Part shown: positions 1 to 64,000 of the stretch, piece after piece | Layout: each line of letters starts with the position of its first letter | Numbering within the stretch: position 1 is the stretch's first letter | Assembly: GCF_025398035.1 (NCBI RefSeq) | Contig: NZ_CP104558.1 | Coordinates: forward strand, 1,426,001-1,490,000 | DNA from: Rossellomorea vietnamensis | GTDB taxonomy: Bacteria > Bacillota > Bacilli > Bacillales > Bacillaceae_B | Length of the DNA stretch: 64,000 nt | Direction of reading: 5' to 3' | The notes under the pieces: model-generated | The model's input: the letters and a program-made list of their open reading frames with translations, nothing else | Database searches by the model: none | What the model was told of the DNA's origin: nothing | Position numbers and translations under genes: made by a program

Positions 1-2
1 AC

Positions 3-1322
3 CTTCCTTCCGGGTTCAAAACCGGGGAAGACACCTTTCCACATACCGTGGTACTCGGGACCGGAAGACAACCTGCCAGCTGCAGGCGCCATCCGAATGG
101 CCGTAACGTGATGGGAATCAGTACAGGTTTAGCGGAAAAGCTGCACCTTCCTTCAAAAGTGGATTCCCTCTCCCTCTATTGTAAAGACGAATGTCTACAC
201 GCAGGGGTACTGATTGGAATATTCACTGCGGGTTTCACAAGTTTCCGGTTAAGTCCCATCGGACAACGCTCCCACTTCTTCAAGAAACTATTATCGGTTC
301 AATCTTCCTTGGGAGTCATCCCCTTTGTATTTGGAGAACAGCATATTGATTGGGAAAATGGACTCATTAAAGGATTCTTTCATTTTGGGGAAGGATGGGA
401 AACGGAAGAAATCCCTTTCCCGAATGTGATTTATGACAGACTCCCAAACAGACAGAGTGAAAAGCGGAAAACCTATCAGGGACTGAAGGAGAGACTGGAA
501 AGAGAATACGGCATTCCGTGGTATAATCCAGGATTCTTCAATAAACTCGACCTATTCGAGAGATTGGAAAATGACCCCACTGTTCAACACTTCCTTCCTG
601 AAACCAGGCCGTTCCAATCATTCGAAGAAATGGAGCGGATGCTTTCCGCCTATAACCATATTTATTTGAAGCCGAAGAACGGGAGTCTCGGAAACGGAAT
701 ACACAAAATCACATATAACCGGTCCACAGAAGAGTATTACTGCCGTTTCAGGGACGGTGATCAGAAGAACCGCTTACTTAAGTTTAAATCACTGGAGCTG
801 TTGGCCAATACAGTGTTCAAAAGCCGGAATCTGGACTCCTTTATCGTCCAGCAGGGTATCTCCTTACTGAAAGAAAATAATCGTCCCATCGACTTCAGGG
901 TCCATACCAATAAAGACGAAGAAGGAAACTGGCAAGTCAGTGCAATGGCAGGAAAAGTAGCGGGAACGGGAAGTGTGACGACACATGCGAACAATGGTGG
1001 AGAAGTGAGGGTCCTTTCAGAACTGTTCCCGGAAGAAAAGGAAAGACAAACCATTGAAGGGTCATTAAAGGACGCGGCTTTATTGTTGTCACACGCCATT
1101 GAGGGGAATCTTGAAGGGTTCATCGGTGAAATAGGCTTCGATTTCGGTGTGGACGACAACCATCGCATTTGGATGTTTGAAGCAAACTCAAAGCCTGGCA
1201 GATCGATATTCTCACATCCTGACTTAAAAAGGTTTGACTTACTAACAAGGAAACTCGCCTTATCATTTGGTATTTTCCTCACCCACCAAAGCTTGGATCA
1301 TCCCGAGGAAATGATACCATGA
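3..1322 (+). CDS. YheC/YheD family spore coat-associated ATP-grasp protein (5' partial)
   Basis: Homologue of B. subtilis YheC/YheD, endospore coat-associated proteins with an ATP-grasp-like fold. The reading frame is open to the left edge and the upstream residues look like the family's N-terminal beta-strand domain, so the GTG at 48 is probably internal and the gene starts outside the window. The C-terminal two thirds carry family hallmarks: FPNVIYDRLPNR near residue 124 (counting from the GTG), LKPKNGSLGNGI (candidate nucleotide loop), DFRVHTNKDEEGNW, and EIGFDFGVD...FEANSKPGR. The stop overlaps the next gene by 4 bases (ATGA), so both are one operon. Order here (this gene, second paralogue, yheE, then sspB-like) matches B. 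subtilis yheC-yheD-yheE-sspB. The biochemical activity of the family is not established. Confidence 0.9.
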   Translation, partial: LPSGFKTGEDTFPHTVVLGTGRQPASCRRHPNGRNVMGISTGLAEKLHLPSKVDSLSLYCKDECLHAGVLIGIFTAGFTSFRLSPIGQRSHFFKKLLSVQSSLGVIPFVFGEQHIDWENGLIKGFFHFGEGWETEEIPFPNVIYDRLPNRQSEKRKTYQGLKERLEREYGIPWYNPGFFNKLDLFERLENDPTVQHFLPETRPFQSFEEMERMLSAYNHIYLKPKNGSLGNGIHKITYNRSTEEYYCRFRDGDQKNRLLKFKSLELLANTVFKSRNLDSFIVQQGISLLKENNRPIDFRVHTNKDEEGNWQVSAMAGKVAGTGSVTTHANNGGEVRVLSELFPEEKERQTIEGSLKDAALLLSHAIEGNLEGFIGEIGFDFGVDDNHRIWMFEANSKPGRSIFSHPDLKRFDLLTRKLALSFGIFLTHQSLDHPEEMIP

Positions 1323-2512
1323 ACATCCTTTACGACCGGATGAAGAAGACCTTTTTTCACGGGGAAGAACCCATTACTACCTATGGATTTGCGAAGGATT
1401 CCTTTCTCTTATCCTCTATAGCTTCCAATCAATGCTATACCTTTACCATCTCTCACCGAAAGGGGAATCGTCCCGCGATCCCCTTAGTCGGCATCGTTTC
1501 AAGTAAAGAAGGAAAAAACAAATATAAGGGAAACTTTGAATTATTCCGGTCGATACAACAGGACGTCGAGCAGTCTGGAGGAATCTGTTTCGTCTTCTCC
1601 CCGCAGGATGTACTGGGCGATTCGATAGAGGGGATCATGTATAATCATGTTTTACACAAATGGGTAAGATGCCTGTTTCCCGTTCCGAACGTCATTTACA
1701 ATCGGGTCCCATCAAGGCATGCCGAGCAAAACCAAGCATACGAAAAGCTTCTTCGTTTTATCAAGAAACATGGGATTCCATTCTTCAATCCCCATTTCTT
1801 TAATAAATGGGAAATCCACGAGCTGTTGTCCAAAAATGATGAGCTCAAAGCATATTTGCCGCAGACCGAGCTGGTTACCGATGAAGCCTCCCTTTCACGT
1901 TTCTTGACCACTCATCATAAAATATATGTTAAACACGCTCTCGCTTCGCAAGGAAAAGGGATTCGCCTGATTGAACTGGATGACAGAGGCGGGGTCCTAT
2001 GTAAAAGCATTAAGAAAATAGAGAGGTTCGTATCGATCTCCCGCCTTCATCAAACGTATAACGAATGGTTTTTGGGCAATGAGTGGATCATGCAGGAAGC
2101 GGTCCCTTGTAAAACAATGCACGAACACCGCTTCGACTTTCGCATATTAGTCCTTCACACGGGTGATGATTTCCGTTTGATCGGTATCGGGGTCCGCATG
2201 TCCCAGCGTCAGGAAGTCACCACCCATGTACCTGCCGGCGGCAAAATCATTTCCCTGAAGGAAGTGGCAGATGCAGAAACAAAAAAAGAAATTTCGAGGA
2301 TCGTTCAAACATGCGGGGAAGAACTGGCCAAATCGTTTGGCTATGTAGGGGAGTTTTCCATTGATCTCGCTCCCAAAGAACAAGGGGGATTCGTATTGTT
2401 TGAAATTAATTCAAAGCCGATGTGTTTCGACGAGACAGAGATTGAGAGGAAGCGGAGAAAACAGCTTGTCCGTACGTTCATGACACTCAGTGCACAAAAC
2501 AGTGAAGGTTGA
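1319..2512 (+). CDS. YheC/YheD family spore coat-associated ATP-grasp protein (second copy)
   Basis: A 397-residue paralogue of the preceding gene, sharing its domain order: PNVIYNRVPSRHAEQ (~residue 128), a glycine-rich loop KHALASQGKGIRLI, FDFRILV and a closing FSIDLAPKEQGGFVLFEINSKP. Starts at an ATG that overlaps the upstream stop as ATGA, implying translational coupling. In B. subtilis, YheC and YheD are mother-cell products found in the spore coat, so a coat location is inferred here. By order this would be the yheD equivalent, but lengths of the two copies do not match the B. subtilis pair one to one, so a specific symbol is withheld. A Rho-independent terminator lies just downstream. 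Confidence 0.9.
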   Translation: MNILYDRMKKTFFHGEEPITTYGFAKDSFLLSSIASNQCYTFTISHRKGNRPAIPLVGIVSSKEGKNKYKGNFELFRSIQQDVEQSGGICFVFSPQDVLGDSIEGIMYNHVLHKWVRCLFPVPNVIYNRVPSRHAEQNQAYEKLLRFIKKHGIPFFNPHFFNKWEIHELLSKNDELKAYLPQTELVTDEASLSRFLTTHHKIYVKHALASQGKGIRLIELDDRGGVLCKSIKKIERFVSISRLHQTYNEWFLGNEWIMQEAVPCKTMHEHRFDFRILVLHTGDDFRLIGIGVRMSQRQEVTTHVPAGGKIISLKEVADAETKKEISRIVQTCGEELAKSFGYVGEFSIDLAPKEQGGFVLFEINSKPMCFDETEIERKRRKQLVRTFMTLSAQNSEG

Positions 2513-2546
2513 ATCTTCGTGAATGACACAAGGTTCAACCTTTTTC
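2505..2546. terminator. Intrinsic terminator after the yheC/yheD pair
   Basis: AAGGTTGAA at 2505-2513 pairs with TTCAACCTT at 2534-2542, followed by a T-run. It overlaps the end of the second coat gene and could also stop transcription of the convergent ferritin-like gene. Confidence 0.8.
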
Positions 2547-2554
2547 TTTATCGC

Positions 2555-2953
2555 TTATCGTAAGGAATTATAGATGGTTGAAAACCTGGTTGCATGTTCC
2601 TGTTCATCTGTCATGGCAATAAAAAGCGGTTTATACGCCTGCTGATTTGGAATCTCCAGGAGCATATCCCGGTAAAACTCCGCACCCTCCAGTTCATCCT
2701 TCAGTGCACGGAGCACCCCTTCCTTGAAAGTGGTGAACCCCACCTTTTCTTTCTTGTGCTCATAATACTCTCCCGTCAATAGATAATGCAGATATTGAAA
2801 CATTTCATAATGTTCTTTTTCGTCTTTTTGAGCATGTTCAATAAACTCTACGTACAGAGGATTATTGGTCCGCGCTTTTAGCTCTTTATAGAAATAATAA
2901 CCTGTCCATTCATCACTGATCGCCTTCTCTAAATCACGAATAAACGAATTCAT
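2555..2953 (-). CDS. Ferritin-like/rubrerythrin-type diiron protein (YhjR-like)
   Basis: 132-residue all-helical protein. Start chosen at the ATG 2953 because GGGAGGG sits 7 bases upstream; a longer frame from 3016 has no ribosome binding site. Four-helix-bundle diiron ligands are visible: ISDEWTGYYFYKEL, AQKDEKEHYEMF, LKDELEGAEFYRDM and MTDEQEHATRF, giving the repeated E...ExxH pattern of ferritin-like domains. Resembles B. subtilis YhjR, a spore-associated ferritin-like protein, which fits the neighbouring coat genes. Function as an iron or peroxide handling protein is inferred from family only. It points convergently into the yheC/yheD operon. Confidence 0.75.
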   Translation of the reverse strand: MNSFIRDLEKAISDEWTGYYFYKELKARTNNPLYVEFIEHAQKDEKEHYEMFQYLHYLLTGEYYEHKKEKVGFTTFKEGVLRALKDELEGAEFYRDMLLEIPNQQAYKPLFIAMTDEQEHATRFSTIYNSLR

Positions 2954-3076
2954 TCTTCGTCCCTCCCCTATCTCTTCAGTAAATTCTATTAGAGAAGCCT
3001 TCCATTTATGATACATTTCACGGCCGGTCCTACACAGCCCGGGTTAAAACGTTTACAATATGAATGGAGGTGACAA

Positions 3077-3289
3077 ATGATGATCCAACATTTTCAATTT
3101 AAGAACATGTACGAAAATAAACAGCTCCCGGGCTGGACATTTTCCTTTTATTTCAGCGGGACGAAATATACAGGAACATACCATAAAGACGGAAGAATCG
3201 AATGGACCGGCCCCAATCCTCCGGCTGACAAGGAAGAGATCCTTAAGAAGCAGCTGCATGAACTGATGCTATTCCATGTTTATGAGTGA
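3077..3289 (+). CDS. yheE: YheE family protein (DUF5342)
   Basis: 70-residue protein with a good GGAGG six bases before the ATG. Recognised as the YheE family: N-terminal QHFQFKNMYENKQLPGW, a beta-rich YFSGTKYTGTYHKDGRIEW segment and C-terminal helix ending HELMLFHVYE. In B. subtilis yheE lies directly after yheD as here. No known function; small and probably soluble. Divergent from the ferritin-like gene, with about 120 bp between them. Confidence 0.85.
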   Translation: MMIQHFQFKNMYENKQLPGWTFSFYFSGTKYTGTYHKDGRIEWTGPNPPADKEEILKKQLHELMLFHVYE

Positions 3290-3386
3290 TGCAACCTACA
3301 TAATACCCCAGTCCGGTAGAAATTAATCCTGTTCCATGCATAACTTCAGCCCCCTTTCTAAAACTAAAGAAAGGAGGCTGATGAGC

Positions 3387-3575
3387 ATGAAAAAAGACAA
3401 TAAGAACGATCAATTCCTTCCTGATACGAATTACGAAGGAAAAGAAAAAGCATTTCTGGATGTCGACCGTTTCATCAACGAAGGGATGTCCGGAGGTTCC
3501 GTCCACATGAGGGAAAACACCACCAACATCGAAGAAGCGATCGAAATCACCGACTACGAAGAGCCCCCAAGATAA
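3387..3575 (+). CDS. Small acidic hypothetical protein
   Basis: 62 residues from ATG 3387 (AGGAGG at 3372-3377, spacing 9; an ATG at 3381 is also possible but only 3 bases from the ribosome binding site). Strongly acidic C-terminal half (NIEEAIEITDYEEPP), hydrophilic, no membrane segment, no cysteine. I do not recognise the family with confidence. The good ribosome binding site and immediately following terminator support a real gene. Confidence 0.7.
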   Translation: MKKDNKNDQFLPDTNYEGKEKAFLDVDRFINEGMSGGSVHMRENTTNIEEAIEITDYEEPPR

Positions 3576-3587
3576 TATGGAAAAAAA

Positions 3588-3625
3588 AAGCTGCCAATCA
3601 GGAATTTTCCTTGGCAGCTTTTTAC
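3588..3625. terminator. Bidirectional intrinsic terminator
   Basis: GCTGCCAA (3590-3597) pairs with TTGGCAGC (3611-3618), flanked by a run of A on the left and T on the right, so it works for the small acidic gene on + and for the CsoR/CstR-type gene on -. Confidence 0.88.
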
Positions 3626-3628
3626 CTT

Positions 3629-3889
3629 TTATCGACTTTTAACGAGCATATTGACAGCTTCCTGGATCGCATCTTCCGCCTTTATGCCCTCTTCTTCCGA
3701 CTCGCGTATGCACGCTTCCAGATTCTTTGCCACGATGAGGCCGATTGTTCGGTCAACAGCAGTTCGAACGGCTGATAGTTGAGTCACAACATCCTTACAA
3801 TGTTTCTCATCCTCCATCATTTTCAATACACCACGGACCTGACCTTCAAGACGTTTCATTCGATTCGTAACTTCTTTTGTATATTCCAT
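3629..3889 (-). CDS. CsoR/CstR-family transcriptional repressor (CstR-like)
   Basis: 86-residue all-helical DUF156 regulator. N-terminal NRMKRLEGQVRGVLKMMED is the family signature. Copper-sensing CsoR uses a Cys-His-Cys site; here the equivalent residues are Cys31, Asn56 and Cys60. The two cysteines with no histidine match CstR, the persulfide sensor, whose reactive cysteines carry the same numbers in Staphylococcus. So a sulfide/persulfide sensor (CstR/YrkD-like) is more likely than a copper sensor. No rhodanese, persulfide dioxygenase or copper pump is adjacent, so its target is elsewhere or only itself. A dyad overlaps its putative promoter. Confidence 0.85.
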   Translation of the reverse strand: MEYTKEVTNRMKRLEGQVRGVLKMMEDEKHCKDVVTQLSAVRTAVDRTIGLIVAKNLEACIRESEEEGIKAEDAIQEAVNMLVKSR

Positions 3890-3917
3890 TCAGGACACCC
3901 CATAAGAATTATTCATT

Positions 3918-3943
3918 GTACAATAGTATTAAAATTATTGTAC
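3918..3943. promoter_or_regulatory. Inverted repeat overlapping the putative CstR-like gene promoter
   Basis: GTACAATA (3918-3925) and TATTGTAC (3936-3943) form a perfect 8-bp dyad with a 10-bp spacer. On the minus strand a TTGCAA, 17-base spacer, TACTAT promoter-like arrangement runs through it, so binding here would block the repressor gene. It does not resemble the GC-rich operators usual for CsoR/CstR, so the binding protein is uncertain; the divergent PucR-like regulator is an alternative. Confidence 0.45.
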
Positions 3944-4036
3944 TTTTGCAATCATGCACTCTTTGATTACTCCAGCTATTTCAGTACAATGTCATTATAA
4001 CCTTTTTTACTATAATAATGAACAAAGAGGGATCAC

Positions 4037-4954
4037 ATGTTTACATCTTTACGTAAAAAATATCCTGGCGCCATCATTCAGCACCATTATCCCACAAGCC
4101 TCGAATCTACAAAAGTCTGGTTTACGAACGAACAGGAAGATGAATATATAGGGATCGATCAATCAGAGATTTCCCAGCCGGAATTGGATTTATTATATTG
4201 CTTGTTTCAAGAAATCACTCCTTCACCTGGAAGCGTGAATGATTCTCACGATTCCGCTGAGTGGTACCATTATTTACTGGAGAACGGGCCGGTCCCGTCA
4301 ATGCATGATGGAGAGTTCCGCATCATTCAATTCAGTCTGAAGGAAGGCAGGGAACAGCTTCAACTGAGAGAAGCGTTCCAACATTTATTACCACACGGGA
4401 CCATCCTCATTTTCCTCTCAGATCGCATGGGACTGCTTATAGAAAGGAAGCATGAGTGGATGATGGATGAGGAACAGCTGCAGTCGATTTCCCATGTCAT
4501 TGAATCGGATTTCTTCGTCAGTCCTTCTTTTTACATTGGGCAGTTTCATGATGCCGATTCACATTTCCCTGCTTTTTTCGCCCATGAACGTGAGCTATTT
4601 TCGTTTTCTGGAACCATTCATAAGCAGGCATTCATCCAGTCGGCCGTGACGGTTCTGCCTGAATTCACCCTACACCACTTTCCGCATGCATGGGAGGAGC
4701 ATTTCTTTAAAAAGGTCGCCGACTTCTTTTCTGAAGATCCTGAACAAATTCACACCATCAGGGCATTTCTCGAAAATCAGTCCAATATCAGTCAGACCGC
4801 CAAGACATTATTCATGCATCGGAACAGTGTCCAGTACCGGATTGATAAGTTTATTGAAAGAACAAATATAGATATTAAAAGCTTTCAAGGTGGTATCCTT
4901 GCCTACTTTGCCTGTTTAAGCTTCCAATCTGACAACCTGCCCAATAATGTTTAG
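4037..4954 (+). CDS. PucR-type HTH regulator, YxkF-like
   Basis: 305 residues; start ATG preceded by GAGGGA. The C-terminal ~60 residues carry a PucR-type helix-turn-helix (NISQTAKTLFMHRNSVQYRI then DKFIERTNIDIKSF). The N-terminal ~230 residues show no domain I can name. B. subtilis has the regulator-like gene yxkF immediately upstream of msmX, the same arrangement as here, so this is probably its orthologue. Role in controlling msmX or sugar uptake is inferred from position. Confidence 0.75.
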   Translation: MFTSLRKKYPGAIIQHHYPTSLESTKVWFTNEQEDEYIGIDQSEISQPELDLLYCLFQEITPSPGSVNDSHDSAEWYHYLLENGPVPSMHDGEFRIIQFSLKEGREQLQLREAFQHLLPHGTILIFLSDRMGLLIERKHEWMMDEEQLQSISHVIESDFFVSPSFYIGQFHDADSHFPAFFAHERELFSFSGTIHKQAFIQSAVTVLPEFTLHHFPHAWEEHFFKKVADFFSEDPEQIHTIRAFLENQSNISQTAKTLFMHRNSVQYRIDKFIERTNIDIKSFQGGILAYFACLSFQSDNLPNNV

Positions 4955-5016
4955 GCAACTTTGTGCAGGTTGACCATATCGTTTTGAATCCGCTTTCTCT
5001 ACAATGAATCTATAGA

Positions 5017-5030
5017 TGAAAACGATTGCA
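5017..5030. promoter_or_regulatory. Candidate catabolite-responsive element (cre) before msmX
   Basis: TGAAAACGATTGCA matches 13 of 14 positions of the CcpA cre consensus TGWAANCGNTNWCA. It ends 20 bases before the msmX start, in a position that would allow roadblock or repression by CcpA. A TACAAT -10-like box lies just upstream at 5000-5005. Confidence 0.55.
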
Positions 5031-5050
5031 TTTCAAGGAGGAGAAACGAA

Positions 5051-6148
5051 GTGGCTGAATTAAAATTAGAACATATCCACAAGATTTATGATAGTAAGGT
5101 AACGGCGGTAAATGACTTTAACCTTCACATTCAAGATAAAGAATTCATCGTATTTGTTGGACCATCGGGCTGTGGGAAATCCACCACCCTTCGCATGATT
5201 GCCGGGCTCGAAGAAATATCCAAAGGGGATTTCTCCATTGACGGAAAACGCGTAAATGATGTGGCGCCTAAAGACCGTGACATCGCCATGGTGTTCCAGA
5301 ACTATGCCTTATACCCTCATATGAGTGTGTATGATAATATGGCATTCGGTCTTAAACTGCGTAAGTTCGATAAACAGGAAATTGACCGTCGCGTACAGGA
5401 AGCGGCCAAGATCCTCGGTCTTGAAGCACTGCTAGACCGGAAACCGAAAGCTTTATCAGGTGGTCAGCGTCAGCGTGTTGCACTTGGCCGTGCCATCGTC
5501 CGTGATGCGAAAGTATTCTTAATGGATGAGCCTTTATCCAATCTTGATGCTAAGCTTCGTGTACAGATGCGTGCTGAAATTGCCAAGCTTCACCAACGTT
5601 TACAGACAACAACGATCTACGTAACACATGATCAGACAGAAGCGATGACGATGGCTACACGTATCGTTGTCATGAAAGACGGTGTGATTCAACAAGTTGG
5701 TTCTCCCAAAGAAGTATATGATAAACCGGAAAATGTCTTCGTAGGCGGATTCATCGGATCACCTGCCATGAACTTCTTCCACGGATCCCTGGAAGATGGG
5801 AAGTTCGTCATCGGCAATACGAAAGTGTCTGTACCGGAAGGAAAAATGAAAGTGCTTCGCGAACAAGGCCATGTAGGAAAGAGCATCATCCTTGGTGTAC
5901 GTCCTGAAGATATCCATGACGAGCCTCTTTTCCTGGATACCGCTCAAGGTGCGAAAATCACGGCGAAGATTGAAGTATCTGAATTAACGGGTGCTGAAAC
6001 GATGCTGTATTCTCAATTAGAAGGACAAGAGTTTGTAGCCCGGGTTGATTCCCGTACAGATATCGTTGCAGGACAAACGATCGATCTTGCATTCGATATG
6101 AACAAAGCTCATTTCTTTGATTCAGAATCTGAGTCAAGGATCCGATAA
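5051..6148 (+). CDS. msmX: Multi-sugar ABC importer ATPase MsmX
   Basis: 365 residues, same length as B. subtilis MsmX, the shared ATPase energising several carbohydrate ABC importers (maltodextrins, pectin and arabinan oligosaccharides). GTG start with AAGGAGGAG upstream. Walker A GPSGCGKST (~residue 38), Q-loop MVFQNYALYPHM, signature LSGGQRQR, Walker B VFLMDEPLSNLD, H-loop THDQTEAM, then the C-terminal MalK-type OB-fold regulatory domain (VRPEDIH). No permease genes adjoin it, as expected of an orphan ATPase serving distant transporters. Followed by a strong terminator. Confidence 0.95.
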   Translation: MAELKLEHIHKIYDSKVTAVNDFNLHIQDKEFIVFVGPSGCGKSTTLRMIAGLEEISKGDFSIDGKRVNDVAPKDRDIAMVFQNYALYPHMSVYDNMAFGLKLRKFDKQEIDRRVQEAAKILGLEALLDRKPKALSGGQRQRVALGRAIVRDAKVFLMDEPLSNLDAKLRVQMRAEIAKLHQRLQTTTIYVTHDQTEAMTMATRIVVMKDGVIQQVGSPKEVYDKPENVFVGGFIGSPAMNFFHGSLEDGKFVIGNTKVSVPEGKMKVLREQGHVGKSIILGVRPEDIHDEPLFLDTAQGAKITAKIEVSELTGAETMLYSQLEGQEFVARVDSRTDIVAGQTIDLAFDMNKAHFFDSESESRIR

Positions 6149-6157
6149 GTAGATAAG

Positions 6158-6196
6158 AAAATGGCGCACCCAGCTTTAGGGTGCGCCATTCTTTAT
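6158..6196. terminator. Bidirectional intrinsic terminator after msmX
   Basis: ATGGCGCACCC (6161-6171) pairs perfectly with GGGTGCGCCAT (6179-6189), with T-rich flanks on both strands; serves msmX and the convergent zinc-ribbon gene. Confidence 0.9.
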
Positions 6197-6447
6197 TAAA
6201 ATTCCGTCAGGTCTATACTTTTCCCTTCTTCTTCCCCACACCGGAGGCATGTAAAGAGATGAAGACAAGTATCAGAGCAGCTGCTATTCGGAATGCCGTC
6301 GGCTAATTGCACGTGCTGAATATCCATATACGCACTATACTCATCGTAAAAATCATAATATCTACCCTGATCCGTTGTCGAGTCTCCACATTTAGTGCAA
6401 AGTCCCCTGTATTCAACGATCCCGTTACATAACGCGCAAGCTTTCAT
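6196..6447 (-). CDS. Small cysteine-rich (zinc-ribbon-like) hypothetical protein
   Basis: 83 residues with eight cysteines in two groups: CALC...CTKC at residues 4-20 and C-SDT-C...CLRC near 57-70. This pattern suggests two zinc knuckles or a split zinc ribbon. The middle is rich in Tyr and Asp. I do not recognise the family. No good ribosome binding site is evident but coding bias and convergent terminator sharing support it. Possible roles (nucleic acid or protein binding) are speculation. Confidence 0.6.
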   Translation of the reverse strand: MKACALCNGIVEYRGLCTKCGDSTTDQGRYYDFYDEYSAYMDIQHVQLADGIPNSSCSDTCLHLFTCLRCGEEEGKSIDLTEF

Positions 6448-6565
6448 GATGTGTCACCATACTTTCAATCTAAATCTTTTTATAGTGTTATCCTTTTTAC
6501 AATCATGGTGATTTATGTAGAAAACTTGCAGGGATTTAATAGGAATAAATTCCCTGTCATCCCCT

Positions 6566-6595
6566 TGAATATAATTCTTCAGAGAAACCATAATA
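6566..6595 (+). promoter_or_regulatory. Sigma-G (forespore) promoter of the sspB-like gene
   Basis: TGAATA (6566-6571), a 17-base gap, then CATAATA (6589-6595): very close to the sigma-G consensus (TGAATA / CATACTA). Transcription would start near 6602, leaving an unusually long leader of about 140 bases before the SASP start codon. Confidence 0.75.
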
Positions 6596-6627
6596 CCTAG
6601 TAACAAGGCAGCAACAAGCCTTCACTA

Positions 6628-6708
6628 AACCCCACTCGATGGGTTACACCATTTGAAGATGGTCGCTCATGGAATAGCGTGCTGGTGCAATTCCAGCTAA
6701 CCCAACCA
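6628..6708 (+). ncRNA. Structured cloverleaf-like element in the sspB leader
   Basis: Within the predicted leader, TGGGTTA (6640-6646) pairs perfectly with TAACCCA (6698-6704), enclosing three consecutive hairpins: ACCAT/ATGGT (6648-6663), CGCT/AGCG (6664-6679) and GCTGG/CCAGC (6681-6697, a 7-base loop). The 3' side is followed by A-CCA. The layout resembles a tRNA (7-bp acceptor, 5-bp/7-base T-arm abutting it), but the D-loop GG, U33 and TTC of the T-loop are missing, so it is not a functional tRNA. A competing hairpin AACCC (6628-6632)/GGGTT (6641-6645) would break the outer helix, offering a switch. Function unknown; could be an mRNA-stability or translation-control element. Confidence 0.5.
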
Positions 6709-6742
6709 AAAAAACTTATACATTCTAAGGAGATGACAGATT

Positions 6743-6961
6743 ATGCAACAGCAACAATCTCGCAGCAATTCATCTAACCAACTAGTAGCTCCAGGAGCTC
6801 AACAAGCAATCGACCAAATGAAGTACGAAATCGCTTCTGAGTTCGGCGTACAATTAGGACCAGATGCAACAGCTCGTGCTAACGGTTCTGTAGGTGGAGA
6901 AATCACTAAACGCCTGGTTCAAATGGCTGAACAACAAATCGGTGGCGGGTACCAAAAATAA
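6743..6961 (+). CDS. sspB: Alpha/beta-type small acid-soluble spore protein
   Basis: 72 residues with the alpha/beta SASP layout: Gln/Ser-rich N-terminus, [26 protein letters not shown] in which EIASEF holds the GPR protease cleavage site, and C-terminal [18 protein letters not shown] DNA-binding helix. These proteins coat forespore DNA, protect it from UV and heat, and change the UV lesion to spore photoproduct, repaired by SplB (32754-33782). AAGGAG precedes the ATG by 10 bases. Position near yheE agrees with B. subtilis sspB; other sspA-D paralogues are equally similar in sequence, so the symbol rests on synteny. Confidence 0.92.
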
Positions 6962-6983
6962 TCACCAATTTAATATGATTGGA

Positions 6984-7018
6984 TAAAACTCCCGGTCTTT
7001 TAGGCCGGGAGTTTCATT
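6984..7018. terminator. Intrinsic terminator between sspB-like gene and fumC
   Basis: AAACTCCCGG (6986-6995) pairs with CCGGGAGTTT (7005-7014). Confidence 0.85.
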
Positions 7019-7052
7019 ATGTCTTAAATAAATTCCAGTCCATGCTTTCCCA

Positions 7053-8438
7053 TCATTTATTATGGACCATAGCTGCCGGGTCAATCCATTTATCATACTG
7101 TTCTTCCGTCAAATAGCCTGATTCGAGGGCCGCTTCTTTCAATGTTGATCCTTCCTGATGGGCCTTCTTCGCAATTTCTGCCGCCTTCTCATAACCGATG
7201 TGCGGATTTAAAGCCGTAACGAGCATGAGGGATCTTTGCACAAAGTCTTCAATGACGTCCCGATTCGCCTCCAGTCCCTTTACACATTTATCGTTGAAGG
7301 ATTTTATTCCATCTGCAAGCAGCCTTACGGATTGTATCAAATTATAGATGATGACCGGTTTGAAAACATTCAGCTCAAAGTTCCCCTGACTGGCGGCAAA
7401 ACCTATAGCTGCATCGTTCCCGAAGACTTGGGTCGCGACCATGGTCACCGCTTCACTTTGTGTCGGGTTCACTTTCCCCGGCATGATGGAGCTGCCTGGT
7501 TCATTGGCAGGTATCGTCATTTCCCCTATGCCGCTTCGGGGACCGCTTGAAAGCCATCTGACATCATTTGCAATTTTCATAAGATCCGCTGCCAATGCCT
7601 TGATGGCACCGTGGACGTACACAATTTCATCATGGGATGTCAGGGCATGAAACTTATTATCCGATGAAGCGAACTTGATGCCTGTCTGTACTTCTAATTG
7701 GGCCGCAACCTTGCTGCCAAAAGTCGGATCTGCATTGATCCCCGTTCCTACCGCCGTTCCGCCGATGGCAAGATTGACCAAACGCTGTACACTTTCCCTT
7801 GTCATGCTATAGGATTTTTCCATCATGGAACGCCATCCACTGATTTCCTGTCCGAGAGTCAACGGCGTGGCATCCTGAAGATGGGTACGGCCGATTTTGA
7901 TAATATCCTGAAATTCATCCTCTTTCTCTTTCAATGTTCCAATGAAATCCTGAAGCACGGGAAACAACTTGGATTCGATTTCCTGATACGCCGCTACGTG
8001 CATGGCCGTCGGGAATGTATCATTGGAACTTTGAGACATGTTCACATCATCGTTGGGATGGACCCTCTCCTCCGAGCCATTTTCACCGAGAAGTTCATTG
8101 GCACGATAAGCCACTACTTCATTTACGTTCATATTGGACTGTGTGCCGCTTCCCGTTTGCCAGACGACCAGGGGGAAATGCTCATCCCACTTCCCTTCCA
8201 AAATCTCATCACAGGCCTTTCCAATCGCCCTCATCTTCCCTTCAGGAAGCTTTCCAAGTGAATGATTGACGACTGCAGCCGCTTTCTTCAACTGTGCAAA
8301 GGCATATGTAACCTCAATGGGCATCTTTTCGGTACCGATCTGGAAGTTTTCCTTACTCCGTTGAGTCTGGGCCCCCCAATATTTTTCCTTCGGCACCTTC
8401 ATTTCTCCTATTGTGTCACGTTCAATACGGTATTCCAT
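7053..8438 (-). CDS. fumC: Class II fumarate hydratase
   Basis: 461 residues from ATG 8438, chosen because GGAGG lies 7 bases upstream (an in-frame extension to 8465 has no such site). Interconverts fumarate and malate in the TCA cycle; iron-independent, cytosolic homotetramer. Hallmarks: [14 protein letters not shown]-type segment near residue 100, [16 protein letters not shown] (catalytic His region), and the superfamily signature [13 protein letters not shown] with the mobile-loop serine. Equivalent to B. subtilis CitG/FumC. Monocistronic, flanked by terminators on both sides. Confidence 0.97.
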
Positions 8439-8550
8439 TGTCATTCCTCCCTGTAAGTGATCCAACTACTACCATATTTCCACTAAAACGTTCCTTCTAA
8501 CCTTTTTCTGAAAAGTTTATTAGTTTCAGCTGACGATATGAATAAAACCT

Positions 8551-8586
8551 AAAAAAAAGATGAATGAGCGTCCACGCCCATTCATC
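8551..8586 (-). terminator. Intrinsic terminator of the amino acid ABC operon
   Basis: On the minus strand GATGAATG...CATTCATC forms the stem, extended by GCGT/ACGC, followed by eight T. Confidence 0.9.
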
Positions 8587-8594
8587 TTCCCTCT

Positions 8595-9329
8595 TTATTG
8601 TATTAAGTTAAGGAATTGCTTCGTACGTTCATTCTTTGGATTTTCAAACACTTCCCGGGGAGGGCCTTCTTCGACGATGTATCCCCCATCCATGAAAATG
8701 ACCTTATCGGCCGCTTCTTGGGCAAATCTCATTTCATGTGTGACGACCACCATCGTCATCCCCTCTTCGGCAAGGTCTTTCATGACTTTCAATACCTCGC
8801 CAACCAGTTCGGGATCAAGCGCTGAAGTGGGCTCGTCGAAGAGCATCACTTCCGGCTCGATGGCGAGGGCCCTTGCAATGCCGACCCTCTGCTGCTGCCC
8901 GCCTGAAAGCTGGAATGGATAATAATCAATCTTATCACCAAGACCGACTTTTTCAAGCAGTTTGATGGCCTTTTCGCGCATCTCGGATTTTTTTCGTTTC
9001 TGTACAACGGTCGGTCCTTCCATGACGTTTTCGAGTGCAGTCATGTGAGGGAACAGATTATAGTTCTGAAATACCATCCCTGTTTTTCTTCTTAGGCTGA
9101 TAAGCTCCTGCTTGGTTACCTTTTTATTGAAATCAACGGTGGAACCGCCTATCGAAACAGTACCGTCATTCGGGATTTCAAGGGCATTCAAGCAGCGAAG
9201 GAACGTTGTCTTTCCTGAACCAGAAGGACCGATCAGGACGATGACCTGTCCTTTTTCGACTTCTACATTCATTCCTTTTAATACTTCTAACTGATCAAAT
9301 CGTTTTGTTAATCCTTTAATGGAAATCAT
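8595..9329 (-). CDS. Polar amino acid ABC importer, ATP-binding subunit
   Basis: 244 residues of the GlnQ/ArtP/TcyN class. ATG 9329 selected (GGAG seven bases upstream; an upstream TTG overlaps that site). Walker [11 protein letters not shown]-loop [12 protein letters not shown], signature LSGGQQQR, Walker [13 protein letters not shown], switch His in VVTHEMRFA. Last gene of a binding protein-permease-ATPase operon (10842 to 8595). Substrate cannot be fixed from the ATPase; cystine, glutamine or arginine are all possible. Confidence 0.93.
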
Positions 9330-9347
9330 GTTCAATCTCCTTTTATA

Positions 9348-10043
9348 TTACTTGGCAATGTACCGATCCAGTCGGTTCTCTATACGACCTTGTATAATGG
9401 ATAAGATAAAGCAGATGACCCAGTAAAGTAGCGCTGCTTCCATGTACATAAGTAAAAACTCATAGTTGGTAGCCGCAATTTCCTGTGCCTTCCTGAACAT
9501 TTCCGTCACTAGAATCAAGGAAGCAAGTGACGTATCCTTCACCAGACTGATGAAAGAATTTGATAACGGAGGAATGGATACCCGTGTTGCCTGCGGCAGG
9601 ATGATTCTCTTTAAGGCTTGAGAATACGTCATGCCGATGGAATAGCCGGCTTCCCATTGTCCTTTCGGGATCGATTGAATCGCGGCACGGACGATTTCTG
9701 ACGAATATGCACCTTTATTTAATGAGAAAGCGATGATGGCAGATGGGAACGGATCGAACTTGATCCCCAAAGTAGGCAACCCATAGAAAATGATAAATAA
9801 TTGAACGAGTAAAGGGGTCCCTCTTATCGCAGATACATAAAACCTTGCAATCCCACGTAAGATTGATATATTTGACAGACGGGCAAGAGCAGTCAGAACA
9901 GCCAGGATCATACCTAAAGCAAATGAAATGAGCGTTAGAGGTATAGAATAATACAAAGCCCCCTCTAACATTGGAAGCAGGGAGCTTTGTAAAATATCAA
10001 TCATTGCTTGAGGATCCTGGTAAATGCTACTTAGGAGATACAT
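9348..10043 (-). CDS. Polar amino acid ABC importer, permease subunit
   Basis: Up to 231 residues with about five membrane helices and the ABC permease EAA-type motif ([20 protein letters not shown] near residue 136). The frame opens at 10043, overlapping the binding-protein gene by 17 bases with GGAG only three bases away; ATG 10004 gives a more usual 218-residue length but has a weak site. The inner-membrane subunit forms a homodimer in this class. The sequence [17 protein letters not shown] is typical of the HisM/ArtQ family. Confidence 0.92.
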
Positions 10044-10842
10044 CTTCTCCGAACCACTTATCAGAGATCTCTTTGTACGTACCGTCTTCCATCATTTCCT
10101 CTAACGCTTTATTCACTTCTTCTACCAGCTTGTCGTTGCCTTTACGGAACATCAGACCACTTTGACCAGCGTCTTCAGCTTCTGCGGCAATTTTCACATT
10201 GGCATTCGGCTGTTTCTTCAGGTAATCAAGGATTGAAATCTTATCGTTCACTGTTACATCCACTCGGCCTTGCTCAAGTAATTGGATGGATTGTGAAAGG
10301 CCTTCCACCCCTTGAATTTTCGCACCATTTTTTTCAGCGATATCGCGGTAGTTACTAGTCAGGGATTGAGCAGAAGTCAATCCTTTGATGTCCTCAAATG
10401 AAGTAACATCTTTGTTGTCTTTTGATACAACAACTACTGCACTTGATTCGATATATGGTTTAGAGAAATCATATTTCTTCTCACGATCTTCACGAATTCC
10501 CACCTGGTTTGCGATCATATCGAAACGCTTGGAATTCAAACCTTCAAACATTGCATCCCATTGTGTTTCCTGGAATTTCGCTTCGACTCCGAGACGCTTC
10601 GCTACCTCACGGGCGATTTCTACGTCAAACCCGGTCAGCTTTCCTGATTCGTCATGGAATGTGAAAGGAGGATATGTACCTTCCGTCCCGACAAGTAATT
10701 CTCCATCTTCCTTTACCTTATCGTAAAGGGATGTCTCTTTCGAATCACCATTTGATTCTTCTTTATCTTTAGATTGACCACATGCAGCTAACACCATGGA
10801 TAAAGCGATTAGCATGATGATGGATAATTTCCACTTTTTCAT
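10027..10842 (-). CDS. Polar amino acid ABC importer, substrate-binding lipoprotein
   Basis: 271 residues; lipoprotein signal with lipobox VLAACG at residues 17-22, so membrane-anchored outside the cell. Family 3 solute-binding domain: [55 protein letters not shown]. First gene of the operon. Similar to cystine- or glutamine-binding proteins (TcyJ/TcyK/GlnH-like); specificity is not decided by visible residues. A good promoter precedes it; I find no S-box or T-box in the 180-bp upstream. Confidence 0.93.
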
Positions 10843-10890
10843 TGTATAACCCCCACTATTCTTATCGGATTTAAATTTGTTACGAATGTC

Positions 10891-10919
10891 ATCATAAAAC
10901 GTTACCAGAGATAAGTCAA
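10891..10919 (-). promoter_or_regulatory. Sigma-A promoter of the amino acid ABC operon
   Basis: Read on the minus strand: TTGACT (10919-10914), 17-base spacer, TATGAT (10896-10891), about 40 bases upstream of the binding-protein start. Confidence 0.7.
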
Positions 10920-11042
10920 CATAAAAGTTTCCTACCCGAGATTTTTTTCTTCACCTTTAGTATGTATACTTGAATACACAAACATGTAAAAATTTCCGAT
11001 TATACGCTACACTAATTTCAAAGAAATATGGGAGGGCACGAT

Positions 11043-11651
11043 ATGAAAATTGCTTTATTCGGGAGTACGGGCCGGGTTGGTTCCGTCGTCTTTCAACGGG
11101 CTATATCAGAATATGAAGTAAATCGATTGGTACGGAGAGGCAGCGGTCAGGACGCTCCCGGCACGGAAATAATCGGGGATGTGTTGAACGAAGAAGATGT
11201 GATGAAGACCATCGAAGGCTCAGAGGCCGTGATCAGCTGCCTGAATACAGATAAGCAGGATGTCCTCACAAAAAGCATGCCGATCCTGTTAAAAGCCATG
11301 AGAAGCTATGGGGTGAAACGGATCATTACGTGCGGGACGGCGGGCATCCTCCAGGCGCGGACGGATGATGGTCTTTACCGTTTTCAGTCGAGTGAATCGA
11401 AACGGAGAAGCACAACCGCGGCCGAAGACCACCTAAGAGCCTTCCTCATGCTTCAGGCATCCGAAATGGACTGGACCATCGTTTGCCCCACCTATTTGCC
11501 GGATGGAGAACGGCTCGGCAATTACCGAACGGAAAGAAATGTACTTCCAGAAGGCGGTAGCAGCATTTCCATGTATGACACAGGAGATTTTATATACAAA
11601 CAACTGTCAGACCTGTCCTTCATCAAAAGCCGGGTTGGGATCTGTTATTGA
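11043..11651 (+). CDS. yheG: NAD(P)-binding atypical SDR protein, YheG-like
   Basis: 202 residues from ATG 11043 (GGAGG seven bases upstream; the ATG at 11028 contains that site). N-terminal Rossmann motif ALFGSTGRVGS, an NAD(P)-binding fold of the NmrA/YwnB type, and VIxCLNTDKQD, VKRIITCGTAG, MDWTIVCPTYL segments seen in atypical SDR quinone or flavin reductase-like proteins. Length and location between sspB and the bmrDC genes match B. subtilis YheG. Substrate unknown. Confidence 0.85.
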   Translation: MKIALFGSTGRVGSVVFQRAISEYEVNRLVRRGSGQDAPGTEIIGDVLNEEDVMKTIEGSEAVISCLNTDKQDVLTKSMPILLKAMRSYGVKRIITCGTAGILQARTDDGLYRFQSSESKRRSTTAAEDHLRAFLMLQASEMDWTIVCPTYLPDGERLGNYRTERNVLPEGGSSISMYDTGDFIYKQLSDLSFIKSRVGICY

Positions 11652-11660
11652 GTATGGGAT

Positions 11661-11694
11661 AAAAAAAACGGGACTGAATGCCAGTCCCGTTTTC
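11661..11694. terminator. Bidirectional intrinsic terminator
   Basis: AACGGGACTG / CAGTCCCGTT stem with A-run on the left and T-run on the right; shared by yheG and the convergent YceG-like gene. Confidence 0.88.
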
Positions 11695-11697
11695 CAA

Positions 11698-12180
11698 TTA
11701 TTCGAAGATGGTAGAAATGATTTCGTCCGTGCTCATTCCACTTTCGACTTCAAAGGTACCTGGACGCAGCTCGTTCTCAAGCCCCCGCTTTTCTACCTCT
11801 TTATAGAAATCCAACCCATCTTTTATGATATTGGCTTGTTCCAAAGCGTTTCCTACGTCGATGCTTGTCATCCCGGTAGAAACGGTGAGCATCGTTTTGT
11901 AGACCACCTTGCCGTCATCCTTCTTAATCGATGCCTCTTCCTGCTTTTCATTCATGGCTTTCAGCTGCTTGCTCCACTGGTCTTCAGTATGTATGACATA
12001 GCCTTTTGAAGTCAGCTTCTTCACCATTTCATCCTCTGACAGCTTTTGCACTTCAGCAGGTTCTTCTTTTCCGGTACTGCTTGCTTCAGAAGGACCGAAA
12101 AGATACACAGCCCCAATCAAAGAGGTGGCGATCAAGATCCCTCCAGCAAAGCTCCGCAATGAGTTCGATGTCACTGTCAT
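11698..12180 (-). CDS. YceG/MltG-like LysM-related domain protein (short, membrane-anchored)
   Basis: 160 residues: N-terminal membrane anchor (FAGGILIATSLIGAVYLFG), a linker with coiled-coil tendency, then VSTGMTSIDVGNALEQANII...LRPGTFEVESGMSTDEIISTI. The last ~70 residues match the small LysM-like domain that precedes the catalytic part of MltG/YceG endolytic transglycosylases, but the catalytic domain is absent, so it is probably a wall-binding or regulatory protein. Overlaps the upstream gene by ATGA, forming a two-gene operon. Confidence 0.75.
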   Translation of the reverse strand: MTVTSNSLRSFAGGILIATSLIGAVYLFGPSEASSTGKEEPAEVQKLSEDEMVKKLTSKGYVIHTEDQWSKQLKAMNEKQEEASIKKDDGKVVYKTMLTVSTGMTSIDVGNALEQANIIKDGLDFYKEVEKRGLENELRPGTFEVESGMSTDEIISTIFE

Positions 12181-12557
12181 TGTGCCACTAAGCCCCTTTC
12201 ACCCTTTTGAGCCATAAATGGCGCAAGCATATGCTCCACTTCATGAGGCTTGAGCTTTGTTTTCCCTGCAATACTTTCAACAGAATAGCCTCTTTTATAC
12301 AAATCAAGCATCTCACGGAGCAATTCGCGTTCCTCGGATGCTGCAGGTGCAGCTCCTGCCTGCTGGGCTGTAATTTCTGCATCCAATTGTATGTTTCGTA
12401 ACTGCTTCTCCAGTTCATGAACCTCGTTCAATACGGAAATGGAAACATGCTCTATCTGTTGCTCAAGCTTCGAGTTGGTTTGTGTCGTTTTAATAAACGA
12501 TAAAATGAGCAGCACAACTGCTGACCCAAATAATATGGCGATTGCCCATCCCATCAT
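12177..12557 (-). CDS. Membrane-anchored coiled-coil protein with HTH-like C-terminus, hypothetical
   Basis: 126 residues. One N-terminal membrane helix (AIAILFGSAVVLLILSF), a coiled coil of about 40 residues, then an Ala-rich linker and a C-terminal segment LYKRGYSVESIAGKTKLKPHEVEHML resembling a sigma-region-4-like or resolvase-like helix-turn-helix. GGAGG lies 5 bases before the first ATG and 8 before the second (12554). Cotranscribed with the YceG-like gene. Reminiscent of the DUF6115-type small Bacillus membrane proteins; I do not assign a function. Confidence 0.7.
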   Translation of the reverse strand: MMGWAIAILFGSAVVLLILSFIKTTQTNSKLEQQIEHVSISVLNEVHELEKQLRNIQLDAEITAQQAGAAPAASEERELLREMLDLYKRGYSVESIAGKTKLKPHEVEHMLAPFMAQKGERGLVAQ

Positions 12558-12650
12558 AGGATCCTCCCTTTATGAAACTTTTTTATCAATTAAATTATAC
12601 ATGGATAAGGGAATAAATTCGATTTAAAACGACAAAATCCCACGAAAGTC

Positions 12651-12669
12651 CTGTTTTCTTAACAGGAAA
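12651..12669. repeat. Short inverted repeat in the gap upstream of the YceG-like operon
   Basis: TCCTGTT and AACAGGA with a 5-base spacer. It sits between the bmrD terminator and the divergent promoter region; could be an operator or simply a weak secondary terminator. Confidence 0.35.
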
Positions 12670-12728
12670 TTGTATTAATACATGGATAATTCCCCGTAAC
12701 ATCAGTATAATTTCAAAATCCAGTATAA

Positions 12729-12760
12729 GAAAAAGCGTCCGACTACATCGTCAGACGCCC
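12729..12760 (-). terminator. Intrinsic terminator of bmrCD
   Basis: On the minus strand GCGTC(T)GAC...GTC(G)GACGC followed by five T. Confidence 0.85.
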
Positions 12761-12768
12761 TTTCCCTT

Positions 12769-14787
12769 CTATCCTGCCAGATGATCTTTAGTTCCCTGCT
12801 GGAGCTGATACATTTGATAATATCGGCCCAGCCTTTTCATTAATTCATCATGATTCCCACGCTCCACGATTTCCCCTCGGTCCAATACAAGGATTTGATC
12901 GGCTTCCTTGATCGTCGATAATCTGTGAGCGATGATGAAGGTCGTACGGCCCTTTTTCAGGACTTCCATCGCTTCCTGGATGATCGCCTCAGTCTCTGTA
13001 TCGATGCTTGATGTCGCTTCATCGAGGATCAGGATCGCTGGATTAAAGGCCAGTGCACGTGCAAAGGATATCAGTTGGCGCTGTCCGGATGAAAGGGTGC
13101 TTCCTTTCTCGATCACCGGCTCATCATATCCATTCTCCAGGTTTTTGAACACTTTTTCCGCCCCTACCGCATTGAGTGCAGCCTCTACCTGCTCCCTTGA
13201 AATCCTTGGATCATCGAGACTGACATTCGAAGCAATCGTCCCTGTGAACAAATAAGGATCCTGCAAGACAATTCCCATATGTTCCCGAATCGTTTGATAG
13301 GGAATATCGACAATGTCATTTCCATCAATCCGGATTTTCCCTTCATTGCTGTCATAGAAACGGAATAACAGATTCATGATCGAGCTTTTTCCTGAACCCG
13401 TATGTCCCACCAAGGCAACGGTTTCCCCTTTATTCGCTTCAAACGTAATATCTTTCAACACATATTCATTCTCTTTATATCCAAAGAATACATGCTCAAA
13501 GCTTACATTTCCGTCATACCTGCTCATTTTCCCATCATCCACAGGGGTCCCCGTCTCTTCAAGCAGCTGGAAAACCCGTTCTCCCGCCACAAGTGCCTGT
13601 TCAAGATTCGCAAGCTGGTTCACGATCCCTGTGACCGGTTGGAACAACCGATTGATGTAGTCAACAAAAGCATAAAGGACGCCGAGCGTGACAACGGATC
13701 CCACTCCGATCGATGCTCCTCCGAAATACCAAATGAACGCTACGAACGTGATATTCCTCAGTACCCCAACAAGGTTATGGGAGGTCATTGAATTTAAGCT
13801 TAATAGCTTATTTTGATAGTTGAAGTGGGTTTCGTTCAGATCTTCGAATTCTTCGTTCGTTTTCTTCTCCCTGCTGAAAGCCTGAATGATGTTCATGCCC
13901 TGTATTGATTCATTGATCATGGCATTGATATCACTCACTTTGGATCTGATGATATGATTGTATTTCGACGCATACATACGATAAAGATACGTCCACACAA
14001 CCAGGATCGGTATCAGGATCAAGCAGATGGCCGCTAATTTTGCGTCAAGGATAAAGAGTGCAATGTAAATCCCGATAATATAAATCGTACTGGAGAAGAA
14101 CGTCGAAAGTACGGTTACATACAGGTCCCTGATTGCTTCCGTGTCGTTTGTGATCCGGGCAACGACCTTCCCTGCCGGCAGATTATCGAAATAACGGATC
14201 GGAAGCTTTTGGATGTGTTGAAACACATCATTACGCATCTTTTGTATCACACGGTTTGCCGCCTTCTGAAGGTAAAACCGCTGGCCGTATTGGAAAAAGG
14301 CCGCAACCACAAGCAAGCCGAAATAAAAGGCAATCAATCGGATGATCCTTGGGATTTCAGGATTATAGAACCTGAGAAGCTCATCCCCTGTTAATTTCTT
14401 GGCGGGATAGGTTTCTGATTCCCCGCCTTTAGTGATGGTCATCTCCCCCGATGACACCGATCGTTCCCCGTCAAAGGAAACGGTGGCAGGGACGAAATAA
14501 AACGCTCTGCCTACCTGAAGGATACGGACGTCTTCCCCTTTTGCATCTCCATCACTGAAATATTGATCACGCTTATACCATGTTCCCTCATAGGGTACAG
14601 CTTCTTTTCCCTTAACCGTTTCATACCAGGTCGATTCAATCCCGATAATATGGTCATCAATCAGTTTTTTGGCAATGAATGGACCGGCAAGTTCCGCTGC
14701 CACTGATACACTGAGCATCAAAAGTGCAGCTATGATGATTTTTTTATAAATCAAGGCATATTCGGTTAGTTTTCTTCCGACTTTCAT
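12769..14787 (-). CDS. bmrD: Heterodimeric multidrug ABC exporter subunit BmrD (YheH)
   Basis: 672 residues (B. subtilis BmrD has 673). Six membrane helices with a ~70-residue extracytoplasmic insertion between the first two (residues ~45-125), then an ATPase domain: Walker A GHTGSGKS, Q-loop IVLQDPYLF, signature LSSGQRQ, Walker B ILILDEATSSID with the catalytic Glu present, H-loop IAHRLSTI. Pairs with BmrC; in such heterodimers BmrD supplies the catalytically competent Walker B glutamate. Exports diverse drugs in B. subtilis. Starts inside the end of bmrC (ATGA overlap). Confidence 0.95.
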   Translation of the reverse strand: MKVGRKLTEYALIYKKIIIAALLMLSVSVAAELAGPFIAKKLIDDHIIGIESTWYETVKGKEAVPYEGTWYKRDQYFSDGDAKGEDVRILQVGRAFYFVPATVSFDGERSVSSGEMTITKGGESETYPAKKLTGDELLRFYNPEIPRIIRLIAFYFGLLVVAAFFQYGQRFYLQKAANRVIQKMRNDVFQHIQKLPIRYFDNLPAGKVVARITNDTEAIRDLYVTVLSTFFSSTIYIIGIYIALFILDAKLAAICLILIPILVVWTYLYRMYASKYNHIIRSKVSDINAMINESIQGMNIIQAFSREKKTNEEFEDLNETHFNYQNKLLSLNSMTSHNLVGVLRNITFVAFIWYFGGASIGVGSVVTLGVLYAFVDYINRLFQPVTGIVNQLANLEQALVAGERVFQLLEETGTPVDDGKMSRYDGNVSFEHVFFGYKENEYVLKDITFEANKGETVALVGHTGSGKSSIMNLLFRFYDSNEGKIRIDGNDIVDIPYQTIREHMGIVLQDPYLFTGTIASNVSLDDPRISREQVEAALNAVGAEKVFKNLENGYDEPVIEKGSTLSSGQRQLISFARALAFNPAILILDEATSSIDTETEAIIQEAMEVLKKGRTTFIIAHRLSTIKEADQILVLDRGEIVERGNHDELMKRLGRYYQMYQLQQGTKDHLAG

Positions 14788-16541
14788 GCGCCCACCTCCT
14801 CTGGTGAGGAATCTTCAACTTGTTGGCGGTCAAATTGTTCTTTATACCAACCGCCATTCTCGAGGAGCACTTCATGGACCCCTTCTTCTACCACTTTCCC
14901 ATCCTCTAAGACGATGATCCAATCAGCATGCTGAACCGCCGAGAGACGATGAGTCGTAATAATCGTTGTTTTCCCTTCCCGTTCTGTTCGTATATTGTCT
15001 ATGATCTTCGCTTCTGTCTTGGCATCGACGGCCGATAATGAGTCATCAAGGATCAGGATTTCCGGGTTCTTGATGAGGGCCCTCGCAATCGAAATCCGTT
15101 GTTTCTGCCCACCCGAAAGAGCCACACCCTTCTCCCCTACAAGGGTGGTCAAGCCATCAGGCAGCATGTCGAGATCCTTCTTGAAATCAGCCAATTCTAT
15201 CGCCGTTTCCAAATCTGCCTCTATTGCATCATGCTTTCCGAATAAAATATTTTCTCTTACGGTCCTGGAAAATAGAACATGATCTTGTGGGACATACCCA
15301 ATCCAATCCCTTACCTGTTGAATGGACAAGTCATCAATCGGGATTCCTCCGATCGATAGGGAACCACTTCCCGCCGGATATTCACGGAGAAGCTGCTTGA
15401 TGAAAGTCGTCTTGCCGCTTCCTGTCTTTCCGACTATCCCAAGGGTACCTCCTTGATGGATGTTCACATTGATGTTGGAAAGGTTCAGTACCTGTGAGGA
15501 AGGATATTTGAAGTCCACATCCTTAAATCCGATCTGTTCAGGGGAAACGATTGATTTAGGATTCTCTCCATCCTGTACGTCCCGGACATAATCAAGTGTC
15601 TCCTGAACCCGATCGAGGGACGCATTCCCCCGCTGCATCACATTGATCAATTCACCAATCGCAAACATCGGCCAGATCAACATCCCGAGATACACATTAA
15701 AGGAAACCAGCTGTCCCAGGGTAATGCTCTGGTGGAATACCAGGTAGGCGCCATAACCCAATCCGATTAAGTAACTTAATCCAACGAGGACTTTTATGGT
15801 CGGTTCAAACAATGAGTCGATCCTCGCAACACCGATATTTTTGTTATACACATCTTCCGTCATATCACCGAACCGCTTTTCATCTGCCCTTTCCTGTACG
15901 TAAGCCCGGATGACCCTGACCCCTGCAATCGACTCAAGAACTTTATCATTCAAGTCTCCGAATGCATCCTGGGCTTCGGTGAACCGTTTATGGATCCTTG
16001 CACCATATACCTTCATTAACAGAGCCATGATCGGCAGAGGTAAAACGGCGGCTATCGTCAGTTTCCAGCTGATGAGAAACCCCATCGTAAACAGGATTGT
16101 TAACATGAACACGCTCGAATCGATCAACGTCAGGACACCAAAACCCGCCGTGATCGAAATCGCCTTTAGATCATTGGTCGCCCTCGCCATTAAATCACCC
16201 GTCCGATTCTTCTCAAAGAACGTCGGGGTCATCTTTAAGAGGTGACCCATGAATTTACTGCGCAGCTTCCTTTCTACGAGAAAGGCACCGCCAAACAGTT
16301 GATACATCCATACATACGTCATTCCGTACGAGATGATGGCAATCCCGGCAATCAACCAGAGATACTTCCCCACCACATCCCAGGTCATCGCACCGAGGTG
16401 AATGTCGTCGATGGCATTTCCTACAAGCTTCGGGGGGATCACATCAAGGATCCCGACAATCGTCAATAGGACGATCGCCACTGTATACCTTTTCCAATTC
16501 TCAATAAAAAACCATGATAATTTCTTAAAAATACTAAACAT
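14784..16541 (-). CDS. bmrC: Heterodimeric multidrug ABC exporter subunit BmrC (YheI)
   Basis: 585 residues, the exact length of B. subtilis BmrC. Six membrane helices (1-310), then the ATPase: Walker A GKTGSGKTT, signature LSGGQKQR, Walker B ILILDDSLSAVD, where the usual catalytic glutamate is aspartate, the mark of the degenerate site in BmrC-type subunits. ATG start behind GGGGAGG. Inducible by translation-blocking antibiotics in B. subtilis through the BmrB leader peptide; a comparable but different leader is present here (16560-17010). Confidence 0.95.
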   Translation of the reverse strand: MFSIFKKLSWFFIENWKRYTVAIVLLTIVGILDVIPPKLVGNAIDDIHLGAMTWDVVGKYLWLIAGIAIISYGMTYVWMYQLFGGAFLVERKLRSKFMGHLLKMTPTFFEKNRTGDLMARATNDLKAISITAGFGVLTLIDSSVFMLTILFTMGFLISWKLTIAAVLPLPIMALLMKVYGARIHKRFTEAQDAFGDLNDKVLESIAGVRVIRAYVQERADEKRFGDMTEDVYNKNIGVARIDSLFEPTIKVLVGLSYLIGLGYGAYLVFHQSITLGQLVSFNVYLGMLIWPMFAIGELINVMQRGNASLDRVQETLDYVRDVQDGENPKSIVSPEQIGFKDVDFKYPSSQVLNLSNINVNIHQGGTLGIVGKTGSGKTTFIKQLLREYPAGSGSLSIGGIPIDDLSIQQVRDWIGYVPQDHVLFSRTVRENILFGKHDAIEADLETAIELADFKKDLDMLPDGLTTLVGEKGVALSGGQKQRISIARALIKNPEILILDDSLSAVDAKTEAKIIDNIRTEREGKTTIITTHRLSAVQHADWIIVLEDGKVVEEGVHEVLLENGGWYKEQFDRQQVEDSSPEEVGA

Positions 16542-16573
16542 CCCAGTCTACCTCCCCATGTTGACTTTCTTTA

Positions 16574-16633
16574 CTATCCGCCTTCTGTCTCCACAGCAGA
16601 CATCATCTTCTTCATTTGAACCATTACCATCAT
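16574..16633 (-). CDS. 19-residue Met-rich micro-ORF directly before bmrC
   Basis: Starts at ATG 16633 with AAGGAGG five bases upstream (16639-16645) and ends 32 bases before the bmrC start codon. Seven of 19 residues are Met (MMVMVQMKKMM...). The strong ribosome binding site suggests it is translated. It could couple translation into bmrC or be a second sensing peptide. Not verified by homology. Confidence 0.45.
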   Translation of the reverse strand: MMVMVQMKKMMSAVETEGG

Positions 16634-16710
16634 CTTTTCCTCCTTCATAAAATGGATAATCTATGTGTGATCAAGGATTCCCTTGGGTTCACCGTTAAGC
16701 GCTAACATAC

Positions 16711-16791
16711 AAAAGACGGACGTCACAGGGCAGTCAGAATCGCATTCCCCAGGTGGGAGTGATTCTCTTGTGCCTTATAGACGTCCGTCTT
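16711..16791 (-). promoter_or_regulatory. Large stem-loop in the bmrCD leader
   Basis: AAGACGGACGTC (16713-16724) and GACGTCCGTCTT (16780-16791) form a perfect 12-bp stem; inside, AGAATC/GATTCT and ATTCCC/GGGAGT add a nested arm. On the minus strand the closing arm runs into TTTT, so this can act as a second attenuator after the first terminator. Confidence 0.7.
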
Positions 16792-16803
16792 CATGAATGG
16801 ACA

Positions 16804-16837
16804 TAAAAAAGCACAGATTATAAACATAACCTGTGCT
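16804..16837 (-). terminator. Attenuator terminator in the bmrCD leader
   Basis: Minus strand: AGCACAG (16837-16831), 14-base loop, CTGTGCT (16816-16810), then six T. It lies 28 bases after the stop of the 24-residue leader peptide, the spacing expected for ribosome-controlled attenuation as known for B. subtilis bmrB-bmrCD. Confidence 0.8.
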
Positions 16838-16865
16838 CGTGGATTCATATGAAATCGCTAAGGAG

Positions 16866-16940
16866 TTACTGGTCATGTGATGATATGAAATTGATTTGAA
16901 AAGCCGCTCGCGCTCCTTGAGATCCATTCACTTTCATCAT
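16866..16940 (-). CDS. bmrCD leader peptide (BmrB positional counterpart)
   Basis: 24 residues from ATG 16940; GGAGGG six bases upstream (16947-16952). Begins MMKVNGSQGARAAFQ. It is the only ORF in the leader that follows the promoter with a strong ribosome binding site and is followed by the attenuator. B. subtilis BmrB (YheJ, 53 residues) occupies the same place; this peptide is much shorter. Its AAGGAG segment could pair with CTCCTT just past its stop, which would be altered by a paused ribosome. Inference from layout, not from sequence homology. Confidence 0.6.
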   Translation of the reverse strand: MMKVNGSQGARAAFQINFISSHDQ

Positions 16941-16981
16941 CACAAACCCTCCATTCGTTATCGTTTTTTATTCCATTAATA

Positions 16982-17010
16982 ACCATACTACAGGACCTTA
17001 ATTGTGTCAA
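16982..17010 (-). promoter_or_regulatory. Sigma-A promoter of the bmrCD leader
   Basis: Minus strand TTGACA (17010-17005), 17-base spacer, TATGGT (16987-16982). Predicted start near 16975, giving a leader of about 430 bases before bmrC. Confidence 0.75.
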
Positions 17011-17079
17011 TATTATTTTTATTGATAATTTTCTATATACTATATGACTTTCCTGGTACATAATCTGTCGTTACAATGA

Positions 17080-17286
17080 TCATGATTTTCTCTCCCCTTT
17101 TCTTCTAAAAACTTTTTTCGCGAATATGAAATAAAAAATGATGGGCATCGGGCACTGAATCAGTCCCCAAATTCCCCAGAACCAATACTGATGTCCATTC
17201 TTACGTGCATCGATGAATAAATAGATGCTTTGGACCAAAAGAAGGGGAATGACAATCGGCAAGATATAAAGCTCTTCTTTTGTCAT
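17080..17286 (-). CDS. yxlD: Sigma-Y antisigma component YxlD-like
   Basis: 68-residue membrane protein with two helices (ILPIVIPLLLVQSIYLFID and WGLIQCPMPIIFYFIF), resembling the phospholipase-D-N/YxlD-YxlE small proteins. B. subtilis YxlD is 68 residues and, with YxlC, YxlE, restrains sigma-Y. ATG overlaps the upstream stop. The operon here ends with this gene; yxlE and the yxlFG ABC transporter of B. subtilis are absent. Confidence 0.75.
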   Translation of the reverse strand: MTKEELYILPIVIPLLLVQSIYLFIDARKNGHQYWFWGIWGLIQCPMPIIFYFIFAKKVFRRKGERKS

Positions 17287-17600
17287 GTCCTTTTCACCTT
17301 TTTCGTATAAGTCAACCCAATAAATATCAAAGCTCCTGCGAAAATGAGAACCTGAAGGAGAAGAAATAGAATCGGCATTTGAAACAAAGTAAGGGAGAAA
17401 ACGGTCAGTAGGCAGCCAGCGAGAAGAAGAAAGAGTATCATATCTCGTTTAAACCTTGCTTTTAACTGTTCTTGCTGACCCTCGACCAATTGTTCAAACC
17501 ATTGAAGGGACGGAGTGCTTTCCTCTACTTCACGATCAATCGATCGAAAGCCTTCATCTATCAATTCCTTTAGTTCATCCTGTTCATGTTTGTTGTTCAT
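17283..17600 (-). CDS. yxlC: Sigma-Y antisigma component YxlC
   Basis: 105 residues (B. subtilis YxlC 106): soluble acidic N-terminal half (SIDREVEESTPSLQWFEQLV) likely to face the sigma factor, and two C-terminal membrane helices. Overlaps the end of the sigma factor gene by 17 bases, so synthesis is coupled. Required with YxlD/E to hold sigma-Y inactive in B. subtilis. Confidence 0.8.
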   Translation of the reverse strand: MNNKHEQDELKELIDEGFRSIDREVEESTPSLQWFEQLVEGQQEQLKARFKRDMILFLLLAGCLLTVFSLTLFQMPILFLLLQVLIFAGALIFIGLTYTKKVKRT

Positions 17601-18117
17601 CTATTTTCAACTCCTTTCTCATCCTTGTAATTCCGTGATGGACCCTGGATTTAACGGTCCCAGGCGGAAGATCCGTCATTTGGCCGATTTCCTCGTATGA
17701 GTATCCATAATAGTGTTTCAATATAATAGGAAGCCTCACTTCATCTGAAAGTCGTCCCAGTGCGGCTAATGCGTCATTCCACTCTTCGTTTCTCGATTCC
17801 ATTTCCCACTTGAGCTTTCTACCGTTCATTTCTTCCCTTTGCCAATCCTTTTCTCTTTTGCTTTTGCGCTGAAGATCGATATACCGATTGGTGGCAATTG
17901 TAATCAGCCAGGAGGAAAACTTTGATTTCCCGTTGTATTGATGGATTTTCTCCACACATTTAGCCATTGTGTCCTGAGCAAGCTCTTCTGCCAGATCACG
18001 ATTCATCGTTACTTTGATCAAATACTTCACTAAAAAGGGGTAATGTTCCCTAAATAGAAGAGCAAAGGCTTCATGGTTCCCTTTTTTCGCTTGCTTAATC
18101 CATTTTTTCTCTTCCAT
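17584..18117 (-). CDS. sigY: ECF RNA polymerase sigma factor SigY
   Basis: 177-residue ECF sigma factor. Region 2: NRDLAEELAQDTMAKCVEKI and FSSWLITIATNRYIDLQRK (residues ~40-85); region 4: LPIILKHYYGYSYEEIGQM followed by PPGTVKSRVHHGITRMRKEL. Downstream partners YxlC and YxlD identify it as sigma-Y. The promoter upstream fits the known sigma-Y autoregulatory sequence, so positive autoregulation is expected. Trigger in this organism unknown; in B. subtilis linked to nitrogen starvation and antibiotic/toxin functions. Confidence 0.88.
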   Translation of the reverse strand: MEEKKWIKQAKKGNHEAFALLFREHYPFLVKYLIKVTMNRDLAEELAQDTMAKCVEKIHQYNGKSKFSSWLITIATNRYIDLQRKSKREKDWQREEMNGRKLKWEMESRNEEWNDALAALGRLSDEVRLPIILKHYYGYSYEEIGQMTDLPPGTVKSRVHHGITRMRKELKIDEQQT

Positions 18118-18162
18118 CCTTTACTGTCCTTTCTATCCCCCGGCAGGTGAGTTCATTGATAA

Positions 18163-18187
18163 GACGTACATGAAGAAAAAACGTTCA
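18163..18187 (-). promoter_or_regulatory. Autoregulatory sigma-Y promoter
   Basis: Minus strand TGAAC (18187-18183), 16 bases, CGTC (18166-18163). This is the TGAAC-N16-CGTC pattern described for B. subtilis PsigY. It lies about 45 bases upstream of sigY. Confidence 0.75.
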
Positions 18188-18264
18188 TAAAATGATTATA
18201 CTTTTTAAAAATAATTTTCATTCTTTTTATAATAGCGGTTTATTAAACATTTTTACTGTTAAAG

Positions 18265-18400
18265 AAGCGAGTGCTGGTTGATTTCCGCTACAGGTGCTCG
18301 CTTTCCGCGGGGCTGGCGGTGAGCCTCCTCGGCTACGCCTGCGGGGTCTCACCTGTCCAGCGTTTCCCGCAGGAGTCGAGCACCCTCCGCTCCAATCAAC
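18265..18400. repeat. GC-rich structured dispersed repeat, copy 1
   Basis: 136 bp, about 80% identical to copy 2 at 56969-57105. Nested dyads: GTTGATT/AATCAAC at the ends, GGTGCTCG (18293-18300)/CGAGCACC (18377-18384), GGTGAG (18318-18323)/CTCACC (18348-18353) and apical GGC-TAC-GCC (18331-18339). Changes between copies keep pairing. It is GC-rich against AT-rich flanks and carries no credible gene, although spurious ORFs cross it. Fills most of the gap between sigY and the MFS gene. Confidence 0.85.
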
Positions 18401-18490
18401 TATCAAAGCATATTTACTTATGAGTAAAGGAAAAATCATTTTTTCCTTCCAAACCACATTATTTTCAAACGATTGAAGAGGTTTATAATA

Positions 18491-18537
18491 TAAAAAACCC
18501 CTACTGAATCATCTTGCCCAATTCAGCAGGGATGTTT
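18491..18537 (-). terminator. Intrinsic terminator of the MFS gene
   Basis: Minus strand CCCTGCTGAATT...ATTCAGTAGGG then six T. Confidence 0.85.
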
Positions 18538-18539
18538 CT

Positions 18540-19808
18540 TTAACTATTTAAAACGGCAGAATGTGGTTCTTCTTCCTTTACGTATTTAGGCAGGATGATG
18601 GTGTAGAATACGGCTACGATGAGGAGGCAGCCTCCGACGAGCCAGTAGAGCATTTCAACTGTGATCACAGACGGGAATGTCATGGCGATGACTCCCAGGG
18701 TGATGGATTGAGAAAGCATCATAAGAGGATTGATCCATCCCTGTACCCTCCCCATCATCTTAGGGTCAATGATACTTGGCATCCAGCCCCCGATTGCAAT
18801 GTTTACAAGTGGCAATCCCAGTGCTGCGATGAAAATGATCATAAGAAAAAGCCAGGTGGTCGGGGCAAACGATGCTGCGATGATAAAGGTACCCGATATC
18901 ACGAGACCTGCCACGATCAGTACATGAAACTTGAATTTTTGGGTGAGCATGGAGGAGAAGATACTTCCGATCAGAACTCCTGCCCCGAAGGCTACCCCTA
19001 ATAGAATGGAATATTCCTCATAAGAATCGGGAGCCAATTTATACTTCAATATAAAGATAGGAATTACCGAGAATCCGCCATTCACAATTCCGAATACAAC
19101 AAACCCGCCTATCAACGATAAAAGGAGCTTATGGTTCAGGATATACTTCATGCCAGCTGTAAAATCTTTTGCGACAGATTGAATGTTCAAATCCTTCCAG
19201 GAATGCTTCCCATTTGGAAGCCGGACTTCTTCCGGGATGACACATTTCCTGATCAAGATTGCCGAAATCACAAATGTAACGAAATCCACCGCAAGGGCAC
19301 CGTAAATCCCGGCGGTCCAATAGACAAAGATGGCAACGGCATTTCCGAGCAGCATAAACAAGCTCATCACCATTTGATTAAGTCCGGCAGCAGTAGAATA
19401 ATCATCCTTTGAGAGTACCCCCTGGAGGATTCCTTGTTCCGCCGGGAAGAAAAATTTCTGGACACCACTTCTTAGGAAGAGAACCGTAAAGATGAGCGGA
19501 AGCCAGCCTATGAAGATGGCACCGAATAATAATAATGTAAGAATAGAACTGATCGTATCACAGTGATAGGCAATTTTCTGGCGGTCCAACCTATCAGCGA
19601 ATACGCCTACAAGGAAAAACACTAGAAGAGTCGGTAGTGAATACATCATTTCCGTAATCGATGCATACACGGGCTGCTCAGAAAAGCGATCCAGCAGATA
19701 AAACATAAACGCTGTCAGGCCAATCACACTTCCCATATGCGAAGTAAAGTTAGCGAAGAATAATTTTAAAAATATTGGATTCTTAAAGATTTCAATCATT
19801 TTTTTCAT
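18540..19808 (-). CDS. MFS efflux transporter
   Basis: 422 residues, about twelve membrane helices, MFS_3/MefA-EntS-like group. The N-terminal half shows the conserved loop GVFADRLDRQKIAY (~residues 68-82) between helices 2 and 3; the second half has GMKYILNHKLLLSLIGG. Probably a proton-driven exporter of drugs, peptides or siderophore; the substrate cannot be read from the sequence. Single gene with its own terminator; ATG behind GGGGGACGG. Confidence 0.85.
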   Translation of the reverse strand: MKKMIEIFKNPIFLKLFFANFTSHMGSVIGLTAFMFYLLDRFSEQPVYASITEMMYSLPTLLVFFLVGVFADRLDRQKIAYHCDTISSILTLLLFGAIFIGWLPLIFTVLFLRSGVQKFFFPAEQGILQGVLSKDDYSTAAGLNQMVMSLFMLLGNAVAIFVYWTAGIYGALAVDFVTFVISAILIRKCVIPEEVRLPNGKHSWKDLNIQSVAKDFTAGMKYILNHKLLLSLIGGFVVFGIVNGGFSVIPIFILKYKLAPDSYEEYSILLGVAFGAGVLIGSIFSSMLTQKFKFHVLIVAGLVISGTFIIAASFAPTTWLFLMIIFIAALGLPLVNIAIGGWMPSIIDPKMMGRVQGWINPLMMLSQSITLGVIAMTFPSVITVEMLYWLVGGCLLIVAVFYTIILPKYVKEEEPHSAVLNS

Positions 19809-20008
19809 AACATCCGTCCCCCATCAATAAGTAACTATCTTTATCATATGGAAATGATCTTAAGGACAGTAGGGGCTTCTGGTGGTTTTTCCCTCCGTCT
19901 CGGGTCGGATAAGGTTTAGGCGCCTCTGCAGAAACGGGAATGATTTTTCGTTTCGCAGATAAAAGGCAGATTTCACAAGCATCGCTCCAATCGATCATTC
20001 AAATTCAA

Positions 20009-20043
20009 TAAAAATAGCCCGGACCATCAAGGCTCCGGGCTAT
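20009..20043 (-). terminator. Intrinsic terminator of yfcC-iadA
   Basis: Minus strand GATAGCCCGGA...TCCGGGCTATTTTTATT. The stem is 10-11 bp. Confidence 0.88.
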
Positions 20044-20055
20044 CCTTTCTTTCCA

Positions 20056-21231
20056 TCACTGTTCAAATGTCCCTTTCACGATCGCTTCCCCGTTTTTCAC
20101 CATCAATTTCCCTCTGGCGAAAACCGTATTCACGTCAAGGGTTTCCTGATCCAAAAGGACAAGGTCAGCATCCTTTTCAACTTCCACGCGACCTTTTTGC
20201 TTTAGTTTCAGGATCTTCGCAGGATTCGAGGTAATGACCCTGATCGCTGTTTCCAAAGGGATGTTTTCCTTCAGAACGGCATCCTTCACTTCTTCATAGA
20301 GGCTTGACACCTGACCGATCTGCAGTCCGATCAGCTCTCCATCACGATCAAAATTCGGCAGACTTGCTTGTCCATCTGAGGTATAGGTGATTTGTTCCAC
20401 CGGTACGCCCGCATCTAGCATGCGTTTAAGCGCTTGACTGCATTTGACTTCCCCGTCTTCCAGAAACTGAGGGATGGTACTTGTTGTAAAGTCTACATAG
20501 CCGCCTTTAAGGGCATACTGGATCCCTGCTTCAAAAAGATGGGCATTCCGGTTGATGTGAGTCGGATAGAACTGCTTGATCGGAATATCCGTCGTCTCGA
20601 CAATCTCTTCCAGCAGGTTCAGGTGATCATAACTATCCCCGACGTGGATATTGACAATCCCGGCTTTCCCTGACAACATCCCTCCGATCCTTGCAGCGGA
20701 AGTAATTTTCGCCAACTCGTTAACCGTCGGCTGAGATGAGCGATGATCGGCAATCGCCACTTCACCCACCCCAATGATTCTATCCACTAAGATGATATCA
20801 TCCTCAATCTTCCCGGTAAGTGTTTTCAAAGGTACCTGGTATGAACCGGTTTGCGTATAACAGGTTATCCCTTCTTCCTCAAGCCCCTTCGCTTTGGCTA
20901 TGAGGCTTGCCATCGTCCTCGTCGTCCCGTCTGTACCGATGACACCGACAAGAGTGGTGATTCCTGAGAGAGTGGCCTGAGTCAATTGAATTTCAGGAGT
21001 TCTTGTACGGAAGCTCCCTTCGCCGCCTCCACCCATAATATGGACATGTGAGTCGATGAATCCGGGTACAACATACTTACCGGTTGCATCCACCACTTTA
21101 ATATCCACAAATTGACCGGGAAGTTCAATCTTGTCTTCAATGAAACCTATTTTATCCCCTACCAGGAGGATATCCTTTTTCCCTAGATATGCTGGAGCGT
21201 AAACTTCCCCGTTTTGTATAAGTGTTAACAT
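20056..21231 (-). CDS. iadA: Isoaspartyl dipeptidase
   Basis: 391 residues; ATG 21231 preferred (GGAG eight bases upstream). Amidohydrolase-superfamily enzyme that cleaves beta-aspartyl dipeptides arising from damaged proteins. Metal ligands: GFIDSHVHIMGGGGEG (HxH), GEVAIADHRSS (the segment with carboxylated lysine lacks a Lys here but the family places it nearby in a similar loop), NIHVGDS, HINRN and TYTSDGQAS with the catalytic Asp. Second gene of the sigma-54-dependent yfcC-iadA operon, so uptake of a peptide or amino acid followed by hydrolysis is a reasonable reading. Confidence 0.93.
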   Translation of the reverse strand: MLTLIQNGEVYAPAYLGKKDILLVGDKIGFIEDKIELPGQFVDIKVVDATGKYVVPGFIDSHVHIMGGGGEGSFRTRTPEIQLTQATLSGITTLVGVIGTDGTTRTMASLIAKAKGLEEEGITCYTQTGSYQVPLKTLTGKIEDDIILVDRIIGVGEVAIADHRSSQPTVNELAKITSAARIGGMLSGKAGIVNIHVGDSYDHLNLLEEIVETTDIPIKQFYPTHINRNAHLFEAGIQYALKGGYVDFTTSTIPQFLEDGEVKCSQALKRMLDAGVPVEQITYTSDGQASLPNFDRDGELIGLQIGQVSSLYEEVKDAVLKENIPLETAIRVITSNPAKILKLKQKGRVEVEKDADLVLLDQETLDVNTVFARGKLMVKNGEAIVKGTFEQ

Positions 21232-21288
21232 GATGTTTGCTCCTTTCACTATTTATTCATAATCGAGCCTTGCCCGAAGAATGGCTGA

Positions 21289-22791
21289 TTAAAATCCAAT
21301 GAGCGTTGCTGTAATGACAAAGATGGATGATAGTACGAATAAAATAAGCATGAATTTAAGAATGAACTTAGCCCACACTCCCCAGTCGACCCGCGCTGCC
21401 CCGAGTGTTCCCATAAGGGCGGCGGAAGTCGGAACCAGGATATTCGTTAATCCATCCCCCAGTTGGAAAGCCAGTACTGATACTTGGCGCGTGACGCCGG
21501 CAATATCGGAAAGCGGGGCCATCAATGGCATCGTGAGCGCCGCTTGACCGGAACCGGAAACCACGAAGAAGTTGAAAACAGATTGGAATACATACATACA
21601 CCAGGCAGAAATGGCTTCCGGGAAATCACCGACTACCTGCCCTGCACCATATAATACCGTGTTCAATACAGATGGTGCATCCGGTGCGTCTCCACCAAGG
21701 ATGATGACGATCCCTTTCGCCATCCCGACTACCAAAGCTGCAGGCAATAGATCTTTCGCACCGTCGATGAAGCCGTTTGCTACATCATCCCAATTCATTC
21801 CATTTAATTTAAACAGAACCCCGATGATCCCTGCAACTAAACCAATTGTAAAGAATTGGCTTGCGATCTCAGGAATATAATAGGCATGTTCCACTACCCC
21901 CCAAATGATCCAGGCGATCCCCACTCCAACTGTAAGGATGACGAGTGAATGTCCCAAAGTGAATTTCGCATGTAAATTTTCCACTTTACCTTCTTTCCTG
22001 AAATATTCATCCGTTGTGTAAGAAAGGCTTCGTTTTGGATCCTTCTTGATTGCTTTGGCATATCTCCAAGTGTAAATGATTCCGACCAGAGTAAAGACGA
22101 TCCACATGACAATGCGGAAGCCGGCTCCTGATAGAACCGGAACACCGGAAACCCCTTGAGCGATCGCTACCCCGAATGGATTCATCCACGATGTGGCAAA
22201 CCCGATCTGAGTCGCAACATATGTAATCATGATCCCCGTGATGGCATCATAACCGATCGCAATCATGATCGGAACGAGGATCATGGCAAACGCGATGGCC
22301 TCTTCCCCCATTCCAAAAACGGCCCCACCTAATGAAAATAAGAAGAACATGAGCGGAATGATAAGGGACTCCTTCCCTTTGGTCCGATCGATCACCTTGA
22401 GGATCCCTTCTTCGATCGCCCTTGTTTTCATGATGATTCCGAAGGCTCCCCCGATAATGAGGATAAAGGCCACTACTCCTACGGCCGAGCCCCATTTATC
22501 CCCTGATACTAGACCTTCAAATACATAATTCAGAAAACCTATCCCACCACCAGGTTCGAAAAGGCTTGTTCCTTCCCTGATCAGGTTTCCATCCTCATCT
22601 TTTAAATAACTGAACGAATCCGGATCCAAGACTGTTTTTGTTTGTTCTTCCCCATCCTGCATATACGTGATTTCTTCTGTAGCAAATTGCCCCTTAGGTA
22701 TGACATACGTTAAAATGGCAGCCGCAAGCACGACGAAAAACACAATGATAAATGTATGCGGTACCTTCCAAGCTTTTTGTTCTCTCTCCAT
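21289..22791 (-). CDS. YfcC-family carboxylate/amino acid carrier
   Basis: 500-residue membrane protein with about twelve helices, of the YfcC/ArcD-like group in the DcuC superfamily. Characteristic stretches: ILTYVIPKGQFATEEI in the first loop, GGAVFGMGEEAIAFAMILVP, GFATSWMNPFGVAIAQ and VVSGSGQAALTMPLMAPLSD. B. subtilis and Enterobacteria relatives are poorly defined; arginine/ornithine exchange or C4-dicarboxylate transport are both known in the superfamily. Coupling to iadA suggests a peptide or aspartate-related substrate. Driven by a sigma-54 promoter. Confidence 0.85.
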   Translation of the reverse strand: MEREQKAWKVPHTFIIVFFVVLAAAILTYVIPKGQFATEEITYMQDGEEQTKTVLDPDSFSYLKDEDGNLIREGTSLFEPGGGIGFLNYVFEGLVSGDKWGSAVGVVAFILIIGGAFGIIMKTRAIEEGILKVIDRTKGKESLIIPLMFFLFSLGGAVFGMGEEAIAFAMILVPIMIAIGYDAITGIMITYVATQIGFATSWMNPFGVAIAQGVSGVPVLSGAGFRIVMWIVFTLVGIIYTWRYAKAIKKDPKRSLSYTTDEYFRKEGKVENLHAKFTLGHSLVILTVGVGIAWIIWGVVEHAYYIPEIASQFFTIGLVAGIIGVLFKLNGMNWDDVANGFIDGAKDLLPAALVVGMAKGIVIILGGDAPDAPSVLNTVLYGAGQVVGDFPEAISAWCMYVFQSVFNFFVVSGSGQAALTMPLMAPLSDIAGVTRQVSVLAFQLGDGLTNILVPTSAALMGTLGAARVDWGVWAKFILKFMLILFVLSSIFVITATLIGF

Positions 22792-22837
22792 TTCTTATCC
22801 CCCCGTTTGACATATTATTATCCTTCATTTCCTTATA

Positions 22838-22854
22838 TGCAAGTTCCATGCCAA
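22838..22854 (-). promoter_or_regulatory. Sigma-54 (SigL) promoter of yfcC-iadA
   Basis: Minus strand TTGGCATGGAACTTGCA: GG at -24 and GC at -12 with ten bases between, as in TGGCAC-N5-TTGC. Located about 50 bases upstream of yfcC. A TTCAA...TTGAA dyad at about 22881-22902 could be the activator site. Confidence 0.85.
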
Positions 22855-22956
22855 CCCGTTATTATCTGAAAATACAAACTTCAATCCCGCTAATGGTTGA
22901 AATAGGTTAGAATATATATAACCAAAAACCTTTCATTAACCATAAGGAGGATTCAA

Positions 22957-25017
22957 ATGAAACGTGAATTAATTCTATTAGCCGGCACAAAGGAAACAGA
23001 GAGAGCCCTGAAGGAACAGTTACAGTCCGTTTTTGGCGAACTGATCCATATTACCAGTTATGCCTGCGATGAGGGGATTCCAACCTATTTCACAAATGAA
23101 CTGATCGTATACTCATCTTCTCTGATCGAGCCTGAAGTACAGGAATATATCGATTTCGATTCCTGTACCATCATTAAAGCCCGCCGTACGGTGAACTATG
23201 AATACATAGACCGCATATTTGAATTACCTCCGGGAAAGAAGATCCTTTATGTGAATGACTTCATCGAGACGGCCCAGGAAGCCGTCGCCACTCTGAAGCG
23301 TCTCGGTATAGATCACGTGGACTATATTCCCTACTCCCCATCAGGAGGAGGGGATACGAAACGAATTGATATAGCTGTTTCTCCAGGGGAGATGGCGAGC
23401 ATCCCCTCTTCCATCCCCCAAAAAATCGATATAGGTGTCAGACTGATCGATTTGAATACAATCATGAAAATCATCCACCACTTTCAATTATCAGAGAGAT
23501 TGACCTTTGATATTACAGATCGTTATACAAGGAAAATCATCGAGCTCAGTCAGAAGCTCGGGGCCATCAACCGTCGGGCCAAAACATTAAACAAATTTTT
23601 AAATAAAGTGGTCGATGGAGTTAACGACGGAATCCTCGCCTTTCAGGAGGATGGGGAAATCACCGTCTTCAATGAAGTGCTCGAAAGAATGATCGGGATT
23701 AACGCGGCTCACGCTAAGGGGAAGAAATTGAGCAGGGTGTTCAAAAACATCGAGCTCAATCGTTTCCTGACCTCAGAGCATGATGAGGATCTGGAATATT
23801 TCACACTCCGGCAGCAAAATGTCATGGTGTATCGCTTCCGTTTGGAGGCTGAAGGTGTCATTGTGGCTACTTTTAAAGATATGGAAGAGACCATTGAAAT
23901 GGAGAAAGTGCGGAAACGCGAGCTCCAGCGAAGGGGATATATCGCTAAGTATACATTCGACAGCATATTAGGGAACAGCCATCTTATTAACGACACTAAA
24001 TTGATCGCAGAAAAACTCGCAAAAAGCGAGCTGCCGGTATTGATTTATGGGGAGACAGGGACTGGGAAAGAGCTGTTTTCCAGCGCCATGCACAATGATT
24101 CTTCCCGTAAGAACAGTCCATACCTCGCTGTTAACTGCAGCGCCTTGCCGGAAGACCTATTGGAAAGTGAATTATTCGGATATGAGGAAGGAGCCTTTAC
24201 AGGTGCTAAAAAGGGAGGCAAAAAAGGATTATTCGAACAAGCCGATGGAGGCACCCTATTCCTTGATGAAATAGGTGATATCAGCTTAAAGCTTCAGGCA
24301 CGACTTCTAAGGGTGCTTCAGGAAATGGAAATCAGAAGGATTGGAGGAAACAAAAATATCCCGGTGGATGTGAGGATCATCGCTGCTACCAACAAGGATC
24401 TTCAAGACTTAATCATTGAAGGTACGTTTCGGGAAGACCTCTACCATCGATTAAAAGTGTTATCCTTACAGCTTCCAAGCCTCAGGGAAAGAAGTGAAGA
24501 TATCCCCCTTCTCATCGAACACTTCCTCGGGATGGAACATAGTAAAATCACCTCGATCGACCGCGCCGTTTTGGAAGCCATGAAGAAAGCCCCGTGGAAG
24601 GGAAATATCCGGGAACTAAAAAATACTCTCCTATATATGATGACCGTAGCCGGGCACAACAGGTTGACTCTGCAAGAATTACCGAGAAATGATTATAATT
24701 TCACTGAGATAGAGCAAACTAACGGTACCTATTCTCCGGCGGAAATCACCATGTCTAAATCCCAGGAGTATATCAACATCCTGACTGCATTAGTGGGATT
24801 CTTTGAGAATGGAGAGAGGGCAAGCAGGGAAAAGATCCATTCATCACTCCAACAAAGTCCCACCCCGCTATCCGTTCAACAGATCAGGACAAGATTGAGT
24901 GAATTACAGGATTTAGGATACGTTTTCATCCAAAGAGGGAGAATCGGAACTGAAATAACACCTGCAGGAGTAAATTGGCTAAACGAACAGAAGGAGAATG
25001 TTTTAATCAGTCGATAA
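22957..25017 (+). CDS. Sigma-54-dependent transcriptional activator (PAS, AAA+, winged-helix-like C-terminus)
   Basis: 686 residues, AAGGAGG before the ATG. Residues ~1-200: PrpR-N-like sensory region (LILLAGTKETERALKEQL); ~210-310: PAS domain (VDGVNDGILAFQEDGEITVFNE); ~330-560: AAA+ with Walker A GETGTGKE, the sigma-54 contact loop GAFTGA, Walker B GGTLFLDEIGD and RxxxEDIPLL. The last ~100 residues do not show the usual Fis-type helix-turn-helix; instead LSVQQIRTRLSELQDLGYVFIQRGRIG... reads like a winged helix. Divergent from yfcC-iadA, whose promoter is sigma-54 type, so that operon is its likely target. Confidence 0.9.
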   Translation: MKRELILLAGTKETERALKEQLQSVFGELIHITSYACDEGIPTYFTNELIVYSSSLIEPEVQEYIDFDSCTIIKARRTVNYEYIDRIFELPPGKKILYVNDFIETAQEAVATLKRLGIDHVDYIPYSPSGGGDTKRIDIAVSPGEMASIPSSIPQKIDIGVRLIDLNTIMKIIHHFQLSERLTFDITDRYTRKIIELSQKLGAINRRAKTLNKFLNKVVDGVNDGILAFQEDGEITVFNEVLERMIGINAAHAKGKKLSRVFKNIELNRFLTSEHDEDLEYFTLRQQNVMVYRFRLEAEGVIVATFKDMEETIEMEKVRKRELQRRGYIAKYTFDSILGNSHLINDTKLIAEKLAKSELPVLIYGETGTGKELFSSAMHNDSSRKNSPYLAVNCSALPEDLLESELFGYEEGAFTGAKKGGKKGLFEQADGGTLFLDEIGDISLKLQARLLRVLQEMEIRRIGGNKNIPVDVRIIAATNKDLQDLIIEGTFREDLYHRLKVLSLQLPSLRERSEDIPLLIEHFLGMEHSKITSIDRAVLEAMKKAPWKGNIRELKNTLLYMMTVAGHNRLTLQELPRNDYNFTEIEQTNGTYSPAEITMSKSQEYINILTALVGFFENGERASREKIHSSLQQSPTPLSVQQIRTRLSELQDLGYVFIQRGRIGTEITPAGVNWLNEQKENVLISR

Positions 25018-25088
25018 CGGGGTATCTTACCTTTAACCGGTTAGATACAAAAACATTCTTCACGATACAATAAGTCGAGGTGATTTTC

Positions 25089-25157
25089 ATGGTACGTACG
25101 ATCTTAATGGTCATTGGCGCAATTGTTGTTATTGGCTGGATCATCAGCATGCTTTAA
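25089..25157 (+). CDS. 22-residue single-helix membrane micropeptide
   Basis: ATG 25089 with GAGGTGA five bases upstream. After MVRT the peptide is one hydrophobic helix with a Gly and a Trp (IGAIVVIGWIIS). Too short for standard gene finders. Followed by an intrinsic terminator at 25220. Sits after the sigma-54 activator, possibly its own transcript. No known homologue that I recognise. Confidence 0.5.
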   Translation: MVRTILMVIGAIVVIGWIISML

Positions 25158-25219
25158 GATAGACCCTATCAGCCAAACATTATTCTTGCAATTATTTGAG
25201 TTTTATTATTGAAAGCGAA

Positions 25220-25259
25220 GGAGCAGAATGGATCTTCCCCCATTCTGCTCCTCATTTTT
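25220..25259 (+). terminator. Intrinsic terminator
   Basis: GGAGCAGAATGG (25220-25231) pairs perfectly with CCATTCTGCTCC (25240-25251), then T-rich. Confidence 0.9.
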
Positions 25260-25298
25260 GTTTAAGACTAATCCCCACCTCGGGAATCTGCCAAAGAA

Positions 25299-25323
25299 GA
25301 TTAAAAATTCTAGAAACGGGTAA
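25299..25323 (+). promoter_or_regulatory. Candidate sigma-B promoter of the universal stress protein
   Basis: GATTAA (25299-25304), 13-base spacer, GGGTAA (25318-25323), near the sigma-B consensus GTTTAA/GGGTAT, about 30 bases before the GTG start. Confidence 0.45.
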
Positions 25324-25355
25324 ACAACAGGTATCCCAATGTTGAGGTGATTAAC

Positions 25356-25874
25356 GTGTATAGACATATTCTATTAGCTTATGATGAAACAGATGGCAGT
25401 AAAAAAGCATTAGACGAAGTATCGAAATTAATGAAAAGTTCCATAGACTCTAAACTGACCGTACTTCATATTTCAGACGAAAAGACAGCGAATGAACCTC
25501 GTGATAATTTCACACCGACTCACGCACTCGCTGATACGTCCCCTGGTTTCGATAACCAGTACATGGGGAATCTATCGGTCTCCCCTGACAACAAAGTCCG
25601 TGGCGAAGATAGACATGAAATCAAGACACCTTCTTCCACTCACCCGTATTTAGTAAATGCGAGGGAAAAACTTTCTCCTCATGGAGTGGATGCCAACTAC
25701 ATTCACCTGTCAGGTTCTGAAGCGAAACGCATTTGTGAATACGCCAAGGAAATACAGGCCGACCTGGTTGTCGTTGGAAGCAGCGGCAAATCCGGCATGA
25801 AGAAATGGGTACTCGGAAGTGTAAGCGAAAAAGTCACGCAAGACTGTGAATCCAGTGTCCTTGTGGTAAAGTAA
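25356..25874 (+). CDS. Universal stress protein, UspA family
   Basis: 172 residues from GTG 25356 (GAGGTGA five bases upstream; the GTG at 25347 lies inside that site). N-terminal YRHILLAYDETDGSKKALDE and C-terminal DLVVVGSSGKSGMKKWVLGSVSEKV carry the ATP-binding Usp signature GxxGxxxxxxGS. It is longer than the typical 140-150 residues because of a polar insertion around residues 50-100. Stress-induced nucleotide-binding protein; precise role unknown. Ends at a very long perfect terminator. Confidence 0.88.
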   Translation: MYRHILLAYDETDGSKKALDEVSKLMKSSIDSKLTVLHISDEKTANEPRDNFTPTHALADTSPGFDNQYMGNLSVSPDNKVRGEDRHEIKTPSSTHPYLVNAREKLSPHGVDANYIHLSGSEAKRICEYAKEIQADLVVVGSSGKSGMKKWVLGSVSEKVTQDCESSVLVVK

Positions 25875-25883
25875 GCCATCAAC

Positions 25884-25928
25884 AAAGAGGAGGGACGGAC
25901 CTTTAAAGGTCCGTCCCTCCTCTTTTGT
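25884..25928. terminator. Bidirectional intrinsic terminator with near-perfect 19-bp stem
   Basis: AAAGAGGAGGGACGGACC and its complement around TTTAAA; shared by the usp gene and the convergent XRE regulator. Confidence 0.92.
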
Positions 25929-25936
25929 TATGTATC

Positions 25937-26389
25937 CTAATTACTCGTTAATTCATCCAATCGCTTACGGCTGCTTTTCTCATCGAAGCTGCTATAGATC
26001 CGGTAGTCCTCTGCATCGAGTATTCGATAGTGCTTGCTGAACAGGTTTTGTTGAAGAATGTATTCGTCGGTCTTTTTGATATCCTTCCACCAAATCTTGC
26101 CACCAAGTGTTTTTTCCTTCCGATAATCAATGCCTTCCCGGGCGATGGTCTCAATGACCTCAAGGGGTTCTCCACCAAGACTGGTGGTTAACGTTTCACT
26201 ATCCTTGAATAACGCACAAATGGCGATGGCTGCGGTCCAGCTGGCCATCACTCTACCCTTTTCAATCTGCACGAGGGTTTTTTTCGATAACCCTATGACA
26301 GTAGCCATCTTATCCTGCGTATACCCCGCTTCTGTCCTTACCAGCCTTAATTTATCAGAGATGATTAATATGATTTCTTCTTTTGTCAT
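25937..26389 (-). CDS. XRE-family transcriptional regulator
   Basis: 150 residues from ATG 26389 (AAGGTG upstream; the longer frame to 26494 runs through the promoter and operator). N-terminal XRE helix-turn-helix: RLVRTEAGYTQDKMATVIGL then SKKTLVQIEKGRVMAS (residues ~12-48). The C-terminal ~90 residues (LGGKIWWKDIKKTDEYILQQ) are not recognisable. A 14-bp perfect palindrome next to its start suggests autoregulation. No obvious partner toxin. Confidence 0.82.
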   Translation of the reverse strand: MTKEEIILIISDKLRLVRTEAGYTQDKMATVIGLSKKTLVQIEKGRVMASWTAAIAICALFKDSETLTTSLGGEPLEVIETIAREGIDYRKEKTLGGKIWWKDIKKTDEYILQQNLFSKHYRILDAEDYRIYSSFDEKSSRKRLDELTSN

Positions 26390-26413
26390 GGTTTCACACC
26401 TTAATCGTTTATA

Positions 26414-26427
26414 GTGTAATATTACAC
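26414..26427. promoter_or_regulatory. Palindromic operator of the XRE regulator
   Basis: GTGTAATATTACAC is a perfect 14-bp palindrome, 25 bases before the regulator's ATG. It overlaps a minus-strand TTGAAA-N18-TAATAT promoter-like pair. Size and symmetry are typical of XRE dimer sites. Confidence 0.6.
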
Positions 26428-26586
26428 CTTTATCATACCTGTTTTCAATCCCAATCAAACATCTTTTATCCAACCCATTAAATTTTGAATACAAATCAAT
26501 GATTCATTATACTTCTACTTAGAATGCATGTAATCATTTTTGTAACCATGCGCTGAAGATAGCATCATTTTAAAGGAGGAATCAAG

Positions 26587-27984
26587 GTGAAGAATCCCAT
26601 CATCGTTCTGATCAGGGAGGACTTACGGATTCACGATCACCCTGCTCTCTATGCAGCCTGCCAGGAAGGGAATGTGATCCCCCTATATATACTAGACGAG
26701 GAAAGCAACATAGGCGAAGCAAAGAAGTGGTGGCTGCACCGGAATATCGAGGCCTACCAACATTCCCTTCAATCGATTAACGGCAGACTATGGCTGGATA
26801 AGGGGAACGTGGAAAAAGTCCTTTCCAAATGGGTGAAAAACACCAATGCAAAAGCTGTTTACTGGAATCGGACATACGACCCTGACATTTACCAAAGGGA
26901 TCGTTCGATGGCCGAAGACCTGTCCTCCCAAGGAATCCAGGTCAAGACGTTCGAGGGAACCCTCCTTCTGCCCCCCTGGAAAATCAAAAAGGATGACGGT
27001 ACTCCATATAAAGTGTATTCAGCTTATTACCGATCACTCAGGAAAGAAGAAATCCCCAAACCCCTTCCAGCTCTAAAACGGATGGAGGTTCCACATCTGC
27101 AAGACGATGGGATGGCCCTGAATGATTTGGATCTCCTTCCGACCATCCCCTGGTATCACATCATGGAAAGCATATGGGACCCTGGTGAAGAAGCGGCATT
27201 CAAAAGAATGAACTCATTCCTTACTAAAAGATTAGAGGATTATTCAGAAGGTAGAGATTTCCCGGGCAAGGGACTGTACTCCACCCTGTCACCATACTTG
27301 GCTCTCGGAGTCATTTCCGTCAGGAGAATCTATCATACCCTCCTCGATACGGAGAACAGACCGATTGAACCATTTATTAAGCAGCTTATATGGAGGGAAT
27401 TCTCCTATTCAGTCCTCCTCCATTATCCCGAGTCACCTACACGTCCACTTAATGAAAAGTTTTCCGAATTCCATTGGCAAAGTGATGAAGAAGGATGGGA
27501 GAAATGGACAAAAGGCAAAACCGGGTATCCCATCGTCGACGCAGGGATGAGGGAATTGTGGGCAACGGGCTTCATGCATAACCGGGTGCGAATGATTGTG
27601 GCATCGTTTCTCACGAAGCACCTGCTCATCCCATGGCAAAGGGGAGCAGAGTGGTTTCTTGATACCCTGATCGACGCAGACCTTGCCAACAACTCCATGG
27701 GGTGGCAGTGGGTGGCAGGCTCAGGATTTGATGCAGCACCTTACTTCCGGATCTTTAATCCAACCCTTCAAAGTGAAAAGTTTGATGAAGAAGGGATATA
27801 TATACGGATGTGGGTCCCTGAACTAAGTCAACTCCCTGATCGATATATTCACAAACCTTCAGACGCTCCCGAAGATGTGCTGAAAAAGGCAAAGCTTACC
27901 CTTGGAGCAGATTATCCATATCCGGTCGTTGATCACAAAGCAGCCAGAAAGAGAGCATTGGCGCATTATGAGGAAATAAAATAA
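26587..27984 (+). CDS. phr: Deoxyribodipyrimidine photolyase (class I)
   Basis: 465 residues, GTG start behind AAAGGAGG. Light-driven repair of cyclobutane pyrimidine dimers. N-terminal antenna domain (IIVLIREDLRIHDHPALYAA), C-terminal FAD domain with SxYLALGVISVRRIYH-type segment, WREFSYSVL, YPIVDAGMRELWATGFMHNR, VRMIVASFLTKHLLIPWQ and WQWVAGSGFDAAPYFRIFNP, which includes the Trp electron-transfer chain and the flavin contacts. Terminator shared with putP. Complements SASP and SplB as UV-resistance functions in the window. Confidence 0.96.
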   Translation: MKNPIIVLIREDLRIHDHPALYAACQEGNVIPLYILDEESNIGEAKKWWLHRNIEAYQHSLQSINGRLWLDKGNVEKVLSKWVKNTNAKAVYWNRTYDPDIYQRDRSMAEDLSSQGIQVKTFEGTLLLPPWKIKKDDGTPYKVYSAYYRSLRKEEIPKPLPALKRMEVPHLQDDGMALNDLDLLPTIPWYHIMESIWDPGEEAAFKRMNSFLTKRLEDYSEGRDFPGKGLYSTLSPYLALGVISVRRIYHTLLDTENRPIEPFIKQLIWREFSYSVLLHYPESPTRPLNEKFSEFHWQSDEEGWEKWTKGKTGYPIVDAGMRELWATGFMHNRVRMIVASFLTKHLLIPWQRGAEWFLDTLIDADLANNSMGWQWVAGSGFDAAPYFRIFNPTLQSEKFDEEGIYIRMWVPELSQLPDRYIHKPSDAPEDVLKKAKLTLGADYPYPVVDHKAARKRALAHYEEIK

Positions 27985-27991
27985 TGCAAAG

Positions 27992-28028
27992 AAAAGGACC
28001 CGATACAATCGTATCGGGTCCCTTTTTA
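27992..28028. terminator. Bidirectional intrinsic terminator
   Basis: GGACCCGATAC / GTATCGGGTCC stem between phr and putP, with T-runs on both strands. Confidence 0.92.
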
Positions 28029-28039
28029 AGATCTACTGG

Positions 28040-29509
28040 TTATTCTTTTAGACGCAGCTTAACAGTTTCGAACTCTTCCTGTACTTCTTTGGCAGGAGGG
28101 TTACCAACAAAACTGAAGATAAAGATTGCGATGGTCGCGAAGATGAATCCAGGCAGGAGCTCATACACATCGAAGAGTCCTCCAGACAACTGCTTCCATA
28201 CAATGACGGTTACTGCACCCGTGATCATACCTGCAAGGGCACCGTTACGTGTCATGCGTTTCCAGAATAAGCTCAAGATCACGACCGGTCCAAAGGCAGC
28301 ACCGAAACCAGCCCATGCATAACTGACTAACTCAAGCACTTTACTATCGCGGTCATATCCAAGGAAAATGGCAAGGATGGCGATGACCACTACCGAAATA
28401 CGACCAACCAATACTTCTTCTTTTTGGCTTGCTTCTTTTCGGAAAATGGCTTTATAGAAATCCTGAGCCAGGGCACTTGATGAAACAAGAAGCTGTGAAT
28501 CCACTGTGCTCATGATTGCTGATAGAATGGCCGCAAGTAAGAAACCTGCTACCCATGGATTGAATAATACTTGCGAGAACATGATGAACACCGTTTCCGA
28601 GTTTTCCAACGGTGAATCAGCGAAATACGCAATACCAGAGAAACCGATGAAGATGGCTCCGAATAGGGAGACGATCATCCATACCATACCAATCAAGCGT
28701 GCTTTAGGTATTTCTCTCGTTGATTTAATACCCATAAAACGTACAATGATATGAGGCTGTCCGAAATAACCCAAGCCCCATGCGAGAAGCGATACGACTG
28801 AAACAAACGTCGCTCCTGTGTAAACATTCAAGTAAGATGGATCGATGCTTGATACGGCACTTACCGTTGCATCCCAACCGCCAATCTCGGAAATGGCTAC
28901 GATCGGAATGATGATCAAAGCAAGGAACATCAAGATCCCTTGAATGAAGTCTGTCCAGCTGGCAGCAAGGAATCCACCAAAGAACGTATAAGACAGGATG
29001 ACCCCTGCACCAACCCATAAAGCTAATCGGTAATCCATATTGAATGATTCTTCAAGTAAGATTGCTCCACCCACTAAACTCGATGAAGTATAGAACGTAA
29101 AGAAGATCAGGATGATGATAGCAGAGAACACTCGAAGAATTTTGCTTGAATCGTGAAAACGATTTTCAAAGAAATCAGGTACTGTGATTGAATCATTCGC
29201 CACTTCCGTATAAACCCGGAAAGGCTTTGCAACGAATTGCCAATTCAAGTAAGCACCTACTGATAGACCAATCGCTAACCAGATTGACCCCATACCACTG
29301 GCATACACGGCACCCGGCAGACCGAGCATCAACCAACCACTCATGTCGGAAGAACCTGCACTCAATGCAGCTACACCGGCAGTCAATCGCCTGCCTCCAA
29401 GCACGTAGTCGGATAAATTGCTGGTTAACTTAGCAGCCATGTAACCGATAATACCCATTCCAATTAAATAAATAATAATCGATGTTAACGTTTGAATATT
29501 AATATCCAT
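28040..29509 (-). CDS. putP: Sodium/proline symporter
   Basis: 489 residues, thirteen-helix sodium:solute symporter family. Conserved PutP segments: SDYVLGGRRLTAGVAALSAGSSDMSGWL, GAYLNWQFVAKPFRVYTE, and LAAILSAIMSTVDSQLLVSSSALAQD (sodium site helix 8). Takes up proline with Na+; could serve nutrition (PutP) or osmoprotection (OpuE); no putBC genes are next to it. Its ribosome binding site AAAGGAG overlaps the stop of a 35-residue ORF three bases upstream, so translation is coupled. Confidence 0.92.
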   Translation of the reverse strand: MDINIQTLTSIIIYLIGMGIIGYMAAKLTSNLSDYVLGGRRLTAGVAALSAGSSDMSGWLMLGLPGAVYASGMGSIWLAIGLSVGAYLNWQFVAKPFRVYTEVANDSITVPDFFENRFHDSSKILRVFSAIIILIFFTFYTSSSLVGGAILLEESFNMDYRLALWVGAGVILSYTFFGGFLAASWTDFIQGILMFLALIIIPIVAISEIGGWDATVSAVSSIDPSYLNVYTGATFVSVVSLLAWGLGYFGQPHIIVRFMGIKSTREIPKARLIGMVWMIVSLFGAIFIGFSGIAYFADSPLENSETVFIMFSQVLFNPWVAGFLLAAILSAIMSTVDSQLLVSSSALAQDFYKAIFRKEASQKEEVLVGRISVVVIAILAIFLGYDRDSKVLELVSYAWAGFGAAFGPVVILSLFWKRMTRNGALAGMITGAVTVIVWKQLSGGLFDVYELLPGFIFATIAIFIFSFVGNPPAKEVQEEFETVKLRLKE

Positions 29510-29512
29510 AAT

Positions 29513-29620
29513 CTACTCCTTTGTTTTTTCTGTAAAAAAAGTAATGATTGATAAAATGATCAATGTCGGCATCGGAATTAATAACCATAACCAGGTTCCC
29601 AATGTTAATTCTTCACCCAT
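29513..29620 (-). CDS. 35-residue membrane protein upstream of putP (possible symporter accessory)
   Basis: ATG 29620 with GGAGG eight bases upstream; stop TAG three bases before putP. One hydrophobic helix with two Trp at its front (GTWLWLLIPMPTLIILSIIT) and a charged tail (FTEKTKE), so a single-pass protein. Layout is like small accessory proteins found upstream of other SSS-family symporters, but the family is not proven. Below standard length cut-offs, so it would be missed by routine annotation. Confidence 0.65.
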   Translation of the reverse strand: MGEELTLGTWLWLLIPMPTLIILSIITFFTEKTKE

Positions 29621-29645
29621 ATCAAGTACCTCCTCCTTATGCAAT

Positions 29646-29668
29646 TAAGTGTAGTTTTTATACACTTA
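29646..29668. promoter_or_regulatory. Inverted repeat before the putP operon
   Basis: TAAGTGTA (29646-29653) and TACACTTA (29661-29668), 7-base spacer, 12-15 bases upstream of the ribosome binding site of the small ORF. Candidate operator or mRNA hairpin; no T-run. Confidence 0.45.
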
Positions 29669-29883
29669 TTTTTTTAATGTTAATTTCCCGGCTGTTATAG
29701 ACACAAGAATTATCATACCATAAACGAGAATTTTTTAAAGTCATCTGCTCCTTACAGGGTTAAATACATGAATAAATATACGTTAATATTCGATATTTTT
29801 GTCTTATATCAAATATTACTCAATATTTATTCACAAAAAATTATTTAAATTTATTGAAAAACAGTACTTTTTTCTCACCCTAA

Positions 29884-30447
29884 TCAAAATAACGTACCAA
29901 GCAGATACGCTTTATTCATAGTTTTTTCATAATCGAATTTTTTATCCCTGTCCATAGTGTCAAAAAAGATCTCCACTTCCTTGTCAATGACTCCCATCTT
30001 TTCCGAAATTCCCTTTATTAGTTGATGTCTCAACGATTCATCGTGACCATTAGAAATAAATTCCTCTTTCGTTTCACCTGCGAGCCCGACCCAAAGAACC
30101 TTCTGAGGATTGACTTGAGTGAATGCCGGATATGTAAAGACTCGATCAATATACCCTTTCATGATGGCTGGTAAACCATACCACCAAATCGGAAACACAA
30201 AGATCAGGGCGTCATATCGCTTTAATTTCTTCCTTTCCTTCTCAACAATATAGGAGGGTTTCCCTTTCGCAGGGTTTTCCCACTCTTCTTCACCCTTTTC
30301 GTCAAGCAGGGGATTGAATTCCTCCCTGTACAAATCTAGAATGGATGACTTATATTCTTTGTCATGCAGACCTTTCTGAATATGCTTTGTAATGGAAAAC
30401 GTGAGGGAATTCGTTCGCGGATGAGCAACAATCATCAGTACTTTCAA
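29884..30447 (-). CDS. NAD(P)H-dependent flavodoxin-like oxidoreductase (KefF/YwrO/MdaB family)
   Basis: 187 residues from TTG 30447, which has GGAG nine bases upstream (the TTG at 30456 abuts it). Flavodoxin fold: VLMIVAHPRTNSLTFSI (FMN phosphate loop), ALIFVFPIWWYGLPAIMKGYIDRVF (isoalloxazine contact; the FPxWW motif of the DT-diaphorase-like group). Likely a quinone or FMN reductase. B. subtilis YwrO and general stress protein 14 are relatives. Isolated gene with AT-rich flanks. Confidence 0.85.
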   Translation of the reverse strand: MKVLMIVAHPRTNSLTFSITKHIQKGLHDKEYKSSILDLYREEFNPLLDEKGEEEWENPAKGKPSYIVEKERKKLKRYDALIFVFPIWWYGLPAIMKGYIDRVFTYPAFTQVNPQKVLWVGLAGETKEEFISNGHDESLRHQLIKGISEKMGVIDKEVEIFFDTMDRDKKFDYEKTMNKAYLLGTLF

Positions 30448-30599
30448 GAAAAACAACTCCTTAAATAGACTTCAGTGATTACTGTGCGGCATTCATTATT
30501 CAGGATAACATACCGGATTTCTCACCAAGTCCGTCTCCTTTAATTTGTCGAATGCGCATGTAGAACATACATACCCAATACGACCCGCTCCTTTTTACA

Positions 30600-30637
30600 A
30601 AAAAAAGATGAAATCGAGTTGATTTCACCTTTTTTCT
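30600..30637 (-). terminator. Intrinsic terminator of the dicarboxylate symporter gene
   Basis: TGAAATC/GATTTCA stem flanked by A and T runs. Confidence 0.85.
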
Positions 30638-30661
30638 TGCAGCATGACGATAAGTGGACGT

Positions 30662-31906
30662 TTATGATTCGCCCCTTTGGATCTTAATGGTCCGTTTTTT
30701 CTCTGACTCGGATACAAACAGGGCACATGCAGCATCACCAGAGATATTAATGGATGTACGGGCCATATCCAACAGACGGTCAATTCCAAGGATCAAACCG
30801 ATCCCTTCGACAGGAAGATTGACACTGCTCAATACCATGGCCAGGAGGATCAATCCGACTCCCGGTACCCCTGCTGTACCGATACTTGCAAGCACAGCCG
30901 TGAGGACGACGGTAATCAGCTGTTCCATGGATAAATCCACATTGTATACCTGAGAGATGAACACCGTGGCCACCCCTTGCATGATGGCCGTACCATCCAT
31001 GTTGATCGTGGCTCCCAGGGGTTGGACGAATGAGCTGACCGACTTTGAGACACCCAGTCGCTGCTGAGCAACGTCCATAGAAATCGGGAGGGTCGCGTTA
31101 CTGCTGGATGTACTGAACCCGACACTCATGGCAGGACTGAAATTCTTGAAGAACCAAATCGGGTTTTTCTTTGCGAGTAAGAATATTGTTCCTCCGTACG
31201 TAATGATGGCATGAACAATTAAAGCCGCTAAGACAACTACAAAATAAAGCCACATTGCTTTCAGGGCACTGGAACCCTGACTTCCGATTGCCGAAGCGAT
31301 CAATCCAAATGTTCCGTATGGAGCGAATTTCATCACAAGGGTTACGAGATACATCATCAGATCGTTTCCTTGCTCCACAAGTTTCAGGATTCCTTTGGTC
31401 TTTTCACCCAGTGCCGTCAATCCGAATCCGATGAAGATGGCAAACGCGATGATCTGGAGCATATTGCCTTCAGTCATGGCCGTTAAGGGATTTTTAGGGA
31501 TGATGTTCATAAGAGTTTCGCCTACAGGAGGGGCCTCTTCTGTTTTAAAGCCTTCTGACTGGGAGGCGTCGATGCCTTCTACCAATCCAGGATCGATGAT
31601 GTATGCCAGAGTCAAACCGATCACAATGGCGATACACGTTGTCAGTAAAAAGTAAACAATCGTCTTTAATCCGATTCTTCCAAGCTTCTTCGGGTCCCCT
31701 AATCCTGCCGATCCAAGGACGATGGAAAGAAAAACAATCGGCACGACAAGCATACTGATCAAATTGAGGAAAATCTTGCCCAGGGGTGTGAACAGATAAG
31801 GATCTAATATATCGAATAAATCTTTTGCAAATATGTTCAGAATCAATCCTACTACGGCCCCTAATATCAAGGCTGTAATAATCTTTGTTGTCAAATTAAA
31901 TTTCAT
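30662..31906 (-). CDS. Dicarboxylate/amino acid:cation symporter (DAACS family)
   Basis: 414 residues, GltP/GltT/TcyP/DctP family. Signature SAMSVGFSTSSSNATLPISM corresponds to the serine-rich reentrant loop HP1; GATINMDGTAIMQGVATVFI is the NMDGT motif coordinating sodium; HP2 and DRLLDMARTSINISGDAACALF the substrate-binding helix 8 with Asp, Arg and Asn. Takes up glutamate/aspartate or C4-dicarboxylates; Arg in the last motif favours acidic substrates. GGGAGG precedes the ATG. Stands alone. Confidence 0.92.
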   Translation of the reverse strand: MKFNLTTKIITALILGAVVGLILNIFAKDLFDILDPYLFTPLGKIFLNLISMLVVPIVFLSIVLGSAGLGDPKKLGRIGLKTIVYFLLTTCIAIVIGLTLAYIIDPGLVEGIDASQSEGFKTEEAPPVGETLMNIIPKNPLTAMTEGNMLQIIAFAIFIGFGLTALGEKTKGILKLVEQGNDLMMYLVTLVMKFAPYGTFGLIASAIGSQGSSALKAMWLYFVVVLAALIVHAIITYGGTIFLLAKKNPIWFFKNFSPAMSVGFSTSSSNATLPISMDVAQQRLGVSKSVSSFVQPLGATINMDGTAIMQGVATVFISQVYNVDLSMEQLITVVLTAVLASIGTAGVPGVGLILLAMVLSSVNLPVEGIGLILGIDRLLDMARTSINISGDAACALFVSESEKKRTIKIQRGES

Positions 31907-32278
31907 AGATGTACCTCCCTATAATTTTCCAAATAGTATAAAGATATTACCCTTATATCATTTTTATAAAACCAAAAATTTTTAGAACTTTCAATGAATG
32001 AATTCCTCTATTGTCATCCCCCGGCTGTTTTATTCGTTCAAGAACTTCATTCTCCTTCCCCCATTATACTGATTTTTTATAAAATGAAAGAAGGTTGAGT
32101 GAGATTCACATCGAATTTACTAGTTTTACGGATTGGGATTTCATAATTTCAGGCAGTTCAATGAACCCATTCTACTAAGAAAGCCTTTCCAATAATTTCT
32201 TTTCGCATTTCATGGATTATCTTTTACGTGATTGGGTAAATAGTAATAACAGCATGAAATAGAAAGGAACATACGATT
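31907..32278. other. Gene-free 372-bp gap
   Basis: AT-rich divergent region between the symporter and the ArsC-like gene. I found promoter-like pieces (TATACTAT at about 31938 on the minus strand, GGGTAAA near 32236 on plus) but no convincing complete promoter, riboswitch, repeat or small ORF. Confidence 0.5.
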
Positions 32279-32707
32279 ATGAATAAAACCGTCTATTTTC
32301 TTTCAAGTAGTCAACAGCGCAGCTTGATGGCTGAGGGCTGGGCAGAGAAGCTCGAAGTGTCGGATTGGTCTTTTAAAAGTGCCGGATGGGTTGCTGACAG
32401 TCGTGCTGAATTCAGCGTACTGGCAATGAAAGAATTATGTATTGATATCAGTTCATTTCCTCTTTCTCGCATTGAAATGAAGGAACTTGGCGAGGCCTCG
32501 GTTATCGTTGCGATTCAGGATACAGAGTATGATGATAAGATGGAACTCCCCTCTGAATTAGAAGAAAAAGTCATCTATTGGAATTTACCGAATCCACGAA
32601 AGCGGTCTGCGACATTGATTGAAGAATGGGTACACTATCAGGAAATTTGTGACGAAATTGCTATGCGGGTAAAGGATCTGGAACATTTACTTCCACAATT
32701 ACATTAA
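32279..32707 (+). CDS. ArsC-like protein lacking catalytic cysteines (pseudo-arsenate reductase)
   Basis: 142 residues, collinear with thioredoxin-coupled arsenate reductase/low-molecular-weight phosphatase ArsC: MNKTVYFLSSSQQRSLMAEGWAEKL aligns with the P-loop region, then SAGWVADSR, MKELCIDISS, LGEASVIVAI and EEWVHYQEICDEIAMRV. The P-loop Cys-X5-Arg is replaced by Ser-Ser-Ser-Gln-Gln-Arg with one residue lost, and the redox pair expected near residues 82 and 89 is also gone. The frame is intact, so it is likely retained for a non-catalytic role. No ars operon nearby. Confidence 0.82.
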   Translation: MNKTVYFLSSSQQRSLMAEGWAEKLEVSDWSFKSAGWVADSRAEFSVLAMKELCIDISSFPLSRIEMKELGEASVIVAIQDTEYDDKMELPSELEEKVIYWNLPNPRKRSATLIEEWVHYQEICDEIAMRVKDLEHLLPQLH

Positions 32708-32753
32708 GAGGACTGATTACAACAGAACGTTTCATGTAATCAGTCCCTTTTTT

Positions 32754-33782
32754 TTACGTAAAATACTCCAGCTTCGCTTTCGGAAAATGCTTCTCCATAT
32801 AAGCATACAGATGATCTTTGATTTCCTGCTCTTCATCCTTCTGGTAAATATACTTACCGATTCCGTATTTCCCCCATTTGTATCGACGTTCTTCTTCATT
32901 TAATTCAAGCTTCGTCATCGGGTAATTCTTCTCGATCACCCTTTTAGCCGGCTTCGTAAAACGGTGCTGGATAAATTCGAATGTTAAATCCTTCTTTGCT
33001 TCTTCCGGAAGGTGGGCTTCGAGGTGTTCGAACATGTGCTTATACCCTTCCTGCCATCCTTCATGTATATAGATGGGGGCTACGATAAAGCCCAATGGAT
33101 ACCCTGCCCTGGCCACCTTACCGGCTGCTTCCAACCTTTTATCCAACGGGGATGTTCCCGGTTCAAAATTCTTGATGACATAGTCTGCGTTGATGCTGAA
33201 GCGAAATCTGGTCTTCCCATTGTGTTTCGCATCCAGCAAATGATCAACGTGATGAAACTTGGTTACGAAACGTAACTTCCCATACTCCGATTCACCAAAA
33301 TGTTCGATCGCGCGCTTTAGCGTATGGGTGAGGTGGTCCACGCCGACGATATCAGACGTACACGCTGCTTCAAAACGCGTGAAATCAGGTGCCCTTTCCT
33401 CTATATATCGATCTGCCGCCTCAAATATTTCATCTACATTTACGTACGTGCGAATATAGGGTTTACTGCCCATCGTGGTTTGAAGATAGCAATAATGGCA
33501 GTGACCCATACACCCTGTCGCAAATGGGATGGCATACTCTGCTGACGGCTTGGAGGTATCGAACTTCAGTGTTTTCCGCACGCCTACCACTAACGTTGAT
33601 TTGGCGATCCTGTATTTTTGAAAATGATTATCCCCAGGCAGATTTCGCACCTGATTGTGGGAAGTGGTATAGCGGATTTCCACATCCATCTTCTCGAACT
33701 TTTCCTTTAATTGCTTTCCTAATGGGTAATCCAGTGCATTTGGTTCGAAATAGACCAATTGAGGCACGAACGGTTTCACCAT
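32754..33782 (-). CDS. splB: Spore photoproduct lyase
   Basis: 342 residues, radical-SAM enzyme that reverses the spore photoproduct (5-thyminyl-5,6-dihydrothymine) during germination. CMGHCHYC at 91-98 binds the [4Fe-4S] cluster; Cys141 in AACTSDIVG is the hydrogen-atom donor position known from B. subtilis. C-terminal ELNEEERRYKWGKYGIGKYIY is typical. Downstream of splA by 12 bases with AGGAGG, so one splAB operon. Works with the SASP product at 6743. Confidence 0.97.
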   Translation of the reverse strand: MVKPFVPQLVYFEPNALDYPLGKQLKEKFEKMDVEIRYTTSHNQVRNLPGDNHFQKYRIAKSTLVVGVRKTLKFDTSKPSAEYAIPFATGCMGHCHYCYLQTTMGSKPYIRTYVNVDEIFEAADRYIEERAPDFTRFEAACTSDIVGVDHLTHTLKRAIEHFGESEYGKLRFVTKFHHVDHLLDAKHNGKTRFRFSINADYVIKNFEPGTSPLDKRLEAAGKVARAGYPLGFIVAPIYIHEGWQEGYKHMFEHLEAHLPEEAKKDLTFEFIQHRFTKPAKRVIEKNYPMTKLELNEEERRYKWGKYGIGKYIYQKDEEQEIKDHLYAYMEKHFPKAKLEYFT

Positions 33783-33794
33783 ATTCTTTCCCTC

Positions 33795-34040
33795 CTAAAG
33801 GTCTCCAAATGATTGTGAATATGCCTCTTCTGCTTCTGCTTCTGTAGAATAGACGGCTACTTCATGTGTTAACGGATAATAGGTTTCATAAAGAAATAAT
33901 GCTAATTCGTTTGGGTTTTCCGGATCGTGCACAACTGCTGCTTCCTGTACATTGGCTACACTTTGCGTATGCGGGTTACGGTAGATCACGTAGACAACAT
34001 CGCCAGCTTGATATGGCGTATAGTGATTATTCAATTCCAT
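33795..34040 (-). CDS. splA: SplA, negative regulator of splB
   Basis: 81 residues from ATG 34040 (AAGGTGAT upstream; an in-frame GTG at 34049 overlaps that site). B. subtilis SplA (79 residues) lowers splAB expression. N-terminal YTPYQAGDVVYVIYRNPHTQSVANVQEAAVV is the SplA domain, a small beta-rich fold; C-terminal half acidic. Forespore expression is expected, but I could not define a clear sigma-G promoter here. Confidence 0.88.
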   Translation of the reverse strand: MELNNHYTPYQAGDVVYVIYRNPHTQSVANVQEAAVVHDPENPNELALFLYETYYPLTHEVAVYSTEAEAEEAYSQSFGDL

Positions 34041-34132
34041 TTTTATCACCTTTTCCTATCATTCATTACTTTCATTTTCTGTCAATCGAGATAGAAATAT
34101 GATGGTAAAAGATGTTTAAATGACTTTTAGCT

Positions 34133-34178
34133 AAAAAAGAAAACTCCTCCCACTTGACTAACCGCAGGAGAAGTTTGT
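34133..34178 (-). terminator. Intrinsic terminator of the thiamine-salvage operon
   Basis: Minus strand AAACTTCTCCT...AGGAGTTTTCTTTTTT. Confidence 0.75.
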
Positions 34179-34179
34179 T

Positions 34180-34959
34180 CTATAAATCATAAAATTCAGT
34201 TGTATTTTTGACCAATTGTTTATATACAGCTGCTTCTGACATGCTTTTTAATTCGGCCACTTTTTCAATGGAGCGGTGCATCATGCCAGGATGGGTCATT
34301 CTTTCTTGAAAGACTCCTTCAAACCTCCAGGGACCGTCTGTTTCCACCATCAGCCCTTGGATAGGGTAGGCCCTGACCAGCTGTTGTATTTCCTTTTCAT
34401 AAAGGACATCAGGCGTAACAGAAACGAGGTAACCATTACGGATCATCCTTTCGATCGTTTTACTGTCTCCCTTAAACCAATGAAAATGAGCTTTTGAAAT
34501 GGAATGCTTCTCCAATAAATCACAGATGATGGGTGCATGCTCATAAACCCCATGAAGGATAATGGGTTTATTCAGCCGGTTCGATTCAATGATAAAGCGT
34601 TCCAACATCTCTATGTAAGGAGCGAGGATCAGTGAGGGATCTTCTTTCATTTTGTAATAGGGCAGCCCGACTTCCCCGATTGCAACCAGATCTTTATGAT
34701 TCTTACGAATGAAAGCTAGAAGTTCATCCACCTCACTATCCGAAGGAAGCTCTTGTTCCGGATGAAAACCGGCAGCTGCCTTTATCCGTCCGTCCCCTTT
34801 CGCAAATGCAAGGTTTTGTTTGGATGATTGAAGGTGAAAGGATACAGTAATGAGAGACTCTACTGAGTAGAGATCGAGCTCCTTCAGGATTTTTTCACGT
34901 TCTTCCTTTTCATATAAGTCCAGATGAATATGAGCATCAATGAGCGATGGTTTACACAT
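34180..34959 (-). CDS. TatD-family metal-dependent hydrolase in the thiamine operon
   Basis: 259 residues from ATG 34959, which overlaps the end of the ATPase gene. TatD/YcfH amidohydrolase-like TIM barrel with a complete metal site: DAHIHLD (HxH), IGEVGLPY (Glu), ILHGVYEH (His), AHFHWFKGD (His) and MVETDGPW (Asp). Usual TatD proteins are DNases or D-aminoacyl hydrolases, but cotranscription under a TPP riboswitch with a pyrimidine/thiamine importer suggests it processes a thiamine breakdown product. In other Bacilli the comparable operon encodes TenA and/or the YlmB amidohydrolase, both absent here. Confidence 0.85.
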   Translation of the reverse strand: MCKPSLIDAHIHLDLYEKEEREKILKELDLYSVESLITVSFHLQSSKQNLAFAKGDGRIKAAAGFHPEQELPSDSEVDELLAFIRKNHKDLVAIGEVGLPYYKMKEDPSLILAPYIEMLERFIIESNRLNKPIILHGVYEHAPIICDLLEKHSISKAHFHWFKGDSKTIERMIRNGYLVSVTPDVLYEKEIQQLVRAYPIQGLMVETDGPWRFEGVFQERMTHPGMMHRSIEKVAELKSMSEAAVYKQLVKNTTEFYDL

Positions 34960-35689
34960 ACTGGGATAATTCCTCAAAAATATCCGTTTTCCATTTCAGG
35001 AACTCTTCGGTTAGAAGGATTTCTTTGTCACGCGGCCGCGGGAAAGGCACCTTGAATTCCTTTTGCACGCGTGCCGGTCTGGTTGATAACACAATGATAC
35101 GGTCCGACATGAAGAGGGCTTCGTCGATGTTATGAGTGACAAACAGGACAGAACTTAAGTCTTCCTCCCATATGGAAAGGAGCCACCTTTGCATGTCCAA
35201 CCGCGTGAATTCGTCAAGGGCTGAAAATGGTTCATCCAGGCACAAAAAGGATTGAGGGCTGACCAGTGCACGTATGAATGCGACGCGCTGTTTCATCCCC
35301 CCTGAAAGATCTTCAGGGTAAGCGTCCTCATAGCCCTTCAAACCGGCGCGCTCAATCATCCCCATCGCCATTTCCTTATCCCTCTTTCCGTGCAGCTCCT
35401 GACCAAGCATCACATTCTCGATCACCGTCCTCCACGGTAAGAGGGACGGACTTTGTGGCATATAGCTGATGGACCCTCTACGGCCATTTATCGACTCTCC
35501 ATCGAGCTTTATATCCCCTGAATCGGGTGCGAATAATCCACCGATCACGTGAAATAACGTACTTTTCCCACTTCCTGAAGGGCCAAGGATGGAAACGAAC
35601 TCACCTTCCCCTACTTGAATGGAAAGATCATCGAGAATCAATTCACCATCAAAGGATTTGGACATATTTTGGATCGATAACGTCGTCAT
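34952..35689 (-). CDS. Thiamine-precursor ABC importer ATPase (ThiZ-like)
   Basis: 245 residues of the TauB/SsuB/ThiZ class. Walker A GPSGSGKST, Q-loop SYMPQSPSLLPWRT, signature LSGGMKQR, Walker B FLCLDEPFSALD, H-loop VTHNIDEAL. AAGGAGG lies within the end of the permease gene. Operon partners and the TPP riboswitch point to HMP, aminopyrimidine or thiamine as substrate rather than sulfonates. Confidence 0.9.
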   Translation of the reverse strand: MTTLSIQNMSKSFDGELILDDLSIQVGEGEFVSILGPSGSGKSTLFHVIGGLFAPDSGDIKLDGESINGRRGSISYMPQSPSLLPWRTVIENVMLGQELHGKRDKEMAMGMIERAGLKGYEDAYPEDLSGGMKQRVAFIRALVSPQSFLCLDEPFSALDEFTRLDMQRWLLSIWEEDLSSVLFVTHNIDEALFMSDRIIVLSTRPARVQKEFKVPFPRPRDKEILLTEEFLKWKTDIFEELSQYV

Positions 35690-35690
35690 G

Positions 35691-36452
35691 TTATGTGTCC
35701 TCCTTTCGATTCCATTTCACCATGATTTTTTCTAATAGTACGATGAGGCCAAAGAACAGCAGGCTGAGGAGCATGATCATGAAAATCGCGACAAAAACCC
35801 TGTCGGTCCTGAAGGAAGAGGATGCAAGTGTCATATAGACACCAATTCCTTTTTGAGCCCCTAGCCATTCAGAAATGACAGCACCCATCACACTATAGGT
35901 CGCGGAAATTTTCAAACCGGAGAAGATGGAAGGCAATGCATGGGGCCACTCCACTTTCCGGAAAATCTGTCCTTTGGTTGCACCGGACATTTTCATATAA
36001 AGAATGTACTCTCCATTTGTCTGCCTGAATCCATCCATCGCCGAAACAGCCACAGGAAAGAAACAAATCAAGGTAATGACGATGATTTTGGGCAGGAGTC
36101 CGAATCCGAACCAAATGACAAGAAGAGGCGCCAAGACAATGATGGGTATATTCTGAGACAGGATCATGAGGGGATAGACCGCTTCCCTTACCTTAGGGAG
36201 GAGATGCAGTACCACCGCTGTCCCGATCCCGATTGAACAGCCGATCGCAAACCCTGTGATCGTCAGAAATGCCGTTGATGAGAAATGCCCCTTGAACTCA
36301 GACCACGAGGCGATTCCTTCTTCCCATATCTCTGAAGGCGACGGCATCAGCCAGGCTGGCACCTCAAATAGGTTAATGGCCACTTCCCAAATGATGAATA
36401 AAAGGATGAGGACCAAGAAGGGTCTCCATCCTTTTGAAATCCATGTCCTCAT
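35691..36452 (-). CDS. Thiamine-precursor ABC importer permease (ThiX-like)
   Basis: 253 residues, about six membrane helices, SsuC/TauC/ThiX family. The cytoplasmic EAA loop reads YMKMSGATKGQIFRKVEWPHALPSIFSG. Start ATG overlaps the previous stop as ATGA. Functions as a homodimer with ThiZ-like ATPase and the ThiY-like binding lipoprotein. Confidence 0.9.
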   Translation of the reverse strand: MRTWISKGWRPFLVLILLFIIWEVAINLFEVPAWLMPSPSEIWEEGIASWSEFKGHFSSTAFLTITGFAIGCSIGIGTAVVLHLLPKVREAVYPLMILSQNIPIIVLAPLLVIWFGFGLLPKIIVITLICFFPVAVSAMDGFRQTNGEYILYMKMSGATKGQIFRKVEWPHALPSIFSGLKISATYSVMGAVISEWLGAQKGIGVYMTLASSSFRTDRVFVAIFMIMLLSLLFFGLIVLLEKIMVKWNRKEDT

Positions 36453-36742
36453 CCTTTATATTTCTCCGTTAAGTCGTTCATTTCGATCCCATCCGGCTGG
36501 TACAATACTTTGATCTGAGAAATGACATTTTTGCTTCCTATTTCAATCATTCGTTCATTCATCTGTTCAATCACCTTGAATAATTGAGACAGATTCCCCT
36601 CCATCGTCGTTTCCAAAGGATGGACTTCATATCGCACTCCCGATTTTTCGATGATTGCGATCGCTTCATCCACATATGGAATCACATCTTCACCGTTCTT
36701 GGTCTTTGGAATGATTTGTATGCTTACAAGTGCGTTCCCCAT
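36449..36742 (-). CDS. MTH1187/YkoF-type thiamine-binding protein
   Basis: 97 residues from ATG 36742 (GAGGTG seven bases upstream). DUF77/MTH1187 family: ferredoxin-like fold, VSIQIIPKTKNGEDVIPYVD at the start, SGVRYEVHPLETTMEG in the middle. Members bind thiamine or its pyrimidine in the cytoplasm, and often lie in TPP-regulated operons. Between the binding protein (12 bases) and the permease (4-base overlap). Confidence 0.87.
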   Translation of the reverse strand: MGNALVSIQIIPKTKNGEDVIPYVDEAIAIIEKSGVRYEVHPLETTMEGNLSQLFKVIEQMNERMIEIGSKNVISQIKVLYQPDGIEMNDLTEKYKG

Positions 36743-36754
36743 TTTGTTCACCTC

Positions 36755-37741
36755 TTATTTTGGTAAGAATTCGTTCGTGAATGCTTTCTTGCTTTCGAGT
36801 TTCTTATCTAATAAATCATTTTCATACATCCATGACGCATAGTTCTCCCAGACTTCCAGTTTCTGCTCTCCCCATCGGTCAGCATCATCTTTATATTTGG
36901 GTGCAAGCCATTCCTGACTTTTCATGACTAATTCTTTATCAAGATCCGGGGCTGCATCTAATAGAATCTCCCCCGCCTCTTTCGGGTTATCTATCGTGAA
37001 TTGATACCCTTTGGAAGCAGCTGCCATGAATGCTTTCACCGTTTCAGGATCTGAATCGATCATTTTTTCATTCGTTGTGAGGACTGGCGTGTAGTAATCC
37101 AGTTTATCAGAATAATCCTTTACATACATCATGTTCAACTCTTCACCGCGGAGTTCAGCTTCAATTCCTGTCCATCCATAATAAATCCAGGCGAAGTCAA
37201 CGTCCCGTTTAACGGCAGTAAAGAAATCGGTGTCTCCCATGTTGATGAAATTCACTTTTTCTACATCCGCGTTTTCTTGCTTCATGATTGAATCCATAAC
37301 GGCTTTCTCAACGGGTGAACCCCAGCCGCCATAGCTTTTCCCTTCAAAATCCTTTGGTTTTGTAATACCCTTACTCTTCGGGGAAGCAAACCCCGACGTA
37401 TTATGCTGTATGATGGCACCTATGGATACGATGGGTACATCCTGGACCCTCGCTTGAGTGACACCTTCCTGATATCCAACTCCGAAATCGGCTTTCCCCG
37501 ATGCTACGAGCTGATCGGCACCCGCTTCCCCGGGCAGGATGATGTCTACATCCAGTCCCTGATCCTTGAAGTAGCCTTTTTCTTTCGCTACATATAATCC
37601 GGTGTGGTTGGTGTTCGGTGTCCAGTCGAGTACGACACTTACTTTTTTAAGGTTGTCCTTCTTCTCATCAGCTGCATCTTCCCCGCCGTTACAGGCGGAT
37701 AAAAGAAGTACAGAGCAGATGAGGAATATCCATTTTTTCAT
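36755..37741 (-). CDS. Thiamine-precursor ABC importer substrate-binding lipoprotein (ThiY-like)
   Basis: 328 residues from ATG 37741 with GGAGG upstream; signal peptide and lipobox LLLSACNGG. NMT1/THI5-like fold: VSVVLDWTPNTNHTGLYVAKEKGYF (typical of pyrimidine-binding THI5 relatives), VDIILPGEAGADQLVASGKADFGVGYQEG. The longer frame to 37891 runs into the riboswitch terminator and is rejected. First gene after the TPP riboswitch. Confidence 0.92.
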   Translation of the reverse strand: MKKWIFLICSVLLLSACNGGEDAADEKKDNLKKVSVVLDWTPNTNHTGLYVAKEKGYFKDQGLDVDIILPGEAGADQLVASGKADFGVGYQEGVTQARVQDVPIVSIGAIIQHNTSGFASPKSKGITKPKDFEGKSYGGWGSPVEKAVMDSIMKQENADVEKVNFINMGDTDFFTAVKRDVDFAWIYYGWTGIEAELRGEELNMMYVKDYSDKLDYYTPVLTTNEKMIDSDPETVKAFMAAASKGYQFTIDNPKEAGEILLDAAPDLDKELVMKSQEWLAPKYKDDADRWGEQKLEVWENYASWMYENDLLDKKLESKKAFTNEFLPK

Positions 37742-37857
37742 GGTGATTCCTCCTTCGATCTTTAGCGGTGATAACGTTTCACTCCTATATTCTTCGCTTA
37801 TTCTGGAAAATGAATGTAAACCAATGGCAGTTGAGGCGTAAAGTCCGGGATACAACA

Positions 37858-37893
37858 AAAAAACGCCCCAAGCTTCAGCCGCGGGACGCATCG
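37858..37893 (-). terminator. Expression-platform terminator of the TPP riboswitch
   Basis: Minus strand GCGTCCC...GGGGCGT with a G.U pair, followed by seven T, between the aptamer and the binding-protein gene. Confidence 0.8.
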
Positions 37894-37917
37894 TTAAACA
37901 GGTTATGTATCGTTTAA

Positions 37918-38022
37918 GAGAATGTTTCCTACGCTGGTATCAGCCAGTTCAGGTTCAAAGGGTCAGTATCTACAGGATACAATCTCAACCGGCCACTCCG
38001 GTCCCCCTACACGTGGAATATG
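37918..38022 (-). ncRNA. TPP (THI-box) riboswitch
   Basis: Minus strand shows the THI core in order: GGGGGACC, GGTTGAGATTGTATCC (the CUGAGA-like bulge reads TTGAGA), GACCCTTTGAACCTGA and CTGATACCAGCGTAGGAA. These match the conserved pyrimidine- and pyrophosphate-binding elements. Paired with the terminator at 37858, it should switch the salvage operon off when TPP is abundant. Confidence 0.95.
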
Positions 38023-38067
38023 AAATTTAACGTTATCTTCCTCCCTACTTTGCCATAGAATGAAAGG

Positions 38068-38991
38068 TTATTCAAGCTTTTCCTTCTCATATTGAAAGAC
38101 TCCACGGAAATAAGGGTATTCAAACAGCTTCTCGATGAAATCCATGCACGAAGTACCAGCTTCTGAATATCCCTGATGATAGGTTAAAAAGGCATATTGA
38201 AGGAGAAAGAGAATGACTATTGACGGCAAGATCCTTTTCTCTCCTGCAGTCAAAGGGGCATGCCTTTCATATCCTTTCATAAACGCCAGGATCCATTTCA
38301 TTGAATCATCTTTTTTCTCTATCGGGAGTGCTTTGAGCATACCTGCGAGGAAGTAGCCGATGTCAGTAATCCGGGGTGCCGTCCGGATTCGTTCAAAATC
38401 AATGATCCCGCACACTTCTCCTCCCTCCATCAAAATATTCCCCGAATTGTAGTCGCTATGAACGAATTGATGGGGCAAACACCGGTAGGGATGCTCCCAC
38501 CCCTTCATCTTTGATAAGATCACTTGCCCCCTTATGCCGATCGATTCAGTTTCAAGCTCTTTCACCCATTCTGTTACATGTCTTTCAATCTCCCAGCCCT
38601 TCGTTTCATAATGACACCGATAGTCTTTAAGGATGAGATGAAGGGTTGCAAGGTATGCTCCTGCATTTGTCAGGGAGTCGGCAGACCATTCCTTCAAGGG
38701 CGTTCCTTCAAGGGCCTCATAAAGAGAATAGATTTGCTCTCCTTCCTTTACATACGGAAGGTGTGAGGAAGTTAATATAGGGGATTCAACGTTAAGGTGA
38801 TGACTCATTAAATAAGCGGTTAAATAGAGCTCCTCCATCCGATTTTCAAGAGAAGCATACACTCTTCTTTTTAAATAGAAGGTCTTTCCTTCTGCCTTCA
38901 CTTCCGTAACATTCGGATGAAGAAGAAGTGTTTTGAAGGAAGTGGGATCCATTCCCCAATGACGTACAATATCCTGAAGAGGTTCAATCAT
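38068..38991 (-). CDS. Aminoglycoside-phosphotransferase-fold kinase
   Basis: 307 residues. Kinase-like APH fold: VTEVKAEGKTFYLKRRVYA (nucleotide lysine), Brenner-type catalytic loop FVHSDYNSGNILMEGGEV (the usual H-D-x-x-x-x-N is H-S-D-Y-N-S-G-N) and metal motif GIIDFERIR. Related to CotS/YtaA/YcbJ-type proteins and choline or homoserine kinases; the substrate is unknown. Divergent from the aldo-keto reductase, 86 bases apart. Confidence 0.82.
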   Translation of the reverse strand: MIEPLQDIVRHWGMDPTSFKTLLLHPNVTEVKAEGKTFYLKRRVYASLENRMEELYLTAYLMSHHLNVESPILTSSHLPYVKEGEQIYSLYEALEGTPLKEWSADSLTNAGAYLATLHLILKDYRCHYETKGWEIERHVTEWVKELETESIGIRGQVILSKMKGWEHPYRCLPHQFVHSDYNSGNILMEGGEVCGIIDFERIRTAPRITDIGYFLAGMLKALPIEKKDDSMKWILAFMKGYERHAPLTAGEKRILPSIVILFLLQYAFLTYHQGYSEAGTSCMDFIEKLFEYPYFRGVFQYEKEKLE

Positions 38992-39077
38992 TTCTATTTC
39001 CTTTCAATACATAGTAATATACTTGTAGTATGACTTTGAAAGAATATCCACATACCATACGAAAAGAGGTTTCACCT

Positions 39078-39980
39078 ATGCAAAGAATACAAATGACAGA
39101 AGACTTATCATTCTCGAGGATCATTCATGGATTATGGAGACTATCAGACTGGAAGCAGTCCAAGGAAGATACGTTATCATTGATTCAACACAATATTGAA
39201 AACGGAATCACAACGTTTGACCATGCCGATATTTATGGTTCTTATACGTGTGAAACCTTATTCGGTGAGGCGCTTGCCCTCCAACCATCCTTGCGGGAGA
39301 AGATGGAGATCGTAACAAAATGCGGCATCGTCCTGCCTTCTGACAATCGCCCGGAGCATAAGACGCATCACTACAATACGAGTAAGAAACATATTCTCAC
39401 CTCGGTTGAACATTCTCTGCAACAATTAAAGACGGATTACATTGATTTATTGTTGATTCACAGACCGGATCCATTCATGAACGGAGAAGAGGTAGCGGAA
39501 GCCTTCACACAATTAAAAGAAGAAGGGAAAGTCCGTCATTTCGGAGTATCCAACTTTAAAGACCATCAGTGGAATATGCTTCAATCCTATTTACCATGTC
39601 CATTGATCACAAACCAGATTGAATTATCCGCCTATCACCTCGAGAATTTTGAAGACGGCACGTTGAACCTCTGTCAGGAAAAGCGTGTGGCTCCCATGGC
39701 ATGGTCACCACTTTCAGGAGGGGCGATCTTCAAGGGGGAAGATGAGAAAGCGGTCCGCCTTCAACATACATTAAAGAAAGTCCAGGAGGAAACAGGAGCG
39801 AAGGGGATCGACCAGGTTCTATACGCGTGGCTGCTTAACCATCCGGCCAAAATCATGCCGATTGTCGGATCAGGTAAAAAAGAACGGATCCAGCATGCAA
39901 TCGACTCTCTTTCCATCCAATTGGATCATGATCAATGGTTTGAAATCCTACAGACATCCATGGGACATGATGTTCCTTAA
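39078..39980 (+). CDS. Aldo-keto reductase, YcsN-like
   Basis: 300 residues from ATG 39078 (AGAGG upstream; the 39030 start lacks a site). TIM-barrel NADPH enzyme: FDHADIYGSYTCE (catalytic Asp and Tyr), VTKCGI (Lys), DLLLIHRPDP (His), FGVSNF, and NADP site IMPIVGSGKKERIQHA. Similar to B. subtilis YcsN. Oxidises/reduces an unknown carbonyl substrate. Ends at a strong terminator. Confidence 0.9.
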   Translation: MQRIQMTEDLSFSRIIHGLWRLSDWKQSKEDTLSLIQHNIENGITTFDHADIYGSYTCETLFGEALALQPSLREKMEIVTKCGIVLPSDNRPEHKTHHYNTSKKHILTSVEHSLQQLKTDYIDLLLIHRPDPFMNGEEVAEAFTQLKEEGKVRHFGVSNFKDHQWNMLQSYLPCPLITNQIELSAYHLENFEDGTLNLCQEKRVAPMAWSPLSGGAIFKGEDEKAVRLQHTLKKVQEETGAKGIDQVLYAWLLNHPAKIMPIVGSGKKERIQHAIDSLSIQLDHDQWFEILQTSMGHDVP

Positions 39981-39989
39981 TGAGTACAT

Positions 39990-40027
39990 GAAAAAAGACG
40001 ATCCTTTCTTTAAAGGGTCGTCTTTTT
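39990..40027. terminator. Bidirectional intrinsic terminator
   Basis: AAAAAGACGATCC / GGGTCGTCTTTTT stem. Confidence 0.9.
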
Positions 40028-40211
40028 ATTGAGCTATATCTCCACCAACATAATATTCAAGGTACACATCCTGCAATTCATCCATTGAAAGTTCATAGAG
40101 CTGCTTACCGAACGATTTATAGACGCCGATCCTCAATAACTGTTGTATATAAAAGTCTTTTTTAAATTCGGGTGTTTTGTTCTGCTCTGATTTCGTTTCT
40201 TGATGTAGCAT
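40026..40211 (-). CDS. Small protein resembling Fur-regulated basic protein FbpA family
   Basis: 61 residues from ATG 40211 (GGAGGG six bases upstream). Core FYIQQLLRIGVYKSFGKQLYELSMDELQDVY resembles the FbpA/FbpB-type short domain (a helix, GxYK, LYELTLxELE). Those proteins help an iron-sparing small RNA in B. subtilis. No Fur box is seen nearby and this copy is not basic overall, so the match is tentative. Confidence 0.55.
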   Translation of the reverse strand: MLHQETKSEQNKTPEFKKDFYIQQLLRIGVYKSFGKQLYELSMDELQDVYLEYYVGGDIAQ

Positions 40212-40349
40212 GTTCATCCCTCCAGTTGAGGATATACCCCAATCATGGAGAGACATAAACATCCGTTTCCCATTTTTCTTCAATCGACTTTTTTAAAAAC
40301 CCGTCACTGCAATCATGAGAGGGAGTTTCTTCATAATATTCCCAATCGA

Positions 40350-41243
40350 TCATGTACAACTATGATGATGTCCCTCGAGCACGGTTTCCCCTTCGACTTG
40401 GATAGTAGAGTGATGAATACCAAACTCTTGTTCAAGAAAGGATGACAGCTGTACTAAAATTCCATCCCGATTCACTTCATCCCCTACCACGACATGGCAG
40501 CTTAAGGCTTTAAAATCCGAAGTGATGGACCATACATGAAGATCATGGACTTCCATAACCCCCGGTATTTGGGACAGGCTCATAGACACCTTTTCCATAT
40601 CAACATCTCCCGGAGAACCTTCCATTAAGATATGAATGGAATCCTTCGTCACCCTCCATCCGGAGATGACAATAAGAATCGCTACGATGACAGAAGCAAT
40701 CGGGTCTGCCAGATTCCAATCAAAGAAGTAAATAAGAAGACCCGCTATGATGGCCCCGACTGAACCGAGCATATCCCCCAGTACATGAAGGAACGCACTG
40801 CGGACATTCAAGTTATGTTCGTTGTCCCCTTTCATCAGGATCCAGGCGACTATGATGTTCACAATCAAGCCGATTATGGCAATGATCATCATGCCGGGTG
40901 ACACAGTGGGAGTGTCGATGAAGCGGCGGTAAGCTTCCCAGAAAATATAAAGGGAAACCAGGATCAGGGTGATCCCGTTCAGAAAGGCAGCGACGATTTC
41001 AAAACGTCTGTACCCGAATGTCTTCCCCATATCCGACGCTTTCTCCCCTATATAGAAAGCGGCCAGACTTAAGCCAAGTGCCGCTGCATCACTGAGCATA
41101 TGCCCTGCATCTGAGAGAAGAGCGAGACTATTTGTCACCACTCCCCCCACCACTTCAACAATCATAAAAGAAAAAATGAAAAGAAAGCTGATTAATAATG
41201 CTTTTTTATTTTGATTATGGCCATGACTGTGATCGTGACCCAT
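40350..41243 (-). CDS. czcD: Cation diffusion facilitator (CzcD-like metal efflux)
   Basis: 297 residues, six membrane helices, His-rich N-terminus (MGHDHSHGHNQN) and C-terminus (EGHHHSCT). Zinc-site residues: LLSDAGHMLSDA in helix 2 and HVLGDMLGSVGAI in helix 5, the HxxxD pairs of the zinc/cobalt CDF group. Cytoplasmic C-terminal domain with VHDLHVWSI. Exports Zn2+, Co2+ or Cd2+ in exchange for protons or K+. No adjacent ArsR regulator. Confidence 0.93.
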   Translation of the reverse strand: MGHDHSHGHNQNKKALLISFLFIFSFMIVEVVGGVVTNSLALLSDAGHMLSDAAALGLSLAAFYIGEKASDMGKTFGYRRFEIVAAFLNGITLILVSLYIFWEAYRRFIDTPTVSPGMMIIAIIGLIVNIIVAWILMKGDNEHNLNVRSAFLHVLGDMLGSVGAIIAGLLIYFFDWNLADPIASVIVAILIVISGWRVTKDSIHILMEGSPGDVDMEKVSMSLSQIPGVMEVHDLHVWSITSDFKALSCHVVVGDEVNRDGILVQLSSFLEQEFGIHHSTIQVEGETVLEGHHHSCT

Positions 41244-41380
41244 ATGATATCCCTCACTTTCGATTTTCTCTTCTAAGTACGTCTATACTATTCACTATTA
41301 TACGTACCGCCGCTTCCATTAAGCAAAAATATGGCATACACCCTATGAACAGGACGGCTCCTGAATCCGATCTTTGAACA

Positions 41381-41412
41381 TAAAAAAACCCCGGACACTG
41401 AATCCGGGTTTT
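41381..41412 (-). terminator. Intrinsic terminator
   Basis: Minus strand AACCCGGA...TCCGGGGTT then T-run. Confidence 0.85.
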
Positions 41413-41422
41413 CGCTGAAGGA

Positions 41423-41752
41423 TTAATTTTGTTGCAGCTTTTTACGCTCCCGCTTCATGAAGAGGTCAAGTGTTACCCAGAACACAACGGATGTAATGGC
41501 GAAGATGGCGATGGCGAAGTAAATGTCTTCTGTTTTCCAGTCTAATCGGGGAATAAGCAGGCCCAATACACCTGATAATATATAGTAGCCTCCAATTAAT
41601 TGCAGGTATAACCGTCCTGTTTGGGATTGAAGGTTTTCAAGATACCCTTTTCCTGCTTTGCCGAAGAAAATGGCTACTCCTCTTAAAATGACATAAACCG
41701 AAAAGGCAATGATAAGGGATACAACAAACTCTTGATTAAAAACGTCTGCCAT
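41423..41752 (-). CDS. Hypothetical three-helix membrane protein
   Basis: 109 residues from ATG 41752 (GGAGG six bases upstream). Three predicted membrane helices (FVVSLIIAFSVYVILRGVAI, LYLQLIGGYYILSGVLGLLI, YFAIAIFAITSVVFWVTLDL) and a basic tail (KRERKKLQQN). I do not recognise a family. Sits alone between czcD and the CNNM gene. Confidence 0.7.
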   Translation of the reverse strand: MADVFNQEFVVSLIIAFSVYVILRGVAIFFGKAGKGYLENLQSQTGRLYLQLIGGYYILSGVLGLLIPRLDWKTEDIYFAIAIFAITSVVFWVTLDLFMKRERKKLQQN

Positions 41753-42004
41753 GATCGTCCTCCTTTCCAATTATCCAGTGTTTTGAATCCTAAATGATTG
41801 TATTGTTCATAAATATTCACTATGATGAAATCATGAATCTTTCCGGTTAATCGTTATATCTCAGAATAACCCAATGCGTGTTGCATTTCAATGACAATGG
41901 ATAGGAATGTAATACGTTAAAGGATATATTCAATTCTTAAGGATTTCAAGTGGCATTCGGCCCTCAATTCTTACGTAATCATGACTATTTCATACAGGAG
42001 GTGA

Positions 42005-43378
42005 TTGAAGCGAAAGAATGGGACAACTTCCCGTGCTTTTGACTTCTACTACTTGGATATTTTAATTAATTTACTACTTGTCGCCCTGCTGATCGGATTG
42101 ACAGCGTTCTTCGTCGCTTCTGAATTTGCCATTGTGAAAGTAAGGGGTTCGAGAATCGATCAGTTGGTCTCTGAAGGAAATCAAACCGCTGTTGCTGCGA
42201 AAAGGGTCATTTCCCATCTCGACGAATACCTTTCTGCCTGTCAGCTGGGGATTACCATCACCTCCCTTGGACTTGGCTGGTTAGGAGAACCAACCATTGA
42301 AACCTTGCTACACCCATTATTTGAAAAGTTTGATTTGAATCCGTCCATTTCAAGCATCATTTCATTTGCACTGGCTTTTTCGGTCATTACCTTTTTGCAT
42401 GTGGTAATAGGGGAATTGGCTCCGAAGACATTCGCCATCCAAAAAGCTGAAAAAATCACCTTGTTATTCGCCAAGCCGCTCATTTGGTTCTACCGGATTG
42501 CGTATCCATTCATTTGGACCTTGAATAGTTCGGCACGTGTGTTTACAGGCATGTTCGGTTTGAAACCGGCCTCAGAGCATGAAATCGCCCATTCGGAAGA
42601 AGAGCTTAGAATCATTCTTTCCGATAGCTATAAGAGCGGTGAAATCAACTCTTCGGAATTCAAGTATGTGAATAAGATATTTGAATTCGACGAGCGCATC
42701 GCCAAGGAAATCATGGTCCCCCGTACAAACATTGTGACTCTATCCGCAGGATCCACCATTGATGAAGTATTATCAGTCATTAAGGAAGAGCGGTATACGA
42801 GATACCCTGTCGTGGATGGGGATAAAGACAATATCCTTGGGGTCGTGAATGTGAAGGAACTCTTAACGACCCTCGTGAATCATAAAAGCGAGCATGAAGA
42901 CGTAACCTCCTTCATTAAGCCCGTCATCCGCGTCATTGAAACTATCCCGATTAAAGCCCTGCTCCTCAAGTTGCAAAAGGAACGCTCCCCGATGGCCGTC
43001 CTTCTTGATGAATACGGAGGAACGGCAGGTCTGGTTACGGTGGAGGACATCATCGAAGAAATCGTCGGTGAGATCCGGGATGAATTTGATATCGATGAAA
43101 TTCCTGAAGTCCAGAAGATAAAAGAAGATCATTATATTTTCGACGCCGTCATGCTCATTGAAGAAGTGAATGACCTTCTCGGCATCTCGATTGAAGAAGA
43201 GGAAGTCGACACAATCGGAGGCTGGTTCCTCACTCAAAAATATGAGGTCAAGCCTGAAGATAAGATCGAAGAACAAGGCTACTGCTTTAAAGTCAAAGAA
43301 ATCGACGGCCACCATATTCAGTACCTGGAAGTCACCAAAATGAAAAAGAACACATCTGAAACGAACGAGTCTCACTAA
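42005..43378 (+). CDS. CNNM/CorC-type hemolysin-family transporter (YhdP/MpfA-like)
   Basis: 457 residues; TTG start with AGGAGGTGA adjacent. Order: DUF21/CNNM membrane domain (residues ~15-205; [37 protein letters not shown]), two CBS domains (~225-345; [46 protein letters not shown]) and CorC/HlyC domain. B. subtilis MpfA/YhdP prevents Mg2+ intoxication by exporting Mg2+; that role is likely here. No magnesium riboswitch found upstream. Confidence 0.9.
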
Positions 43379-43397
43379 GAGCCCGTTCGTTTTTTTA
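43359..43397 (+). terminator. Intrinsic terminator overlapping the CNNM gene end
   Basis: AACGAACG (43360-43367)/CGTTCGTT (43384-43391) followed by T-run. Confidence 0.85.
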
Positions 43398-43477
43398 TGT
43401 TCCTCAAGACGTCAGCAGAGAATAAATCTTTTCTTAAATGGAAAAATAAGCGGAAATAGATAGTTAAGAGGTGAATT

Positions 43478-44764
43478 ATGACTAGCATCATCGTTGGATT
43501 AATCCTGCTTATGGTTTTAGCGTATTTAGGATGGTCGATCATCTGGATCGCGCCGCTGGTTGCAGGTTTGGTTGCGTTAATGAGTGGTCTTGATCTGCTG
43601 CCGGCCTATACAGAAACGTATATGACCGGATTTGTGGACTTTGCAAAAGAATGGTTTCCTGTCTTCCTGTTTGGGGCCATCTTCGGAAAGTTGATGGAAG
43701 ATGTAGGTGCCGCTCAATCCGTGGCATATAAGATCACCAACATTATCGGGAAAGACCGGGCCATCCTGGGAGTACTGATTGCTGCAGCGGTATTGACATA
43801 TGGCGGTGTCAGTTTATTCGTGGTGGTGTTTGCCATCTATCCACTGGCGATCGCCATGTTCAGAGAGGCGGATATTACACGGAAACTACTGCCGCCAACC
43901 TTTGTATTAGGTGCTTTCACCTTTACCATGACCGCAATCCCCGGTACACCACAGATCCAGAACCTGATACCGATCGATTACTTCAAGACATCACCTACTG
44001 CCGCTCCCATCATCGGGATTACCGGGGGGTTAATCATGGCGGTTGGCGGGTACTTTTATTTAAGATGGCGTCAAAAGCAGTTCACGGCGAAAGGCGATGT
44101 TTTCACCGAACCCAAAGGCGGGAATGATGTAAAAGAAATTAAAGAATCGGAGCTTCCGAACTTCTATCTCTCGTTTCTGCCACTTGTCATCGTCGTCGTT
44201 ACCTTGAATGTGTTCAAGTGGAATATCCTGACTGCCCTTCTTGTCGGAATCCTTTCAATATTACTCATTAATTTCAAACATTATAAGAAATTCATTCCTG
44301 CTGTCAATGGAGGGGCCAAAGGTTCTGTGATGGCCGTGATCAATACCAGTGCCGCAGTCGGGTTTGGGGCTGTCGTGACAGCGGCACCCGGTTTTAAGAC
44401 GTTAACGAAACTCATCCTGGGCATCAAAGGGAATCCGGTGATCTCAGAAGCTATCGCTGTTCAAACATTGGCTGCCATAACGGGTTCTGCTTCCGGAGGG
44501 ATGGGAATTGCCCTGGAGGCGTTGGGAGATAAATATTATGAGCTTTCACAGACAAGCGGAATCAGCGCAGAAGCATTCCACCGGATTGCGTCCATTTCTT
44601 CCGGTGCATCGATTCTGCCTCATAATGGCGCTCTCCTGACCCTATTTGCCGTAACGGGACTTACTCATAAAGATTCATATCTAGATGTTGCCGTTGTCGG
44701 GCTGCTAATTCCGACAATCGCGGAAATCGTCTCAATCATCCTAGCCAATATGGGAATTTACTAA
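43478..44764 (+). CDS. GntP-family permease, probably for 3-hydroxybutyrate (YxjC-like)
   Basis: 428 residues, twelve or more membrane helices, GntP family (VLTYGGVSLFVVVFAIYPLAIAMF, TFTMTAIPGTPQIQNLIP, SGASILPHNGALLTLFAVTG). GAGGTGA before the ATG. Immediately upstream of a 3-hydroxybutyrate dehydrogenase-like gene, matching the yxjC...yxjF pairing in B. subtilis, but without the scoAB CoA-transferase genes between them. Confidence 0.85.
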   Translation: MTSIIVGLILLMVLAYLGWSIIWIAPLVAGLVALMSGLDLLPAYTETYMTGFVDFAKEWFPVFLFGAIFGKLMEDVGAAQSVAYKITNIIGKDRAILGVLIAAAVLTYGGVSLFVVVFAIYPLAIAMFREADITRKLLPPTFVLGAFTFTMTAIPGTPQIQNLIPIDYFKTSPTAAPIIGITGGLIMAVGGYFYLRWRQKQFTAKGDVFTEPKGGNDVKEIKESELPNFYLSFLPLVIVVVTLNVFKWNILTALLVGILSILLINFKHYKKFIPAVNGGAKGSVMAVINTSAAVGFGAVVTAAPGFKTLTKLILGIKGNPVISEAIAVQTLAAITGSASGGMGIALEALGDKYYELSQTSGISAEAFHRIASISSGASILPHNGALLTLFAVTGLTHKDSYLDVAVVGLLIPTIAEIVSIILANMGIY

Positions 44765-44782
44765 TTCGAGGAGGAAATCAAA

Positions 44783-45559
44783 ATGGTCAATGACAAAGTG
44801 GTATTTATTACAGGTGCTGCAAGAGGGATCGGATTTGAAATCGGGGAACATTTTGCCCAAAATGGTGCAAAGGTCGTTCTGTCCGATATCAATCAAGAAG
44901 GATTGGATGAAGCGGTAGATGAACTAAAAAGCAGAGGGTTTGAATGCCTTGGCATTAAATGCGACGTAACGAGTGAAGACGACGTGAAGGCCGGAATCGA
45001 TAAGACCGTAGAACACTATGGACGGATCGATGTCCTGATCAATAATGCAGGGCTTCAACATGTTTCACCCATTGAGGACTTTCCGATTGAAAAGTTCGAA
45101 CTATTAATCAAAATCATGCTGACCGCCCCATTCATTGCAACGAAATTTGCTTTTCCACATATGAAAAAGCAGAAGTTCGGTCGGATCATCAACATGGCCT
45201 CCATCAATGGCTTGATCGGATTTGCCGGGAAAGCAGCTTATAATAGTGCGAAGCATGGAGTCATCGGATTAACCAAAGTGTCCGCCCTCGAAGGAGCTGA
45301 ACACGGTATCACCGTAAACGCCATGTGCCCTGGATACGTGGATACCCCCCTTGTCCGTAACCAGTTGAAGGATATTTCAACAACCCGGGGAGTAGAGCTT
45401 GAGAAAGTATTGGAGGACGTCATTTACCCTCTGGTGCCCCAAAAACGGTTACTCTCAGTGGAAGAAATTGCGGATTACACCATCTTCCTTGCAAGTGACA
45501 AAGCGAAAGGTGTTACCGGCCAAGCGGTAGTCCTCGATGGAGGATATACAGCTCAATAA
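44783..45559 (+). CDS. 3-hydroxybutyrate dehydrogenase (SDR, YxjF-like)
   Basis: 258 residues, classical SDR: NAD site TGAARGIGFEIG, NNAG, catalytic Ser in NMASING, Tyr-X3-Lys in AYNSAKHGVIGL, CPGYVDTPLV, C-terminal GQAVVLDGGYTAQ. The QLKDIS...VLEDVIYPLVPQKRLLSVEEIADY loop is characteristic of D-3-hydroxybutyrate dehydrogenases, oxidising 3-hydroxybutyrate to acetoacetate. Nineteen bases after the GntP permease with GAGGAGG. Confidence 0.9.
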   Translation: MVNDKVVFITGAARGIGFEIGEHFAQNGAKVVLSDINQEGLDEAVDELKSRGFECLGIKCDVTSEDDVKAGIDKTVEHYGRIDVLINNAGLQHVSPIEDFPIEKFELLIKIMLTAPFIATKFAFPHMKKQKFGRIINMASINGLIGFAGKAAYNSAKHGVIGLTKVSALEGAEHGITVNAMCPGYVDTPLVRNQLKDISTTRGVELEKVLEDVIYPLVPQKRLLSVEEIADYTIFLASDKAKGVTGQAVVLDGGYTAQ

Positions 45560-45569
45560 TACCAACTCG

Positions 45570-45604
45570 AAAAATCGGATCAGAACCCTGATCCGATTTT
45601 TATT
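45570..45604. terminator. Bidirectional intrinsic terminator
   Basis: AAATCGGATCAG / CTGATCCGATTT stem. Confidence 0.92.
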
Positions 45605-47205
45605 TACTTCATGTTTTCCGGGAATACACTCAGATCCACTCCCCATACCATAGGCATGACGAAATAAATCAAGAGCGTGATGAACACAATACTAATAAGA
45701 TTCAACCATACACCCGCTTTGACCATGTCCCCCATCTTGATATAACCCGATCCGAATACCACTGCATTAGGCGGTGTGGCAACCGGCAACATGAATGCAC
45801 AGGATGCAGCGAGACCGGCGGCTACCATCAAACTATACGGATGAACATTCAAAGCAGCGGCAAGGGCTGCCATAATCGGGAACATCATCGTGGCTGTGGC
45901 CGTATTGGACGTGATTTCCGTCAAGAAAATCACAAAAGCCGTGACAGCCACAAGGATGATGATAAATGATATTCCGTCGAGTACCGTCAACTGCTTCCCT
46001 ATCCATTCCGCAAGGCCCGTCTCTTTGAAACCTTTTGCAATGGCAAGTCCTCCGCCAAACAGAAGCAGGATACCCCATGGAAGCTTTTTGGCATCGTCCC
46101 ACTTCAACAATCTTGACTCTTTTCTGCCTGGAAGCAGGAAGAGGACGAGTGCTCCTGTAATGGCAATGATCGTATCATCCAAAGATGGGATCCAGTCGTT
46201 CAATAAAAAAGAACGTGTGATCCAGCAAAAGGCTGTAGCGACGAAGACTGTCAAAACAAGCTTTTCTTCGAAAGATATCCTTCCTAGAGAGCGGTTTTCC
46301 TTCTCCACAATCTCCCTGCCCCCAGGAAGTTCCTTGATTTTCAGCGGGAATGCCACCTTGATGAGATACCACCATGTGGCCATGAGGAGGATGGCCGCGA
46401 GAGGGACTCCGAAGAGCATCCACTTTGCAAAAGAAAAGTCGATTCCATACAGCTGTTTGATCACTGCAGCAAATATCGTGTTGGGAGGCGTCCCGATTAA
46501 GGTTCCCAATCCTCCGATCGATGCACTGTAGGCAATCCCGAGCATGATGACTTTACTGAAATGCCCCGTCCTTTTTGCTCCTTCCTTCTGTAAACTTTCA
46601 TTCACTTGATAAACTACGGCGGTTCCGATCGGCAACATCATCATGGCCGTTGCGGTGTTTGATATCCACATGGAAAGAAATCCTGTCGCAAGCATGAACC
46701 CAAGGACAATCCGCTCAGTGCTTGTCCCGATTAATAAAATGATGTTCATGGCGATTCGCTTATGTAAATTCCATTTTTCCATGGCGATTGCAATGATGAA
46801 ACCTCCCATAAATAAGAAGATTGTGCCATCTCCATAAGCAGATGTCACTTCTCCGGACTGAAGGGCACCGGTAACCGGGAATAAAATGATCGGCAGGAGA
46901 GATGTTGCCGGTATCGGTATGGCCTCTGTGATCCACCAAACCGCAATCCATACTGTTCCTGCAAGAACCGCTACCGCTTCTTCGGAAAGTCCCTCAGGAG
47001 AAAAGAAAAGTAATATGAGCAAAAATAATACTGGGCCTAATACGAACCCGATCGATTGCCGTGGTTTTAGAGAAGGCTCCGGCTTTCGATCGGTTTCCAT
47101 CGTTTCCTTCACCGGCGTGCTCCCTGAGGTGAAGAATTGGAGCGTATCCTTGACATCAAGGTGCCAGCCCCAAAGTGTTCCCCATGCTCTTTTCACCATT
47201 TGCAT
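45604..47205 (-). CDS. DASS-family sodium-coupled anion symporter (SLC13 type)
   Basis: 533 residues. About 45-residue hydrophilic N-terminal extension, then eleven or more helices. DASS signatures: SNTATAMMMLPIGTAVV and the repeat TSNTATATMMFPIMAALA (SNT motifs holding Na+ and carboxylate), PVATPPNAVVFGSGYI, IGGLGTLIGTPPNTIFAAV. Imports C4-dicarboxylates or citrate with Na+; B. subtilis YflS (malate) is a relative. Ends at the terminator shared with the hydroxybutyrate operon. Confidence 0.92.
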   Translation of the reverse strand: MQMVKRAWGTLWGWHLDVKDTLQFFTSGSTPVKETMETDRKPEPSLKPRQSIGFVLGPVLFLLILLFFSPEGLSEEAVAVLAGTVWIAVWWITEAIPIPATSLLPIILFPVTGALQSGEVTSAYGDGTIFLFMGGFIIAIAMEKWNLHKRIAMNIILLIGTSTERIVLGFMLATGFLSMWISNTATAMMMLPIGTAVVYQVNESLQKEGAKRTGHFSKVIMLGIAYSASIGGLGTLIGTPPNTIFAAVIKQLYGIDFSFAKWMLFGVPLAAILLMATWWYLIKVAFPLKIKELPGGREIVEKENRSLGRISFEEKLVLTVFVATAFCWITRSFLLNDWIPSLDDTIIAITGALVLFLLPGRKESRLLKWDDAKKLPWGILLLFGGGLAIAKGFKETGLAEWIGKQLTVLDGISFIIILVAVTAFVIFLTEITSNTATATMMFPIMAALAAALNVHPYSLMVAAGLAASCAFMLPVATPPNAVVFGSGYIKMGDMVKAGVWLNLISIVFITLLIYFVMPMVWGVDLSVFPENMK

Positions 47206-47403
47206 AACCCATTCCCCCCTTTGATTATTAATAGTCCATACCCTTTTACGAAAGCGTCATAAACAAAAACCAACCATATTCTGTAAGAGTACCTCTTTCC
47301 TCCTATCCGTTTTCAGAGAATGATTAAAGGACCATTTCATCATAGAACGTTTCATTGTAAAATAATGTTAGATAGATATGACGTTTTTACAAAAGGAGAA
47401 GAG

Positions 47404-48033
47404 ATGAAAATTTACTGGCAAATAAGCTATTTTGTTTTCGGATTACTCATTTTCAGCTATGGGATCAGCATGTCCATAAAGGTTCAGTACTTAGGCATTC
47501 ATCCATGGGATGTACTGAATATCGCCATGTTCCAGAAGTTCGGTTTGACCATCGGAACGTGGAATATCATCGTAGGAGCCATGCTCGTTTCAGGTACGCT
47601 TATCCTAAAGGGAAAATATGTTCAAATCGGCACCATCCTAAACGGAGTACTGGTGGGAGTGCTAGTGGACTTTTTTCTCTTCTATGATCTGCTTCCTCCA
47701 AAAACGGGGCTGATCACGGATATTCCGATTCTACTATCTGCCATTTTATTGATGGGGATCGGCGGGGGATTATATTCCGCTGCCCATCTCGGGACCGGTC
47801 CACGGGATGGATTTATGCTCACCATCTCAGATTTAACCGGTCTTTCCATCAGCAGGGTCCGGATAATCTGTGAGTGCACGGTACTACTGATCGGCCTTTT
47901 CCTATCCGGGCCAGTCTTTGTGTTTACATTCATTTATACATTCATTCAAAGTCCCATCTTTCAAAAGTCTTTCTTATTTTTCACTAACAGACTCCACACA
48001 CGTTTCCCACAACACAGCAATATTAGTATGTGA
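47404..48033 (+). CDS. YczE/YyaS/YitT-type integral membrane protein
   Basis: 209 residues from ATG 47404 (AAAGGAG seven bases upstream; the frame open to 47320 lacks a site). Five helices; SYGISMSIKVQYLGIHPWDVLNI and AHLGTGPRDGFMLTISDLTG are typical of the YczE group. Related to YczE, which influences lipopeptide production in B. subtilis, but the biochemical role is unknown. Confidence 0.85.
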   Translation: MKIYWQISYFVFGLLIFSYGISMSIKVQYLGIHPWDVLNIAMFQKFGLTIGTWNIIVGAMLVSGTLILKGKYVQIGTILNGVLVGVLVDFFLFYDLLPPKTGLITDIPILLSAILLMGIGGGLYSAAHLGTGPRDGFMLTISDLTGLSISRVRIICECTVLLIGLFLSGPVFVFTFIYTFIQSPIFQKSFLFFTNRLHTRFPQHSNISM

Positions 48034-48133
48034 AACGAGAGTGGAAGGGGTGAACCAGAGGCTAAAGGATTTCGTTTTAAGGGGGGCGGCACTTATCGCT
48101 TGGTAGATCTGGTTAAACACCGAGCTGTTAATT

Positions 48134-48165
48134 AGGCGGTGAAATTCCGCTTATTTTCCTTTCAC
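48134..48165 (+). terminator. Weak intrinsic terminator after the YczE-like gene
   Basis: GCGG-TGAAATT-CCGC then TTATTTT; short stem. Confidence 0.35.
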
Positions 48166-48185
48166 TGGTTCTTCAACGTCTTTTT

Positions 48186-48224
48186 CCAAATAAAAGAACT
48201 CACCAAACTATGGCAAGTTCTTCT
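48186..48224 (-). terminator. Intrinsic terminator of the 114-residue gene
   Basis: Minus strand AAGAACTT...AGTTCTT then TTATTT. Confidence 0.65.
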
Positions 48225-48256
48225 AAAAAGCACCTCAAAATGGAAAGGTTCATCCC

Positions 48257-48601
48257 TTATGACATCTCACATGCAACCAGGCCGTATTGCTGATCCTGAT
48301 CCAGTTGCTTTATAAACTGGAATAGTTGCTGTACTTGTTCATCATCCGTTTCTCTCTTATAATATTCTTCCAGCATCGATAGCATCTCTGCCGGGAACAT
48401 CAGGCAGGTATGACTTCCCCAATCGGTCTGCCGTCCCTCCAATCTTTTATAATAAATACCATCCAGCACGGAGAAGAATAGTTCATAGCCCCTCGGAAAA
48501 AAGGGACTGATCCGTTTTGGATAATTATGATTCCAGTCTCCCCCTTCATAATGAAACGACCGGTCCCTTAAATCACCGATAAAGACTTCCACGTCTGCCA
48601 T
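48257..48601 (-). CDS. Hypothetical protein downstream of spoVR
   Basis: 114 residues from ATG 48601 (GAGGAGG seven bases upstream); the long frame to 48856 overlaps spoVR and is rejected. Soluble, rich in aromatic residues (GDWNHNYPKRISPFFPRGYELFF, QTDWGSHTCLMFP), acidic C-terminus. Family not recognised. A terminator lies between it and spoVR, so it probably has its own promoter. Confidence 0.7.
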   Translation of the reverse strand: MADVEVFIGDLRDRSFHYEGGDWNHNYPKRISPFFPRGYELFFSVLDGIYYKRLEGRQTDWGSHTCLMFPAEMLSMLEEYYKRETDDEQVQQLFQFIKQLDQDQQYGLVACEMS

Positions 48602-48661
48602 CTTATCTCCTCCTCTAATGTTCTTATTATTATGTATGAACCCGTCCACCTTTTTTAGAAC

Positions 48662-48702
48662 AAAAAAGAGCCCCATCCGGATGATATCCTGGATGTGACT
48701 CT
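48662..48702 (-). terminator. Intrinsic terminator after spoVR
   Basis: Minus strand GAGTCACATCC...GGATGGGGCTC with one mismatch, then six T. Confidence 0.8.
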
Positions 48703-48707
48703 TCCTC

Positions 48708-50120
48708 CTATAGATATTTCCGCTGAACACTTCTTCCGTCATACGTAAATAGCATATCCCGGTTCTCCACATGGGTCTCGATATGAACCGGTCTTCCCCA
48801 GAGCCGGTGCAAATAAGGTAAAACCTTTTCCAAATATTTAATATCAAGCTCGACATCTTCGAACCAGTGCTTCAGGTAAAGTTCCCCGCTCTTCATATAA
48901 TCCCCGTCATTCACAGTGATGTAAGGGAAACCGCCATTCACCCTCATGCCCACGAGCTGATCCCGGACATGGGTCCATTCTTTATCGACAATTTTATAAT
49001 CCTTCCCCTGCTTTTGGAACAGATACATATCCTCTCTCGTCACCAGATCCTTCGTTAGATAGTTTCGCAAGAAGGAAATATCCGATTCGATTTCACGCAC
49101 TTCAAACATTTTTTCACGACCGGAATTCGGCTTTACCCCCCGTTTTTTCATCTCTTCTGTCGGGTTGTCGAACCGATCCTCAATATCTTCGAAAATCTTC
49201 AGACCGAGATAATATGGATTGATCTGTGTGCGGGACGGCTGTACGACACCAGCATTGAGCTTGGCAAACTCGATCGATTCACCGCTTGTCAGATCCATTT
49301 CACGAATGATCCGCTGATGCCAATAAGAGGCCCATCCTTCATTCATGATCTTCGTTTCAAGCTGTGGCCAGAAATACAGCATTTCCTCCCTCATCATTGT
49401 CAATATATCCCGCTGCCAGTCCGACAATTCCCTGCTGTACTGCTCGATGAAAAGAAGGATGTCCTTCTCCGGCTGCGGAGGAAACTTCTTCTTCACTTTC
49501 TTCTTTTCCCTGCTCTTTGGCTTTTCATCCAAGGACCATAGATCATCATATGGCGTCGCATGACTCACTTCTTCTTCTTCCCACTCCACATCATCCATCG
49601 TCCACGACAGTTTCGGCCTCATGAGGGAAGGATCGATATGTTCATCGACGGCAAGGACCGCATCAAGGAAATTCTCGACTTCCTGCTTCCCATGTTCGAT
49701 CTCATATCTGCGCACGCGTTCAGCCGTAGCCGACATACTTTCCACCATATCCCGCTTCGTATTCTGAAAACGGACATTGTTCTTAAAGAAGTCACAGTGT
49801 GCCAGAACGTGAGCCACAATCAATTTATTCTGTATGAGGGAATTGGAATCCAGCAAGAACGCATAACAAGGATCCGAGTTGATCACAAGCTCATATATCT
49901 TACTCAACCCCAAATCATACTGCAGCTTCATCTTATGGAACTGCTTCCCGAAACTCCAGTGCGAAAACCGTGTCGGCATCCCATAAGCCCCAAAAGTATA
50001 TATAATGTCAGCAGGACAAATTTCATATCGCATCGGATAAAAATCCAGACCAAACCCGGCTGCTATCTCAGTAATTTCCCCTATCGCATTCTGCAAATTC
50101 TTCTGCTCCTCTAAATTCAT
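48708..50120 (-). CDS. spoVR: SpoVR family protein
   Basis: 470 residues from ATG 50120 (GGGGG about seven bases upstream). SpoVR takes part in spore cortex formation in B. subtilis. Conserved blocks: [100 protein letters not shown]. Includes a central charged stretch ([10 protein letters not shown]). Biochemical activity is not established. Located in the yhb/yhc/yhd-like neighbourhood. Confidence 0.95.
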
Positions 50121-50228
50121 CTTCATCCCCCTCTTTATTCTCTTATCTAAATGTATGAAGACAATGGGGATTTGATGAAAAGAAAAGCGGAGCCGGGTTG
50201 GGCAGAGGCGACAAGCATAACCAACAAA

Positions 50229-50261
50229 AAGGCTGTCCCCATAATCCAGGGAACAGCCTTC
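50229..50261 (-). terminator. Intrinsic terminator of the MFS gene
   Basis: Minus strand AAGGCTGTTCCC...GGGGACAGCCTTTTTG. Confidence 0.88.
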
Positions 50262-50270
50262 TTATCAACC

Positions 50271-51461
50271 TTACGTATTCAAATTCTTTTGCAATAATTT
50301 AACTGGGATGAGAGTAGTGAGCAGCAAGAGTGCAGACCATGTGAAAACCATTGAGACACTCATGACTTCCAGGAGAAGCCCGACCCCCACTGACGATAAG
50401 CCGAACAAGAGCGTGGTTAACGCCCCTTGTGCAGCATAAATCTTCCCGAGCTCTTCCGGCGGCGCACTCTCCTGTAAATACGTCTGAAGCACTACGTTCT
50501 TTATTTGATCAAATAAGCCGAACACAAACGACAGGATAAGCGCCATCACGGCTATTTTATTCCAGGCAAATACAAGAGTGACACCTGAAGTGACAATCAT
50601 GCAGAAGGGGAGCCACTTATGCCGGTGTTTTGAAAAGATGCCATGCAGCTTAAATATGAGATAGGAGGCAAGGACCAATCCCACAAAGAAGCTTGAATTG
50701 ATGAATCCCCACCATTCTTCCCCCCGCTGAAGCAAGAGATCCACATATAAATAAAGAACGGCCGCAATCCAGACGGTCCCTGAAATCGACTCCAGTCCGT
50801 ATATCCAAAAAACGGGGACCAGCCCTTTCCGGCTTTTCACCTGAGACCAGCCCTCCCCAAGCTCCTGCCACCAAATCTTGCGAACTTCCAGCGTGCTACT
50901 TGGAATGACCGGCAGCTTCAGCATATAAAAAGTGCTGGCCAGAAACAAGAGGATCACCACAATGAAAAGATTCGTTGCATTCAGGACTGCTAAAAGAATA
51001 CCGCCCAAAGCCCAGCTTGAGAATTGAATCGTCTGATCGACGGTTGAGAGGAAGCCATTCGCACCCATCAGCTCCTCTCTCTTAACCAGAAATGGCACAT
51101 ATGCATTTCTCGCCGGCAGTGCCCAACCATCCAGAAAAGAAATGATACTCGCACAACTGAGATACATCCACACATTTCCACTACCCAGTACCATCATCAG
51201 GAGGAACACGCATAAAAAAAATGTCTTCCCCATTTGCGAATACGCGATCAAGCTCTTCATCTGTGTACGATTCAACAACAAAGGCGCTGCCATGCTGCTG
51301 ATGAATCGTGAAAAGGTGATCACTAAAGGAACGGCCGTCATGTAAACAGCAGAACCGGTCATATTGTATACAAGGGAGATCAACCCTACGATATAGAAGA
51401 TATCCCCCATATTGGCCAATGACTGACCGAACCACAGATTTCTAAATGCATTGGAATGCAT
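50271..51461 (-). CDS. MFS transporter
   Basis: 396 residues, about twelve helices. Opening FRNLWFGQSLANMGDIFYIVGLISLVYNMTGSA is typical of the MFS_3/transmembrane secretion effector group of efflux pumps. Loop ALPARNAYVPFLVKREELMGANG and second-half FGLFDQIKNVVLQTYLQESAPPEELGKIYA support this. Substrate unknown. Monocistronic; GGAGGAAGAG before the ATG. Confidence 0.87.
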   Translation of the reverse strand: MHSNAFRNLWFGQSLANMGDIFYIVGLISLVYNMTGSAVYMTAVPLVITFSRFISSMAAPLLLNRTQMKSLIAYSQMGKTFFLCVFLLMMVLGSGNVWMYLSCASIISFLDGWALPARNAYVPFLVKREELMGANGFLSTVDQTIQFSSWALGGILLAVLNATNLFIVVILLFLASTFYMLKLPVIPSSTLEVRKIWWQELGEGWSQVKSRKGLVPVFWIYGLESISGTVWIAAVLYLYVDLLLQRGEEWWGFINSSFFVGLVLASYLIFKLHGIFSKHRHKWLPFCMIVTSGVTLVFAWNKIAVMALILSFVFGLFDQIKNVVLQTYLQESAPPEELGKIYAAQGALTTLLFGLSSVGVGLLLEVMSVSMVFTWSALLLLTTLIPVKLLQKNLNT

Positions 51462-51670
51462 ATCTCTTCCTCCCTCTATTCAGTTTATATATAGGTAAGA
51501 AAAGAACAGCATCACATCGGAACAAAGATCCCCTTTCAGAATCAAAACGATTTATGTATGATTTCATTTTAGCAAACTGATGGTGAATTTGCAGGTAATA
51601 CTTTAGTTTATTGTACATATGTATATGCGCGTGCAGATTTTATGGGAAAATGGCCAGTCTCGCCTATAAC

Positions 51671-51706
51671 AAAAAAAGCCTCCTTAATCAAAGAAGACTT
51701 CATCTG
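51671..51706 (-). terminator. Intrinsic terminator of the DUF3889 gene
   Basis: Minus strand AAGTCTTCT...AGGAGGCTT with two G.U pairs, then T-run. Confidence 0.75.
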
Positions 51707-51712
51707 TTCCCG

Positions 51713-52015
51713 TTATTCCTTCACCGAGATGTTGAGTACCTTTTCATTGTCTAGATCGTGTACCACGATGACAACGACCTTTTTCTCGGCATTATTTTCT
51801 TGAACGGTAAATTCAAAGGCATCGGATACCTTGTTCTCCGTCATTTTCTTGCGTCCCTGGTACTGATAATCCTTTACAGGCTGTCCGGGATAGTCCTCTT
51901 TGATGACGGCTGTCGCAATGCGTCCAAACTTCTTATAATCCGACTGCTCGGCATGCGCCTGACTTGAAAATACCAGAAAAAATACAGTTGATAACATCAC
52001 GATTGCTTTCTTCAT
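51713..52015 (-). CDS. Secreted DUF3889 protein (YhdC/YqzG-like)
   Basis: 100 residues from ATG 52015 (AGGTG six bases upstream; ATG 52021 overlaps that site). N-terminal Sec signal with AHA cleavage-type site (FLVFSSQAHAEQ). Mature part YKKFGRIATAVIKEDYPGQPVKDYQYQGRKK and FEFTVQENNAEKKVVVIVVHD is the DUF3889 domain. Divergent next to yhdB as in B. subtilis yhdB-yhdC. Function unknown. Confidence 0.82.
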   Translation of the reverse strand: MKKAIVMLSTVFFLVFSSQAHAEQSDYKKFGRIATAVIKEDYPGQPVKDYQYQGRKKMTENKVSDAFEFTVQENNAEKKVVVIVVHDLDNEKVLNISVKE

Positions 52016-52182
52016 TTTCATCACCTCTGTTTACGTTTCATTACATAGGATGAATTAATCAGGCGTTTTTATTCACCCAATAGAAGGAAAACGAGCATTT
52101 GCAACAGTACCAACTTTTACAGAGAAAAAAATACGGTTTCTCGTGCAAAATAGGAGTACCCCTTCAGAAGGAGGGAAACCAA

Positions 52183-52437
52183 GTGAACAAAGTCGATTAC
52201 GATCGGGCCTTGTATTACACTCACCGATCAGAATGGGATAACCTGTTGATCCTTATGGTGAGAACGAAGGATGACCTTCTTTCAAAAAGAATTGAACATT
52301 TCTTACATGCGTATCATTTTTCAAATGATTACACGGTTGTAGAGCGTAATCTCTATACGCTTTTACGATATATCGAACATGCAAACTTCACCTATAGTGT
52401 CGAGCAACCACTTCAGGAAACCTTTGCAGAGATGTAA
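52183..52437 (+). CDS. yhdB: YhdB family protein
   Basis: 84 residues from GTG 52183 (AAGGAGGG eight bases upstream); the frame open to 52099 is not translated from there. Sequence DYDRALYYTHRSEWDNLLI and LMVRTKDDLLSKRIEHFLHA is the YhdB family. All-helical, soluble, no known function. Order with yhdA, yhcZ and yhcY follows B. subtilis. Confidence 0.87.
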   Translation: MNKVDYDRALYYTHRSEWDNLLILMVRTKDDLLSKRIEHFLHAYHFSNDYTVVERNLYTLLRYIEHANFTYSVEQPLQETFAEM

Positions 52438-52459
52438 CAAAAAGAGAATTCCACCTACG

Positions 52460-52502
52460 GCTGATCCAATTAGTATACGCTATTGGATCAGCTTTTATTT
52501 AT
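52460..52502 (+). terminator. Intrinsic terminator of yhdB
   Basis: GCTGATCCAAT (52460-52470)/ATTGGATCAGC (52482-52492) then TTTTATTTATTT. Confidence 0.9.
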
Positions 52503-52529
52503 TTCCATCATTATTTCCAGGTGCACATA

Positions 52530-52556
52530 AAAAAAACCGGCAAAATGCCGATTTTT
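52530..52556 (-). terminator. Intrinsic terminator of yhdA
   Basis: Minus strand ATCGGCATTTTGCCGGT flanked by A-run and eight T. Confidence 0.85.
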
Positions 52557-52557
52557 A

Positions 52558-53121
<564 letters not shown>

Positions 53122-53757
53122 TTAATTTTTTGTCAATTGATGTTTCACGGCATAGAGTGCCGCCTGTGTCCGATCTGACACTTCCAGCTTGGAAAAAATA
53201 TTCGAAATATGGGTCTTGACGGTTTTTTCCGTAATATAGAGGCTTGAAGCAATCTCTTTATTACTCTTCCCTTTCGTCAGCTCAATCAAAACATCCTTCT
53301 CCCGTTTGGTCAGTTCATGGATTTTATGGGGATGCTCTTGTTTCGTGATCCTTGTCAGTAAATGATTGGTTGCTTTCGGGTGAAGAGAATTTTCACCTGA
53401 AAGCAGTTTTCGGATCCCGCTCACTAATTCATCAGGTTCAATGTCCTTTAACTGATATCCAGCCGCTCCTGCTTCTATAGCGGGAATCACGTGATTCTGG
53501 TCGGAAAAGCTCGTCAGCATCAAAATTTGAATGTCTGGATAATTCTTTTTAATTTCCCTGGTCGCCTGGATCCCGTCCATGACCGGCATCATCAGATCCA
53601 TTAGAATGATGTCGGGTTTCAAGTCTCCAGCCATTCGAACGGCCTCTTGCCCATCCTTCGCTTCACCGACGATATCCAAATCCTTTTGAGTTTTTAAAAA
53701 GAAAACCAATCCCCTCCGCACGACGTGGTGATCATCTGCTATCAATACTCTAATCAT
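53122..53757 (-). CDS. yhcZ: NarL/LuxR-type response regulator YhcZ
   Basis: 211 residues. Receiver domain (1-120) with Asp9/Asp54 pocket (LIADDHHVV, DIILMDLMMPVMDG), Thr and Lys (LTSF; QLKDI); C-terminal GerE helix-turn-helix (LTKREKDVLIELTKGKSNKE, then IASSLYITEKTVKTHISNIF). Partner kinase YhcY is 14 bases upstream. In B. subtilis yhcZ precedes yhdA, the likely target. Confidence 0.92.
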   Translation of the reverse strand: MIRVLIADDHHVVRRGLVFFLKTQKDLDIVGEAKDGQEAVRMAGDLKPDIILMDLMMPVMDGIQATREIKKNYPDIQILMLTSFSDQNHVIPAIEAGAAGYQLKDIEPDELVSGIRKLLSGENSLHPKATNHLLTRITKQEHPHKIHELTKREKDVLIELTKGKSNKEIASSLYITEKTVKTHISNIFSKLEVSDRTQAALYAVKHQLTKN

Positions 53758-53771
53758 TTACCCGGCACCTC

Positions 53772-54893
53772 CTAATACGGTAATCGAACTGATATGACCG
53801 TTCCCCTTCCAAGCTGACTGTCGATGGTCAGCGTACCACCAATGTTTTTCACACGTTCTTTCATACTTTGGATCCCTACTGAAGGCAGGGACTGCTTTCC
53901 GTCATAGTGAAATCCATATCCTCTATCTTCAATCTTCAGATCGATGGATTGCAGCTCACTTTTCAATGTATAGAGGATGTGTTTTTCCCCGGAATGCTTT
54001 TTACAATTATTCAGCGCTTCCTGACTGACACGCCACAACACTTCTTCTATTTTAGAGCTTAGAGAAATGACTCCTTCAACTTTCGTTTCCAAAGTCAATC
54101 CAAGCATTTCTGCATATCCTTTGGCCGCTTCTACGACTCCATTCTCAAGTCCATGAGGTCTCAATTGCCAGATGAGGGCCCTCATTTCCGATAAGGCTTC
54201 CTGAGCCATCCCTTGAATCGTTTTGAACGTATCCTTTACCTCTTCATCCCCCGTCATTTCTGCCCCTCCCCTTGCCGTTAAAGTAAGGGAAAACAACAAT
54301 TGATTGACCGAATCATGAAGATCTCTTGCCAGTCGGTTCCTTTCTCCGATCAATGCGACTTCCTGCTCTTTTTTCGTGAGCAGAATGCGCTTGATGGCGG
54401 ATCCGATTTGGAAGGCAACGGATTCAAGAAGCGCCAGTTCGTCTGTTGTGAAATGGGTCTTGTTCGGTGCTGCGACATTCAATAGCCCAAAGGACTCATC
54501 CCCGGACTGGAGGGGGACCGTCGCATGGTGCGTAATATCATCTGTATCTTCCCTGTTCTCTTCGATGGCCTGCTCGATCCGCTGACATTCAATAATATTG
54601 GACGCTTTGGTCAGTTTACCTTTGCGGAATCGATTCACACACCAGCACCCACCCTTTTTCATCGGCTCACATTGACGGTCTGAGAGGGATCCTGGCAGAT
54701 TCTCATAAGAAACAAGTTCGTGGCTTCCTTCTTTTTCAATGAAAAAGATCCACCCTGTTGTAAAGCTTGAACCTCTGATCAGCTTCTTCAGTGCACCTGA
54801 AAGCATGGAATCAAGCTCTGTTTCGTTATTCAGCAACTCGGCTATCTCTTTCAAAAGTCCGATATTTGAAAGGGATTCAGAATTCATATTCAT
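53772..54893 (-). CDS. yhcY: Soluble GAF-domain histidine kinase YhcY
   Basis: 373 residues with no membrane helix. GAF sensor (~25-170), HisKA_3 dimerisation with phospho-His193 in LARDLHDSVNQLLFSL, and HATPase with VSQEALNNCKKHSG, DRGYGF and GRGTVISVRL. The GAF contains Cys75, Cys83, Cys85 and Cys103, a possible metal, iron-sulfur or thiol redox site. AGAGGACG lies just before the ATGs at 54893 and 54887. Pairs with YhcZ. Confidence 0.92.
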   Translation of the reverse strand: MNMNSESLSNIGLLKEIAELLNNETELDSMLSGALKKLIRGSSFTTGWIFFIEKEGSHELVSYENLPGSLSDRQCEPMKKGGCWCVNRFRKGKLTKASNIIECQRIEQAIEENREDTDDITHHATVPLQSGDESFGLLNVAAPNKTHFTTDELALLESVAFQIGSAIKRILLTKKEQEVALIGERNRLARDLHDSVNQLLFSLTLTARGGAEMTGDEEVKDTFKTIQGMAQEALSEMRALIWQLRPHGLENGVVEAAKGYAEMLGLTLETKVEGVISLSSKIEEVLWRVSQEALNNCKKHSGEKHILYTLKSELQSIDLKIEDRGYGFHYDGKQSLPSVGIQSMKERVKNIGGTLTIDSQLGRGTVISVRLPY

Positions 54894-55010
54894 CGTCCTC
54901 TCCGATCCTATACTACTATTATATAGATTTCACATAAATCCGGTATTATCAAAAAGAAGGATACCATTCTACGACCTTTGACCGAAAACACACGTTCCCG
55001 CCACAATCCA

Positions 55011-55047
55011 AAAAAACAAGAGATGCAGGAACACATCTCTTGTTTTA
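55011..55047 (-). terminator. Intrinsic terminator of pgcA
   Basis: Minus strand AAACAAGAGATG...CATCTCTTGTTTTTTT. Confidence 0.88.
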
Positions 55048-55061
55048 GAAGGATAAAAGGT

Positions 55062-56813
55062 TTACGCCTTCCCTACAGACGAACGGATCATCGTCTCGAC
55101 TTTCGCCATGATGGCATCCTGCAGAGCTTGTAATTTATCATCGCTGTCGCTTTCGGTCTCACCGATCACGCTGAAATAGAACTTGATCTTCGGTTCGGTC
55201 CCTGATGGACGGAGGCAAATCCAAGATCCATCTTCAAGATGATATTTCAACACATTGGAAGAAGGCAGATGAATGGAGGTTTCCTCACCGGATACCAAAT
55301 CCAGTTTCTTACTTGTCTTGTAGTCCTCTGAAGAAACCACACGTAAACCTGCCACTTCTTTCAACGGTTCGTTCCTGAAGTCCTTCAGGATCCCCTGAAT
55401 TTGTTCGGCCCCTTCTTTTCCTTTAAGAGTCAGACTCTTCAGTCCTTCCTGATAGAACCCGTGTACTTCAAATAATTCATGGAGGACATTGTATAGCGTT
55501 TTGCCTTCTTTTTTATAATAGGCAGCCGCTTCCGCTGCCATCAATACGGCTTGAATGGCATCCTTATCACGGGCAAAGTCGCCGATCAGGTATCCATAGC
55601 TCTCTTCGTATCCGAATAAGAATGAATACTCGCCTGTTTCTTCGTATTGCTTGATTTTTTCCCCGATGAATTTAAAACCAGTCAGTACATCCTCGACTGA
55701 AGCGCCATAATGCTCAGCGACTTTACGGCCCAATTCGGATGTCACGATGGTTTTGAATACCCGGCCGTTCTCAGGGATCATGTTCTTTTGCTGTTTGCGA
55801 GCAAGGATATAATCCAGGAGGATGGCCCCTGTCTGGTTTCCGGTAAGGAGGATATACTCGCCTGCTTCCCCTTTTACCGCTACACCTAAACGGTCTGCAT
55901 CGGGATCCGTCGCAATCAGGATATCCGCGTCGATTTCCTTCCCGTCTCGGATGCTGTATTCAAATGCCGCTTTATCTTCAGGGTTCGGAGACTTCACTGT
56001 TGTAAACTCAGGATCAGGGACTGCCTGTTCCTTTACAATGTGAACTTGCTCATACCCTAATGCTTTCAACCCTTTTTCAGCCATCTTCAAGGCAGTGCCA
56101 TGCAGAGGTGAAAATACGATTTTTAAATCGGTTTCCTTGGCAATCTGAGGCTTCTCTGAAATCGAAATCAAATGTTCCAGGTATGATTGATCGATGTCTT
56201 CCCCGATCATTTTAATCAGGCCGGCTGATTTTAATTCTTCTTCGGTCCGAACATGGATTTCCAGTTCGTTTTCAACGGCATTCACTTTCCCGATCACTGC
56301 ATCCGCTACGTGTGGAGGAAGTTGAGCACCATCTTCCCCGTACACTTTATACCCATTGTATTCAGGTGGATTATGGCTTGCAGTCACCACAATGCCTGAG
56401 AATGCCTTTAGCTGCCGCAGGGCAAATGAAAGCTCCGGTGTCGGTTTCAATTCATCGAAGACATATGTTTGGATGCCATGGGTTGCCAGGGTCTTCGCTG
56501 ACTCCATGGCGAATTCAGGTGATTTATAACGTGAGTCGTAAGCGATTACAACTCCGCGGTTTTTAGCCTCTTCTCCTTGCTCTTCTATGTATCGCGCCAG
56601 TCCTTCAGAGGCTTTTCTGACTGTATAAATGTTCATTCGATTGGTTCCGGGACCGATTTCTCCCCTCATTCCACCCGTACCGAATTCAAGGTTTTTGTAG
56701 AATGCGTCTTCCAAGGACTTTTCGTCGTCTTTCATTGACTCTAAAAGTTCATTGACTTCTTTGTCCAGGTGTAAGTAGCTGCTCCATTTTTCCCAAGATG
56801 TTTTCCAACTCAA
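55062..56813 (-). CDS. pgcA: Alpha-phosphoglucomutase
   Basis: 583 residues, alpha-D-phosphohexomutase superfamily. Interconverts glucose-6-P and glucose-1-P for UDP-glucose, teichoic acid glucosylation and glycolipids. Phosphoserine loop [15 protein letters not shown] (~144-158), metal loop [10 protein letters not shown], sugar loop [12 protein letters not shown], phosphate loop [12 protein letters not shown]. Equivalent to B. subtilis PgcA/YhxB, which lies near yhcX-yhcY there as here. Confidence 0.95.
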
Positions 56814-56968
56814 AACGATCCCCTCCTAATGCTGTATAATAATGAATTCTATCATATATTGTAGAATTCCTTCTAAAACAATCCGTCACATGTCGACAAG
56901 ATTCGTTTAATCCTTATTTTAGCATAATTTCTATTTGAAAGAATCAGTATGTTTGTGTTGATAAAAAA

Positions 56969-57105
56969 AGCGAGTGCTGGTTGATTTCCACTCCAGGTGC
57001 TCGCTTTCCGCGGGGCGTGAGTTGAGCCTCCTCGGGCTCTGCCCTGCGGGGTCTCAACTTTCCCGCATTTCCCGCAGGAGTCGAGCACCTTCCGTTCCAA
57101 TCAAC
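56969..57105. repeat. GC-rich structured dispersed repeat, copy 2
   Basis: 137 bp related to copy 1 (18265-18400). Same nested helices but with compensating changes: GTTGAG (57021-57026)/CTCAAC (57053-57058) where copy 1 has GGTGAG/CTCACC, and apical GGGC-TCT-GCCC (57034-57044) where copy 1 has GGC-TAC-GCC. Lies in the 440-bp gap between pgcA and yhcX; the remainder of the gap is AT-rich and otherwise empty apart from the yhcX terminator. Confidence 0.85.
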
Positions 57106-57210
57106 TTTATAAGGTAGTGTGTAATCGTTAAAAATATAAATATTCATTAAAATAAATGATCCTATACCCACGATATATTTACCGAAGGATGTTTAAATAT
57201 GCTTTCATTA

Positions 57211-57245
57211 AATAAAGCCCCGCTGAACAAATCAGCAGGGCTTTT
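57211..57245 (-). terminator. Intrinsic terminator of yhcX
   Basis: Minus strand AAGCCCTGCTGA...TCAGCGGGGCTTTATTT. Confidence 0.88.
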
Positions 57246-57253
57246 GATGTGCA

Positions 57254-58795
57254 TTATTTTTTATAATTCACTCCATAGACATCATGGCGGCGGTCTTTGA
57301 GTTGACGGACGGTGCCTGATTGGCGCTGGCGGCGGAGGACTTCGAGGTCGACGTCTCCGATCATGACCATTTCGATGTTCGGGTTGGTTTCGCCTACGAT
57401 TCCGTCACGTGCGAATTCAAAGTCAGACGGGGCAAAGATGCCGGACTGGGCATATTGGATGTCCATATTTTCCGTTTGCGGAAGATTTCCGACCGTACCG
57501 GAAATGACTGTATAGATCTGATTCTCGACTGCACGGGCCTGTGCACAGTATCTGACGCGAAGATAGCCTTGACGATCCTCTGTACAGAATGGGGTAAAGA
57601 TGATCTTCGCTCCTTTGTCTGTAGCGATACGGGCAAGCTCGGGGAATTCAATATCATAGCATATTTGAATCGCGATCTTCCCACAATCCGTATCGAAGAC
57701 CCTGACGGAATCCCCTGGGCTGATCCCCCACCATTTCCGTTCATTCGGCGTGATATGAACTTTGTATTGCTTCTCGATCGTCCCATCACGACGGAAGAGA
57801 TAGGCAATATTGTAGATCTCATCGTTTTCTTCCTTGACGAAGTGTGAACCCCCGATAATGTTGACATTGTACCGAACAGCAAGGTCCGTGAATAATTCAA
57901 TGTAGTCCTCTGTGAAATCAGTCAATCTTCTGACTGCAAGGCTTGGTGACTGAATATTCAGGAATGACATGAGCTGGGTGGTGAAAATCTCAGGGAACAC
58001 CACGAAATCTGATTTCGCATCGGAAGCCACATCGGTGAAGTACTCCACCTGATTGGCAAACTCTTCAAAGGAGTTGATTTTCCGCATCATATATTGAACG
58101 ACACAGATCCGGACCGGATAGCTCGTTTTGAAATGACGTTTGCTGGATGGACGGTAGTCGACATTATTCCATTCCATCAGTGTGGCGTATTTATGGGACC
58201 GTTTATCATCCGGCAGGTAGTTCGGATTGATTCTCATCAGGGTGAATCCGTTCAGAAGCTGGAACGAAAGGACTGGATCATAAATCTTGTGACGCCCCAC
58301 CGAATCCACATACTCCCTTGGAGACATTTCATCAGAATGTTTATGATAATTCGGGATGCGTCCCCCGATGATGATACTCTTTAAATTCCACTGCCTGGCA
58401 AGGTCCTTCCTTGCTTCATACAAACGGTGGCCTACCTTCATGCGCCGGTAATCAGGGTGCACCATCACTTCGATCCCGTACAGGTTATAGCCATCGGGAT
58501 TGTGGTTCGTTATGTAACCATTATCCGTTACATCATCCCATGTATGGCGGTCGTCATACTCATCAAAGTTGATGATCAGACTCGAGCATGATGCGATGAT
58601 CTCCCCATCTAGTTCTGCTACGAGCTGACCTTCCGGAAACACTTCCAGGTGACTTTCCAAGTGCGCCACTTTCCATGGATCCATCCCGGGAAAGCAGACC
58701 GACTGCATATTGATGATATCTTGAATGTCCTTATGTTCCATTGGACGAATGATCATTTTCTTTTCGAACTGCGATAAATCCAGTTTTTCTGCCAT
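57254..58795 (-). CDS. yhcX: Bifunctional GNAT acetyltransferase / carbon-nitrogen hydrolase YhcX
   Basis: 513 residues, exactly the length of B. subtilis YhcX. N-terminal GNAT domain (~14-215): GIEVMVHPDYRRMKVGHRLYEARK is the acetyl-CoA loop. C-terminal nitrilase-fold hydrolase (~228-505) with Glu in FVVFPEIF, Lys in YKVHITPNERKWW and Cys in IQICYDIEFPELAR. Probably acylates and/or hydrolyses an amide; true substrate unknown (indole-acetate synthesis has been suggested in some Bacilli). Single gene. Confidence 0.93.
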   Translation of the reverse strand: MAEKLDLSQFEKKMIIRPMEHKDIQDIINMQSVCFPGMDPWKVAHLESHLEVFPEGQLVAELDGEIIASCSSLIINFDEYDDRHTWDDVTDNGYITNHNPDGYNLYGIEVMVHPDYRRMKVGHRLYEARKDLARQWNLKSIIIGGRIPNYHKHSDEMSPREYVDSVGRHKIYDPVLSFQLLNGFTLMRINPNYLPDDKRSHKYATLMEWNNVDYRPSSKRHFKTSYPVRICVVQYMMRKINSFEEFANQVEYFTDVASDAKSDFVVFPEIFTTQLMSFLNIQSPSLAVRRLTDFTEDYIELFTDLAVRYNVNIIGGSHFVKEENDEIYNIAYLFRRDGTIEKQYKVHITPNERKWWGISPGDSVRVFDTDCGKIAIQICYDIEFPELARIATDKGAKIIFTPFCTEDRQGYLRVRYCAQARAVENQIYTVISGTVGNLPQTENMDIQYAQSGIFAPSDFEFARDGIVGETNPNIEMVMIGDVDLEVLRRQRQSGTVRQLKDRRHDVYGVNYKK

Positions 58796-58941
58796 CTATG
58801 ATCTACTCCTTCATAAAATACCTGAATTATATACCCTTATAGTGCACTGTTGAAACGAAGTTCATGACAGTCCATTTCTTTTATTTTAGCAAAGGGGTGA
58901 GGATTTTTTGAAGAAATATGATTTGCATCTTCAACATCAAG

Positions 58942-58976
58942 CAAAAATAGAAGCATCCGATTAAATGGATGCTTCC
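58942..58976 (-). terminator. Intrinsic terminator of the glucosidase gene
   Basis: Minus strand GAAGCATCC...GGATGCTTC then TATTTTT. Confidence 0.85.
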
Positions 58977-58983
58977 TTTCGTT

Positions 58984-60657
58984 TTAACCTTTAATATAAT
59001 AAGCCGTTGCTTCCCAAGGGTTTAAAGTAAATGCATCTTTTTCATGCAGCTCTTCGTTTGATATGAGGATTTCCGCTTGAGTGATATCAAAGGAAGCGAT
59101 GTTGTCGATGACTTGCTCTTCTCCTGACACATTGCAAAGGACGAGAATCTTTTCATCCCCATGTGTTCTCGTATAGGCATATACGGAAGGGTGATCTGCA
59201 TAGTGAAGCTCGAACGATCCGTATGGAATGATGTCATGTTTTTTGCGGATGGCGATCAACTTTTGATAGTAGTAGAAAATGGATTCTGGATCGTTCAAGG
59301 CTTTTTCGGCATTGATCTCCCTATAGTTCGGGTTGCTGGCGATCCATGGTTCTCCATCTGTGAATCCACCGTGTTCCGTGCCGTCCCACTGCATGGGAGT
59401 CCTTGCATTGTCCCTTCCTTTTACGTAAATGGATTCCATGATTTCCTCTGGCTTCATACCCTGGGCCACTTTTTCCCGATACATGTTCAATGTTTCGATA
59501 TCCTTGTATTCATCAATGGAAGAGAAGCGGACATTCGTCATTCCAAGTTCTTCCCCCTGATAAATGTATGGAGTTCCCTGCATCATATGGAGAAGGGTCG
59601 CAAGCATCTTCGCAGACTTCACACGATACTCCCCATCTTGTCCGAGTCTTGAGACGATTCTTGGCTGATCGTGGTTGTTCCAATACAGACTGTTCCAGCC
59701 CTTCCCGTGAAGTTCCATTTGCCATTTAGTCAGGATTGATTTCAATTTCACAAGATCGAATGGAATGACGTCCCATTTCCCTCCCGGACCCGAATCGACA
59801 TCCATATGTTCGAATTGGAATACCATATTGACTTCATTGCGGTCTTCACCTGTATAAAGTACGGCTTCCTCCGGTGTCACACCCGGCATCTCCCCAACTG
59901 TCATCGAATCATAATGGGAGAGGACCTCCTGATTCATTTCCTGGAGGAATTCATGAATGCGCGGACCGTTCATGAAGTATTCATGGCCGGAAGCATACGG
60001 TTTGCCTTCCGGGTTCGGCGCATCTGGTAACGTTGGCACTTTCGATATAAAGTTGATGACGTCCATACGGAAACCGTCGATTCCTTTATCCAGCCAGAAT
60101 TTCATCATGTCATAGATTTCCCGGCGCAACTTCGGATTTTCCCAGTTGAGATCCGGCTGCTTTTTCGAGAAGAGATGTAGGAAATACTCTTCTGTCGCCT
60201 CATCATATTCCCAGGCAGAACCGCTAAAGACAGATTCCCAGTTATTCGGCTCTTTACCGTCTTTTCCTTCACGCCATATATAATAATCACGATATGGATG
60301 ATCCTTTGATTTCCTCGATTCCACAAACCAGCCATGCTCATCGGAAGAGTGATTCACCACTAGATCCATCACAAGCTTTATGCCACGGTTATGCATTTCT
60401 CCGAGCATTTCCTCCCAATCAGCCATCGTGCCGAATTCATCCATAATCTTTTTATAGTCACTAATGTCATATCCATTATCATCATTCGGGGATTCGTAGA
60501 CAGGGGATAACCATATCACATCAATACCCAGTTTTTTTAAATAATCCAATTTAGAGATGATTCCTTTGATATCCCCTACGCCATCACCATTGCTATCCAT
60601 GAAACTGCGAGGGTAAATTTGATAGACGACCGATTCTTTCCACCATTTCTTTGTCAT
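58984..60657 (-). CDS. malL: Oligo-1,6-glucosidase (GH13)
   Basis: 557 residues from ATG 60657 (GGAGG eight bases upstream; the longer frame begins inside the operators). Cytoplasmic GH13_31 alpha-glucosidase: WWKESVVYQIYPRSF, VVNHSSDEH, GFRMDVINFIS (Asp nucleophile), TVGEMPG (Glu acid/base) and WNNHDQPR. The Val after the nucleophile Asp is the residue associated with alpha-1,6 (isomaltose) preference. Stands alone without transport genes, so it may rely on MsmX-energised importers elsewhere. Two cre/LacI-like sites precede it. Confidence 0.93.
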   Translation of the reverse strand: MTKKWWKESVVYQIYPRSFMDSNGDGVGDIKGIISKLDYLKKLGIDVIWLSPVYESPNDDNGYDISDYKKIMDEFGTMADWEEMLGEMHNRGIKLVMDLVVNHSSDEHGWFVESRKSKDHPYRDYYIWREGKDGKEPNNWESVFSGSAWEYDEATEEYFLHLFSKKQPDLNWENPKLRREIYDMMKFWLDKGIDGFRMDVINFISKVPTLPDAPNPEGKPYASGHEYFMNGPRIHEFLQEMNQEVLSHYDSMTVGEMPGVTPEEAVLYTGEDRNEVNMVFQFEHMDVDSGPGGKWDVIPFDLVKLKSILTKWQMELHGKGWNSLYWNNHDQPRIVSRLGQDGEYRVKSAKMLATLLHMMQGTPYIYQGEELGMTNVRFSSIDEYKDIETLNMYREKVAQGMKPEEIMESIYVKGRDNARTPMQWDGTEHGGFTDGEPWIASNPNYREINAEKALNDPESIFYYYQKLIAIRKKHDIIPYGSFELHYADHPSVYAYTRTHGDEKILVLCNVSGEEQVIDNIASFDITQAEILISNEELHEKDAFTLNPWEATAYYIKG

Positions 60658-60683
60658 ATGTGTTTTCCTCCTGTTCAGAATCA

Positions 60684-60710
60684 AGCAAGCGCTTTCTGCA
60701 ACCGCTTGCA
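60684..60710. promoter_or_regulatory. Overlapping cre/LacI-type operators upstream of malL
   Basis: AGCAAGCGCTTTCT (60684-60697) and TGCAACCGCTTGCA (60697-60710) abut; both have the NNNAANCGNTTNNN architecture of CcpA and MalR-type sites, 30-50 bases before the start codon. Suggests catabolite repression plus a LacI-family regulator. Confidence 0.6.
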
Positions 60711-60816
60711 CAAATCGTTAAAAAAATATCACATTTCTTCATAAAGTTTTCTCATTTTACTTTTATAATAATATCATACTATAATTTGATAGAATATACG
60801 TAGAAAGGAATTCTAT

Positions 60817-61242
60817 ATGAATAAAAAAGCAGATTCTCTGTTATTCCTGGCTTGGGCCTCTTCCCTGGTCGCCACGATGGGGAGTTTATATTTCTCTGAA
60901 ATCATGAAATATGAGCCATGTGAATTATGCTGGTATCAGCGGATATTAATGTATCCGATGGTGATTTTATTAGGAGTGGCTTATGTACGCAAAGATTTTA
61001 AAGCGGCATTATATTCTACAATTTTTTCCGGCATCGGCCTTCTCATTTCCATTTATCATTACTCTATCCAAAAAGTTTCGATCCTGACTGAAAGTGCCCC
61101 AGCCTGCGGACGCGTTCCTTGTACAGGTGAATACATCAACCTGTTCGGTTTTATCACGATTCCGTTTCTTGCACTCTTGGGGTTCATCATCATCTTCATT
61201 TCAAGTGTGATCGTCTTAAGAGCTATAAAGGAGGAAAACTAG
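60817..61242 (+). CDS. bdbC: Disulfide oxidoreductase BdbC
   Basis: 141 residues, four helices, DsbB-type quinone-linked oxidase. Redox pairs CELCWY (residues 36-39) and CGRVPC (~residues 97-102). Reoxidises an extracytoplasmic thiol oxidase partner. AAAGGAA before the ATG. Followed one base later by a membrane-anchored thioredoxin-like gene that probably takes the partner role. Confidence 0.93.
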   Translation: MNKKADSLLFLAWASSLVATMGSLYFSEIMKYEPCELCWYQRILMYPMVILLGVAYVRKDFKAALYSTIFSGIGLLISIYHYSIQKVSILTESAPACGRVPCTGEYINLFGFITIPFLALLGFIIIFISSVIVLRAIKEEN

Positions 61243-61243
61243 A

Positions 61244-61717
61244 TTGAAAAAAATCATCATATTCCTGGTGGCGATCGTCGGATTATTCGCAGCCATCGCC
61301 ATTGTCACAAGCGTCCAGAACAGTCAAAAAGCCGAGGGAAATAAGTTCAAAAAAGCGAAACTCGACCCTGCGACCGTTGAATTGCTGGATGATCCGAACT
61401 ATCAAAACGTCATCCTTCCCGAAGAGCTGGAAGAGAAATTAAAGAATAAAGAAGAAGCGACCGTATACTTCTACAGTTCTACTTGTATCCATTGTAAAAG
61501 AACCACACCCACCCTCGCACCTCTTGCCGAAGATATGGGAGTCGACATGGTTCAGTACAATCTCCTTGAATTCGAACAGGGCTGGGATCAATACGGAATC
61601 GAAGCCACCCCTACACTCGTCCATTATGAAAATGGAAAAGAAGTGGCGAGAATTGTAGGAGAACATCCTAAAGAAGATTTCAAGGCATTTTTCAAAGAGA
61701 ATGTAAAATCAGAATAA
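61244..61717 (+). CDS. Membrane-anchored thioredoxin-like protein, BdbC partner
   Basis: 157 residues, TTG start behind AAAGGAGG. N-terminal signal anchor (IIIFLVAIVGLFAAIAIV), then a thioredoxin fold with active site CIHC (residues ~83-86) and cis-Pro EATPTLV. Smaller than the usual DsbA-type BdbD; closer to thioredoxin/TlpA. Cotranscribed with bdbC (one-base gap), so likely oxidised by it outside the membrane. Confidence 0.88.
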   Translation: MKKIIIFLVAIVGLFAAIAIVTSVQNSQKAEGNKFKKAKLDPATVELLDDPNYQNVILPEELEEKLKNKEEATVYFYSSTCIHCKRTTPTLAPLAEDMGVDMVQYNLLEFEQGWDQYGIEATPTLVHYENGKEVARIVGEHPKEDFKAFFKENVKSE

Positions 61718-61719
61718 AA

Positions 61720-61756
61720 AAAGAGGGGCTGACTTTTCCACGAGTCAGCCCCTTTC
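61720..61756 (+). terminator. Intrinsic terminator of the bdbC operon
   Basis: GGGGCTGACT...AGTCAGCCCC then TTTC. Confidence 0.85.
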
Positions 61757-61776
61757 AAGTGAGGAGGAATTTCAAG

Positions 61777-61896
61777 ATGAAGATACGTTGTATCTTCAAG
61801 ATTAACTTATTACTTGCTATTTTCCCCTCACACGAACCTTTCAAACATGCTAATGTGAATTTTCTAAAGTATCTAACTATTAAGGACGTGATATAG
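61777..61896 (+). CDS. Possible 39-residue small ORF
   Basis: ATG 61777 with GAGGAGG nine bases upstream; basic, with short hydrophobic stretch (FKINLLLAIF). Its first codons contain an 8-bp hairpin GAAGATAC/GTATCTTC. No recognised homology and right after a terminator, so only weakly supported. Confidence 0.25.
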   Translation: MKIRCIFKINLLLAIFPSHEPFKHANVNFLKYLTIKDVI

Positions 61897-61897
61897 C

Positions 61898-62299
61898 CTA
61901 CACAAGCAACTGGTTATCTGCTCTCGAATAGATGCTCAGATTATGCTTACAGTCCGATTCTTCCGTAAATTGATCATACGATAAAGGGAAGAACATGCCA
62001 AAGCTTTGAAGGATCCCGGCATTATGATAGAACATATCTTCATATAGTTCTTCTTTTGAGCCGCTTTCAACAATGGAAATCAGTGTTTGCAGGCTTGAGA
62101 TCACTTGAAATGCTTCCTTCAAAGTCCCGAAATATTCAAAGTTCCTCGTCGTCGTATGTAATACTTGCATATCATCGAATTGTTCGATTTCATCATCTGT
62201 GAAATAATCAGGGAAAATAGTACAATACATGTACTGTATAAGCTCTTGAATTTTATCTTCCTGTTCATGTGTTGATGCTAGTAAAACTTTCACCATCAT
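61898..62299 (-). CDS. yhcU: YhcU family protein (DUF5365)
   Basis: 133 residues. VLLASTHEQEDKIQELIQYMYCTIFPDYFTDDEI at the start and EDMFYHNAGILQSFGMFFPLSYDQF near the end identify YhcU (131 residues in B. subtilis). Soluble; function unknown. Divergent from yhcT as in B. subtilis. Confidence 0.87.
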   Translation of the reverse strand: MMVKVLLASTHEQEDKIQELIQYMYCTIFPDYFTDDEIEQFDDMQVLHTTTRNFEYFGTLKEAFQVISSLQTLISIVESGSKEELYEDMFYHNAGILQSFGMFFPLSYDQFTEESDCKHNLSIYSRADNQLLV

Positions 62300-62470
62300 A
62301 GCCCACCTTTGTAACGGTTGTAATCTCTCTGTAATAGATATATTAAGGATAACATAGAAGTAGAACCAACAGCGTGGTAATTATACCCATGAATTGGGTT
62401 GAATAGGTGCTATGGTAGGATTAAATACCCATAAGAGTATAAGATATTTGTCATTTAAAGGGGTTTTTTG

Positions 62471-63355
62471 ATGAAAACACGGAAAATAGGCGAACGATTC
62501 GACCTAGTCATTCCAAATGATTGGAAAAATGTAACGATTGAAACAATTCTTAGAAAACACTGGCAGGCTCCTAAGAAACTGGTTCATTCCATGAGGATGG
62601 ACGGTGATGTCAAAGTAAATGGAGAGTTGATTTCATGGACTTCCCCACTCTCACAAGGAGATATTCTACAGATTCGACTATTCAAGGAAGTCGAATACGA
62701 TGTTCCCCCGACCTACGGGGAGTTAGACGTCTTGTTTGAAGATGAACATCTGATTGTGGTCAATAAACCTGCCGGGATCGATACCCATCCAAATACTCCT
62801 GATGAAACGGATACCCTGGCCAACCTTGTCGCTTTCCATCATCAGGCAAATGGTGAGAGATGCCGCGTGTTGCACATCCATCGGTTGGATCGCGATACGT
62901 CCGGAGCAATCATCTTCGCCAAGCATCCATTAAGTAAAGCGATCCTTGACCGCCTTCTTGCCGAAAGACAAATCAAGCGTACCTATCATGCCCTCGTTCA
63001 CGGTCGATTGAAGCAGAAAAAAGGCACCATTTCAGAACCGATCGGGAGAGACCGTCATCACAATACGAGAAGAAGGGTTTCGCCATCCGGTCAGGATGCA
63101 GTCACCCATTATAAAGTAATGGAAGTCAGGAATCCATATACACTCATCGAAGTACAGCTTGATACCGGACGTACACACCAAATCCGTGTACATATGAGTC
63201 ACATCGGTCACCCCCTGGCTGGTGACACATTATATGGGGGAAAACCGGTATTCACCAGGCAGGCACTGCATGCAGCCCAAATTTCGTTTCCACATCCGCT
63301 GACGGGGGAACGGATTGAATGTAAGGCTGAATGCCATGATGATATTGGGTTGTAA
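62471..63355 (+). CDS. yhcT: RluA-family pseudouridine synthase YhcT
   Basis: 294 residues from ATG 62471 (GGGG upstream; a TTG three bases earlier is in frame). N-terminal S4-like region (MRMDGDVKVNGEL), catalytic block RVLHIHRLDRDTSGAIIFAK with the active Asp, then GRTHQIRVHMSHIGHPLAGDTLYGG. Isomerises uridine to pseudouridine in RNA, target site unknown. Confidence 0.93.
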   Translation: MKTRKIGERFDLVIPNDWKNVTIETILRKHWQAPKKLVHSMRMDGDVKVNGELISWTSPLSQGDILQIRLFKEVEYDVPPTYGELDVLFEDEHLIVVNKPAGIDTHPNTPDETDTLANLVAFHHQANGERCRVLHIHRLDRDTSGAIIFAKHPLSKAILDRLLAERQIKRTYHALVHGRLKQKKGTISEPIGRDRHHNTRRRVSPSGQDAVTHYKVMEVRNPYTLIEVQLDTGRTHQIRVHMSHIGHPLAGDTLYGGKPVFTRQALHAAQISFPHPLTGERIECKAECHDDIGL

Positions 63356-63387
63356 TGGATTAAATTTAAGGGAAAGTCTGTAAACGC

Positions 63388-63435
63388 AAAAAAAGACCAG
63401 GTCACTCAAAACTACGAGTGACCTGGTCTTTTTAT
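63388..63435. terminator. Bidirectional intrinsic terminator
   Basis: AAAGACCAGGTCACTC / GAGTGACCTGGTCTTT stem flanked by A and T runs. Confidence 0.93.
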
Positions 63436-63437
63436 TA

Positions 63438-64000
63438 TTATTTCAATCCATTTTTCACCGCTTCAGCGATTTGAATCGTACGGCGGGTTTGGTGTTTCAC
63501 AGCAGGTTCGACAGACTCGACCATATTGCCTTCCCCATCGACCGTTACACTCGTACCGTATGGATTGCCTCCAGTTGTAAAGCTTGATTGGTCTGTGTAT
63601 CCAGGTGCGGCGATGATGGCACCCCAGTGCATCATGGTTGTGTACAGAGCCAGAACCGTTTGCTCCTGTCCACCGTGTGAGTTGCTTGCAGATGATGTGG
63701 CGCTCACTACTTTGTTAGCCAGTTTACCATTGAACCAAAGGCCTCCAGTCGTATCAAGGAACGCTTTGACCTGAGAAGGCACATTTCCGAATCTGGTTGG
63801 GACGTTGAATAAATAAGCGTCTGCCCATTCTAGATCATCAAGGGTCGCTACAGGCACCGTATCTTTTGTTTCATTGTAGTGCTTTTCCCATGCCGGGTTG
63901 GAAGCAATCGCTCCTTCTGGTGCAGTCTCTTCAAAACGAAGTAATTTCACTTCTGCCCCTGCTTCTTTCGCAGCTTCTTCAGCCCATTTCGCCATCTGAT
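63438..64000 (-). CDS. wrbA: NAD(P)H:quinone oxidoreductase WrbA (5' partial)
   Basis: 187 codons seen; the frame continues past the right edge, where the missing start should carry the flavodoxin FMN loop. Contains MAKWAEEAAKEAGAEVKLLR, FNVPTRFGNVPSQVKAFLD, SNSHGGQEQTVLALYTTMMHWG and GNPYGTS, all typical of type IV quinone oxidoreductase WrbA. Cytosolic FMN enzyme that reduces quinones by two electrons. Confidence 0.92.
   Translation of the reverse strand, partial: QMAKWAEEAAKEAGAEVKLLRFEETAPEGAIASNPAWEKHYNETKDTVPVATLDDLEWADAYLFNVPTRFGNVPSQVKAFLDTTGGLWFNGKLANKVVSATSSASNSHGGQEQTVLALYTTMMHWGAIIAAPGYTDQSSFTTGGNPYGTSVTVDGEGNMVESVEPAVKHQTRRTIQIAEAVKNGLK

Follow-up and report, generated by a model that had tools for sequence, protein, structure and literature searches.

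SspB is a main DNA-protecting protein of Bacillus spores, and PsspB is a standard forespore reporter. One locus of Rossellomorea vietnamensis raises the question of what lies between this promoter and its gene: within a stretch of 64,000 nucleotides, referred to here as the window, a first-pass annotation had placed a cloverleaf-like RNA in the long 5′ leader of an sspB-like SASP gene. Is the cloverleaf real, where does it come from, and what may it do for the message that carries it?

The sspB Leader in the Window

The layout of the locus is given in Table 1. The annotated cloverleaf is found at exactly the coordinates assigned to it: a 7-bp helix (U6640-A6646 with U6698-A6704) encloses three hairpins and is followed by ACCA. 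This fold is the minimum free energy structure of the isolated core (-23.4 kcal/mol, z -2.47), with 4 of 200 shuffled sequences equally good, while the whole leader folded alone gives a weaker signal (z -1.65). Across the elements described below, the mean z is -2.8. The genome of the window contains four full-length alpha/beta SASP genes and one short match, and the element is present at one place only. The window also holds a TPP riboswitch (69.5 bits; 37909-38018, minus strand).

Table 1. Features of the sspB locus, numbered from the first nucleotide of the window.
Feature	Position	Strand	Basis and remarks
Sigma-G-type promoter	6567-6595	+	-35 GAATA 6567-6571, 17-nt spacer, -10 CATAATA 6589-6595; from sequence
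SASP mRNA 5′ leader, about 140 nt	6602-6742	+	Probable start site about 6600-6604, judged from promoter position
Acceptor-like helix P1, 5′ strand UGGGUUA	6640-6646	+	Fold and covariation
P1, 3′ strand UAACCCA	6698-6704	+	Abuts P4, linker absent; pairs with 6640-6646
D-arm-like hairpin P2	6648-6663	+	6648-6652/6659-6663; both-side changes at 5/5 pairs in the wide alignment
Anticodon-arm-like hairpin P3	6664-6679	+	6664-6667/6676-6679; loop and length variable, anticodon absent
T-arm-like hairpin P4	6681-6697	+	5-bp stem 6681-6685/6693-6697; 7-nt loop UGCAAUU 6686-6692
ACCA, equivalent of discriminator and CCA	6705-6708	+	A6705, C6706-C6707-A6708; RCCA in 98/100 elements
Predicted RNase P cut, 6639/6640	6637-6640	+	Flank -3 pyrimidine, -2 purine; putative cleavage
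Shine-Dalgarno AAGGAGATGA	6727-6736	+	Sequence
Alpha/beta-type SASP gene, sspB orthologue by synteny	6743-6961	+	Start codon 6743; 72 aa, Gln-rich N terminus; PF00269 78.4 bits
Terminator-like inverted repeat AAACTCCCGG/CCGGGAGTTT	6986-7014	+	Sequence

Conservation and Covariation of the Fold

The first-pass annotation had made its proposal depend on conservation and covariation of the helices in relatives, and both were found. All 36 genomes sampled from the genus contain the locus and its cloverleaf. Among the 29 distinct congeneric cores (aligned with MAFFT), 7 pairs show changes on both sides, amounting to 14 both-side-changed cells vs. 3.6 in shuffles, a signal that none of 500 shuffles reaches and that is abolished when the structure is slid along the alignment.

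In a wider alignment of 64 diverse cores, fitted to the covariance model, 17 of 21 pairs show both-side changes; each of the four helices has compensatory changes, and 95.1% of cells are paired. Its 195 both-side-changed cells compare with 53.8 ± 5.6 in shuffles (0/500) and with only 8-28 in slid controls. When 99 cores are aligned by sequence alone (MAFFT), the top six covarying column pairs all belong to the acceptor or T stem. In a tree-based analysis, which was used for ranking only because its null is heavy-tailed and the simulations few, the 13 highest-ranked pairs all belong to the structure, as do 17 of the first 18. A chance fold is thus ruled out by the covariation in both the 29 and the 64 cores, and the tRNA-like structured leader claimed for this sigma-G-type SASP gene proves strongly conserved and covarying across genus and order.

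Distribution and Genomic Context

A search of 397 genomes from the order with a first covariance model (R1) yielded many more members; the refined model (R2) was applied with a strict cut-off of E ≤ 1e-6. At this cut-off, which misses divergent members such as L273, R2 finds a match in 150 of the 397 genomes, with exactly one per genome. The matches span 57 of 135 genera and, by table count, 25 of 47 families; the latter figure is better read as about 24, because one match, that in L283 of family f3, proved to be a tRNA gene. Outside the order, a search of the class returned 77-nt matches only, which were tRNA-Gln genes in all those checked.

Carriers include Rossellomorea, Metabacillus, Cytobacillus, Mesobacillus, Lederbergia, Niallia, Heyndrickxia, Anoxybacillus and Geobacillus, as well as members of the B. 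subtilis and B. pumilus groups, namely: B. mojavensis, B. halotolerans, B. siamensis, B. velezensis, B. pumilus and B. safensis. For strain 168, the B. subtilis group was sampled through its close relatives. That family f7 might be B. subtilis was considered and dropped, because an SspA query matched it at 82% identity at most. The orthologous place is flanked by msmX together with a small ORF, of 83 aa in the window, and on its other side by fumC or yheG/yheH, with yheC/yheD beyond. In B. mojavensis, this corresponds to the yhe neighbourhood in which sspB is expected by gene order.

A SASP gene lies downstream of 98 of 100 elements, at a median distance of 30 nt from the CCA to the start codon, and a simple pattern finds a sigma-G-like -35/-10 pair upstream of 70 of them. 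Spread by phage was considered and rejected: there are nine viral pattern matches, and the two stronger ones lie in a phage tRNA array (L302) or a SASP-less stretch (L297). In Geobacillus (L207, L158), the element sits directly 3′ of an apparent decayed SASP copy.

Two species, Neobacillus piezotolerans and Bacillus sp. FJAT-27245, have lost the SASP gene at the orthologous locus and retained the element. The two SASP-less elements (L186:5220-5287 and L185:3870-3937, minus strand) are 91% identical between the species vs. 75% and 58% for their flanks, and a terminator-like repeat follows. Such retention hints at a role for the RNA itself, recent loss of the gene being the alternative.

Constrained and Drifting Parts of the Element

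In most of the 100 members compared, the acceptor/T half has exact tRNA geometry: a 7-bp acceptor stem, a 5-bp T stem, a 7-nt T loop and no linker. At least 6 of 7 acceptor pairs together with all 5 T-stem pairs, linker-free, are found in 87/100, with deviations in about 13/100. RCCA follows the acceptor stem in all but two (L034 and L110, which are CCA-less). T-loop positions 54, 56, 57, 58, 60 and 61 retain tRNA letters, while G predominates at position 55. Pairing persists in the D and anticodon arms as their sequence and length drift; no anticodon is conserved over the 100 members, and the anticodon loop varies widely in length and sequence. Long insertions at the P3 position bring the total to about 113 nt in some members (L099:501-613, L281, L282). 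Mesobacillus-type species (L178:663-799; L080, L171, L181, L238) have two tandem cloverleaves before the SASP gene, the second degenerate and lacking CCA.

The letters that form the elbow of a tRNA are missing from most members: the D loop has GG in 12/100 (aligned) and U55 occurs in 13/100. The two features go together, GG being present in 8 of the 13 members with U55 vs. 4 of the 87 others (Fisher p 2.8e-6, relatedness ignored), as expected if some members still form the elbow. On the 5′ side, the -3 position is a pyrimidine in 98/100 and the -2 position a purine in 96/100, a stronger preference than in real pre-tRNAs; a pairing partner for this flank (6637-6638 and equivalents) was looked for and not found. 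The first pair is U1-A72 in most members (T1 in 95/100) and the discriminator is mostly A, not G. In some clades U1-A72 is swapped to A-U or C-G, which indicates that pairing, and not Gln identity, is kept there.

Kinship with tRNA-Gln

The only other matches of R1 in the whole genome of the window are its four tRNA-Gln(UUG) genes. With filters off, R2 aligns end to end with nearly all tRNAs of three tRNA clusters, and scores tRNA-Gln at 38.1 bits vs. at most 29.9 for any other isotype; letter matches in the acceptor and T arms give the same ranking (23.7/32 for tRNA-Gln vs. 19.4/32). Shared with tRNA-Gln(UUG) are the UGGG(C/U)UA acceptor strand, the T arm G(Y)UGG..CCAGC, RCCA and often a GCCAAG...GGC D arm. 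In contrast to the tRNA, the element sits inside an mRNA leader and is without an anticodon or a regular 7-nt anticodon loop; its D loop is short and mostly without GG, and its T loop is mostly UGCAANU, not UUCRANU.

That this is a true tRNA gene was rejected, since ARAGORN called no tRNA in the window, nor in 51 other loci, nor in an additional seven that are linked to a SASP gene, and the Rfam tRNA model gave no match at E ≤ 1 in 20 loci. As the earlier annotation had proposed checking, the leader was compared with known RNA families, and none in Rfam 15 scores at or near its gathering threshold.

Free-standing relatives were also observed. ARAGORN misses a tRNA-Gln-like gene of Aneurinibacillus (L257:7309-7386, minus strand; identical in L307), which combines a UUG-type anticodon loop with a G55 T loop (UGCAAUC). 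CATAATA precedes this gene by 14 nt and a terminator-like repeat follows it; it is possibly a forespore tRNA variant. Another tRNA-Gln-like body (L283:601-675), which ARAGORN calls tRNA-Leu(CAG), is flanked by a CATACTA motif and a terminator-like repeat and adjoins comG-like genes.

This kinship is most simply explained by descent from a tRNA-Gln gene, with convergence as the alternative. The first-pass suggestion that the leader might be a relic of a tRNA therefore holds for its origin, the best tRNA cross-matches being tRNA-Gln, and fails for its present state: the element is not a mere relic, because compensatory change keeps its helices in about 24 families. Taken together, the alignments and searches make it almost certain that positions 6640-6708 represent a conserved tRNA-like structure of the sspB-type SASP leaders of Bacillales, maintained by compensatory changes and nearest to tRNA-Gln.

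A Putative RNase P Signal

Among the roles suggested for the leader at first pass, control of message stability or processing is possible, while a two-state switch is rejected, the alternative fold being unconserved, and masking of the ribosome-binding site (RBS) is unsupported, the RBS being equally open. The upstream AACCC (6628-6632) that could pair with GGGTT is present in the window, and a comparable complement occurs in 8 of 100 leaders, fewer than the 14.7 ± 3.9 of shuffled flanks. Removing the element in silico makes no difference to the predicted accessibility of the RBS (0.41 with it vs. 0.38 without).

The reading we favour, to which we assign a probability of roughly 0.4, is that the descendant of a tRNA-Gln gene between the sigma-G promoter and sspB has been kept as a tRNA-processing signal, above all for RNase P. 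The ruler of RNase P is the 12-bp acceptor/T stack, and RCC(A) pairs with GGU of RNase P RNA (PMC11143913, PMC4919913); in B. subtilis, the pairing of RCC with the GGU loop is essential (PMC11143913, PMC4919913). The substrate determinants set out in these papers, namely the 12-bp stack, the T loop and RCCA, are all present in the element. We infer recognition by RNase P because the strongly constrained parts are those that RNase P reads, the D and anticodon arms dispensable to it drift, and the CCA is kept internally, where EF-Tu, the CCA-adding enzyme and the synthetases would need further processing first.

In the proposed sequence of events, a tRNA-Gln gene would have landed between the sigma-G promoter and sspB. 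RNase P would recognise the leader by its stacked acceptor and T stems, its T loop and its RCCA tail, and cleave it on the 5′ side of U6640. Processing would leave an sspB mRNA with a base-paired 5′ end that hinders RNase J and other 5′-dependent decay enzymes; 3′ of this helix cap, the A-rich spacer would be open and the RBS free. Capped in this way, the 5′ end would set the abundance and lifetime of the sspB message in the forespore.

The near-constant presence of a SASP gene at short distance and the unaffected RBS speak for the RNase P reading. Against it, most members have G55 and a GG-less D loop, so that RNase P may have a weaker elbow to dock on, two members are CCA-less and about 13/100 deviate in T stem, acceptor or linker. 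The +1 pair is U-A where G-C is favoured, and tRNA-Gln likewise has U-A. The two species that retain the element without the SASP gene argue against a pure mRNA-stability role.

Alternative Explanations

Could the cloverleaf act uncut? As a passive 5′ barrier, it would serve stability or insulation by slowing 5′-to-3′ decay of the SASP mRNA, and its stable fold, its leader position and the open spacer and RBS downstream agree with this. Any hairpin would suffice for such a barrier, however, so that the RCCA, the fixed 7 + 5 bp geometry and the T-loop sequence are left unexplained, and we consider this explanation unlikely.

The closeness to tRNA-Gln, by far the nearest tRNA, would be accounted for if the leader were a tRNA-Gln mimic that binds GltX or GatCAB of the Glu-tRNA-Gln pathway and, in the manner of thrS, couples translation of the Gln-rich SASP to the supply of glutamine-tRNA. 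The prevalence of U1-A72 and the Gln-rich N terminus of the protein fit this idea. However, the anticodon is not kept, some clades have A-U or C-G in place of U1-A72, the usual discriminator is A instead of G, and the fold leaves the RBS unsequestered; such mimicry is thus decidedly improbable.

Another alternative is a trans-acting RNA. Here the sspB leader would be a carrier from which RNase P and 3′ processing, by cutting on both sides, free a small tRNA-Gln-like RNA in the forespore, to act on glutamine-tRNA or the translation machinery at spore shutdown or germination. Such a role would account for the survival of the element after SASP gene loss, and the RCCA end and tRNA-Gln kinship are in keeping with it. 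Nevertheless, the element is nearly always coupled to sspB at a constant distance, no conserved region able to pair with a target is seen and CCA-less members occur, which leaves a trans-acting product with a small share of the probability.

A riboswitch or other ligand-sensing leader that uses a tRNA-like fold by chance is very improbable; its 5′ UTR position and the conserved T loop and junction would suit it, but the conserved letters are tRNA letters, and neither a conserved anti-RBS or alternative fold nor an Rfam match is found. Finally, a functionless, decaying tRNA pseudogene would explain the clear tRNA resemblance and the lost anticodon, but can be practically dismissed, as it is already contradicted by covariation, with compensatory changes in all four helices over about 24 families, a single syntenic copy per genome and an element better conserved than its flanks where the SASP gene is lost.

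Significance and Comparison with Known Systems

The tRNA-like RNA of the sspB leader seems to be deeply conserved and undescribed; a tRNA-like SASP leader is unreported in the literature searched, which comprised open papers. It looks like a tRNA gene turned mRNA leader, of which more and less tRNA-like members are still visible, and may be a new route to process or protect a spore message. If RNase P reads the element, then a tRNA-processing enzyme shapes a developmental mRNA in a tractable model, in which the stability of spore messages becomes open to direct experiment.

Several known systems share some of its features. The tRNA-Other of B. cereus, a pseudo-tRNA, is likewise a tRNA-like RNA in Bacillus; it differs in being a free RNA with no known tie to a SASP gene. 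The thrS operator of E. coli is a tRNA-like domain in an mRNA 5′ UTR, as is the sspB element, but what it mimics is the anticodon arm, and it overlaps with translation initiation, whereas the sspB leader keeps the acceptor/T half and leaves the RBS free. T-box riboswitches are also Firmicute 5′ UTRs linked to tRNA (PMC4919913); the T-box binds tRNA, whereas the sspB element resembles it and has no T-box match in Rfam.

Closest to the RNase P reading are the substrates of this enzyme beyond tRNA, which include the 4.5S precursor, the tRNA-like end of TYMV and mRNAs (PMC11143913). Shared with the mRNA and tRNA-like substrates are an acceptor/T-stem stack and RCCA that are recognised independently of the remaining tRNA (PMC11143913). 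What sets the sspB element apart from them is that its cleavage is a prediction and that it forms a family of conserved leaders, all attached to a single kind of spore gene.
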